From assembly GCA_035703895.1 (NCBI GenBank), contig DASSXJ010000274.1, positions 1-41,538 of the forward strand: DNA of 41,538 bases, given 5' to 3'. The stretch is from a bacterium (GTDB lineage: Bacteria; Sysuimicrobiota; Sysuimicrobiia; Sysuimicrobiales; Segetimicrobiaceae). Below the pieces are notes generated by a model. That model made no database searches. It worked only from the letters and a program-made list of their open reading frames with translations, and was not told the DNA's origin. This document shows positions 1 to 41,538 of this stretch, piece by piece. The position numbers and the translations under genes were made by a program. Position 1 is the stretch's first letter, and each line of letters begins with the position of its first letter.

Positions 1-701
1 CGGCGAGGCAGCATGTATTGGGGAACCTTGAACTCCGTGGTGTGGCTGCGACCGGTCGAATGGTTCACCGCATCAAAGAGCCGCGCGGGCGCGAGGCCGG
101 CCCGCGTCCCCAACGCCAGCGCCTCCGCGACGCTCCACGTCGTCGCCGCGGAGAGCAGGTTGTTGATCGTCTTGGCCGTATCACCGTCCCCGGGAGCGTC
201 ACCGACGTGGACGATATGCCTGCCCAGGCGCTCGAGGATCGGCCGGCACGCCTCCAAGAGATCCGCCGGGCCGCCGACCATGATGCACAGCGTGCCCTCG
301 ACCGCGCCCCGGACGCCGCCGGAGACCGGCGCGTCGAGGACGCGCACGCCCGTCCGCGCGAGATCCGCCGCGACCCGGCGGGTGGTGAAGGGATGGGACG
401 ATGTCATCTCGATGAGCACCTGTCCGCCGCGCATCACGCCGCCGAGACCATCCGTTCCATACACGGCGCGCTCGACGGCCGGCGGATCCGGCAGCATCGT
501 GATCACCACGTTCGTGCCGGCCGCGGTGGCGGCAGCACTATCGGCGGGCTCGGCGCCGTCCCGGCACACCTCCGCGACCGCCTCGGCCCGGACGTCGTAC
601 GCCGTCACCCGGTACCCTGCGGCCAGCAGCCGGCGCGCCATGGGCGCGCCCATCTTGCCAACTCCCACAAGCCCGACGTGCGATAGAGCGTCCGGGGGCA
701 T
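1..701 (-). CDS. 3-hydroxyisobutyrate dehydrogenase-like NAD(P)-dependent oxidoreductase, 3' end cut by window
   Basis: The family oxidises beta-hydroxyacids (3-hydroxyisobutyrate, tartronate semialdehyde and similar) in the cytoplasm with NAD(P). The open frame begins at an ATG at 701 and runs off the left edge, giving about 233 residues of a family usually near 290-300. The N-terminus carries the Rossmann motif GVGKMGAPMA. Around residue 120 is the substrate-binding stretch DAPVSGGVRGAVEGT. Near residue 178 is K-x-x-NN (AKTINNLLS), which holds the catalytic lysine of the family. A ribosome binding site (GAGAGGTGAT) lies about 10 nt upstream of the ATG. The gene is last in a run of ABC transporter genes, 24 nt after the DppC-like permease, so it probably acts on a compound those transporters import. 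The substrate cannot be told. Confidence 0.9.
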   Translation of the reverse strand, partial: MPPDALSHVGLVGVGKMGAPMARRLLAAGYRVTAYDVRAEAVAEVCRDGAEPADSAAATAAGTNVVITMLPDPPAVERAVYGTDGLGGVMRGGQVLIEMTSSHPFTTRRVAADLARTGVRVLDAPVSGGVRGAVEGTLCIMVGGPADLLEACRPILERLGRHIVHVGDAPGDGDTAKTINNLLSAATTWSVAEALALGTRAGLAPARLFDAVNHSTGRSHTTEFKVPQYMLPR

Positions 702-725
702 CGTCCTGGATCACCTCTCAGCGAG

Positions 726-1694
726 TCAACGCTCCACGACCGGGTCGAGGGCGTCGCGCAGGCCGTCTCCGACGAAGTTGAGGCTGAGCAGGGTGGCGGC
801 AAGCGCCAGACCGGGGGCGATCACCAGGCGAGGGTACGACTCGATCGAGTCGACGCCCTCCGCGATCATGGTCCCCCAGCTTGGGACGGGGGGCTGCACC
901 CCGAGCCCGAGGAAGCTCAGCCCCGCTTCCGCGATGATGAAGGTCGGAATGAGAAGGGTCACCATCACGATGATGGGAGCGGCGATATTGGGCAGGAGGT
1001 GGATCCCCATGACACGGCGGTCGGCGGCCCCCAGGCTTTGGGCGGCCAGCACGAACTCGCGGTGCCGCAGGGTCAGCACCTGCCCTCGCACGACGCGGGC
1101 GACGTCGAGCCAGCCGACGAGGGCGAGCGCCATGACGATGGCCGTCACGCCGCGCGTATCGTGATTGAGCGCATGGAGCCAGACAAGAGGCCCGTGGCGG
1201 ATGGTCGGCAGAAAGGCTGTGAAGAACGTCTGGAGTAAGACGACGAGCAGGAGGAAGGGAATCGCAAACACGATGTCCACGACCCGCATGAGCAGCAGGT
1301 CGAGCGTGCCCCCGAAGTATCCGGCAACAAGCCCGAGCGGGACCCCGGCGGCGAGCACCAAGGCGGCGCTCGCCAGCCCAACGCTCATCGACACGCGAGC
1401 GCCGTACATCAGGCGGCTGAGCACGTCGCGGCCGAGCGCGTCCGTCCCCGCCCAGTGGGCGCGGCTGGGGGATCGGTAGGTCGCAAACAAGTCCTGCCGA
1501 TCGTACCCGTACGGAGCGGACACCGGCGCGCTGATCGCGATCAGCGCCACGACCACCAGAAACGCCGCCCCCACGAGGGCCATCCGATGCGCCGCAAACC
1601 TTCTGAGAGCGCGGCTCCCGCTGCGGCGGTACGCCGGCCGGAGGAGCGTCTCGGGCGCCGACCGCAGCGACCCCAACGGGGACGAATCACTCAT
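726..1694 (-). CDS. Peptide/nickel-type ABC transporter permease, DppC/OppC family
   Basis: This is an inner-membrane permease of 322 residues, the usual DppC length. It starts with a cytoplasmic tail (residues 1-30), then the OppC-type first membrane helix (MALVGAAFLVVVALIAISAP) and a periplasmic stretch that includes the family signature HWAGTDALGRDVLSRLMYG. The remaining helices form the BPD_transp_1 domain, with the EAA-type loop for ATPase contact near VLAAQSLGAADRRVM, and the end GDGLRDALDP is typical of the family. The ATG overlaps the stop of the DppB-like gene by 8 nt, so translation is probably coupled. No DppD or DppF ATPase is encoded nearby, so ATPases must come from elsewhere. 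Substrate unknown. Confidence 0.93.
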   Translation of the reverse strand: MSDSSPLGSLRSAPETLLRPAYRRSGSRALRRFAAHRMALVGAAFLVVVALIAISAPVSAPYGYDRQDLFATYRSPSRAHWAGTDALGRDVLSRLMYGARVSMSVGLASAALVLAAGVPLGLVAGYFGGTLDLLLMRVVDIVFAIPFLLLVVLLQTFFTAFLPTIRHGPLVWLHALNHDTRGVTAIVMALALVGWLDVARVVRGQVLTLRHREFVLAAQSLGAADRRVMGIHLLPNIAAPIIVMVTLLIPTFIIAEAGLSFLGLGVQPPVPSWGTMIAEGVDSIESYPRLVIAPGLALAATLLSLNFVGDGLRDALDPVVER

Positions 1695-2613
1695 ATCTCA
1701 CCTGCGGATCCAACGCCGCATAGGTCAGGTCGACCAGGATGTTCATCGTGATAATCACCACGCCGAAGAGCAGCGCCAACCCCAAGAGGACCGGGTAGTC
1801 GCGGCCGGTCGTGGCCAAGACAAAATACCGGCCGATCCCGGGCACCCGGGTGATCGTCTCGACGAAGAACGATCCGGTGATCACGTCGGCCACGAGAATG
1901 CCGGAGACGGTAGCAATCGGCACGAGGGCGTTGCGGAGGGCGTGCCTGATGACCACCCCCCTGCCCGAGACACCTTTCGCCCGGGCCGTGCGAATATAAT
2001 CCTGCCCCAGCACTTCCAGCAGCGACGTCCGCAGGTACCGGGCCAGCGTCGCGCCTGGGCGAAAGGCGATCGCCGCCGCCGGGATGACCACGCGGAGGTC
2101 AAGCACCCCGCCCCATCCCCCGGTTGGCAGCCAATGCAGGAGGACGGCGAGCACCGTCACGAGGATCGTCGCCATCACGTAATTCGGGATGGAGATGCCC
2201 ACCACCACGATCCCCATCGCGGCATAGTCAACCGGCGTGTTGCGGTACACGGCGGCCAGGGTGCCCAGCGGGATCCCGAACGCGACCGCCCACACCATCG
2301 CCACGGCTCCAAGCTGCACGGAGACGGGGAAGAAGTCCGAGATGATCTCCGAGACATCGCGGGCGGCGTTCACGTACGACGGACCGAGCGATCCGTGGAC
2401 GGCGTCCCGGAGGTAGAGGAGATACTGATCCCAGAGCGGTTCGTTGAGATGGAACTTGAGCCGGATGTTCTCGATGACCTGCGGGGCCAACGGCTTCTCA
2501 GCGTTGTCCCAGGGCCCCCCCGGCGTCGCGTGCACCAGGAGAAACGCGACCGTGTACACGACCGCCATCGTGGGGACGGCGAGCAGGAGACGCCGGACGA
2601 GGTAGGCTCCCAC
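1687..2613 (-). CDS. Peptide/nickel-type ABC transporter permease, DppB/OppB family
   Basis: This is an inner-membrane permease of 308 residues, the usual DppB length. It opens with the standard MGAYLVRRLLLAVPTM helix and the periplasmic segment with HATPGGPWD, where many relatives have PGDP. Six helices in all are expected, with the ATPase-contact loop at DYIRTARAKGVSGRGVVIRHALRNAL and the typical ETITRVPGIGRYF motif before the last helices. The start codon is GTG at 2613 with no strong ribosome binding site, so the start carries some doubt. It pairs with the DppC-like gene (8-nt overlap) and follows the binding-protein gene after a 59-nt gap that contains a strong hairpin. Confidence 0.93.
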   Translation of the reverse strand: MGAYLVRRLLLAVPTMAVVYTVAFLLVHATPGGPWDNAEKPLAPQVIENIRLKFHLNEPLWDQYLLYLRDAVHGSLGPSYVNAARDVSEIISDFFPVSVQLGAVAMVWAVAFGIPLGTLAAVYRNTPVDYAAMGIVVVGISIPNYVMATILVTVLAVLLHWLPTGGWGGVLDLRVVIPAAAIAFRPGATLARYLRTSLLEVLGQDYIRTARAKGVSGRGVVIRHALRNALVPIATVSGILVADVITGSFFVETITRVPGIGRYFVLATTGRDYPVLLGLALLFGVVIITMNILVDLTYAALDPQVRYE

Positions 2614-2633
2614 GGATGCGCCGGATTATGGGA

Positions 2634-2662
2634 GCGCTGCGCCGGCCTCGCCGGCGCAGCGC
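2634..2662 (-). terminator. Strong GC hairpin between binding-protein and permease genes
   Basis: A perfect 13-bp inverted repeat (2634-2646 against 2650-2662) with a 3-nt loop lies just after the binding-protein stop and before the DppB-like start. There is no T-run after it on the minus strand, so a full intrinsic terminator is unlikely. Hairpins at this place in importer operons usually stabilise the binding-protein message or cut read-through so the binding protein outnumbers the permeases; that role is inferred here. Confidence 0.6.
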
Positions 2663-2672
2663 CCGCGAAACC

Positions 2673-4367
2673 TTAGTGCTCGAGGATCTTCACGCGGCCG
2701 AACGTCCCGAACCAGGCCGCCGCAGCGGGAGGCAGCCGGAATCCCTGCACCCACGGCTTCACCGCCACGATCACACCCAGGTGATAGACGGGAAGCGCCG
2801 GCAGATCCGTGTTGAGAATTTTCTCTGCCGACTCGTACATCTGCTTCCGCTTGGCGGGGTCTGCCTCGCCCGAGCCCTTGCGGATCAACGAGTCGAACTG
2901 GTCGTTCCGCCACTTCGTGTAAAAGAAATCCTGATCTGAGTCAAACAAGATGTTGGCCCAGTTGGCGGGGTCCTCGAAGTCCGATCCCCAGCGGCTGAGG
3001 TAGAAGTCGTACGGCTGCTTCGCCCACGAAGCCCGGGCGGCGTTGAACTCCTTCGACTCCATCCGCTGCAGGGTCAGATTGATCTTCAGGGTATCGTGCC
3101 ACATCTGCTGGAGGGCCTGCGCGACCAGGTCGAAGGTCACCAGCTTCGGCCAGGCCAGCCGCACCTCCGGAAACCCCTGCCCGTCCGGATACCCGGCCTC
3201 GGCTAGGAGCTGGCGCGCCCGGTCCGGACCCCCCGTGAGCGGCGGCGTGGAAAGGTACCCGATCGTCCCGGGGGGCGTGATCGTCGGCGCGGGGTCGTAG
3301 ATGCCGCGGAGGACCTCGCTGGCCACCCGCTTGTGATCGATCGCCAGGTACAGGGCTTGGCGGACTTTGGCCTTGCTGAGCGGCGACTTGGTGTTGGTCG
3401 TGTCGCAAAACACCATCGCCGTTCCGGACCACCGGTACTTCTGCAGCTGCTTGCTCAGGGCGGGAGACTTTCGCACCCGCTCGATGTCACCGGGCTGGAT
3501 CTGGTCGGTGACGTCGAGCTCGTTGTTCTCGAACGACGGCAGGCTGGTGCGGAACGGGTCATCGGTGAGCGTGAACACCACCCGTTGGAGTGTCGGCTTG
3601 GCGCCCCAGTACTTCGGGTTCGCGACGATCACGAGCTCTCGGTCGTGCTCCCATTTCTGCAGCATGAACATCCCGTTGCCCACGTGGTTGCCGGCCTCGA
3701 CCCATTTCTTGCCGTACTTCTCGACCTGCCAGCGGGGCACCGGCATGAAGTTCCAGGTGGAGACAAGCCGCGGGAAGTACGCGGCCGGCTCGGAAAGGGT
3801 CGCCCGAAGGGTGAGCGTGTCCACGGCCTTGACCGCCACGGTATCGCGGTCCTTCGTCTTGCCCTTGTTGAAGTCGAGCGCCCCCTTGATCGGATAGAAT
3901 GCGGAGGCATAATCGCTGGCGGTCTCCGGATCCGCGACGCGCTTCCACGCATACTCGTAATCCGCCGCGGTCACAGGGTGTCCGTCCGACCACTGCATCC
4001 CCGACCTGAGGTGGAACGTGTACGTCAGGCCGTCTTTGGACACGTCCCAGGACCGGGCGGCCAGCGGGACGATGTGGCCGGTGTCGTCGAAGGTGAACAG
4101 TGGATCGAAGAGGGCCATGCCGATCAGAATCTCCGGCCGGGCCTCCATGGTGGCCGGATCGAAGTGCAGCGGCTCTTGATCGGGGTAGCGGAGGATCTGC
4201 TTCGCCGCCGGTGCGAGCGCCGCGGCGGCGGGCTCAGGCTCGGAGAGGACGGCGCCCGCCGCGATGGCCGTGCCGAAGAGCCCGGTCAGCTTGACGAACT
4301 GCCGCCGGGTGATCAGGCCGCGCTCATAGTATCCATGCCAGGGGAACGCAATCCGCTCATCTGCCAT
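2673..4367 (-). CDS. ABC transporter substrate-binding protein, peptide family 5 (SBP_bac_5), Tat-type signal
   Basis: This 564-residue extracytoplasmic binding protein delivers a peptide-like or other organic substrate to the DppB/DppC-like pair that follows. The ATG at 4367 is chosen because GGAGGG lies just upstream and a twin-arginine motif (TRRQFVK, residues 20-26) then precedes a hydrophobic stretch ending in Ala residues. The frame is open further upstream to 5210, but that part is antisense-like reading over a permease gene. The mature protein shows family features: RYPDQEPLHFDPATM near the N-terminus, a YTFHLRSGMQWSDGHPVTA block near residue 115, and KVRQALYLAIDHKRVA in the middle. 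The substrate is not predictable. Confidence 0.93.
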   Translation of the reverse strand: MADERIAFPWHGYYERGLITRRQFVKLTGLFGTAIAAGAVLSEPEPAAAALAPAAKQILRYPDQEPLHFDPATMEARPEILIGMALFDPLFTFDDTGHIVPLAARSWDVSKDGLTYTFHLRSGMQWSDGHPVTAADYEYAWKRVADPETASDYASAFYPIKGALDFNKGKTKDRDTVAVKAVDTLTLRATLSEPAAYFPRLVSTWNFMPVPRWQVEKYGKKWVEAGNHVGNGMFMLQKWEHDRELVIVANPKYWGAKPTLQRVVFTLTDDPFRTSLPSFENNELDVTDQIQPGDIERVRKSPALSKQLQKYRWSGTAMVFCDTTNTKSPLSKAKVRQALYLAIDHKRVASEVLRGIYDPAPTITPPGTIGYLSTPPLTGGPDRARQLLAEAGYPDGQGFPEVRLAWPKLVTFDLVAQALQQMWHDTLKINLTLQRMESKEFNAARASWAKQPYDFYLSRWGSDFEDPANWANILFDSDQDFFYTKWRNDQFDSLIRKGSGEADPAKRKQMYESAEKILNTDLPALPVYHLGVIVAVKPWVQGFRLPPAAAAWFGTFGRVKILEH

Positions 4368-4435
4368 CGGGGTCCCTCCAACCTCCAGCGCTATTGGTGT
4401 CGGGCCTGTTCGGGGCGTTGAGAAGAGTTTCCTTG

Positions 4436-5299
4436 TCACCGTTTCACGGCCCCGAACGTCAGGCCGGAGACGATGTGCCGCTGCACGATGAGGGTGAGGA
4501 TGATCACCGGCAGCGTGATCATCGTCGCCGCGGCGGCGAGCGGTCCCCAGCTGATCTCCTCGTAGCTGATCATGTTGAAGACCGCGATGGGCAGGGTGCG
4601 CGTGTGCCTCCCGGCAAGGATCACGGAGAACAGAAAGTTGTTCCAGGAGAAGATGAAGCTGAGGATGGCCGCGGCCACGATGCCCGGCCGCACCAGGGGG
4701 AGCGCGATTCGCCAGAACGCGCTGTAGTAGGAGCACCCGTCGATCAAGGCGGCGTGCTCTAGCTCCTCGGGGACGTCCTCGAAGAAACCGATCAAGACCC
4801 AGATGATCAGGGGGAGGCTCACCACCAGGTGGGTGAGGATGAGGGCCGGGTACGTGTCCACCAGATGGAGGTGCCGGAAGAGGATGTACCAGGGGATCAG
4901 GTAACTGATCCCGGGGATGATCCGGGCCACGAGGACGGTGAGGGCGAGACCCTGCTGCCGCCAGCGGGCGATGCTGAACGCCGCGGGCAGCCCAACGATC
5001 AGACCGAGTGCGGTGCTGCCGGCCGCCACGACCGAACTGTTCCAGACGTACAGGACGAAGGGGTTCTTCTGAAAGACCTCCGCGTAGTTCTTGAAGGTGA
5101 CGGCAAAGCGGAAGAAGTGGGGCGGGTATCCCGCCGCCTCTACCTGGGTCTTCAGCGACAGCGTGACCATCCAGTAGAACACGAACACGGTCGGCAGCAT
5201 CGCCAGGCACACGAGCGCGTAATATCCGGCCGTGCGGAGCACGTCGGTGATGCGCCGCTTCTTCGGGCCGAGCGCCGCGACGGCGACACCCGCTACCAT
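4436..5299 (-). CDS. Sugar-type ABC transporter permease, MalG/UgpE family
   Basis: This 287-residue inner-membrane permease is the second channel subunit of a carbohydrate-type importer. The N-terminus MVAGVAVAALGPKKRR is cytoplasmic and is followed by a first helix (YYALVCLAMLPTVFVFYWMV) and a periplasmic loop with the FFRFAVTFKNYAEVF pattern common in MalG-like proteins. The ATPase-contact loop EELEHAALIDGCSYYSAFWRIALPLVRPG is clear. The protein ends in VSGLTFGAVKR, typical of the family. The ATG at 5299 overlaps the stop of the MalF-like gene by 7 nt; the frame is open further upstream but reads antisense-like there. No MalK-type ATPase lies in the window. Confidence 0.93.
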   Translation of the reverse strand: MVAGVAVAALGPKKRRITDVLRTAGYYALVCLAMLPTVFVFYWMVTLSLKTQVEAAGYPPHFFRFAVTFKNYAEVFQKNPFVLYVWNSSVVAAGSTALGLIVGLPAAFSIARWRQQGLALTVLVARIIPGISYLIPWYILFRHLHLVDTYPALILTHLVVSLPLIIWVLIGFFEDVPEELEHAALIDGCSYYSAFWRIALPLVRPGIVAAAILSFIFSWNNFLFSVILAGRHTRTLPIAVFNMISYEEISWGPLAAAATMITLPVIILTLIVQRHIVSGLTFGAVKR

Positions 5300-6166
5300 T
5301 CGGTCCGGCGCACCTTCATCAAGATCAACGAGGCTCCCATCACGATCGCGAACAAGGCCACCGCCATCGAGGACGCGTACCCGATGTTGAAATACGAGAA
5401 CGCCTGGTTGAACAGCAGGAGGTTGATCGTCTCCGACGCGTTCGAGGGCCCCCCCTGCGTCATGATAAAGATGATGTCGAACGTCTTGATCGCGTCGATA
5501 GCGCGGAAGAGGACGGCCACGATGAGGATCGGACGCAGGAGCGGCAGCGTAATATGCCACAGGATGGTCGGCCCCGAGGCGCCGTCGATTACCGCCGACT
5601 CATAGGGTTCCCTGGGCAGCGCCGCCAGCCCGGCGAGCGCGATCAGCATGACGAGCGGCGTCCATTCCCACACGTCGACGAGCGCGAGGGCGTAGAGGGC
5701 CGTGTGGCTGCTGTACGTCCACTTGAGCGGTCCCACGCCGACGCGGGTGACGAGGTAATTCATCACGCCGAGCGTGGGGTGGTACATCATCACGAAGATC
5801 AGCGCGATCGCCGTGGGCGTCGCCACCATCGGGAGAATCGAGAGCGTTCGCACGAGCCCCCGCCCCCAGAACTCCCGGTTGAACAGCAGCGCCATCGCCA
5901 CCCCAAGCACCGCCTCGCCGGAGACCACGAGCGCCGCGAAGTACAGCGTCCGAAAGAAGGCCTCCCGGAACCTCGGGTCCGCGAAGGCGAGATGCTGGTA
6001 GTTGGCCAGGGCGATGAACTTCGGCAGCGTCACGCTCGAGGCGTACCATTCCTGCAGGCTCATCCACCCGGTATACAGCACCGGATAGACGATGATCAGG
6101 GCCACCGCGACCACCGCCGGCGCGGGGAAGATGAACCGAGCATACCGGTGGGCGAGTCGCGCGCAT
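5293..6166 (-). CDS. Sugar-type ABC transporter permease, MalF/UgpA family; start codon apparently displaced by an indel
   Basis: This is the first channel subunit of the carbohydrate-type importer: TM1 at RFIFPAPAVVAVALIIVYP, a WMSLQEWYASS segment after it, and the ATPase-contact loop EPYESAVIDGASGPTILWHITLPLLRP. The C-terminus KVRRTEW is typical. In this frame there is no ATG, GTG or TTG between the upstream binding-protein gene and a GTG at 6114 inside TM1. An ATG lies at 6166 in the next frame, followed by a CGCGCG run. Two added bases in that run, or one base less, would join the ATG to the reading frame just before ARLAHRYARF. I place the start there and treat it as a frameshift, either a sequence error or a real defect. 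The rest of the gene is intact. Confidence 0.8.
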
Positions 6167-6233
6167 CGCGCCCCGAACCCGGTCGGGGCGGGGACGGCAG
6201 ACGGACGTACGGCGCCGGTGTTGGGGAACGCGG

Positions 6234-7598
6234 CTACTTCTCCGTCTTGTCCAGCATCTCCTGAAACTGCTTGTTGGCGTCGGCGATCACGTCCGCCGAT
6301 TTGGCGCCCTCGATGGCCTTCTGGATGGCCACCCCGATGATGTCGCGGTACTGCGTGACGTCGACGATCTCGGGGAGCCCGGGGCGGCTGATCTTCAAGC
6401 TTTCCTGGTACGCTTGGTACCAGCCGATCGGCATCTTGGCCTTGGCTTTGACTTCGGGCAGCCCCCAGGTCGAGGCGCGGCCGACCCCCACCCCGCCCAG
6501 CAATTCCCGGTTGCAGTTCTTCTTGCTGGTCGCCCACTCGGAGAACAGGTACGCCGCTTCTTTGTGCTTGCTCTGGGCGCTCACCGCCATCGCGTTGGTA
6601 AAGGTCGGCGCGAATCGCCCGGCGGGGCCCGACGGGAGCGGCGCGTACCCGACCTTGCCGACGATTTTGGACTTGGTGGGATCCTCGAACTGGTTCGCGA
6701 AGTTCACCCCATCGATGTACATACCGACCTGCCCCTGAATGAAGGCGGCGCTGCACTCATACCAATTGAAGTTGACCACGCCGGGGGGCGCGTATTTCCG
6801 GAGCATCCCCGCATACCAATCCATGGTCTTGATCCACTCGGGGGTGTTCATGGCCGACTTGCGGTCCGGGGTGAGATACTTGCCCCCCATCGCGAAGAGG
6901 ACGAACGCCCAGGGGGTGGCGTTCGCGTTCTTGAGCCCGCGCATCACGAATCCGTACGTGCTCGGCGGATTGTGGAGCGCCTTGGCGCGGTCCTCCAGTT
7001 CGTCGAGGGTCTTCGGCGGCCCCCAGCCCTTTTGATCGAAGAGGTCCTTCCGGTAGAACATGACGAACGGATCGGGGAAAGTCGGGAGGGCGCTGATCGT
7101 CTTGTCGGGCTGAGTGACGGCGTCGACCGCCCCCTTGGTGATGTCGTTCCAGGCGTAGTCCTCGGCGGTCAGGGTCTTGTCCTGGAGGTAGGCGTTCACG
7201 GGCTGGAACCACCCCGACTTCCAGAACCGGCGCTTCTCCACGTGCATGCTCGCGTGCCACGCGTCGATGTCCCCCGCCCCGGAGGTCATCTGCACGACCA
7301 GCTTCTCCCGCCCCTGGACCTCGGGGATGACCTCGTGCTGGAGCTTCATCCCGGTGAGCGACTCGAACTCGGGGAAGTACTTCTCGATCTCGTCCACCCA
7401 GGGATGCTTGTAGAAGAGCAAGGATAATGTCGTGCCTTTGTAGCGTTGCCAGTTGACGCTCTCGGCCTGGACCGGGGAGGGCGCGAAGGGCGCCATCGCC
7501 GCCCCGGCGGCCGCTCCAACAGCCGCGGCCGTTCCGAGCCGGATGGCCTCCCGACGGGTCATTGTCCCGGAGCCGGCGCGTTTCCGTTGGGCCGTCAT
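6234..7598 (-). CDS. Extracellular solute-binding protein, sugar family 1 (SBP_bac_1), Tat-type signal
   Basis: This 454-residue binding protein belongs to the MalF/MalG-like permeases downstream. The ATG at 7598 has GAGGAGGGA 5 nt upstream, which decides against the GTG at 7622. The N-terminus holds a twin-arginine motif (TRREAIRLG, about residues 13-21) and an alanine-rich hydrophobic segment. Family features include FPEFESLTGMKLQHEVIPE near the start of the mature part, a GAGDIDAWHAS segment, the substrate-lobe pattern FIQGQVGMYIDG, and KHKEAAYLFSEWATS toward the end. It is the first gene of the leftward transporter operon. A sugar or polyol ligand is the family expectation; nothing here proves it. 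Confidence 0.93.
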   Translation of the reverse strand: MTAQRKRAGSGTMTRREAIRLGTAAAVGAAAGAAMAPFAPSPVQAESVNWQRYKGTTLSLLFYKHPWVDEIEKYFPEFESLTGMKLQHEVIPEVQGREKLVVQMTSGAGDIDAWHASMHVEKRRFWKSGWFQPVNAYLQDKTLTAEDYAWNDITKGAVDAVTQPDKTISALPTFPDPFVMFYRKDLFDQKGWGPPKTLDELEDRAKALHNPPSTYGFVMRGLKNANATPWAFVLFAMGGKYLTPDRKSAMNTPEWIKTMDWYAGMLRKYAPPGVVNFNWYECSAAFIQGQVGMYIDGVNFANQFEDPTKSKIVGKVGYAPLPSGPAGRFAPTFTNAMAVSAQSKHKEAAYLFSEWATSKKNCNRELLGGVGVGRASTWGLPEVKAKAKMPIGWYQAYQESLKISRPGLPEIVDVTQYRDIIGVAIQKAIEGAKSADVIADANKQFQEMLDKTEK

Positions 7599-7711
7599 AT
7601 GTCCCTCCTCGATGAGGCTCACCTCTGCTGGGACCAGTGCGTCGATGTTTGCCGGGGCTCCCCCAATCTCCTTGTGACGCGGGGCAAGTGGGCGCCTGCT
7701 GCCTTCGGTGG

Positions 7712-10309
7712 GTGGATCGAGACCGAGGTACCGCCTGGTACGGCTCCGAAAGAGGGTACATAGCGTGCAGTGAGAGGAACGGCGCGCCGGGGCGTCGCGC
7801 GAGCCCCTGGCGCGCCATCATCGCGACACGGGGGAGTCCCACGGATCGCGAATCTGGTATCGACGCCCGCACGTATGCCGGGCTTTTTCTGGTCACGCTG
7901 GCGACGCTCGTCTACGAAATCCTCCTGACGCGCGTCTTCAGCGTGACGATGTGGTACCACTACGCGTTTATGGCGGTCTCGCTGGCCTTGTTTGGCACGA
8001 CGGTCGGCGCCATTCTCGTGTACGTCTCCCCCGGCATCTTCTCCCGCGAACGGACGAGCCGGCATTTGGCGCTGAGCGCCCTGTTGTTTGGGATCTCGAG
8101 CCTCACAAGCCTCGGGGCGCACTTGATGATGCCGGTGGACGGCGCCCGGATGCAGGGGATCCTGATCTTCACTTACCTCGTCATCGCCGTCCCGTTCGTG
8201 TTCAGCGGAATCTGTGTCTCGCTGGCGCTGACGCGGTTCCCAGAGAAGGTGAGCGCCCTCTATGCCGCCGACCTCTCCGGCGCGGCGTGCGGGGGACTCC
8301 TGTTCATTTATCTGCTACGTGTGACCGACGCCCCCGGGGCGGTGTTCGTGGTCGCGGCCCTGGGGTGCGCCGCCGCGGCCTTCTTTGCGTCTGCGCAAGA
8401 GCGCAGAGGGGTGCTGCGGATCGCTGTGGCAGGCGGCCTCGCGCTGGCGGTCCTGGGCGCGGCGCAATCCATCCTGGTCCGCGAGGAACGTCCGCTGCTT
8501 CGGCTGACCTGGGCCAAGGGACACCACGAGGTGCACACGCTGTACGAGAAATGGAATTCGTTTTCGCGCATCAGGGTAAGCGGCGACCCGAACGTCCCGG
8601 GAGCGCCTGCGGGGTGGGGGCTGAGCCCGCGATACGACCCCGGGCATAAGGTGCGCCAACTCATGCTCACCATCGACGCCTCGGCGGCGACCTGGCTCAC
8701 GGCCTTCGACGGCGACGTGCAGACGCTGGGGCACCTGCGCTACGACATCACGAACCTCGCCCACTACGTGCGGCACGATGCCAAGGTGCTGGTGGTCGGC
8801 TCCGGTGGGGGAAGAGACATCCTCTCGGCCCTCGCCTTCCGGCAGCGCTCGGTGGTAGCCGTCGAGATCAACCGCAACATTATCGACGCGGTGAACAGGC
8901 GGTTCGGGCAGTTCACCGGCCACCTGGACCGGGACCCGCGGGTGACCTTTGTCAACGACGAAGCGCGAAGCTACATCGCCCGGCAGCGCGATCGGTTCGA
9001 CATCATCCAGATCTCCCTCATCGATACCTGGGCCGCCACCAGCGCCGGGGCGTTTGTCCTGACAGAAAACTCGCTGTATACGCGGGATGCCTGGACGCTG
9101 TTCCTGCAGCGGCTCTCGCCACGAGGCGTGCTCAGCGTGTCGCGCTGGTATTTTCGTGATCGACCGAGCGAGGTCTACCGGCTGGCCACCCTGGCCACAA
9201 CGGCGCTGGCACGATCGGGGGTGGCGGATCCCCGATCGCATATCGTGATCGCCCGGAACTTGAATCCAAGCGGAAATCGTAACGTGCCGGACGGGATCGG
9301 CACCATCCTCGTGAGCCGGGCGCCGTTCTCCACGGCCGATCTGGACGCGCTGGACGCCGAGGCCCGGACGATGCAGTTCGACCTCGTCCTCACACCGCGC
9401 GCGGCGCTCGACCCTACCTTCGCCACGATCGCCTCGGGGAGCAACCTCGAGGCGTTTACCGCGCGCTTCCCGATCAACATCGCGCCGCCTACCGACGACA
9501 GCCCGTTCTTCTTTCACATGCTCCGCCTGCGCGACGTCTTCAACCCGAGGATCTGGCTCCCGGGGGAGCGCAACATCAACATGAGCGCCGTGGCCACGCT
9601 GGGGACCTTGTTGGTCCTGGTGATTGTCCTCACCGCGCTGTGCGTCGTCGTCCCGCTCGTCCTGACGACGAGAGGGAGTCCGATCGACGGCGCCGCGCCC
9701 CTCTTCGCCTTTTTCGCCAGCATCGGGCTGGGGTTCATGCTCGTGGAGATCTCACAGATGCAGCGTCTCATCATCTTCCTGGGCCATCCGACCTACAGCC
9801 TGTCGGTCGTGCTCTCGACCCTCTTGCTCGCCAGCGGCCTAGGCAGTTATTTGACCCGGAAGACGGGCCATCGCGGGGCATCCGGGGCGGGCGGCCTGCA
9901 GTTGGCGGCCCTGCTCGGCCTGCTGGTGCTCTTCGGGGCGTTAACGCCGCGTGCGATCGTCGTGTTTGGGGAGGCGACGACCCCGATCAGAATCCTGGTC
10001 GCCGCCGGCGTGCTGTTCCCCCTTGGCCTCGGCATGGGGATGGCGTTTCCTTTGGGGATGAAGATCGCCTCGGCGCGGTGCGGGAACCTGACCCCATGGT
10101 TCTGGGGGATCAATGGCGCCATGTCGGTCTGTGCGTCCGTGCTCGCAGTGGCGATCGCATTGAATTGGGGGATCGCCGCGGCGTTCTGGAGCGGCGTCGC
10201 CTGTTACGCCGTGGCGGCTCTCGCGTTGGTCATGGCCGGCCGGGAGGCGGTCGTCCCTGTGCCCATTCCCTCCCCCGCCCCACACGCGGCCGGCCGCCAG
10301 ACCGGCTAG
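7712..10309 (+). CDS. Large integral membrane protein with central spermidine-synthase-like (Rossmann methyltransferase-fold) domain
   Basis: The protein has three parts. The first is an N-terminal set of membrane helices starting at TYAGLFLVTLATLVYEILLTRVF. The second is a soluble SpeE-like domain from about residue 270, with the nucleotide-binding pattern LVVGSGGGRDIL near residues 357-368 and the acidic VVAVEIN strand after it. The third is a C-terminal block of helices from about residue 625, ending in GLGMGMAFPLGMKIA and further helices. Membrane-fused spermidine-synthase-like proteins are common in bacteria, and most have no proven reaction. The start is uncertain: no ATG, GTG or TTG lies within 45 codons of the first helix. 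GTG at 7712 (865 aa) is the nearest, with GTG at 7637 next. It converges on the VWA gene and their stop codons overlap. Confidence 0.85.
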   Translation: MDRDRGTAWYGSERGYIACSERNGAPGRRASPWRAIIATRGSPTDRESGIDARTYAGLFLVTLATLVYEILLTRVFSVTMWYHYAFMAVSLALFGTTVGAILVYVSPGIFSRERTSRHLALSALLFGISSLTSLGAHLMMPVDGARMQGILIFTYLVIAVPFVFSGICVSLALTRFPEKVSALYAADLSGAACGGLLFIYLLRVTDAPGAVFVVAALGCAAAAFFASAQERRGVLRIAVAGGLALAVLGAAQSILVREERPLLRLTWAKGHHEVHTLYEKWNSFSRIRVSGDPNVPGAPAGWGLSPRYDPGHKVRQLMLTIDASAATWLTAFDGDVQTLGHLRYDITNLAHYVRHDAKVLVVGSGGGRDILSALAFRQRSVVAVEINRNIIDAVNRRFGQFTGHLDRDPRVTFVNDEARSYIARQRDRFDIIQISLIDTWAATSAGAFVLTENSLYTRDAWTLFLQRLSPRGVLSVSRWYFRDRPSEVYRLATLATTALARSGVADPRSHIVIARNLNPSGNRNVPDGIGTILVSRAPFSTADLDALDAEARTMQFDLVLTPRAALDPTFATIASGSNLEAFTARFPINIAPPTDDSPFFFHMLRLRDVFNPRIWLPGERNINMSAVATLGTLLVLVIVLTALCVVVPLVLTTRGSPIDGAAPLFAFFASIGLGFMLVEISQMQRLIIFLGHPTYSLSVVLSTLLLASGLGSYLTRKTGHRGASGAGGLQLAALLGLLVLFGALTPRAIVVFGEATTPIRILVAAGVLFPLGLGMGMAFPLGMKIASARCGNLTPWFWGINGAMSVCASVLAVAIALNWGIAAAFWSGVACYAVAALALVMAGREAVVPVPIPSPAPHAAGRQTG
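7728..7741. promoter_or_regulatory. Short inverted repeat GTACC-N4-GGTAC, possible operator
   Basis: A perfect 5-bp inverted repeat with a 4-nt spacer lies between two divergent genes, and a third GGTAC copy occurs at 7755-7759. It could be a regulator site for the leftward transporter operon. If the plus-strand gene does start at 7712, the repeat falls inside its first codons. I see no convincing -35/-10 boxes, and no regulator gene is present nearby. Confidence 0.2.
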
Positions 10310-11286
10310 GTCTGGAGGGGGTGCCGGAGGGAGGCGATCGCGAGCCCCGCGATCAGCAGAGCGGCGGCGAGCCCGGAGGCGAACGCTGTGGCCTCCACCG
10401 GCTGCGACACCCACGCCACGCTGCGGGCGAGCTTCTTGTAGACATCGCGCAGACTCCCGCCCGACGTCGGGTGGAAGTACTCCCCGCCCGTACGGTGAGC
10501 GACCGCCCGGAGGGTGTCCTCATCCAAGGGGCCGCCGATAACGAACCGGTTTTCCGTGATCGGCACGCCGATCCCGACGGTATACACGGTCACTTCCTCG
10601 CGCCGCGCGAGGTCCGCCGCGACGAGCGGGTCCATCCCGGCGTTGTTCTGCCCGTCGGAGAGCAGGACGACGAACCCGGGGGGCCTGGGACCCGGGGGCA
10701 TCGGAGGGAGCGTGCCATCCGGCAGTGGACGGACGCGTCCCGGAAGGGCGGCGACGGCTTCCATGAGCCCGTCGCCGATCGCGGTCCGGTGCCTCACGCT
10801 GATCGCGTCGATTGCCGCCTGCAAACGTTCATGATCGGTGGTCGGCAGCATGTGCACGGTGGCGTACCCGGCAAAGGTCACCAGTCCGATCCTGATCCGA
10901 CCCGGAAGCGCGGTAACGAACGCCTTCGCGGCCGCCTTGGCCGCCTCGAGGCGGCTCGGAGCGACATCGCGGGACAGCATGCTGCCGCTCACGTCGATGG
11001 AGAGCATGATCGCCGACTGGTCCGAGGGAAGCCGCATTGGAACGGTAGGCCGTGCCATCGCCGTGGTGAGGGTGGCGAGCCCCAGCAGGAACAGCGCGGC
11101 GGGGATATGCCGCCAGGCGGATCGCCGCGGCCCCACGGCCGCGGCCAGCATCTCGACCTCGGAGAAGCGGACCGGGACCCGGGTCCTCCGACGCAGCAGC
11201 CAGAGGTACGCGGCGGCCAGCAGCGGCAGAAGGGCGAGGCCCCACAGAAACGCCGGCCACTGGAACGCGACCGCGGGCGTGCTCAT
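10306..11286 (-). CDS. VWA-domain membrane protein, BatA-like
   Basis: This 326-residue protein has the layout of the BatA/aerotolerance family. It begins with an N-terminal membrane segment (FLWGLALLPLLAAAYLWLLRRR), then a second helix, and a von Willebrand A domain on the periplasmic side. A last helix (FASGLAAALLIAGLAIASL) is followed by a short tail. The metal-binding MIDAS site is complete: DVSGS (D-x-S-x-S), a threonine in RTAIGDGL, and LLSDGQNN with the second aspartate. Such proteins usually work with a MoxR-type ATPase, which is not in the window. The ATG at 11286 is chosen over an in-frame upstream start because it sits 26 nt after sdhD and fits the family N-terminus. Its link to respiration here is inferred from position only. 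Confidence 0.88.
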   Translation of the reverse strand: MSTPAVAFQWPAFLWGLALLPLLAAAYLWLLRRRTRVPVRFSEVEMLAAAVGPRRSAWRHIPAALFLLGLATLTTAMARPTVPMRLPSDQSAIMLSIDVSGSMLSRDVAPSRLEAAKAAAKAFVTALPGRIRIGLVTFAGYATVHMLPTTDHERLQAAIDAISVRHRTAIGDGLMEAVAALPGRVRPLPDGTLPPMPPGPRPPGFVVLLSDGQNNAGMDPLVAADLARREEVTVYTVGIGVPITENRFVIGGPLDEDTLRAVAHRTGGEYFHPTSGGSLRDVYKKLARSVAWVSQPVEATAFASGLAAALLIAGLAIASLRHPLQT

Positions 11287-11312
11287 GCAGGCGACCCTCT
11301 CAATCCCGGGGC

Positions 11313-11615
11313 TCAGCGCGCGAACGCCGCGAGGCCCCAGCTTCCATATAAGAATAGGACCAGCCCAGTCGCAACCAGCGCCCAATCGGCCGCCCGCTGC
11401 GCCCGGGGGCCGCTGAGATAATCGTGCGCGATGGTCCGGAGGCCGTTACACCCATGATAGAGCACGATCCCCAGCAGAAGCCAGTCGACGCCGAGGAGGA
11501 CACCGCGCCGCAGGGAGACCGGATACAACGCATAGTGGACGCCCAGGTGGATCCCGACGAGGACGACGAGCAGCAGGCCGCTCGCCCGCTGCAGCACCCA
11601 GAGTAGCGCGCTCAC
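11313..11615 (-). CDS. sdhD: Succinate dehydrogenase membrane anchor subunit, SdhD-like
   Basis: This 100-residue protein has three membrane helices: residues 7-30, about 42-58 and 75-97. The family pattern YHGCNGLRTIAHDYL lies at the second helix, and further histidines (GIHLGVHYAL) lie in the first. These anchors bind quinone, and often heme b, with the neighbouring SdhC. The start is GTG at 11615, 9 nt after the sdhC stop. The length is typical of small bacterial SdhD proteins. Identity rests on the helices, the NGLR motif and the position after sdhA-B-C. Confidence 0.85.
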   Translation of the reverse strand: MSALLWVLQRASGLLLVVLVGIHLGVHYALYPVSLRRGVLLGVDWLLLGIVLYHGCNGLRTIAHDYLSGPRAQRAADWALVATGLVLFLYGSWGLAAFAR

Positions 11616-11624
11616 GACCCGGCC

Positions 11625-12011
11625 TCAGAGGACATGAAAGGCGCCCCGCAAGACGGCGGCGGCCGCGGCCGCCGCCGCGAGCGCGACAAAGATCCAGAAC
11701 GCACGGCGGCCCCGCATCCGCTCGACCCCGAGGTCGACCAGCACGACCCGGATCCCGTTGGCGGTGTGGTACGCGAGCCCCAGGACCAGCACGCTCAGCA
11801 CCGCGGGGTGCAGCAGAAATCGGAGGAGCGGCGCGAGCGCCTCGGGGTGGCGCCCTGCGCGGGCGATGGTGACGACATGCCAAACGACGTAGGCGGTCAG
11901 GGCCACGCCGGTCAGGCGCTGCGCCCACCACGCCCAGATCCCCCAGCGCGGGTGCGCGGGCCACAGCTCCGCGTAGGCCTGGGTCCGCCGCTCCTTGGGA
12001 ACGGGATACAC
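11625..12011 (-). CDS. sdhC: Succinate dehydrogenase cytochrome b556-type subunit, SdhC-like
   Basis: This 128-residue membrane anchor has three helices. The first holds RLTGVALTAYVVWHVV, matching the R-x-S/T-G signature of SdhC near the quinone site. The second holds the heme-region pattern LAYHTANGIRVVLVDLG. The last helix is a run of alanines (FVALAAAAAAAAVL). The start is GTG at 12011, 6 nt after the sdhB stop. A short soluble N-terminus (MYPVPKERRTQAYAELWPAH) precedes the first helix. It acts in the inner membrane, passing electrons from the iron-sulfur subunit to quinone. Confidence 0.9.
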   Translation of the reverse strand: MYPVPKERRTQAYAELWPAHPRWGIWAWWAQRLTGVALTAYVVWHVVTIARAGRHPEALAPLLRFLLHPAVLSVLVLGLAYHTANGIRVVLVDLGVERMRGRRAFWIFVALAAAAAAAAVLRGAFHVL

Positions 12012-12017
12012 GCCGTC

Positions 12018-12749
12018 CTATCCCGGGCGCAGCCCAACGAGGCGCCGCATGGCGCGCGAGGCGAGGATCCGCTTCACCTGCTCGATCGCCTGGGTGGGAT
12101 CGAGCCCCTTGGGGCACAGGTCCGCGCACGTCCCATGTGTGTGGCACCGCCAGCACCCACGCGCGCTGTCGAGCGCCGCGAGGCGCTCCTCGTTCCCAGC
12201 TCCGCGCGAATCGGCGAGGAGGCAGAGGGCCCGCGTCATCGCCGCGGGACCCAGAAACCCCGGGTGCATACCAACGACATCGCACGCGGCGTAACAGATG
12301 CCGCACGAGATGCATTCGCGGTGCCGGTCGATCACCCGGCGCTCGCGGCTCTCCGGTTGGACCCCGGCCTCGTCTGAAGGGTTAGGCCCCGGAATGAACT
12401 CGGGATGGACCGCGCGCCAGGCGTCGAAGAACGGCGCGAAATCGACCACCAGATCTCGGATCACGGGGAAATGCCGGAGCGGCTCGACGACCACGACCTC
12501 TTCCGGAATCGCCGACAGCCGGGTGCTGCACGCCAGCCGCCCCACCCGGTTCACGGTCACGCTGCAGGTCCCGCACATGCCCGCCCGACAGGCGTAGCGG
12601 AAGGCGAGGCCGCGGTCAGAGTAGCGGTGGATGTGCAGGAGGCCATCGAGCACGGTCATGCGGGCACTCTCGGGCACCTCGTAGCTCTGGAACGCGCGGC
12701 CGCCGGTGCCGTCCGACCGGGCCACGCGGACGCGCCTGACTTTCGTCAT
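12018..12749 (-). CDS. sdhB: Succinate dehydrogenase iron-sulfur subunit
   Basis: This 243-residue electron-transfer subunit links the flavoprotein to the membrane anchors. The [2Fe-2S] site reads C-x4-C-x2-C-x11-C (CRAGMCGTC followed by VGRLAC). The second half has the usual ferredoxin pattern for the [4Fe-4S] and [3Fe-4S] clusters: CISCGICYAAC and then CHTHGTCADLCPKGLDP. The linker between these two blocks is long, and an extra Cys (GCWRC) stands three residues before the second block. The ATG at 12749 forms an ATGA overlap with the sdhA stop and has GGAGG upstream, which decides against in-frame starts further up. Confidence 0.95.
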   Translation of the reverse strand: MTKVRRVRVARSDGTGGRAFQSYEVPESARMTVLDGLLHIHRYSDRGLAFRYACRAGMCGTCSVTVNRVGRLACSTRLSAIPEEVVVVEPLRHFPVIRDLVVDFAPFFDAWRAVHPEFIPGPNPSDEAGVQPESRERRVIDRHRECISCGICYAACDVVGMHPGFLGPAAMTRALCLLADSRGAGNEERLAALDSARGCWRCHTHGTCADLCPKGLDPTQAIEQVKRILASRAMRRLVGLRPG

Positions 12750-14467
12750 CGGTCGGCCTCCGCGAGCGCATCGGCCGGATTCATGCGGGTGAGGCAGACG
12801 GGGCGGACGGCGAGGCGGGGGCCGTCGCCCCCAGACCGCATCACGACGTGCGCGAGCCACTCCCGGTCATCCTGGGCGGGAAAGTCTGCGCGGTAGTGCG
12901 CGCCTCGGCTCTCCGTGCGGGAGGCGGCCGCCCGCGCGATCAATGTGGACGCGACGAGCAGGCTGTGAAGGTTGAGCGCCGCGGCCCACTCGACGTTGGC
13001 TTCGCGGGAACCGTGGACCCCGATCGTCCCGGCGCGGGTGGTGAGCTCGGCCAGTTCCGCGATCGCCTCATCCAGGAGGCGCCCGTCACGCACGACCCCG
13101 ACCTTGTCCCACATCAGCCGGCGCAGCCGGTCGAGCAGGTCATAGGCGTCGGCGCCGCGTTCGCGGCGGAGCGGCGCGGATGCCTGCGCGATGTGCCGCT
13201 CAGCCTCCCGCTCGTCCCGCGGGATGCGCGGCCGCGCTCCGACCTCCTCGGCGATCACGTCGCCGGCCAGCGCGCCAAAGACGAGGGACTCGGCCACCCC
13301 GTTTCCCCCCAACCGGTTCGCGCCTTGAACCCCCGAAGCGTCTTCTCCCGCGGCGTACAAACCGTCGAGCGTCGTCCGGCACCGCGCGTCGATCCGCACG
13401 CCGCCCATGAGATAATGGGCGGTCGGTGAAATCTCCACGCGGCCGCGCGCGAGATCGTATCCGGCGGCGCGCGTCCGCTCCACCATCCCCGGGAAGGCCT
13501 GCGCGATCTCGTCCTGATCGAGGTGGCTCAGGTCCAACCACACCCCACCCAACGGCGACCCGCGCCCCTCCCGGGCCTCCAGGTAGCAGGCGCGCGAGAC
13601 CACATCTCGCGTGGCCCGCTCCATCCGCGCGGGATCGTAGCGCTCCATGAAGCGCTCGCCGAGAGCATTGTAGAGCCGGCCCCCGACGCCGCGCAGCCCC
13701 TCCTCGAGCACCATGCCGTGGAGCTCGGAGCCCTCGACGACCAGCCCGGTCGGGTGGAACTGCACCATCTCCATGTCCATCACTTCTGCGCCCGCGGCGT
13801 ACGCCATGGCGATCCCGTCCGTGCTCTTCTCGCGCGACGGGGACGAGACCGCATACATCGTCGGCCCCCCTCCGGTCGCGAGCAGCGTCGCGCGCGCTTC
13901 GGCCACGAGAAATCGTCCGCGGCGCATGTCGAGCAGGACGCTGCCGCAGACCCGCGCTTCGCCGTGGTCACGGAGCAGGCCGACGGCGCGGTGGTCTTCC
14001 AGCACGCGGACCCGGCGGCCGAGGACCGCGTCGCGAAGCCGCTCCATGATCTCGATCCCGGTCAGGTCACCGCGGTGCACGGTCCGATCGAACGACTGTC
14101 CCCCGAAAGGCTTCTGGTGGATCGAGCCGTCGGGAGCGCGGTCGAAGAAGCACCCGTACCGGCTCTCGAGCTCGCGGATCATCGCAGGGGCCCGCGTGAC
14201 GAGGATCCAGGCCAAGTCCTGCTCGTTCAGGAACGCGCCCCCGGCGATGGTATCTGCGAAATGCCGTTCAAAGGAGTCGGCCGGGTTGAGGACGGCGTTG
14301 TACCCACCCTGCACCATCCGCGTGCAGCCGCTCTTCGCGAGCAGGCCTTTGACGGCGATCGTCACGTCGAGCGCCGGCGCGCGTTCCGTCAGGTGCAGGG
14401 CCGCACAGAGGGCCGCCCCGCCGCCGCCCACGATGAGCACGTCGGTGGCGAGCACGTCACCGGCCAC
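12746..14467 (-). CDS. sdhA: Succinate dehydrogenase/fumarate reductase flavoprotein subunit
   Basis: This 573-residue FAD subunit interconverts succinate and fumarate on the cytoplasmic face. It has the dinucleotide motif LIVGGGGAALCAAL at residues 11-24, the substrate-region motif MVQFHPTGL, the active-site HYLMGGVRID, and the late FAD pattern GANRLGGNGVAES. The stretch that normally holds the FAD-linking histidine (S-H-T/S followed by AQGG) reads SGCTRMVQGG here, with Cys48 at the histidine's place, so the flavin may not be covalently bound in the usual way. The ATG overlaps the fumarase beta gene by 11 nt. Direction (succinate oxidation or fumarate reduction) cannot be read from sequence; the b-type anchors and the fumarase next door suit either. 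Confidence 0.93.
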   Translation of the reverse strand: MAGDVLATDVLIVGGGGAALCAALHLTERAPALDVTIAVKGLLAKSGCTRMVQGGYNAVLNPADSFERHFADTIAGGAFLNEQDLAWILVTRAPAMIRELESRYGCFFDRAPDGSIHQKPFGGQSFDRTVHRGDLTGIEIMERLRDAVLGRRVRVLEDHRAVGLLRDHGEARVCGSVLLDMRRGRFLVAEARATLLATGGGPTMYAVSSPSREKSTDGIAMAYAAGAEVMDMEMVQFHPTGLVVEGSELHGMVLEEGLRGVGGRLYNALGERFMERYDPARMERATRDVVSRACYLEAREGRGSPLGGVWLDLSHLDQDEIAQAFPGMVERTRAAGYDLARGRVEISPTAHYLMGGVRIDARCRTTLDGLYAAGEDASGVQGANRLGGNGVAESLVFGALAGDVIAEEVGARPRIPRDEREAERHIAQASAPLRRERGADAYDLLDRLRRLMWDKVGVVRDGRLLDEAIAELAELTTRAGTIGVHGSREANVEWAAALNLHSLLVASTLIARAAASRTESRGAHYRADFPAQDDREWLAHVVMRSGGDGPRLAVRPVCLTRMNPADALAEADR

Positions 14468-15068
14468 CGGATGGGGCTCCTCCGCCGGCGCCCTTGTCGA
14501 TCAACCCGGACAACCGTTCCCGCGCCGTCTCCGCGATGCGCGCGTAGGCGCTCTCGCCGTGACTGTCGATCGAGACGAGCAGGGGCCCGAGGTCGCGGAA
14601 GCGGAACTGCCAGAGGCACTCGGGCATCAGGTCTTCCCAGTAAACCGCCTCGATCTCCTCGAGGTGCGTCGTCTCCCACGCGGCGGCCCCCCCGACGATG
14701 CTCAGATACACGCCGCCGTATTCCCGCATCGCGCGGACGCTCCCCGCCGGCAGGCCGCCCTTGCCGATGATCGCCCGTACGCCGTACTCGTGCAGCAGGC
14801 CGGCCGTGAACCTGTCCATGCGCGCGCTCGTCGTTGTGCCGACCGAGACCGCCTCGTAGCGTTCGCCGACCCTGCGGACGTTGGGAGCGGTGTGCAGGAG
14901 CACGCCGCCGCGGAGGTCCACCGGGGGCCGCTCGCCTTTGTCGAAGATCCGGATCAAGGTCGCATCGCGCAGACCGAAGACGGTCCCGGTGAGGAATACC
15001 CAATCCCCGACCCGAAGGCGCCGGACCCCCGCTTCGTCGAGCGGCGGGGTCATCTGGATCTCAGCCAT
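14457..15068 (-). CDS. Class I (Fe-S) fumarate hydratase or L(+)-tartrate dehydratase, beta subunit
   Basis: This 203-residue protein matches the C-terminal (beta) domain of class I fumarases. It starts with LRVGDWVFLTGTVFGLRDAT and has VDLRGGVLLHTAPNV, the catalytic-region TTTSARMDRF, IIGKGGLPAG, and the GGAAAWETTHLEEIEAVYWEDLMPE block. The enzyme adds water to fumarate to give malate; close relatives dehydrate tartrate instead, and the split alpha/beta form occurs in both. It overlaps the alpha gene by 8 nt and sdhA by 11 nt. Being next to succinate dehydrogenase makes fumarase the better call. Confidence 0.9.
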   Translation of the reverse strand: MAEIQMTPPLDEAGVRRLRVGDWVFLTGTVFGLRDATLIRIFDKGERPPVDLRGGVLLHTAPNVRRVGERYEAVSVGTTTSARMDRFTAGLLHEYGVRAIIGKGGLPAGSVRAMREYGGVYLSIVGGAAAWETTHLEEIEAVYWEDLMPECLWQFRFRDLGPLLVSIDSHGESAYARIAETARERLSGLIDKGAGGGAPSGGR

Positions 15069-16005
15069 GATGCCGGCTGCCGGCGGGGCCGAACTCTGCC
15101 CGGCCGTCCGCGTGAATCCGCGCCGTGGCCCGCAGGCCGCGCCAGCACTGCATGTTTACGGCCACGGGGTTGTGCGTGATGTGCGTGTACGCGTGCTCGA
15201 TGTGCACGGCGAGCGCGGTGGTGTCGCCGCCGAGCCCCTGGGGGCCGATCCCGAGCGTGTTGATGCCGGCGAGCAGATCGTCCTCGAGCGCGCCCAGGTG
15301 AGGGTCCGGGTTCCGGGTGCCGATCGGCCGGATCGACGCGCGCTTCGCCAGCGCCACGCAGAGGTCCGCGGATCCGCCCACCCCGACGCCGACGATGCAC
15401 GGCGGGCAGGGATTGGCGCCGGCCTCGACCACGCTCTCCAATACGAACCGCCGGACTCCCGCCACGCCGTCCGCGGGGGGGAGCATCTTTAGGAAGCTCA
15501 TGCTCTCCGATCCCGATCCCTTGGGGATGCAGAGGATGTCCACCCAGTCCACGTTCGGCACGAACTCCCAGTGGATCGCCGGAATCCGGTAGCCGGTGTT
15601 GGTCTGCGGGTTTTCGCGCGTGACCGGGTGGCACACGCTGGACCTGAGCGGGTACTCGCGCGTGGCCCTCTCGGTGCCCCGCCGGATCGCGTCCCCCACC
15701 CTGGCCCCGTCGACGCGAAGGCCCGTGCCCACGCCGATGTAGTAGATCGGGGTCCCCGTGTCCTGGCAGACGAGCGTGTCCCGCTCGTCGGCGAGCTCGA
15801 CGTTCCGGAGGATGATGCCGAGGAGCTGGCGGGCTACGGTCGACCGTTCCCGCTCGTAGGCGCGCGCGAGCGCCGCGCGGATATCGGCCGGGACATCCTT
15901 CAGGGCGCCGATGTACAGCGCCTTCGTCGTTTCCTCGACCGCGCCGTAGAACCCGGTCGCCACGGACACGCCGGCGTCCCCCGGCGTCACGCGCTCATGC
16001 CCCAT
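15061..16005 (-). CDS. Class I (Fe-S) fumarate hydratase or L(+)-tartrate dehydratase, alpha subunit
   Basis: This 314-residue protein is the N-terminal, cluster-binding part of a class I fumarase. The three cysteines expected to hold the [4Fe-4S] cluster are visible in VCQDTGTP, ANPCPPCIVGVG and VNMQCWRG. Other family blocks are RSSVCHPVTRENPQTNTG, KGSGSESMSFLKML and NTLGIGPQGLGGDTTALAVHIE, with the THITHNPVAVNMQCW stretch near the end. It starts at ATG 16005, overlapping the ABC permease gene by 19 nt, and overlaps the beta gene by 8 nt. With sdhABCD next, it would convert the product of succinate oxidation to malate. Confidence 0.92.
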   Translation of the reverse strand: MGHERVTPGDAGVSVATGFYGAVEETTKALYIGALKDVPADIRAALARAYERERSTVARQLLGIILRNVELADERDTLVCQDTGTPIYYIGVGTGLRVDGARVGDAIRRGTERATREYPLRSSVCHPVTRENPQTNTGYRIPAIHWEFVPNVDWVDILCIPKGSGSESMSFLKMLPPADGVAGVRRFVLESVVEAGANPCPPCIVGVGVGGSADLCVALAKRASIRPIGTRNPDPHLGALEDDLLAGINTLGIGPQGLGGDTTALAVHIEHAYTHITHNPVAVNMQCWRGLRATARIHADGRAEFGPAGSRHHG

Positions 16006-16781
16006 CGTTTGATCGTCCTCTCTTCAGCCGCCCGGAAGATGCCGTGCTCGACCACGAGCCCGATCAGCACGATCGTCGCCAGCCCCGCAAACACGGCCGG
16101 GGTCTCGAGATAATATCGCTTTTGATAGATGTACCACCCGAGTCCTCCTTTGCCGCCGATGACGCCGAAGACCAATTCTGCCGCGATGAGCGTGCGCCAC
16201 GCGAACGCCCACGCGATCCGAAGGCCGGTGAGGATCGAGGGGAGCGCCGCCGGAACGTAGATCGCGGCGGCGAGCGGCCAGCCGCGGAAGCCGAGGTTGC
16301 GCCCGACGAGCACCAGCGTCGGGGGCACCGTCACGAACCCGGTCCGCACGCTGAGCGCCATCGGCCAGATCGTGGCGTGCACCAACACGAAGATCATCGA
16401 GTTGATGCCGAGCCCAAACCAGAGGAGCGCGAGCGGAAACAGCGCGATCGCCGGGAGCGGGTTGAACATGCTCGCCATGACCTCGAGGAGATCCCGCCCG
16501 AACCGGGTGAACAGGGCGATCATGGCGAGCACAAACGCCCCCGCGACGCCCACCCCCATCCCGAGCAGCAGGACCTGGAGCGAGCGCCCCGCGTAGATCA
16601 CCAACTCTCCGCTGCGGAGGCCGTCCAGCCACACGGAGAACACCGTCGTGGCCCGGGGGAAAAGGAGGGGGTTGGCATGGAGCGCGCGGGGGAGGACCTC
16701 CCAGGCGGCGAGCAGGAGGAGAATGGTCAGCGCCTTTCCCGTGAGAGCCCAGCGCGGCACCGTCCCGGCCCGCTCATTCAT
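15987..16781 (-). CDS. ABC transporter permease, NitT/TauT (SsuC) family
   Basis: This 264-residue inner-membrane permease begins with a helix at [17 protein letters not shown] and has the family segment [15 protein letters not shown]. The central block [19 protein letters not shown] is characteristic of SsuC/TauC-type proteins, as is the ATPase-contact region [39 protein letters not shown]. The ATG at 16781 is preferred to one at 16811 because GGGAGGGTGG precedes it and the overlap with the ATPase gene is then only 8 nt. The family carries sulfonates, nitrate, taurine, aromatic acids and similar ions; the substrate here is open. Confidence 0.92.
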
Positions 16782-17586
16782 CGCGGCCACCCTCCCCGCC
16801 CCCAACCCCAAGCAGCGTCCGGATGCGGAGTTGGAGCGGGAGAAACCCGGGGCCGTCCGGCCCTATATCGACCGTGGGGTTATCGAGGATCGCCGCCACC
16901 CGGCCCGGTCGTGTGGTCATCACCATGATGCGGTGCCCGATCTGCATCGCTTCTTGAATGCTGTGGGTCACAAACAGGATGGTCTTTCGCGTCTCGCGCC
17001 AGATCCGGTTCAGCTCTCCCTGCATCCGAAGGCGGGTCAGCGCGTCGAGGCTCCCGAACGGCTCATCCATCAGCAGGACTTCTGGATCGAGGGCTAGGGA
17101 ACGGGCCAGCGCGACCCGCTGTTTCATGCCGCCCGACAGCGTGTGAGGATAGGCGTCCTCGAAGCCGCCGAGCCCGACCATCTGAATGTACTGGGCGGCC
17201 CGGGAACGCACTTCCTCTCGCGAGAACCGCGCGGACGCCCCCAACCCAAACCGGACATTCCCGGTCACCGTCTTCCATGGAAGCAGCTGGTCGAACTCCT
17301 GGAACACGAGGATTCGGTCGATCCCGGGGCCGCGGGTCGCCGTCCCCTTGAACCGCATGGATCCGGCCGTCGGCAGGACAAACCCGGCCACGGCCTTGAG
17401 CAGCGAGGATTTTCCACATCCCGAGGGACCGAGCAGCACAAACTTTTCGCCGGCGCGGACCTGGAACGAGACGTCCTCCACGGCCCGCACGGCGCGCCCG
17501 CCCGTGTGGAACTCGATCGACACCCCGCGGGCGTCGATCAGCGGGTCGCTCACCGCCACCCCGGATGGGGCGGCGCGATCGGGCAC
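16774..17586 (-). CDS. ABC transporter ATPase, NitT/TauT (SsuB) family
   Basis: This 270-residue ATPase drives the neighbouring permease. Walker A is GPSGCGKSS, the Q-loop is [15 protein letters not shown], the signature is [16 protein letters not shown], Walker B is [12 protein letters not shown], and the switch histidine is in [11 protein letters not shown]. The start is GTG at 17586, 13 nt after the binding-protein stop; a second GTG at 17553 with GGGGTGG upstream is an alternative and would remove 11 residues. It is the only ATPase in the left half of the window and belongs to a different class from the MalK or DppD types missing elsewhere. Confidence 0.93.
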
Positions 17587-17599
17587 GCCTGACGCGCCC

Positions 17600-18580
17600 C
17601 TAGTCGCCCGGCAGCCGGTGAATCTCGTCGAAGGTGAGCTCCTTCCACGAGGATGGCACCCGCTTCGTGGTCCCGATCTTTTTCAAGAACCCCACGAACT
17701 GCATCAACCGATGGGGTGTCATGGTGTACCGAATCTCCGGATTCCTGAGCACGGCCCGCATGAACCCGATCTCCGTTTTCTCGGCTTCGGCGAGGATCTT
17801 CGCCGCCTCGTCCCGGTGCTCCGTGAGGAACGCGGTGGCGTCCTCGAGGGAACGGAGGAGGGCCCGGTACTCGTCTGGGTGTTTCTTCGGGAAGTCGTCC
17901 ATCGCCCACACCATGTTAAAGGTGTGGGGACCTCCCACGATCTGGTAGCTGTCGAAGATCTTGTGGATCCCCGACGTCTGCAGTTCCAGGTACTGGTACG
18001 GCGGCGAGGTCAGGTGGGCCGTGATCTCCCGCTTCGAGAGGAGCGCAAACATCCCATCGGGGTGGGCCATCGAGACGACGAGGCTGTCGAACGCGGTCGG
18101 CGCGCCCAGGTCCTTATCGGCGGCCATCTGCAGCACCACGTGTTGGATGCTTCCGACCGCGGGCATCGCGATCTTGTCGGTTGGCTTGAAATCGCGGACG
18201 GTCTTGATCTCCGGCCGGTACGTATTCAAGTAGAGCGGCATCTCATTGATCGCGGAGATGATCTTCCACGTCACCCCGCGGTCCCAGGCGATGATGAACG
18301 GCGCGACCCCTCCGCTTCCGACGTCGACCTGCCCGGCCAGCATGGCATCACGGATGACCGGGCCGGACGTCAGCTTGAGCCACTCCACCCGGAGCCCCGG
18401 GACACGCTTCTCAAGCATTTGGAGGTTCTGCATCACGATCAGTTGACCGTAGCCGATGCCGGGCTGCGTGGCGATTCGGAGCACCCGCTGGGGCTGCGCC
18501 GGCAGACGCTCGGCGGGGAGCAGCGTCAGGCCCGCCATGATGGCCAGCGCGATGAGGCCCAGACCAGATCCTCGCTTCAC
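17600..18580 (-). CDS. ABC transporter substrate-binding protein, NitT/TauT (SsuA) family
   Basis: This 326-residue secreted binding protein has a Sec-type signal ([20 protein letters not shown] then LPAERLPAQ). The mature part opens with [20 protein letters not shown], as usual in SsuA/TauA proteins, and has [27 protein letters not shown], the family's first-lobe binding segment. The start is GTG at 18580 with GGGAGGTG just upstream. It is the first gene of the leftward run that continues through fumarase and succinate dehydrogenase, so the imported compound may be a carboxylate; this is inference from position. Confidence 0.92.
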
Positions 18581-18815
18581 GGCAGCACCTCCCAGAATCC
18601 CTGTCCTAGTGTTCCCGCGTCGTGGGGAAGACGCCTTCCTCCATGTGAAGGAGGTTGCGGGCGGCCGCGCGAACGAGACCGGGCGATTGGGCCCCCGGCA
18701 TCGACATATTCAACCCTGTCAAACACCCAGAAGGCGCTTGTTCGGGCATTCAGCGATGCAATTTCCTGGAGAGTGAGTGAAGTAAGGGCCGGATCAACAC
18801 GTGGGGAGGGACGGT

Positions 18816-19247
18816 ATGAACGCACAGCGACTGGCCATTGTGCTCACCGTGGTCAATCTCCTACTCCTACTGCATACCGCGATGCAGACCAGGTCAACGA
18901 CGGCGCAGAACGTCGCTCCGATCCTACGAGCAAACACGCTCGAGTTGGTGGACGAACGCAGTGTGGTTCGCGCCCGGCTCGGTGTGAAAGGGTCGAACGT
19001 AATTGAACTCGATCTTTTCGATAAGGACGGGATCAATCACGTGAAGCTAGGGGCGGCCAACAAAAGTTCAGGGCTGGGATCAGGGTATTTCCTGGTGGCC
19101 GATGGAGGAACGGATCCCGCCTCTGGTTCTGTTGTCCAAACTTATGTACAAGTCATTGCAAGGTGGGGGGTCGGAACCGCCGAGAGGCCGACCACGAGGA
19201 TCATGTTGAAAGGTGCAGACGGGCGAGAGCGAATAATTATGCCCTAA
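18816..19247 (+). CDS. Small secreted or membrane-anchored protein with short beta repeats, function unknown
   Basis: This 143-residue protein starts at an ATG with GGGGAGGGA 4 nt upstream; an in-frame GTG at 18801 would hide that site. The N-terminus is one hydrophobic helix (LAIVLTVVNLLLLLHTAM) followed by a polar stretch, fitting a signal or anchor. After it come two related short repeats, LELVDERSVVRARLGV and IELDLFDKDGINHVKLGA, of the pattern hydrophobic-D-x2-G/S-x2-R/H-x-x-L seen in uncharacterised proteins of environmental bacteria. Its bases are visibly less GC-rich than all neighbours, which may point to acquisition from elsewhere. A perfect hairpin follows the stop codon at once. 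I do not recognise a function. Confidence 0.75.
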   Translation: MNAQRLAIVLTVVNLLLLLHTAMQTRSTTAQNVAPILRANTLELVDERSVVRARLGVKGSNVIELDLFDKDGINHVKLGAANKSSGLGSGYFLVADGGTDPASGSVVQTYVQVIARWGVGTAERPTTRIMLKGADGRERIIMP

Positions 19248-19291
19248 GGGTATGTGTCCTAATTTGGTTACTCCAAATTAGGACACTACCC
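19248..19291 (+). terminator. Long, nearly perfect hairpin after the small secreted gene
   Basis: A perfect 14-bp stem (19254-19267 with 19273-19286; arm GTGTCCTAATTTGG) closes a 5-nt loop, TTACT. Five more pairs extend it outward (19248-19252 with 19287-19291), with one bulged base at 19253. It starts right after the TAA stop. It lacks a clear T-run, so it may end or protect the transcript, or it may be a small mobile palindrome. The arm is AT-rich in a GC-rich region. Confidence 0.6.
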
Positions 19292-19376
19292 GGGACCCGG
19301 CCATACACGTTCGTTACATACCCCTCTGATGATGAGGGGCGAGTTGCTCCACACTCTGGCAAGGGGGGATCAATGG

Positions 19377-19829
19377 ATGAGAACCGTCATGGCATCTGTC
19401 CTTATGGCCGCGCTGGTGCTCGTCTACGTCGTCCCGCGCGCGGGCGCGGCGATGATGGGCGGGGACGTCAAGAAGGAACTGCAGACCGCGATCTTCCACA
19501 GCAGCGAACTCGCCCAGCGCGGCAGCGCCGTCGCCGGGGCTAAGCTCCACGTACAGCACGTCATCAATTGCCTCGAGGGCCCGAACGGGGCCAACGTCAA
19601 AGCCGAGGCTGGGTTTCCGTGCCAGGGGATGGGCAACGGGATTCTGCCCGACCTCAAGGACGCGGTGGCCGCGAAGGTCCCGGGCGCCGCAGAGGCGCTG
19701 AAGCAGGCGAACCTGGCGGAGACGCTCGCCGTGCAGGCGATCGCCAAGAACGACGTCAATGAAGTCCAGCCGTGGGCGAAAGTCGTCTCCGACCACCTGA
19801 AAGCCGCGCTCGCCGCGCTCGGGTCCTAA
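19377..19829 (+). CDS. Secreted helical protein with conserved-looking NCLEGP segment, function unknown
   Basis: This 150-residue protein has a signal peptide (VMASVLMAALVLVYVV, ending PRAGAA). The mature part is helical and has one distinctive stretch, HVQHVINCLEGPNG, with a second cysteine 17 residues after the first in AGFPCQGMGNG. The two cysteines could form a disulfide, and the histidines before the first could bind metal or heme; neither is shown. The ATG at 19377 has GGGGGGA about 9 nt upstream, which decides it over ATGs at 19329 and 19332. It ends tail to tail with an oxidoreductase remnant. I recall similar unnamed proteins in environmental genomes but no known role. Confidence 0.75.
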   Translation: MRTVMASVLMAALVLVYVVPRAGAAMMGGDVKKELQTAIFHSSELAQRGSAVAGAKLHVQHVINCLEGPNGANVKAEAGFPCQGMGNGILPDLKDAVAAKVPGAAEALKQANLAETLAVQAIAKNDVNEVQPWAKVVSDHLKAALAALGS

Positions 19830-19930
19830 CGCCGTACTGACCGCGCCGCCTCGTAGGCGGCCTCCACCACCGCGACGGCCTTCCGGATCTCGGCGCCGCC
19901 CGTCTGGAACGGAAGACCGTCGCGGCCGGT
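19826..19930 (-). pseudogene. Remnant of a Gfo/Idh/MocA oxidoreductase C-terminus
   Basis: Directly after the TAG stop of the ferritin-like/VIT1 gene, the same frame codes for 34 residues, TGRDGLPFQTGGAEIRKAVA then VVEAAYEAARSVRR, and ends at a TAG. This reads like the last residues of many Gfo/Idh/MocA dehydrogenases (G-x-P-F-x-T-x-G then a helix with V-x-A-x-Y-x-A-A). Nothing else of such a gene is left here. It suggests that a deletion or rearrangement fused this point. Short length keeps the confidence moderate. Confidence 0.45.
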
Positions 19931-21085
19931 CTAGCCTGCGACTTTGAACAACAGCCCCAGGATGTAGGTCGCGCCCCCCACAATGATACCGGCCAGCGTC
20001 ATCTCCAGCCCCGACGACCACCAGCTCCGCAGCGTGAACAGCGATTTGGCGGCCCCGACGAGAAAGTGCGCGATGAGGGAGACCACGGCCGCCCAAATCA
20101 CGCCGGCGGTTCCCCCGATCCAGAAGAACGGCAGCACCGGGATGAGCGCGCCGATGCCGGTGCTGAGGCCCGCGGCGATCGCCGCCTGAACGGGGTTGCC
20201 CCCCGTGCTGACCCCCCCGAGTTCTTCTCCGACCAGCGCCTGCAGCATGGCATCGGGATGGCTGCCCAGCCGCTCTGCGAGCTCGTCCGCCTGGGCCTTG
20301 TTGAGTCCCTTGAGCTGGTAAAAAAGCGACAGCTCCTCCTGTTCCTCCTCGGGGTGCTCTTCGAGCTCTTTGCGCTCGCCGGCGATATTGGCGGCGGCCA
20401 CCTCCGACGTCGATCGCTCCGCGAGGTACGCGCCGACGGCCATCGACAGCGCCGATGCGACCGCGCCGGCCAGGCCCGCGGTCAGCACGAAGCTCGACCC
20501 CCCCGTGGCCCCAGAGACACCCGCGACGATGCCAAAGACCGCGGCGAGTCCGTCGTTCGCGCCGTAGACCGCCCCCGAGATCCAACTCGAGCCGGTTTTG
20601 TGCCAGGTCTCCCGGCCCAGGATCCGCCTCAGCCGGCCTTGCGGATCCTCGCCCGGCGCCGCGGCGGGCGTCCCTGACCGCATGTCCTCGACCGCGAGCG
20701 CGTGGGATCGTTCGTCCTTCCGCAGCTGCGCAAACAGCGTGTCTGTCTCTGCGTCGCCGGTCGGACGCGCGTATGTGTCGTCGGTCTCCTGGTCCTCCAT
20801 GGCTTCCCGCCAGGCGAGCACTTTGTCGACAGGGGCAAACCTGACCTGCAGCCGCGTCCACCGCGACAGCCGCACGGAGGCGGGGTCGGGAATCGCAACG
20901 CCGAGCTCGCGGAGGCGAGCCTCGATCCGCGCGCGATGCCGGCCTTCGCCCTCGGCCATGCGCCGCAAGATCGCGGCCCGCTGTCGATCGGATTCGCGCG
21001 CGGCCAGCGCGTCGTAGACCGCCCGGGCTTCCACCTCGCCCCGCCACGCTGAGAGGAGCCGCGCGACGGTGGCCTCAGACCGCAA
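19931..21085 (-). CDS. Ferritin-like domain fused to VIT1/CCC1-family metal transporter
   Basis: This 384-residue protein has an N-terminal ferritin-like helical part (residues 1 to about 140) with E/H pairs such as VEARAVYDAL, EGEGRHRARIE and KDERSHALAVEDM, fit for iron binding. The C-terminal part is a VIT1-type membrane domain: SGAVYGANDGLAAVFGIVAGVSGA, then ASALSMAVGAYLAERSTSE, an acidic cytoplasmic insert rich in Glu (ERKELEEHPEEEQEELSLF), and further helices to the end. VIT1/CCC1 proteins move Fe(II) or Mn(II) out of the cytoplasm; this ferritin-fused form is known in bacteria. The start is a TTG at 21085, inside the last codons of the nuclease gene (11-nt overlap). Frames further upstream read antisense-like. 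Confidence 0.88.
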   Translation of the reverse strand: MRSEATVARLLSAWRGEVEARAVYDALAARESDRQRAAILRRMAEGEGRHRARIEARLRELGVAIPDPASVRLSRWTRLQVRFAPVDKVLAWREAMEDQETDDTYARPTGDAETDTLFAQLRKDERSHALAVEDMRSGTPAAAPGEDPQGRLRRILGRETWHKTGSSWISGAVYGANDGLAAVFGIVAGVSGATGGSSFVLTAGLAGAVASALSMAVGAYLAERSTSEVAAANIAGERKELEEHPEEEQEELSLFYQLKGLNKAQADELAERLGSHPDAMLQALVGEELGGVSTGGNPVQAAIAAGLSTGIGALIPVLPFFWIGGTAGVIWAAVVSLIAHFLVGAAKSLFTLRSWWSSGLEMTLAGIIVGGATYILGLLFKVAG

Positions 21086-22445
21086 TGGCCTGTCCCCGCG
21101 TGGCGACCTCGGCCGCGAACCCGCGCGCGGCCAAATGGCCGGCCAGGGCGGCCGACTGGGCTTCCTCGCCGTGCACGCAGTAGATCCTTCCGACCCGCGG
21201 CAGCCGCTGCACCCACCCGAGCAGCTCGTCCCGATCCGCGTGCGCGCTGAACGACGGCAGGACGGCCACGCGCAGGCGCACATCGTGCGACTCGCCAAGA
21301 ATGTGGACGGGCGAGACCCCGTCGGCGAGCCGGCGGCCGAGTGTGTTGACCGCCTGAAAGCCAACGATGAGGAGGATGGATTTTGGATCGTCGATGTGGT
21401 GGCGCAGATGGTGCAGGATCCGGCCGGATTCGCACATCCCGGACGTGGCGATGACGAGAAACGAACCGCCGATGGCGTTGAGGGCCTTGGAGTCCTCGAC
21501 GGACCGCACGTACGTGAGTTCTTTGAACCCGAACGGATCCTGGTGATCGAGCTGCGCCCGGGTCTCGTCATCGAAGCACTCGGGATGCTGCCGGAAGATC
21601 TGGGTCGCGTCGACGGCCATGGGGCTATCCACAAACGAGTCGACGGAGGGCACCTGCCCGGATTCACGCAGGCGCGCCAGCGAATACACGAGATCCTGGG
21701 CGCGCCCCACCGCGAACGACGGAATCAGCACCGTGCCCCCGCCCGAGACGGTGTCGCGCACCACCTGCGCCAGCTTCCGCTCGCCCTCCGCGTACGGTGG
21801 ATGCAGGCGGTCTCCGTACGTGGACTCCATCAAGAGGACGTCGACGGCCGGGAGCAGCTCCGGATCGCGGAGGATCGGGGCGCCGGGCCGGCCCTGATCG
21901 CCCGTGAATCCGAGGATTCGACCTCCTGCCTCGACGGTCACTGCCGCGGACCCGAGAATGTGGCCGGCATCGAAGAAGGTGACGCGGGCACCCCCGACCG
22001 GAAACGGTTGATCGTACGGGACCGCCGTCACGTGCTGCAGGGCGGACTCGACCTCGTCCGCGGTGTACAACGGCTTCACCGGAGGCGCCCCCCGGCGCTC
22101 CGGCTGCTTGTTGAGGAAGACGGCGTCCTGATGCTGCACCTTCGCGCTGTCCCGGAGGATCAATCCGGTCAGGTCGCGCGTGGCCGGCGTGCAGTAGATC
22201 CGGCCGGCGAACCCCTGCTGGACCAGCGTGGGCAGGTTGCCGCAATGATCGAGGTGGGCGTGCGAGAGCACGACGGCGCCGACGCTCGACGGGGAAAACG
22301 GAAAGTGTGCGTTGATCTCCAATGACTCGGCCCGCCGTCCCTGAAAGAGCCCGCAGTCCAGCAGCAGGCGCGTGTCCTGAGCCTCGACGAAGTGCATCGA
22401 CCCAGTGACGGTGCGGGCCGCCCCGTAGCAGGTGACCTGCATCAT
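21075..22445 (-). CDS. Metallo-beta-lactamase/beta-CASP family nuclease (RNA-processing exonuclease type)
   Basis: This 456-residue cytoplasmic protein has the metal motifs of the family in order: HAHLDHCG (H-x-H-x-D-H) near residue 60, DAGHILGSA, FTGDQGRP with the bridging aspartate, and LMESTYGDR. The beta-CASP part follows, with IPSFAVGRAQDLVY, SFVDSPMAVDAT, ATSGMCESGRILHHL and PSFSAHADRDELLGW, and the end has IYCVHGEEAQSAALA. Relatives cut or trim RNA. The ATG at 22445 (with a second ATG next to it) lies 7 nt after the enolase-superfamily gene. The coupling to a metal transporter downstream is unusual; no functional link is known to me. Confidence 0.92.
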   Translation of the reverse strand: MMQVTCYGAARTVTGSMHFVEAQDTRLLLDCGLFQGRRAESLEINAHFPFSPSSVGAVVLSHAHLDHCGNLPTLVQQGFAGRIYCTPATRDLTGLILRDSAKVQHQDAVFLNKQPERRGAPPVKPLYTADEVESALQHVTAVPYDQPFPVGGARVTFFDAGHILGSAAVTVEAGGRILGFTGDQGRPGAPILRDPELLPAVDVLLMESTYGDRLHPPYAEGERKLAQVVRDTVSGGGTVLIPSFAVGRAQDLVYSLARLRESGQVPSVDSFVDSPMAVDATQIFRQHPECFDDETRAQLDHQDPFGFKELTYVRSVEDSKALNAIGGSFLVIATSGMCESGRILHHLRHHIDDPKSILLIVGFQAVNTLGRRLADGVSPVHILGESHDVRLRVAVLPSFSAHADRDELLGWVQRLPRVGRIYCVHGEEAQSAALAGHLAARGFAAEVATRGQAIAV

Positions 22446-22452
22446 GCCCGGG

Positions 22453-23574
22453 TCACGACGCGGCGGAGGCGGCCACGGCCCCGGGGGTGACCTCCCACCG
22501 CCGCAGCGCATTCCAGTCGAACCGAACGCCGTGCCCGGGAACGGCGGGCGGCGTGAACGCCCCGCGTTCCGCCCGGATCGGCTCTCGGAGGACCCCCAGG
22601 TCCGTAAGGCTCCCATCGTCCACGTCTTCGAGGATCAGCGCGTTCGGAACGGCACAGTGGAGGTGCGCGGAGATCTCCACGACGAGGTGGGCGGACACCG
22701 GACGGTTGAACGCCTGCGCCAGGTGCGCGATCTTCATCCACTCGGTAATGCCGCCGACCCGGGCGACGTCCGGCTGGACGATATCGACCGCGTTCTCGCG
22801 CAGGTAGCCGGCAAACTGGTACGTCGAGTGCACGTTCTCGCCGAGCGCGACCGGCGGACGGACGTGGGCGTTGACCCACGCGTTTCCCGGGACGTCGTCG
22901 GCGATCACCGGTTCCTCGATCCAGAACGGGTCGAACGGCTCCAGCGTCCTGACGCGTTGCGCGGCCTCCGCGGCCGTCCACTTCTGATTGGCATCGACCA
23001 TGAGGCGGGCGCGGGGCCCGATCGCCTCACGCACGGCGCGAACCCGTTCGACGTCCTGCTCCGGATCGTCGTGGCCGACTTTGATCTTGAACGCCGCGTA
23101 CCCTCGGCTCTGCCATCGTTCGACCTGCGCGAGAAGGTCCGGCAGGGCCAGGTGAAGGTTGACGCCGCTGCCGTACGCGGGCACCGGGGCTGGGGTGCCG
23201 CCGAGCACCGTGCACAACGGCTGCCCCACGGCCCTGGCCCGAAGATCCCACAGCGCGATATCCAGCGACGCGAGCGCGAGCCGGGCGATCCCACCGCCCA
23301 CGTCGTGCGTGGCCTTCCAGAGGTCCTGCCAGATACGCTCGATCGGGGCGGGGTCCATCCCGGCCAGCCGGGGAAGCAGGTAGTCGGAGAGCAGAGCCGC
23401 GACGCCCGTGCCGCCGGTGCCGACCGTGTAGGACCAGCCGACGCCGTCGTGCTGCTCGTCGGTGGCGAGGCGCGTCACGATCAGTTCGTGGTGCGTGATG
23501 CGGTGGGTGGCGCTCCCCCACGGGGCGGGGAGCGGCACCCGGTAGCAGCGGGCCTCGGCCGACGCGATCCTCAT
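22453..23574 (-). CDS. Mandelate racemase/muconate-lactonizing enzyme family protein (enolase superfamily)
   Basis: This 373-residue enzyme belongs to a superfamily that removes a proton next to a carboxylate. The Lys pair is in FKIKVGHDDP (about residue 160), and the metal ligands are in LMVDANQKW (Asp), FWIEEPV (Glu) and VALGENVHS (Glu). A histidine in RPVSAHLVVEISAHL could be the second base, as in mandelate racemase-type members. The N-terminal capping domain holds WGSATHRITHHELIVTRLAT. The ATG at 23574 makes an ATGA overlap with the amidohydrolase stop. The exact reaction (racemase, dehydratase of a sugar acid, or lactonase) cannot be read. Confidence 0.92.
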   Translation of the reverse strand: MRIASAEARCYRVPLPAPWGSATHRITHHELIVTRLATDEQHDGVGWSYTVGTGGTGVAALLSDYLLPRLAGMDPAPIERIWQDLWKATHDVGGGIARLALASLDIALWDLRARAVGQPLCTVLGGTPAPVPAYGSGVNLHLALPDLLAQVERWQSRGYAAFKIKVGHDDPEQDVERVRAVREAIGPRARLMVDANQKWTAAEAAQRVRTLEPFDPFWIEEPVIADDVPGNAWVNAHVRPPVALGENVHSTYQFAGYLRENAVDIVQPDVARVGGITEWMKIAHLAQAFNRPVSAHLVVEISAHLHCAVPNALILEDVDDGSLTDLGVLREPIRAERGAFTPPAVPGHGVRFDWNALRRWEVTPGAVAASAAS

Positions 23575-24761
23575 CGCATACTCAGCGTGTCGCAGCGCCG
23601 CCCCCCTTGAATGATCATCCCCACCCGCTCGAGACACCTGATGTCGTCCAGGGGATCGCCGTCGACGCTGATCATGTCCGCCAGCTTGCCGGGTTCGAGG
23701 CTGCCGACCTCGCTCCCCATGCCGATGGCCTCGGCGGCGCGCCGGGTGGCCGCCAAGATGGCGTCGTGCGGTTCCGCGCCCCACGCGACGACCTGGGCGA
23801 TCTCCCACCACATGAGGCCGTGCATCGAATCGGTCCCGAGGGCCCACTTGACCCCGCTCTCGAGAACAAACCGGAATGTCTGGCGCGACGTTTCCCTGGA
23901 CTCCTTGAGCTTGGCCATGATGGACGGCACGTGCGCGTCGCCCCGCTCGATGCCGTCGGGATGCCCGCTGACGGCGTTGTTCGTCACCAGCCATGTGCCG
24001 CGTTTGCGCATCGCGACGAAGTCCTCAAGATCGCACAACTTGCCGTGCTCGATCGTGTCGACGCCGGCGTCGATGCAAATCGCCACGCCCGGGCCGCCGT
24101 GCGCGTGAACGGCGACGGGCTTCCCGTTCCGGTGCGCCTCGTCCACGGCCACCTGGACCTCGTGGGGAGTGTAGGCATACCACCGGGCGGCCGTGCCTTT
24201 GCTGGAGACGCCCCCGGTCATGAACAGCTTGATCAAGTCTGCGCCCCCGGCCACGTTCTCCCGAATGTGCCTGCGGATCTCGTCTTCCCCGTCGGAGAAG
24301 GTGAGCGCCGCGCCGTGCCCGTTGCGAGCGGTGATCGGCCGGGTGGCGACGAGCAGCCGGGGCCCGGGCAGGCGGCCCGCGGCGATCGTCTCACGGAGGT
24401 CCACGTCGATGAAGTGCTCCTCCCCCACCACCCGCATCGTGGTCACGCCCGAGCGGAGGTCGGTGCGGAGGTTCTGGACCGCGCGTAAGATTTGGGGCGC
24501 CGGGGGCTGCCGGAGCTGACCGATCTGGTCTCCGAGGCCGGGAACGATCGACGCATGCGAGTGCGCATCGACGAACCCCGGCAGGAGGGTCTGCGCCCCG
24601 CAGTCGATGACCTCCACGTCCTTTGGGACCCGCACGTCGATCTCGCGGCCCACCGCCGCGATGCGGTCGCCGTCGACCACCAGGACGCCGCGCTCGATCG
24701 GAGGACGTCCGGTCCCGTCGATGATGCGCTCGGCCTTGACCGCGAAGCGTGTGGGTTCCAT
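23571..24761 (-). CDS. Metal-dependent amidohydrolase, imidazolonepropionase-like
   Basis: This 396-residue TIM-barrel hydrolase has the metal motif DAHSHAS (H-x-H, about residue 66) and a candidate metal-bridging lysine in DLIKLFMTGG. Two histidine sites follow, VAVHAHGG and DTIEHGKL, and the late aspartate is in LGTDSMHG. The C-terminal part, LEPGKLADMISVDGDPLDD, is the usual composite-barrel closing segment. Relatives hydrolyse cyclic amides or X-Pro-type dipeptides; the substrate here is unknown. The ATG at 24761 is 25 nt after the stop of the OsmC-like selenoprotein gene and has GAGGAG upstream, so both are probably on one message. Confidence 0.92.
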   Translation of the reverse strand: MEPTRFAVKAERIIDGTGRPPIERGVLVVDGDRIAAVGREIDVRVPKDVEVIDCGAQTLLPGFVDAHSHASIVPGLGDQIGQLRQPPAPQILRAVQNLRTDLRSGVTTMRVVGEEHFIDVDLRETIAAGRLPGPRLLVATRPITARNGHGAALTFSDGEDEIRRHIRENVAGGADLIKLFMTGGVSSKGTAARWYAYTPHEVQVAVDEAHRNGKPVAVHAHGGPGVAICIDAGVDTIEHGKLCDLEDFVAMRKRGTWLVTNNAVSGHPDGIERGDAHVPSIMAKLKESRETSRQTFRFVLESGVKWALGTDSMHGLMWWEIAQVVAWGAEPHDAILAATRRAAEAIGMGSEVGSLEPGKLADMISVDGDPLDDIRCLERVGMIIQGGRRCDTLSMR

Positions 24762-24786
24762 CGTCCGATGCTCCTCTGCCGTCGAC

Positions 24787-25341
24787 CTACTCGGGGGTGT
24801 GTTCCATCTCCATGAGGAGCGCGCCGTTCAGGAGCGCGCGCGCGCTGATCTTCGCCGCCCGCGCCAGCGTGCTGAGCACGTAGCAATGACGCTCAGCCTC
24901 CTCGACGAGCTCCTTGACGCGCTGGGGCGGCTCGGGACTTTCGATGCGGATCTCATAGCGGATCTCGTCGAACCCGCGGTTGGGCATCCCCGGGAGGCGG
25001 CCGCCCCGCCGGTCGAAGTACCCGCGGATCGCAAACTCCAACGCGTCGAGCCGGATCTTTCTGAGGGCCGCCACACGGGCGAACTGAACTTCTTCTCAGA
25101 AACCCAGCGAGGCGAGGAAATACTGCAGGGGACTAGGCCCCCGCCCCGTCCCGCCCCGGTCCGCCGGCTCGTCGCAGATCACGAGATGCTCCCCGAGCTG
25201 CGCCTCCGACCGGCAGTCCTCCACGAGCCGGGTACTCGCGCGAATGACGCCCCGAGCGGTTTCGAGATCCGCTGCGGCGTAGCCCTCGAACATTCGTTGG
25301 ACGTGGTCGATGAACTCGGAGCTGCGGTGTATCGGGGTCAT
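24787..25341 (-). CDS. OsmC-family peroxide-reductase-like protein, probable selenoprotein (Sec82 encoded by TGA)
   Basis: Read through one in-frame TGA, this gene codes for 184 residues with continuous OsmC-like sequence. The first half has GEHLVICDEPADRGGTGRGP and PLQYFLASLGF. TGA is then codon 82, at the place of the family's first, peroxidatic cysteine (normally LASLG-x-C). The same frame continues with EEVQFARVAALRKIRLDALE, FDEIRYEIRIESPEPP and EEAERHCYVLSTL, whose Cys is the family's second, resolving cysteine. The ATG at 25341 follows GAGGAGGAGGG. The true stop is TAG at 24787-24789. OsmC proteins reduce organic hydroperoxides with a Cys pair; here it would be a Sec/Cys pair. A SECIS-like hairpin lies 18 nt after the TGA. 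A nonsense mutation exactly at the catalytic Cys is possible but less likely. Confidence 0.85.
25069..25081 (-). promoter_or_regulatory. SECIS-like hairpin in the OsmC-like gene
   Basis: In the message, 18 nt separate the TGA from a small apical loop CGUGU closed by a CGCC/GGCG stem; a U-G pair extends it by one. Bacterial SECIS elements lie about this far after the UGA and need G near the start of the loop, which fits. Nearly the same bases (CGCC-CGGGC-GGCG) occur after the TGAs of the rhodanese-like gene at the right end of the window. Confidence 0.5.
25096..25098 (-). other. In-frame TGA, probable selenocysteine codon (OsmC-like)
   Basis: The TGA follows the codons for LASLGF and is followed in the same frame by the rest of the OsmC fold. 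Family members have Cys (TGC or TGT) at this place, so one base separates the two readings. Confidence 0.8.
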
Positions 25342-25438
25342 GACGCCCTCCTCCTCGAGTCGCTGGGGGCGGTTTCGCCGGAGGCGCGCACCGTCCCTGT
25401 GAGCAGGCGGCGGCCGCGCGCGCAGAGAAAGAACAATC

Positions 25439-26560
25439 ATGGCGCATCGTGTGCTCAGAGTGGGCGTGCTCGGCGCGGGGACCTGGGCGCGCACAGCCCA
25501 CATCCCGGGCTGGCTGCGCGACCCGCGGTGCAGGGTCGTCACGGTCTGCGACGTCGAGGCGGGCAAGGCGCACGACGCCGCCCGCCACTTCGATATCCCG
25601 GAACCGGCGGATGACTGGCGGGCCGTCGTGGCGCGGCGCGACCTCGACGTCGTTGACGTGGTCACGCCCTCCCACACCCACCACGAGCTGGCCTGCGGCG
25701 CCCTGGAGGCGGGCAAGCACGTCTTGTGCGAGAAGCCCGTCGCATTCGATTTCCGCGACACGCTCCGCGCCGCGGACCTGGCCAAGCGCAAGGGGCTCCT
25801 GACCAAACTGGGGTTCACGTTCCGCTACAGCCCGGGGGTCCGGTACGCGAAGTCGCTCATCGACGAGGGGTTCGTCGGCACCCCCTTCATCTTCAACGGG
25901 TACGAGCAGAACTCGCAGTGGCTCAACCCCGAGACCCCGCTCCGTCAGGGGGATCCGAGCGCCGATCCCTCGATCCTTCACGTTTCCTCGCTGGAGGGGT
26001 ACGGGGCGCCGATCATCGACATCGGGCAGTGGTGGGTCGGCGCGGGGTACGCCCGCGTCGTGGGCACGATGCGCAACTTCATCCCCGAGCGCATGGTGCG
26101 GGCGACCGGACGGATGATGCGCATGAACATCGACGATGGCGCCGTGTACATCGGGGAGTACGAGAACGGCGCCATCGGATCCGTGCAGACCAGCTACGTC
26201 ACGATCGGGAACTATCCCGGGATCGAGGCGCGCCTCTACGGCAGCAAGGGCGCGATCATCTGCCGCCTCGTCGAGGAACGCGGCATCCCCGAGACGATCA
26301 AGGTGGCCACACCCGAGCAGGTCGAGTTCCGCGAACTCGAGATCCCCACGCCCTTCTACCCGCCGGGCGGCCATCCCCGAGAGTCCTGGCGATCGCTGTT
26401 CTATGCCAACCTCATCAGGGATTTCATCGACGAGATCCTCGACGGCGGCGGGCGCAACCAGGGCAGCTTCGCGGACGGGGCGGGGGTCCAGGAAGTCATC
26501 AACGCGGTCGAGCGTTCCTTCCGCGAACGGCGCTGGGTCGACCTGCCCCTCGAGCGTTAG
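25439..26560 (+). CDS. Gfo/Idh/MocA family NAD(P)-dependent oxidoreductase
   Basis: This 373-residue cytoplasmic dehydrogenase has the Rossmann motif GVLGAGTWARTAHIPG at residues 9-24, the strand VVDVVTPSHTHHELAC, and the family lysine motif in HVLCEKPVAFD near residue 100. The C-terminal sheet domain follows, with IIDIGQWWVGAG holding a D-x-x-x-W pattern near the expected catalytic D-x-x-x-H region. The family acts on sugars, inositols and related compounds. The ATG at 25439 has only a weak AGAAAGA site upstream. The gene is divergent from the OsmC-like operon (97 nt apart) and opens a rightward catabolic cluster. Confidence 0.92.
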   Translation: MAHRVLRVGVLGAGTWARTAHIPGWLRDPRCRVVTVCDVEAGKAHDAARHFDIPEPADDWRAVVARRDLDVVDVVTPSHTHHELACGALEAGKHVLCEKPVAFDFRDTLRAADLAKRKGLLTKLGFTFRYSPGVRYAKSLIDEGFVGTPFIFNGYEQNSQWLNPETPLRQGDPSADPSILHVSSLEGYGAPIIDIGQWWVGAGYARVVGTMRNFIPERMVRATGRMMRMNIDDGAVYIGEYENGAIGSVQTSYVTIGNYPGIEARLYGSKGAIICRLVEERGIPETIKVATPEQVEFRELEIPTPFYPPGGHPRESWRSLFYANLIRDFIDEILDGGGRNQGSFADGAGVQEVINAVERSFRERRWVDLPLER

Positions 26561-26566
26561 GCCACG

Positions 26567-28243
26567 ATGACGCGGGCCCCGGCGCTGGCGGCGCTCCTCG
26601 ATGAGTTCTTCGCCTCCTACTGCCGGCGCCGTCCCGTGAGCGCCACATTCATCGGCGTCCACGACTACGACGATCGCCTTCCCGACTACTCGGCGCGCGG
26701 GGTGGCCGAGATCGTCGCAGAGATGGAAGGGATCAGGACCCGCCTGCGCGGCCTGCCGCCCGAGCCGCTCTCGGAAAGCGAGGCGATCGACCGAACCCTC
26801 GTCGACGGCTTCCTCGAGATCCAGCGGTGGGAGTACGCCTCCCCGCACTTCATGTGCGAAAACCCCTGCGTGTACACGGGCGAGGCGGTGTTCGCCGTCA
26901 TCGGGCTCTTTCTCCGCGACTTTGCGCCGGTGCCCGAACGCGTCGAGTCGGCGATCGCTCGGATGCACGCGATTCCGGGACTCCTCGCGCAGGGCACCAC
27001 GAATGTGCGCCGGGCACCGCGGGCCTGGATCGAGCGGGCGATCCGCGAGTGCGCGGGGGCGCTCGCCTTTTTCCGCGACGGCGTCGCCATCCTGGTCCAG
27101 CACCTGGCGATCTCCGACCCCCGAGTCCGTAGCGCGGCGGACCGGGCGGCCGTTGCCTTCGCGGAGTTCCAGCACTATCTCGAGACCGAGCTCATCTCCA
27201 CGGCCCACGATAGCTACGCGTGCGGCGAAGAGGCGTTTGCGATGCTCCTGCGGCGCGGTCACTTCCTCGAGGTGGACGCGATCGAGGTCCGCACCATGGC
27301 GGAGGAGCGGCTGGCCGAGTGCGAGGCGGAGCTCCGCGCCCGCGCGCGCGAGTTTGGCGCCGGATCGTGGCGCGAGGCGCTGGCGGAGCTGGCCGACCGG
27401 CACCCAACGGCCGCGCAATATTACGCCCGCTACGCCGAGGTCTGGAGCGCCGCCCGCGAGGCCGCGATCGCCGGCGGCCTCGTGACCTGGCCCGACTACC
27501 CGATCCGGTATGTTCCTCAGCCCGCGTGGGCGCGAAGCGCCGCCCCCGCGCTCTATTTTCTCGCGTATCGCTCCCCGGCGCCGTTCGACCGGCTCCCGAT
27601 CGTAGAGTACTTAGTGCCGCCGGTCGACCTCGGCACTCCGCCGGACGAGCAGCACCGGCGCCTCCGGGCCGCGAACGACAGCGTGATCAAGCTCAACCAC
27701 GTCATTCACCACGGGGGACTTGGCCATCACGTCCAGAATTGGTACGCGTTCCACGCCCCCTCCCGGGTCGGCCAGGTCGCCGCGGTCGACTGCGCGTCAC
27801 GGATCGCGATGTTCTGCGGCGGCACGATGGCGGAGGGCTGGGCGTGCTACGCGACGGACCTCATGGACGAAATCGGCTTTTTGACTCCCCTCGAGCACTA
27901 CGCGCAGATTCACGCGCGCCTGCGGATGGCGGCGCGGGCGACCGTCGACGTCGGGCTGCACCAGGGGGCTATGACGTTGGAGGACGCGGCGGCCTTCTAT
28001 GAGACCCGTGTCGGGCTCCCGGCGGAGGCGGCCCGTGCCGAGGCGGTCAAGAACAGCATGTTCCCCGCCACAGCCATGATGTATATGGTGGGGACGGACC
28101 TCATCCATCGGCTGCGGCGTGAGATCGCCGCGCGGCAGGGGCCGTTCGACCTGCGCGGTTTTCACGACCGGCTGCTCGCGTACGGCTCGGTGCCGGTGGC
28201 GCTCGCGGCTGCTGCGATGCGTAAGGCACATGCGGTGGTCTGA
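26567..28243 (+). CDS. DUF885 family protein, putative metallopeptidase-like hydrolase
   Basis: This 558-residue, mostly helical protein belongs to DUF885, with the N-terminal pattern ALLDEFFASYCRRRPVSATFIG and the mid-protein TTNVRRAPRAWIERAIREC. In DUF885 the presumed metal site reads H-E-x-x-x-G-H-H; here it is HHGGLGHHVQ (about residues 381-390), so the glutamate is replaced by histidine. The downstream EGW motif is present in MAEGWACYATDLM. The altered site may mark a subfamily or loss of peptidase activity. It lies 6 nt after the oxidoreductase gene and 37 nt before the binding protein of a peptide-type importer, so a role with an imported peptide or conjugate is plausible. Confidence 0.85.
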   Translation: MTRAPALAALLDEFFASYCRRRPVSATFIGVHDYDDRLPDYSARGVAEIVAEMEGIRTRLRGLPPEPLSESEAIDRTLVDGFLEIQRWEYASPHFMCENPCVYTGEAVFAVIGLFLRDFAPVPERVESAIARMHAIPGLLAQGTTNVRRAPRAWIERAIRECAGALAFFRDGVAILVQHLAISDPRVRSAADRAAVAFAEFQHYLETELISTAHDSYACGEEAFAMLLRRGHFLEVDAIEVRTMAEERLAECEAELRARAREFGAGSWREALAELADRHPTAAQYYARYAEVWSAAREAAIAGGLVTWPDYPIRYVPQPAWARSAAPALYFLAYRSPAPFDRLPIVEYLVPPVDLGTPPDEQHRRLRAANDSVIKLNHVIHHGGLGHHVQNWYAFHAPSRVGQVAAVDCASRIAMFCGGTMAEGWACYATDLMDEIGFLTPLEHYAQIHARLRMAARATVDVGLHQGAMTLEDAAAFYETRVGLPAEAARAEAVKNSMFPATAMMYMVGTDLIHRLRREIAARQGPFDLRGFHDRLLAYGSVPVALAAAAMRKAHAVV

Positions 28244-28280
28244 GTCGGTCTGGCAAGACAATCGGGAGGAGGATGAGCCG

Positions 28281-29927
28281 ATGCAGGATGGAGGACGCCA
28301 CGGGGTGAGCGGGCCCGCACGGGTGGGACGGCGGGAGTTCCTGAGGACGGCCGGCGCCTGGGCCGGCGCGGCGGGGTTGGTGGCGGGCGGCATGGGCAGG
28401 CTGGCAGAGGCGGCGCCCGGCGGGGGCGGCACGCTGGTCATCGGCGGGTTCGACTTCGACGGCACACTTGATCCACAGGTCACCGACTTCGACTCTACGA
28501 TCCGGGTGACCCTCAGCATCTGCGAGCCGCTCGTATGGGAGCCGACCCCCGGCCGGTTCGTCCCGGGGCTCGCCGAATCGTGGGAGGTCGCCCCCGACGC
28601 GAAGACGTACACGTTCCACCTGCGGAAGGGTGTCAAATTCCACGACGGGACACCGTTCACTGGGGACGCCGTCAAGTTTACCATGGACCGCGTCGTCGCT
28701 CCCGAGACGAAGGCCGGGCAATCGCACGATCAGTTGGGCCCGTACGACCACACCGAGGTCATCGATGACCACACCGTCAAGATCGTCATGAAGGAAGGCT
28801 ACGCCCCGCTTCTCACCAATCTGAACGGCTACCTCGGGATCGTCTCCCCCACCGCCGTCAAGAAGATGGGCCTTGCCGAATTTGCCCGCCATCCCGTTGG
28901 GACCGGGCCATTCATGTTCAAGGAGTGGGTGGACAAGGATCACGTGACCCTGGTTCGGAACCCGGACTACAATTGGGGGTCATCGTTCTTCAAGCACCGC
29001 GGGGCCGCCTACCTCGACCAGATCGTCTTCAAGATCATTCCCGAGGCGTCCGTCCGGACCGGGACGCTCAAAAGCGGCGAGACCCAGTACGTCAACGATA
29101 TGGACCCGCTCGACTACGCGTCGATGAAGAAAGACCCCAAGTTCGTCGTGATCGAGCGCGCGCAGCCCGGATCGGGATGGGTGCTGCTCCTCAATGTCAC
29201 CAGCAAGGGGGCAATCAGCGACCTGGCCGTGCGGCGGGCGATCGAGTACGGGGTCGACCGCGAAGGGCTCAACAAGGCGGTCTTCCACGGGCTCAACAAG
29301 GTGGCCTGGAGCCCCCTGATGCGGCCCACCTTCGGGTACGATGCGGCGACCGAAAAGATCTACAGCTTCGATCCGGCAAAAGCGAAACAGATCCTCGAAG
29401 AAGCGGGGTGGAAAGTGGGCGCCGGCGGCATCCGGGAGAAGGCCGGCCAGAAGCTGGTGGTCGACTTCCCGATCATCGGGCGCCCGCGGGATAAGGCGAT
29501 GGCGGAGTCGGTCCAGGCCAGCCTCCGCGACGTGGGGATCGACTTGAAGGTCACCCCCCTGGAGCGCGCGGCGTTCGTCGACGTGCGCCGGCAGAACCGG
29601 TACGACGTCAATTTCATGTGGTTCTCCTATGGCGATCCCGACGTACTGCGGACGATCTTCCACTCGGCGAACGTCAACGCGTTCAATCGCGCGCGCTACC
29701 AGGTCCCAGAGGTGGACCGCATGCTCGAGCAGGCCGCGGCCACGACCAACAAGGTCCGGCGCGCGGCGCTGTACTCGCAGATCCAGCAGCGCGTGCTTCG
29801 CGACGCGGTCTGCGTTCCGCTGGTCGATTCGCTGACGTACAATGCCAAGCGCGCGGAGGTTCAGGGCGACGTGCTCGACGCGCTGGCCTCGTACGTCTGG
29901 CTGTACGACGTCCAGATCAAGAAGTAG
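28281..29927 (+). CDS. ABC transporter substrate-binding protein, peptide family 5 (SBP_bac_5), Tat-type signal
   Basis: This 548-residue binding protein has a twin-arginine signal (GRREFLRTAG, about residues 17-26) followed by an Ala/Gly-rich hydrophobic stretch ending near LAEAAPGG. Family features are YTFHLRKGVKFHDGTPFTGDA, HPVGTGPFMFKEWV, VRNPDYNWG, and DLAVRRAIEYGVDREGLNKAVF. The ATG at 28281 follows GGGAGGAGGA by 7 nt; frames further upstream overlap the DUF885 gene. The two permease genes follow after 22 nt. The ligand is not known; the family includes peptides, nickel, opines and glutathione. Confidence 0.93.
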   Translation: MQDGGRHGVSGPARVGRREFLRTAGAWAGAAGLVAGGMGRLAEAAPGGGGTLVIGGFDFDGTLDPQVTDFDSTIRVTLSICEPLVWEPTPGRFVPGLAESWEVAPDAKTYTFHLRKGVKFHDGTPFTGDAVKFTMDRVVAPETKAGQSHDQLGPYDHTEVIDDHTVKIVMKEGYAPLLTNLNGYLGIVSPTAVKKMGLAEFARHPVGTGPFMFKEWVDKDHVTLVRNPDYNWGSSFFKHRGAAYLDQIVFKIIPEASVRTGTLKSGETQYVNDMDPLDYASMKKDPKFVVIERAQPGSGWVLLLNVTSKGAISDLAVRRAIEYGVDREGLNKAVFHGLNKVAWSPLMRPTFGYDAATEKIYSFDPAKAKQILEEAGWKVGAGGIREKAGQKLVVDFPIIGRPRDKAMAESVQASLRDVGIDLKVTPLERAAFVDVRRQNRYDVNFMWFSYGDPDVLRTIFHSANVNAFNRARYQVPEVDRMLEQAAATTNKVRRAALYSQIQQRVLRDAVCVPLVDSLTYNAKRAEVQGDVLDALASYVWLYDVQIKK

Positions 29928-29949
29928 CGGAGCGGGCGGCCCGAGGAGG

Positions 29950-30873
29950 ATGCTGCGATATATCGTCCAGCGTGTCGTGCAGCTCGTCCCGATCCTCATC
30001 GGCATCTCCGTGGTGACGTTCCTCATGCTGCACCTGATCCCGGGCGATCCGGTCCTGCTGTTCGCGGGAGACAAACCGCTCACTGAGGAACGCGCCGCGG
30101 AGATCCGCCACCAGCTCGGCCTCGACCGCCCGATCTGGATCCAGTATTGGGATTACGCGAGCCACGCGGCTCGCGGGGACCTGGGACGAGGCCTCCGAAG
30201 CCAGCGCCCCGTCCTCGAGAGCATCCTCGAGGTCCTCCCGGGTACGGTGCAGCTGACGCTCTCCGCCCTCGCCTGCGCCACCGTGATCGGCGTGAGCCTG
30301 GGGGTCGTCGCCGCGCTCGCCCACGGGACGTGGGTCGACACCACCGCGATGGCCTTCGCGATCCTCGGGGTGTCGATGCCGGTCTTCTATTCCAGCCTCC
30401 TCATGATTCTGCTGTTCTCATTCACGCTGGGATGGCTTCCCGCCACCGGCCAGGGAGGCGTGGAACGGCTGGTGATGCCCGCGGCGGCGCTGGGGCTGAT
30501 CTCGGCGGCGGTGCAGGCCAGGCTCGTACGGTCCGGCATGCTCGGTGTCCTGCGCCAGGATTACGTCACCACGGCGCGGGCCAAAGGGCTCGCGCCCCGG
30601 ATCGTGATCCTCCGCCACGCGCTCAAGAACGCGCTGATCCCCACCATCACGATGGTCGGGTTGCAGCTCGGCGCGCTCCTCGGCGGCGCCGTCGTGACCG
30701 AGACGATCTTCTCCAGGCCGGGGGTGGGCCGCCTGGCGGTCGACGCGATCCTCGGCCGGGACTTCCCGCTCGTGCAGGGCACGGTGCTGTTCGCCGCCGT
30801 CGCCTACGTGATGGTGAACCTGGTGGTCGACGTGTCCTACGCCGCGGTCGACCCGCGCATTCGATTTGGCTGA
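29950..30873 (+). CDS. Peptide/nickel-type ABC transporter permease, DppB family
   Basis: This 307-residue permease opens with the standard MLRYIVQRVVQLVPILIG helix and the periplasmic HLIPGDPV motif. The loop that contacts the ATPase is DYVTTARAKGLAPRIVILRHALKNAL, and ETIFSRPGVGRLAVDAI precedes the last helix. The ATG at 29950 has GAGGAGG directly against it, closer than usual; the family N-terminus still fits this start best. The C-terminus DPRIRFG overlaps the start of the DppC-like gene by 8 nt. Confidence 0.93.
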   Translation: MLRYIVQRVVQLVPILIGISVVTFLMLHLIPGDPVLLFAGDKPLTEERAAEIRHQLGLDRPIWIQYWDYASHAARGDLGRGLRSQRPVLESILEVLPGTVQLTLSALACATVIGVSLGVVAALAHGTWVDTTAMAFAILGVSMPVFYSSLLMILLFSFTLGWLPATGQGGVERLVMPAAALGLISAAVQARLVRSGMLGVLRQDYVTTARAKGLAPRIVILRHALKNALIPTITMVGLQLGALLGGAVVTETIFSRPGVGRLAVDAILGRDFPLVQGTVLFAAVAYVMVNLVVDVSYAAVDPRIRFG

Positions 30874-31759
30874 GTCCGCGACGCGGCCGGGGGCGATCGC
30901 GGCGCCGGGGCGGCCCCGGCGCTCGCTTGCCCTCGAGGCCGGGCGGCGTCTGCTCCGCAGCCGGAGCGCGGTCGTCGGCGGCGCCCTCCTCCTGGCGATT
31001 GGCCTCTCGATCCTGCTCGCCCCGGCCCTCAGCCCCTACGATCCCATCAAGACGAATCAGCGAGATCCTCTAGAACCGCCCAGCGTCGCCCACCTCATGG
31101 GCACCGACCGGTTTGGACGGGATATCCTCTCCCGCGTCCTCTGGGGCGGCCGGATCTCGCTCGCGGTCGGGGTCGTCTCGGTGGGCATCGCCGCGTGCTC
31201 CGGCGTCGTGCTGGGGCTCGCGGCCGGGTACTATGGGCGGCGGGTCGATGCGGTCATCATGCGCCTTACCGACCTCCTGCTGGCGTTTCCAGGCATCCTC
31301 CTCGCCCTCGCCATCATCGCGACGCTGGGAAGCAGTCTGCCCAACTTGATGATCGCGGTGGGGATCGCGGCCATCCCCGAATATATTCGCATCACCCGCG
31401 GGACCGTGCTCGGCCTGGTGGAACAGGAGTATGTGCTCGCCGCGAGGGTGGTGGGGTGCCGCGACGACGCGGTCATCTTCAAACACATCCTGCCGAACGT
31501 CACCGCGCCGCTGATCGTGCTCGCGACGCTTGGGACGGCGGGGGCCATCATCACCGGATCGGCGCTCAGCTTTCTCGGACTGGGCATCCGCCCGCCGGCG
31601 CCCGAGTGGGGGAACATGCTCGCGGAAGGGCGCGAGTTTCTCCGCTACGCGTGGTGGGTGGCATTCTTCCCGGGGCTCGCGATCATGCTGGCGGTGCTCG
31701 CGATCAATCTCCTCGGCGACGGCCTGCGGGACGCGCTCGATCCGCGGCTGCGCCTGTAG
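30866..31759 (+). CDS. Peptide/nickel-type ABC transporter permease, DppC family
   Basis: This 297-residue permease starts at a TTG inside the last codons of the DppB-like gene, a common coupling arrangement. After a cytoplasmic tail the first helix is VVGGALLLAIGLSILLAPAL, followed by the periplasmic signature HLMGTDRFGRDILSRVLWGG. The ATPase-contact loop is EYVLAARVVGCRDDAVIFKHILPN, and the protein ends GDGLRDALDPRLRL. No ATPase gene follows; the next gene, after 88 nt, is an oxidoreductase. Confidence 0.93.
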   Translation: MAESATRPGAIAAPGRPRRSLALEAGRRLLRSRSAVVGGALLLAIGLSILLAPALSPYDPIKTNQRDPLEPPSVAHLMGTDRFGRDILSRVLWGGRISLAVGVVSVGIAACSGVVLGLAAGYYGRRVDAVIMRLTDLLLAFPGILLALAIIATLGSSLPNLMIAVGIAAIPEYIRITRGTVLGLVEQEYVLAARVVGCRDDAVIFKHILPNVTAPLIVLATLGTAGAIITGSALSFLGLGIRPPAPEWGNMLAEGREFLRYAWWVAFFPGLAIMLAVLAINLLGDGLRDALDPRLRL

Positions 31760-31847
31760 GTCCGCGGGCGACGCCGTCGCGAGCGGTCCACGACACGCGG
31801 CGGTGACGCCGGCCACGTCGACGGGCACATCGACTGAGGGGGAGACG

Positions 31848-32834
<987 letters not shown>

Positions 32835-32893
32835 TCCGGCCCCCTCGTCCAATCCCTCGCCGCGCAGACACCCTGCAAAGGAGCGAACGAACC

Positions 32894-33931
32894 GTGCAGA
32901 CCTCGACAGCCCGACCCGTATTGATCGCGTCGTACTTCGAGCCGGAATACGCGGAGCAGATCGCCCGGATCGAGGGGGTCCGCGTCATCTACGAGCCGGC
33001 TCTGCTGCCGCCCCCGGCGTATCCGTGCGACCATCACTTCGGCTCGATCCGGCGGAGCCCCGAGGACGAACAGCGGTGGCGGGGGTACCTGCACGAGGCC
33101 GAGGTGCTGTTCGACCTCGACTACACGAACCTCGACCACCTGGCGGCCCTGATCCCCAACGTCCGATGGATCCAAGCGTCGAGCGCCGGGATCGGACCGA
33201 TGCTCGTCCGAACGGGCCTCATCGACACCTCGATCACGTTCACGACGGCGAGCGGCGTCCACGGCGTTCCGCTCGCCGAGTTCGTCGCGATGGCGTTGCT
33301 CTGGTTTGCGAAGGGCGGCCCGCAGATCATCCGCGATCAAGCCGACCGCCGGTGGAGGCGCACCTGCGCCCGCGAGCTGCGCGGCTCCACGGTGGGAATC
33401 GTCGGCCTGGGGGGAGTCGGCCGCGAGGTGGCGCGGACCTGCCGCGCGTTGGGCCTTCGCGTCATCGCGACGAAGCGGACCGCGGGGGGCGCCCCGGACG
33501 AGGACGGCGTGGACGCGCTCGTCCCCATCGCACAACTCCGCGCGATGCTCAACGAGGTTGACGCGCTCGTCCTGGCCTGCCCCCACACCCCCGAAACGCA
33601 AGGGCTGATCGGCCGGGCCGAGCTCGCGGCGATGAAGCCTGATGCGATGGTGATCAACATCGCGCGCGGGGCCGTCGTCGACGAACCGGCGCTGATCGAA
33701 GCGCTCCAAAGCGGCCGGCTCGGAGGGGCGGCTCTCGATGTGGCGGCGAAGGAACCGCTGCCACGAGACAGTCCGCTGTGGGGCCTCCCCAACGTGCTCA
33801 TCAGCCCTCACTCCGCGAGCACCGTGACGATCGAGAACGCGAGGCTGACCGACCTCTTCTGCGAGAACCTCCGCCGGTATCTCCGCGGAGCGCCGCTGCG
33901 CAACGTGTTCGACCGGACACGGCTCTATTGA
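32894..33931 (+). CDS. D-2-hydroxyacid dehydrogenase family protein
   Basis: This 345-residue NAD-dependent dehydrogenase reduces 2-ketoacids or oxidises D-2-hydroxyacids. The cofactor motif is VGIVGLGGVGREVA near residue 172. The catalytic set is visible as Arg in NIARGAVVDEPAL, Glu in AAKEPLP and His in LISPHSAS. The N-terminal catalytic domain holds RWIQASSAGIGPML. The start is GTG at 32894 with AAGGAG 12 nt upstream. It is the last gene of the catabolic cluster, 59 nt after the oxidoreductase; a plausible chain is sugar oxidation followed by ketoacid handling. Confidence 0.92.
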   Translation: MQTSTARPVLIASYFEPEYAEQIARIEGVRVIYEPALLPPPAYPCDHHFGSIRRSPEDEQRWRGYLHEAEVLFDLDYTNLDHLAALIPNVRWIQASSAGIGPMLVRTGLIDTSITFTTASGVHGVPLAEFVAMALLWFAKGGPQIIRDQADRRWRRTCARELRGSTVGIVGLGGVGREVARTCRALGLRVIATKRTAGGAPDEDGVDALVPIAQLRAMLNEVDALVLACPHTPETQGLIGRAELAAMKPDAMVINIARGAVVDEPALIEALQSGRLGGAALDVAAKEPLPRDSPLWGLPNVLISPHSASTVTIENARLTDLFCENLRRYLRGAPLRNVFDRTRLY

Positions 33932-34028
33932 TAGTTCCTTCGGACGACCTCGTCGCTATCCAACGAATGATGTCGATTCACCCGCCCGAGCCCTGATCCA
34001 AACGAAAAGACGAAAGTGCAGACCAGCC

Positions 34029-34066
34029 GGCCTCCAATCTCCCAGTGAGAAGGATCTAAGGAGGCC
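34029..34066 (+). promoter_or_regulatory. Inverted repeat that covers a ribosome binding site
   Basis: GGCCTCC at 34029-34035 pairs perfectly with GGAGGCC at 34060-34066. The second arm contains most of the Shine-Dalgarno sequence AAGGAGG (34058-34064) of the following gene. A small inner stem, TCTC (34038-34041) with GAGA (34047-34050), could stack inside. Folded RNA would block translation, so this could be a thermometer or other switch; this is inference from pairing alone. Confidence 0.4.
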
Positions 34067-34072
34067 CCGACC

Positions 34073-34291
34073 ATGGAACAGTTCGATAGTATAGCCGGCC
34101 TGTTGGGCAAGACCGGTTCGCAGGCGGCGTTGACTCTCTGGATCGTCGCCTGGGGGTTCATCATGTTTTTCCTGTTGAAGCGGATGGTTCGAAACAGGCA
34201 GAACATCGTGAAGGTGGCGACGTACGGCGTGACGCTCCTGCTGTGGGGCTACGGCTCGTGGACGGTCGCGCACCTGATGGCGGCGCATTGA
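34073..34291 (+). CDS. Small membrane protein with two helices, function unknown
   Basis: This 72-residue protein has a strong AAGGAGG site 8 nt before its ATG. Two membrane helices are visible, QAALTLWIVAWGFIMFFLL and VATYGVTLLLWGYGSW, joined by a basic loop KRMVRNRQNIVK that should face the cytoplasm, placing both ends outside. I do not recognise a family. It follows a 141-nt gap after the hydroxyacid dehydrogenase gene and precedes two secreted-protein genes. Confidence 0.65.
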   Translation: MEQFDSIAGLLGKTGSQAALTLWIVAWGFIMFFLLKRMVRNRQNIVKVATYGVTLLLWGYGSWTVAHLMAAH

Positions 34292-34402
34292 CCACCCTGA
34301 ACCGCGATCGTCGCCGACCGGTCGCCGCCTGCCTCCCTCTCTCGCGGAGGGGAAGTGGATCGGCAGGGGGAAGCGTAGTGATGGCCGGGCAGGCGATGCA
34401 GG

Positions 34403-35011
34403 ATGTCGAAAACCATCGGGATTTGGATATCGATGGTGTGCATCGGGATCGTTGGCGCGACCGCCGCAGGCGCCGCGCCGCCGCCGACCTCGCATGTCGT
34501 CAAAGACCCGGAGAATCGGTTCACGATTGCCATACCGGTTGACTGGAACGTCCACACGTCGACCGGCGGGAGAGCCCCCGCGGTGGTGGCGATATCGCCG
34601 CCGGCCCCGGGACAACTCTCGGACAGCGTGGACGTGATCGCGCAGGATCTGCCCATCGCGCTCTCACCGCAGGGGTGCGCCGGGGAGGTGGCGCAGATCA
34701 TGCGCTTTACCATTCACGAGTGGACCACGCTGCACGAAGGCCCCGCGACGCTGGCCGGGCTCCCGGCCTACTCACGCTCGTACACGTGGCGCACCAGTGC
34801 GGGACAGGACCGCCGGAGCGTCCAGACGTGCGTGACGATGGGGCGCAGGGCGTTCGTGATCGTCGGAACGACGGCGAACGGCCAGGGTGATCTTCAGGAG
34901 CACCTTGCCAAACTCGAACAGATCATGGCCACGTTCCGGCCCAACGCGACGAATCTACCCGACACCCATGGGCCGGGCACCCTCCGGCCACAGGAGGGCG
35001 GCTCCAAGTAA
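34403..35011 (+). CDS. Secreted protein, first of two tandem paralogues, function unknown
   Basis: This 202-residue protein has a signal peptide (IGIWISMVCIGIVGATAAG, cleavage near AAGAA). The mature part starts with VVKDPENRFTIAIPVDWNVH, a pattern of PsbP/DcrB-like folds in which a short helix and a sheet follow. A block shared with the next gene is IALSPQGCAGEVAQIMRFTI then HEWTTLHEGPATLAGLPAYS, and RRSVQTCVTMGRRAFVIVGT follows. Two cysteines, in QGCAGE and QTCVTM, could form a disulfide in both paralogues. The ATG at 34403 lacks a strong ribosome site, so the start is less sure. No function is known to me. Confidence 0.75.
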   Translation: MSKTIGIWISMVCIGIVGATAAGAAPPPTSHVVKDPENRFTIAIPVDWNVHTSTGGRAPAVVAISPPAPGQLSDSVDVIAQDLPIALSPQGCAGEVAQIMRFTIHEWTTLHEGPATLAGLPAYSRSYTWRTSAGQDRRSVQTCVTMGRRAFVIVGTTANGQGDLQEHLAKLEQIMATFRPNATNLPDTHGPGTLRPQEGGSK

Positions 35012-35123
35012 CCGGTCCGTCTGAAGCGGCGCGCACCGGGGAATTATCTCGGAAGGCGAGCAACATCGACGCGTCGCTCCGGGCAGGATCGGCTCCGGGG
35101 AGCGTCACGACGGGGGTGGGCGG

Positions 35124-35717
35124 ATGACACCGAGGCAGGCTCGGCTTGCAATCGTCGTCGCCGCGGGCCTGCTGTCGGTGGCAGGCAGCGGGGCCGTCGG
35201 GGCGCTCGACCTGCAGCCCGTCAGGGACGGCGACGGCCGCTTCACCATCGCCGTGCCGTCGACATGGAAGATCGACCAATCGCTGAAGGATCGGGCCCTC
35301 TCTGCGAAATCTCCTGAACCCCCAGGGATGGCGCCGGACACCGTCGAGGTGTTCGTCAAGGACATGATGGTCCCGCTCTCCCCCAAGGCGTGCGCCGCCC
35401 AAGTCGCATGGGTGATGCGCATGACGATCCACGAATGGACGACGCTGTCCGAGGGGCCGGATTCGATCGGGGGACTGCCCGCGTATTCTCGCGCGTACAT
35501 CTGGCGCCTGAAAAATGGCGAGGAGCGCAGGAGCATCCAGGCCTGCGTCCCGGTGGGCCGCCGGATGTTCGTGATCATCGGCTCCACGCGGAACACCCCC
35601 GACCGCATCGCCGAAACCTTCCCGGAGCTCTCCCGGATTATCGCGACGTTCCGGCCGGGCCCCGCGGCTGCTCCCGCGCCGCCGGCGCCATCACGCGAGC
35701 CCGGGCCCGATCACTGA
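35124..35717 (+). CDS. Secreted protein, second of two tandem paralogues, function unknown
   Basis: This 197-residue protein has a signal peptide (LAIVVAAGLLSVAGSGAVGA) and the same plan as its upstream neighbour: DGRFTIAVPSTWKID at the start, then PLSPKACAAQVAWVMRMTI, HEWTTLSEGPDSIGGLPAYS and RRSIQACVPVGRRMFVIIGS. Both shared cysteines (KACAAQ, QACVPV) are kept. The tail is proline-rich (AAAPAPPAPSREPGPDH). The ATG follows GGGGGTGGGCGG. The stop overlaps the stop of the converging MFS gene by 7 nt. The pair is a tandem duplication that has diverged well. Confidence 0.78.
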   Translation: MTPRQARLAIVVAAGLLSVAGSGAVGALDLQPVRDGDGRFTIAVPSTWKIDQSLKDRALSAKSPEPPGMAPDTVEVFVKDMMVPLSPKACAAQVAWVMRMTIHEWTTLSEGPDSIGGLPAYSRAYIWRLKNGEERRSIQACVPVGRRMFVIIGSTRNTPDRIAETFPELSRIIATFRPGPAAAPAPPAPSREPGPDH

Positions 35718-36943
35718 GCCCTCGGATCATCAGCCGGAGAGCCGCCGGCGCCGATGCGGGCGGATCCAGATCCCGGCGTGTGCTCGAGACGGCGCAGTGC
35801 CAGCGCGGGCACAATCCCGAGAACGGCCACCGCCAGCCCCACGACCCAGACCCGGGTGAAGCTGCCGGTGGCGTCGAGAATGTAGCCAAACAGGACGCCT
35901 GAGATCGTCGAGGCGATTTGGCCCCACGCCAGGTTGAGGGACACGGCAAGGCCGGCCCGACGGATCCCGAAGACTTCCGTCGTGAGCGTCGTGATGGTGG
36001 GCAGCGTCAGGGCCAGCCCGACACCACCGAGCGCGGCGCTGACCGCCACCCACGCTGCGGTGTGGAGCATCACGAGCAGCGAAAACGAACCCACCAAGAC
36101 CCCAAACCCGATCAGGATGACCGCCGCGCGGGTACCGAACCGGTCCGAGAGCGTCCCGGCAAACGGCGCGGTCACGAGGAGGGCCACGTTGATGAGCGCG
36201 GCGACTGCGCCGGAGGCGGCGCTCGTGAACCCGAAGTCGTTCCGGAGATACGTGGGCAGCCACGCGGTGATCCCGTAGGCGCTGAATAGCCCCAGGAACA
36301 CGCAGCTCGACAAATAGGCGAAGTGCCGCCGGCCGACGATCCAGCCGACCTGGGCGAGCAGCGGTTCGGCGCTGGGCTGTCGCCCGCCGTCGCCGGGAAG
36401 GAATAGCCCGGCCACAATCAGCGCGACGCACGAGAACGCGGCCATGGCGAGGAACGCCGTGCGCAGGCTCGTCGTCTCGCCGAGAAGCGGCATCGCGAAG
36501 AGACCGACCACCATCCCGGTTCCCGCGCCCGACTGCAGCACGCCCATCGCGGCACCGCGATGTGCGGCGGCGCCCAGGGTGAGTTTCACGGTCGAGGAGT
36601 ACAGCGCGGCCGCGCTCATCCCCATCAGACCCCGAAGCAGCATCGCGACCCAGTAACTGCCCGTCAGCGCAAAGAGCCCTGAGGTGACCGTGAGCGCCGC
36701 GAGCCCGGCCACCGTAACACGGCGGGTGGGAAGGTTGTCCGCGGCCAGCCCCGCGGGAATCTGTGCGAGCACGTACCCGAGCAGGTACGCGGACAGCAAT
36801 CCCCCGACTGCCGTGTAGTCGATATGGAACACTCGGCGCAGGTCGTTGAAGAACGGAACGATGGCGATCCGCTGCGCGTTGGCCAGCGTAAAGACCGTCC
36901 ACCCCGCGATCAGCGCGGACGACGTCTGAGGTCGCGAGGTCAC
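35711..36943 (-). CDS. Major facilitator superfamily transporter
   Basis: This protein of about 410 residues has twelve likely helices. The first is SALIAGWTVFTLANAQRIAIV; after helix 2 comes AADNLPTRRVTVAG, an MFS motif-A relative, and the second half has the matching FAGTLSDRFGTRAAVILIG. The C-terminal tail is polar (HTPGSGSARIGAGG). The start is taken as GTG at 36943, 13 nt after the SelA-like gene's stop; an in-frame ATG at 37027 would add 28 residues and overlap that gene by 71 nt. It is the last gene of the leftward amino-acid importer operon and may carry a product of the PLP enzyme upstream. Substrate unknown. Confidence 0.88.
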   Translation of the reverse strand: MTSRPQTSSALIAGWTVFTLANAQRIAIVPFFNDLRRVFHIDYTAVGGLLSAYLLGYVLAQIPAGLAADNLPTRRVTVAGLAALTVTSGLFALTGSYWVAMLLRGLMGMSAAALYSSTVKLTLGAAAHRGAAMGVLQSGAGTGMVVGLFAMPLLGETTSLRTAFLAMAAFSCVALIVAGLFLPGDGGRQPSAEPLLAQVGWIVGRRHFAYLSSCVFLGLFSAYGITAWLPTYLRNDFGFTSAASGAVAALINVALLVTAPFAGTLSDRFGTRAAVILIGFGVLVGSFSLLVMLHTAAWVAVSAALGGVGLALTLPTITTLTTEVFGIRRAGLAVSLNLAWGQIASTISGVLFGYILDATGSFTRVWVVGLAVAVLGIVPALALRRLEHTPGSGSARIGAGGSPADDPRAQ

Positions 36944-36956
36944 GAGATCGCCGGGG

Positions 36957-38090
36957 CTACCCGCGGAAGAAGGCCTCGACGGCTGCGACAACCACGTCTG
37001 CGTCGCCGTCCGAAAGCGGGCGGGCATCGAACGCCAGGATCCCCTCGCCTATCCGATGGTCGCGCGTGAAGACGGGCGGGGTCCACCCACGCAGGTGCGT
37101 GACGAGCCGTCTCGCCTGGGCCCGTTCGTCCTCTCCGGAAAACTGGATCTCCGCCCGTTCGATGTCGGGGCGCACGTCGTCCCGCACGGCCCGAACTGCC
37201 ACGCCCGGCAGCCGCCCGAAGGCCGCGACGAACCGCGCGACCACCGCGCCCTCCCGAGCCCGCACGGCCTGGCGGTCGGCGGCCGAATACTCGTCGAGGG
37301 CCTGCACGAGTCCGGTGATGGCTTCCTTCCCGATCTTCATGGCCCGCCCGATCCCGCGGTGCTGGGCCCGGACGCCGTCGACGAGGTCCCGTCGCCCGCA
37401 CACGAGACCGCTCGTGGGGCCGGCAAACGCCTTCGACCCGCTGTAGATCACGAGATCGGCCCCCCGCGCGACGTACCGCCGGAGATCCTCCTCGGCGGCG
37501 GCGTCGACGAGCACGGGGACGCCGGACGCGCGCGCGACATCGACGCAGTCCCCGAGCGAGAGCATCCCTCTCTGCACCGCGTGATGCGACTGCACAAACA
37601 CGAACCCGGCGGGCCGCGTCCGCATGACGGCCTCGAGCTCCAGCCGGTCCACCCGGTTCGCAGAGCCCACCGCCAGCACGGATCCGCCGCCCAGGCGGAT
37701 CATCTGCGCGACCTCCGCGCCGAAGTCAATGAGGTGCCCGGCCTGGATCGCGATCCGCCGCTCGCCCTCCGGGACGTCCGGGAGCCGGCGCACCCGGCGG
37801 GGGTCGTTCCCGACGATCACGGCCGCAACCGAGAGCGCGATCCCCGCGGCGGCGCTCGCGACGACGCACGCGGCGTCCGCCCCGGTGGCGCGCACGATCG
37901 TCTCGGCGGCCCACTCGTGCAGCCGGTCCATGTCGCAGTAGGCCCCCGCGGCGCGACGCATCGCCTCCACCACGCCCGCGGACAGCGTGGCCCCGCCGAG
38001 CGACGTCATGTGGCCGCTGGCGTTGATCACCCGCAGCGCGTGGGGATCCGCCGCATCGCGATCCTGCGTTCGCTTCCCCGCCCCGGTCAT
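36957..38090 (-). CDS. SelA-like PLP-dependent enzyme (DgaE/selenocysteine-synthase-like fold), probably an amino-acid or amino-sugar lyase
   Basis: This 377-residue fold-type-I PLP enzyme resembles proteins often annotated as L-seryl-tRNA(Sec) selenium transferase-like. It has INASGHMTSLGGATLSAGVV near the N-terminus, AACVVASAAAGIALSVAAVI in the cofactor domain, VPVLVDAAAEEDLRRYVARG with the Asp that binds the pyridine ring, and DLVIYSGSKAFAGPTSGLV with the Schiff-base lysine. True SelA is usually longer, near 450 residues, and has a tRNA-binding N-terminal part absent here. Related enzymes such as D-glucosaminate-6-phosphate ammonia lyase remove ammonia from amino sugar acids. The ATG at 38090 follows AAAGGGATG. 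Its place after an amino-acid importer fits amino-acid or amino-sugar breakdown better than Sec synthesis. Confidence 0.85.
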   Translation of the reverse strand: MTGAGKRTQDRDAADPHALRVINASGHMTSLGGATLSAGVVEAMRRAAGAYCDMDRLHEWAAETIVRATGADAACVVASAAAGIALSVAAVIVGNDPRRVRRLPDVPEGERRIAIQAGHLIDFGAEVAQMIRLGGGSVLAVGSANRVDRLELEAVMRTRPAGFVFVQSHHAVQRGMLSLGDCVDVARASGVPVLVDAAAEEDLRRYVARGADLVIYSGSKAFAGPTSGLVCGRRDLVDGVRAQHRGIGRAMKIGKEAITGLVQALDEYSAADRQAVRAREGAVVARFVAAFGRLPGVAVRAVRDDVRPDIERAEIQFSGEDERAQARRLVTHLRGWTPPVFTRDHRIGEGILAFDARPLSDGDADVVVAAVEAFFRG

Positions 38091-38121
38091 CCGCGCATCC
38101 CCTTTCGTCTCCCCACACACC

Positions 38122-38901
38122 TCAGACCGATCCGAAGACGCCGCGGAAGCGGCTGAGAAACGCCCGCAGACGCTCGGTGCGGGGATGGACCAGGACCTCG
38201 GAGGGAACGCCGTCCTCAACGATCACCCCGCCGTCCATGAAGACGACCCGGTGAGCGACCTCGCGCACGAAGATCATCTCATGGGAGACGACGAGCATGG
38301 TCTGCCCGCTCCGGGCGAGGTCCTGCATCACGGTGAGCACTTCCCCGATGAGCTCGGGATCGAGAGCCGAGGTGACCTCATCGAACAGCATCACTTTGGG
38401 CTGCATCGCCACCGCCCGGGCGATTGCCACCCGCTGCTGCTGCCCGCCCGAAAGCTGAAATGGATACGCCCGGACCTTCTCCGCCAGCCCCACGCGCTCG
38501 AGCCAGGTGAGCGCGATGCGTTCTGCGTCGACCCGCGCCTTTCTCTGAACGTGCACCAGCCCCAGGGTGACGTTGTCGAGCACCGTCATATGGGGGAAGA
38601 GGTTGTAGCTTTGAAAGACCATTCCCACTTCCGCCCGCTGGCGCGACACCCGTGACTCGGGGAGCCGAACCCGCTGGCCGTCGACCTCCCGGTATCCCAC
38701 CAGCTCCTCTCCAATGTGGATCCGCCCCTGCTGGTAGTCCTCAAGCGCGTTCACGCACCGGAGCAAGGTGGTCTTGCCGGATCCGCTGGCGCCGATCAAC
38801 GCCACCACCTGCCCAGGATCCACCTCCAGCGTGATCCCGCGGAGCACGTGGAGCGTCCCGAACCGTTTGTGTAGATCGGCAATCCTCAGGACGGGCGGCA
38901 T
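38122..38901 (-). CDS. Polar amino acid ABC transporter ATPase, GlnQ/HisP family
   Basis: This 259-residue ATPase has Walker A in [14 protein letters not shown], the Q-loop in [19 protein letters not shown], the signature [17 protein letters not shown], Walker [15 protein letters not shown] and the switch histidine in [10 protein letters not shown]. Between Walker A and the Q-loop there is a modest insert ([20 protein letters not shown]), as in several GlnQ proteins. The ATG at 38901 lies 7 nt after the HisM-like gene, and the GlnQ N-terminal pattern [19 protein letters not shown] starts there; the frame is open further upstream without homology. Confidence 0.95.
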
Positions 38902-38908
38902 CGCGGCG

Positions 38909-39568
38909 TCAGTACTTGAGATAGGCAAACCGCCGCTCAAGCGTCGCCGCCGTCCGCGAGACCGTGAAGTTGACCACGAAATACAAAACGGCGGTGAGGA
39001 AGTAGAACGGCAGCACGATGAACGTGTATCCAACGACGTTCTGCATCGCCAGCAGCAGATCCACGATGCCCAACAGCGAGAGGAGCGACGACCCTTTGAC
39101 GATCTCCACCGCGGCATTGACCCACGGCGGCAACATGCGCCGCGTCGCCTGAGGCAGGATCACGAGGCGCAGCCGCTGCCAGAAGGTCAACCCGACGGCC
39201 TTCGCTGCGTCCGACTGCGCGCGGGGGATGGAGTCGATCCCGCCTCGGACGATCTCCGCGATGTGCGCGGCCGCGAAGACCGTGAGCGCGGTCACGCCGG
39301 CCTGCCAGGCGGAGAGCCTCAGGCCGAACGCGGGCAGGGCAAAGTAGCAGACGAAGATCAGGACGAGCACGGGGATGCCTCGCACAGTATCCACGTAGGC
39401 CCGGGCGGCGAGGCGGACAACGAGACCGCCGTAGAGTAGCAGGAGCCCAACCACAAACCCAACGAGCGAGCCGGCGACGAGGACGAGGGCCGAGATCTCC
39501 AACGTCGTGCGCAGCCCGCGCAGCAGCTGCGGAAGCGCCAGCGCGATCTGATGCCACACGCCGGTCAC
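38909..39568 (-). CDS. Polar amino acid ABC transporter permease, HisM/GlnP family
   Basis: This 219-residue permease starts at GTG 39568, sharing GTGA with the stop of the other permease. It begins with a short amphipathic part ([20 protein letters not shown]) and has [28 protein letters not shown], typical of the family. The ATPase-contact loop follows, [32 protein letters not shown]. The C-terminus ends with ERRFAYLKY. It forms a heterodimeric channel with the next permease. Confidence 0.94.
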
Positions 39569-40233
39569 CGGATCACGGCATACCGGCGTTCGATCCGCCG
39601 GAGGGCAAGCGCGATCCCGTACCCCGCGAGCAGGTACATGACGGAGGCAAACGTCCAGGCCTCGATGGTGCGGAAGGTGTTCACGTTCAACCACTCGGCA
39701 GCATACGTCAGCTCGGGCACGGCCAGCGCGGACGCGAGCGAGGTGTCCTTGAAGAGCGAGATGAACGTGTTGCTCAGCGACGGGAGGATGATCCGGAAGG
39801 TCACAGGGAGCGTCACGAATCGCACGCGCTGCCACGGGGTCAGTCCGACAGCCTTACCCGCCTCGAGGTAGCCGACGGGGACCGAGTTGACGCCGGCCCG
39901 GAAGACCTCGGTCAGATAGGCGCCCGAGTATACCGAGAGCGCGACGATGAACGACCAGACGTTATTGAAGACGGTGATCCCGGCCTTGGGGAGCCCGTAG
40001 AACGCAAAATATACCAGCAATAACAGCGGAACGTTCCGGATGAACTCCACGTAGGAGGTGATGCCGACACGGAGCCAGGGTGGGCCGAAGCTGCGGGCAA
40101 AGGCGCCCCCGATCCCAATCAGGCTGCCGATGAACAGGCAGAGCGCGGCGAGCTCCAGCCCAAGGGCCAACCCCCAATAGAATCGGGGAAAGTTCTGCCA
40201 CGCCAGAAACCAGTTGAAGTGGTAGGCGCCCAG
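39565..40233 (-). CDS. Polar amino acid ABC transporter permease, HisQ/GlnP family; probable CTG start
   Basis: This permease has the family blocks SYVEFIRNVPLLLLVYFAFYGLPKAG, GAYLTEVFRAGVNSVPVGYLEAGKAVGL, FVTLPVTFRIILPSLSN, and an end [11 protein letters not shown]. The only ATG, GTG or TTG between the binding-protein stop and the helices is a TTG at 40170, which would cut off the usual N-terminal part. A CTG at 40233 stands 4 nt after GAGGGAGCG and gives MGAYHFNWFLAWQNFPRFYW, matching the soluble lead of HisQ proteins, and a length of 222 residues, normal for the family. I therefore place the start there, with moderate certainty. Confidence 0.85.
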   Translation of the reverse strand: MGAYHFNWFLAWQNFPRFYWGLALGLELAALCLFIGSLIGIGGAFARSFGPPWLRVGITSYVEFIRNVPLLLLVYFAFYGLPKAGITVFNNVWSFIVALSVYSGAYLTEVFRAGVNSVPVGYLEAGKAVGLTPWQRVRFVTLPVTFRIILPSLSNTFISLFKDTSLASALAVPELTYAAEWLNVNTFRTIEAWTFASVMYLLAGYGIALALRRIERRYAVIR

Positions 40234-40258
40234 AGCGCTCCCTCGCGCGTGTGGCCGC

Positions 40259-41230
40259 TCAGCTCGGCCGGATCAATCCCAGCGCCTGGTCCATCCGCGC
40301 TTCGTCTGGGAACCCGATCGGCGGATCGGGGAGCGTTATGCCAAAGTACTTCGCGTACTCCTCCTTGTAGTACTTCCACTGGTTTCCGCCCATCGCGATC
40401 ATGAGCACCGTGTCGACGAACTGTCGCCAGATAGGATCTCCCGGCTTCATCGCGCCCCCATACAGCTGAGGGTAATATCCCTTTCCCGAATCCTTATACT
40501 TAGTAGGAAACCGAATCGTCAGCCACCGCACGGTTGACTGATCCACCGCCGCCACGTCTGCGCGGTTGGAATCGACCGCCTGGATAACGTTGGCCTGGCT
40601 GTCGAGCTGGATGACCTGCGCCTTGGGCAGTGCCTCGTGCACCAGGTCGTCGGCGCTCACGTTCTGCAAGACCGAGCACTTGATCTTGCCGCCGGCGGCG
40701 GCCAGCGCCTTGTAGTCTCGGTACGAACTGGCCTTGGGCATCAACAGCCCCACGCCCTCTCGGTAATAGGGGATGGAAAACTCCACCTGCTGAGCGCGCA
40801 GGGGACTGATCGTCATGAATTGGAAGACGATATCCACCTTGTCGGTCAGCAGGCTCGGGATCCGCGCGTCGGCGGCCTGAATCTGGAACTGCGCTTTGGT
40901 CGGGTCGTTGAACAGGGCACTGGCCAGCAGGCGCCCCATGGAGATGTCGAACCCGGCAAACTCCCCCTTCTCGTCCTGGAAATGCCACGGTGGGTTGCCG
41001 TTGCCCGTTCCGACGATCAGCATCTTGCGCTTGATCACGTCGTAGAGCTTGCTGTTGCCCTGCGCCTGCTGCGCCGCAACGTTGGTGGCCAAAAACGCCG
41101 CGGCGATCGATCCGGTCCCCGCAGCGGCCGCCCAGCGGGCTAATCCGCCCGTGGCCAGCGCCCCCGCAGAGTCTGCGAGCAACTGCCTCCGTGAACCCGT
41201 CGTATGCCTCGCCCTCACGCCGTCTCCCAT
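40259..41230 (-). CDS. Polar amino acid ABC transporter substrate-binding protein, family 3, Tat-like signal
   Basis: This 323-residue binding protein has an SRRQLLADSAG motif near residue 14 and a long hydrophobic Ala/Gly-rich segment, as in Tat signals. The mature part starts with YDVIKRKMLIVGTGNGNPPWHF and continues with GEFAGFDISMGRLLASAL, the family 3 ligand pocket, then DKVDIVFQFMTISPLRAQQVEFS and later ADVAAVDQSTVRWL. The ATG at 41230 has GGGGGGGTGA about 7 nt upstream, which decides it over starts further up. It heads the operon with both permeases and the ATPase. The ligand is an amino acid or small organic acid by family. Confidence 0.94.
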   Translation of the reverse strand: MGDGVRARHTTGSRRQLLADSAGALATGGLARWAAAAGTGSIAAAFLATNVAAQQAQGNSKLYDVIKRKMLIVGTGNGNPPWHFQDEKGEFAGFDISMGRLLASALFNDPTKAQFQIQAADARIPSLLTDKVDIVFQFMTISPLRAQQVEFSIPYYREGVGLLMPKASSYRDYKALAAAGGKIKCSVLQNVSADDLVHEALPKAQVIQLDSQANVIQAVDSNRADVAAVDQSTVRWLTIRFPTKYKDSGKGYYPQLYGGAMKPGDPIWRQFVDTVLMIAMGGNQWKYYKEEYAKYFGITLPDPPIGFPDEARMDQALGLIRPS

Positions 41231-41358
41231 CGTGGTCACCCCCCCATACGAGCGCTTTACAGCCATGACATCGTTATCCGACCGGAGTGCCGCCCTCTTC
41301 ATCACCGTGGGAAGGTTTCCTGCACACTTCGACGGGCGTGCGGGCTGCGTCGGGATGA

Positions 41359-41538
41359 TCACACCCCCTCACGCGTGGGGTAGCCGTGCGCCTCCCAATC
41401 GGCGAGACCACCCTTCAATGCGAACACCCGCGTGTACCCCTTGCCCCACAGCGCAGCCGCCGCCCGGGCGGCTGATCCTTCCTCGGGTCAGGTTCAGTAA
41501 AACACGAGATCGGTATCACGTGGAAGCTCGGACGCTCG
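41359..41538 (-). CDS. Rhodanese-like sulfurtransferase C-terminus, probable selenoprotein with U-x-U motif; 5' part outside window
   Basis: The last 59 residues of a rhodanese-domain protein are present; the gene begins beyond the right edge. The frame reads RASELPRDTDLVFY, then TGA, Thr, TGA, then PEEGSAARAAAALWGKGYTR and VFALKGGLADWEAHGYP. This matches rhodaneses that have D-x-x-I/V-V-x-Y-C-x-C-P-x-E-A-x-S-A at the active-site loop and the late GG-L-x-x-W-x-x-x-G-Y-P motif. Both cysteines of the C-x-C are TGA here. Everything before and after is in one frame. A strong SECIS-like hairpin follows 21 nt after the second TGA. The final stop is TGA at 41359-41361. A pseudogene with two nonsense codons exactly at the two catalytic-loop cysteines is much less likely. 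Confidence 0.8.
41454..41474 (-). promoter_or_regulatory. SECIS-like hairpin in the rhodanese-like gene
   Basis: CAGCCGCC (41474-41467) and GGCGGCTG (41461-41454) form a perfect 8-bp stem with loop CGGGC. It lies 21 nt after the second TGA and 27 nt after the first, within the range for bacterial SECIS elements, with G at the second loop position. The inner stem and loop nearly match the hairpin in the OsmC-like gene. Confidence 0.55.
41488..41496 (-). other. Two in-frame TGA codons (U-x-U), probable selenocysteines in the rhodanese-like protein
   Basis: TGA at 41494-41496, ACC (Thr) at 41491-41493 and TGA at 41488-41490 stand where the family has Cys-x-Cys after the strand DLVFY. Confidence 0.78.

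Follow-up and report, generated by a model that had tools for sequence, protein, structure and literature searches.

Most bacterial selenoproteins contain one selenocysteine (Sec, U). Reviews from 2022 and 2026 catalogued CxU rhodaneses plus several UxxU, CU and UxxxxU proteins; a UxU rhodanese is absent from both, including the table of the 2026 review, and a literature search for UxU or two-Sec rhodaneses, which covered open-licence papers only, found nothing relevant. Individual UxU records may already be in RefSeq, and the seed of NF041203 was not visible. Since the catalogued proteins of this subfamily already include rhodaneses with a single Sec (CxU), we regard the UxU protein described here as a variant and not as a new family.

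The closest described system is NF041203, rhodanese_LYCAU (rhodanese-like selenoprotein form 3), a CxU protein with one Sec. The protein encoded at the right end of the window (the whole stretch of DNA that was analysed, 41,538 nt) shares with it the fold, the loop, the Sec at the second loop position and the SECIS hairpin, but its first loop position, that of the catalytic Cys, is also predicted to be Sec, giving two Sec per protein and a UTU loop instead of the one-Sec CxU. NF041203 ("rhodanese-related (seleno)protein" LYCAU) was the best NCBIfam match of the window protein, which at 81 bits lies below the curated cut-off of 115; all 11 members tested match this model. TsoB (the rhodanese/DsbD fusion-like selenoprotein NF045694, UxxxxU) also has a rhodanese-like part and two Sec, but the spacing of its Sec pair differs, it is a 572-residue fusion, and the window protein scores only 24 bits against it (cut-off 805). 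Double-Sec redox proteins of the UxxU type (Prx-like, FmdB-like and metal-binding NF041115) likewise have two nearby Sec, a presumed redox or metal pair, but these are in other domains and with UxxU instead of UxU spacing. Finally, the classical single-domain rhodaneses GlpE, PspE and YgaP have the same fold, with their catalytic Cys at the position of the first Sec (Sec1) of the window protein, but they have a single catalytic Cys in a CxxGxR-type loop and no Sec.

A rhodanese gene with two in-frame UGA codons

A preliminary description of this DNA had reported one rhodanese-like frame broken only by TGA-ACC-TGA. The frame was confirmed and its coordinates were right; the strand, which had not been stated, is minus (Table 1). 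This frame reads RASELPRDTDLVFY-TGA-T-TGA-PEEGSAARAAAALWGKGYTRVFALKGGLADWEAHGYPTREGV-TGA, with the loop codons in the context DLVFY-TGA-ACC-TGA-PEEGSAARAAAALWGKGYTRVFALKGGLADWEAHGYPTREGV-TGA, and continues in frame after the loop as PEEGSAAR; the predicted active-site loop is Tyr-Sec-Thr-Sec (UTU). The window is an entire contig (C274), and the 5' part of the gene lies off its right end. The last 141 nt of contig C247, from the same genome (97% complete, 4.38 Mb), are identical to the reverse complement of the last 141 nt of the window. Joining the two completed the gene, which has its ATG start codon at C247:10482, comprises 107 codons and has an intact 5' part with no further stops. The full frame is on no single contig, and the overlap lies wholly inside the gene and holds both UGAs; we accepted the join on the grounds that full-length homologues align collinearly through the junction. 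The joined protein (107 aa) is MAGSSPEVPRLDAAEVKRRVDAGGAIIVDVRSPEAFAKRHIDGARLLDRASELPRDTDLVFYUTUPEEGSAARAAAALWGKGYTRVFALKGGLADWEAHGYPTREGV. About six residues after IDGAR, present in nearly all homologues, are missing from it as an in-frame gap (L012:10600-10640 with window 41538). Upstream lies an ORF for an EamA-type transporter (named by eye), whose stop overlaps the rhodanese start.

Table 1. Positions of the features of the UxU rhodanese gene (window coordinates unless a contig is named).
Feature	Position	Strand	Remarks
3' part of gene, codons 49-107 + stop	41359..41538	-	
5' 48 codons of gene	contig C247, from L012:10482		
UGA1	41494..41496	-	predicted Sec at catalytic rhodanese Cys position
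UGA2	41488..41490	-	two residues after UGA1; every CxU or UxU relative also has predicted Sec here
bSECIS hairpin CAGCCGCC-CGGGC-GGCGGCUG	41454..41474	-	8 bp stem, 5-nt loop at 41462-41466
True stop TGA	41359..41361	-	equivalent stop position in standalone homologues, several of which use TAA or TAG

The window protein matched the Pfam profile Rhodanese (PF00581) with an E value of 6.8e-16 (59 bits, cut-off 22.2). An AlphaFold2 model of the relative in genome G017 (pLDDT 92.4) has the rhodanese fold, with a TM of about 0.8 to solved rhodaneses, and places Sec1 as the first residue after a strand and before a helix. Alignment with classical rhodaneses of the same order places their invariant catalytic Cys at Sec1. 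No signal peptide is recognisable by eye in the standalone window protein, which is probably a single-domain cytosolic rhodanese.

Conservation of both UGAs in relatives

Among 60 relatives, the same TGA-x-TGA was found in G017 and G033, genomes from the same order but from two other families. A DNA pattern that included TGA, scanned genome-wide, matched 26 loci; rhodaneses with YUxU accounted for 16, and the other 10 were non-rhodanese frames, set aside and used as background. A protein scan with the Cys version of the sequence, where the patterns spell Cys as TGY, found nothing. Many more rhodanese loci came from profile searches in Methylomirabilota (95 genomes), a Desulfobacterota sample (395) and Synergistota (188), with phyla named according to the record titles of those loci on which the searches were centred. 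We examined 59 CxU loci, 21 UxU loci and one CxC locus in detail, and further matches, picked for that purpose, comprised 10 more UxU and three more CxC; no UxC was seen among the rhodanese loci examined. In all, some 30 UxU rhodaneses were found in Methylomirabilota, Desulfobacterota, Synergistota, a planctomycete and the window's own phylum, i.e., at least five bacterial phyla. One locus listed with two TGAs (L135) was left out since the pattern scans showed no UxU loop, and a USU sequence from G058 is less certain, having a long branch and a weaker fixed-geometry hairpin (5/8 pairs).

Sec- and Cys-containing homologues, which the preliminary description had proposed as a check, do exist (CxU, UxU and CxC forms and classical Cys homologues). 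Chance is excluded as the cause of the paired TGAs, since unrelated genomes carry TGA-x-TGA at these very codons. The rarity expected in the preliminary description was not borne out: with about 30 UxU loci, predicted double-Sec rhodaneses are less rare than had been supposed. An assembly error was also considered and rejected.

A single hairpin spaced to suit both UGAs

The published bacterial SECIS (bSECIS) model specifies a stem of 4-16 bp, a loop of 3-9 nt and a spacing of 16-37 nt, with G in the first two loop positions, often followed by G or U (PMC13188914); the bSECIS criterion also includes an MFE <= -7.5. The hairpin in the window, whose loop lies 21 nt after UGA2 and 27 nt after UGA1, meets these criteria in stem length, loop length and sequence and both spacings, so a predicted bSECIS that suits the published model is present; a SECIS prediction was among the checks proposed in the preliminary description. 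The MFE of segments of 54-60 nt was -22.7 and -26.9 kcal/mol. However, single-sequence folding was not exceptional (z -0.9 and 0), and the SECIS case was therefore moved to comparative tests.

In the 21 UxU loci, 7.19 of the 8 stem positions were paired on average, versus 5.65 +/- 0.20 in synonymous-codon shuffles (maximum of 1000 shuffles, 6.33), and in the 59 CxU loci the corresponding values were 6.29 and 4.76 +/- 0.14. Three of the hairpin pairs have changed on both sides, and sliding the partner strand by 1-3 columns weakened or destroyed the signal. The apical codon (codon +10) is NG[G/U] in 80/80 Sec loci, though it encodes Arg, Ser or Gly; where it encodes Arg, it is CGG, CGT or AGG in 63/63 cases, versus 51% in the remainder of these frames (P 2e-18). 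Four Cys-x-Cys homologues have no apical NG[G/U], with CGCGC, CATGT, CACGT or CAGGC there instead, and two of them pair at only 2/8 positions. The codons used in the shuffles were pooled from these very loci, and the sequences are related to one another, so the precise values call for caution; the direction of the signal in these alignments is nonetheless not in doubt.

Selenium machinery and the genetic code

The preliminary description had proposed checking the genome for selA, selB, selC and selD, and all four are present in the source genome: a tRNA-Sec (selC) with anticodon UCA, selA (555.7 bits) directly adjoining selB (358.7 bits, over the cut-off) on contig C81, and selD (392.9 bits). 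The selD gene (L107, G000:C205:6700-7620) is itself a selenoprotein gene, with an in-frame TGA in its N-terminal part at VACAG-U-ASKLGP. SelB scored over the cut-off in 14 of the 17 other UxU genomes. Of the three without it, G063 and G073 have tRNA-Sec; selA is complete in G063 and, in G073, present as a piece at a contig end. No selB, selA or tRNA-Sec was found in G017, the nearest UxU relative, which is 72% complete. TGA is the commonest stop among the larger ORFs of the window (13 of the 20 counted) and also ends the rhodanese gene; UGA is therefore not a reassigned codon here.

Evolution of the first loop position

A tree of 81 domains (110 columns, with the two motif positions masked) required eight changes of the CxU/UxU label (7-9 in bootstraps), versus about 19 for shuffled labels, and strongly supported (starred) branches alone force two to three. 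The tree is short, with many open forks, and cannot tell gain from loss. UxU and CxU sequences are intermixed in it and the SECIS position is identical, which supports common ancestry with the CxU (NF041203) members. The window sequence groups with those of G017 and G033, near the UxU sequences of Methylomirabilota. Entire clades retain UGA1, among them a fully supported group of six Syntrophales-type sequences. CxU relatives share the hairpin, and its distance from UGA2 is unchanged in them. At the first site, a Cys codon (TGC or TGT) would need only a single base change to TGA to gain the second Sec, and because the SECIS already in place for UGA2 could serve such a change, this would explain the repeated Cys/Sec switches on the tree.

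Fusions and gene context

Seven UAU rhodaneses (L081, L082, L085, L088, L090, L091 and L093) have an N-terminal signal-like sequence and a multiheme cytochrome c joined to the rhodanese domain. L166 combines rhodanese and multiheme cytochrome in the same architecture, but with a CAU loop. Many of the loci from the Methylomirabilota search (L116-L139) are CTU rhodaneses preceded in frame by a long N-terminal stretch, which in L118 is a VTT (DedA-like, PF09335) membrane domain, a fusion seen in CxU forms. In G033 (L099:4402-5217) the UTU rhodanese frame continues into a GAF domain, and an internal ATG permits either a fusion or two genes. In G058 (L080, G058:C60:78198-78917) two rhodanese genes stand side by side in tandem, one USU and one CDC. 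The neighbouring genes of six relatives revealed no shared partner and no functional clue.

Discussion

At the level of sequence comparison, our results establish that both UGAs are conserved sense codons in a genome that has the Sec machinery, with one predicted bSECIS spaced to suit both. UxU is, on the same grounds, a real and recurrent variant of a predicted selenoprotein and not a broken gene. The double-selenocysteine rhodanese put forward in the preliminary description is supported by the intact frame, the sel genes, the homologues and the bSECIS, and we consider it highly probable that the gene encodes such a protein, although Sec at either site is inferred and not observed at the protein level. 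SelB with Sec-tRNA, acting on a single hairpin, would decode both UGAs, which are 6 nt apart.

In the chemistry that we infer, the loop is a selenolate/diselenide sulfur-redox centre: Sec1, at the catalytic rhodanese position, would attack a sulfane-sulfur donor (polysulfide, persulfide or thiosulfate) to form an Se-S bond. The second Sec (Sec2) would then resolve this bond through a Sec-Sec (diselenide) link with release of sulfide, and an external reductant would reset the Sec pair. The net role would be sulfur reduction or a redox relay and not plain sulfur transfer, and in the fused relatives the multiheme cytochrome c would either feed electrons to the loop or take them from it. The cytochrome fusions favour a redox role; the sulfur-redox role is held only tentatively, a little short of an even chance, and the substrate, catalysis and cell-level function are all inferred. 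We regard as evenly balanced the broader proposal that one bSECIS directs two Sec insertions 6 nt apart to give a conserved Sec-x-Sec pair (a diselenide rhodanese), which would have been gained or lost several times by a one-base change under an existing SECIS and would, in Syntrophales-type genomes, be coupled to a multiheme cytochrome to work as a sulfur-redox enzyme.

Alternatively, a double-Sec protein might serve in selenium delivery, e.g. to SelD, or in metal or metalloid binding instead of sulfur reduction. In vitro, rhodaneses are able to carry Se; vicinal selenols would be tight ligands for Hg, As or Cu; and the protein is present in genomes that use Sec. However, the gene neighbourhoods examined showed nothing that would tie it to selD, selA or metal resistance genes, and the cytochrome fusions point to electron transfer; this reading remains a serious possibility against which we lean. 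A different objection concerns decoding: only UGA2 might be read as Sec via the SECIS, with UGA1 read as Cys or another residue by a near-cognate tRNA or serving as a selenium-dependent attenuation point, so that the protein would be mostly CxU. The hairpin stands at the same distance from UGA2 in CxU proteins, which are the majority form, and UGA1 is 6 nt further from it. Nevertheless, the spacing to UGA1 is within the published range (PMC13188914), and UGA1 has been retained in whole clades, such as the six Syntrophales-type sequences, though one base change restores Cys. We therefore judge decoding of UGA2 alone to be improbable.

A pseudogene or sequencing error with two nonsense changes at Cys codons might be suspected from the position of the gene at a contig break and the six or so residues missing from the window copy, but the recurrence of the same two TGAs in some 30 loci of several phyla, the conservation of the frame past them and the SECIS codon signature leave this with almost no support, and for the family we count it as already refuted. 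Reassignment of UGA to an ordinary amino acid, for which nothing speaks beyond the open frame, is likewise counted as already refuted by the use of TGA as the most common terminator and by the dedicated Sec machinery.

The double-Sec reading places two Sec two residues apart in a catalytic loop, the first on the catalytic residue of a very common sulfur-handling fold, and raises the question of whether one SECIS can serve two UGAs at different distances. CxC, CxU and UxU form a natural series in one fold, sometimes in the same fusion architecture, in which the contribution of each Sec might be gauged. In automated genome annotation, UxU genes are likely to be overlooked or cut short.

Other features of the window

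A SelA-like PLP enzyme is encoded at 36957-38219 (minus strand). Its best match was the DgaE-type ammonia lyase TIGR01437 (373.9 bits, just under the cut-off of 385.3), and it was rejected as the true SelA, which lies beside selB on contig C81. At 12746-16005 (minus strand), inspection by eye revealed a fumarate reductase/succinate dehydrogenase-like flavoprotein together with two adjacent ORFs resembling fumarate hydratase subunits.
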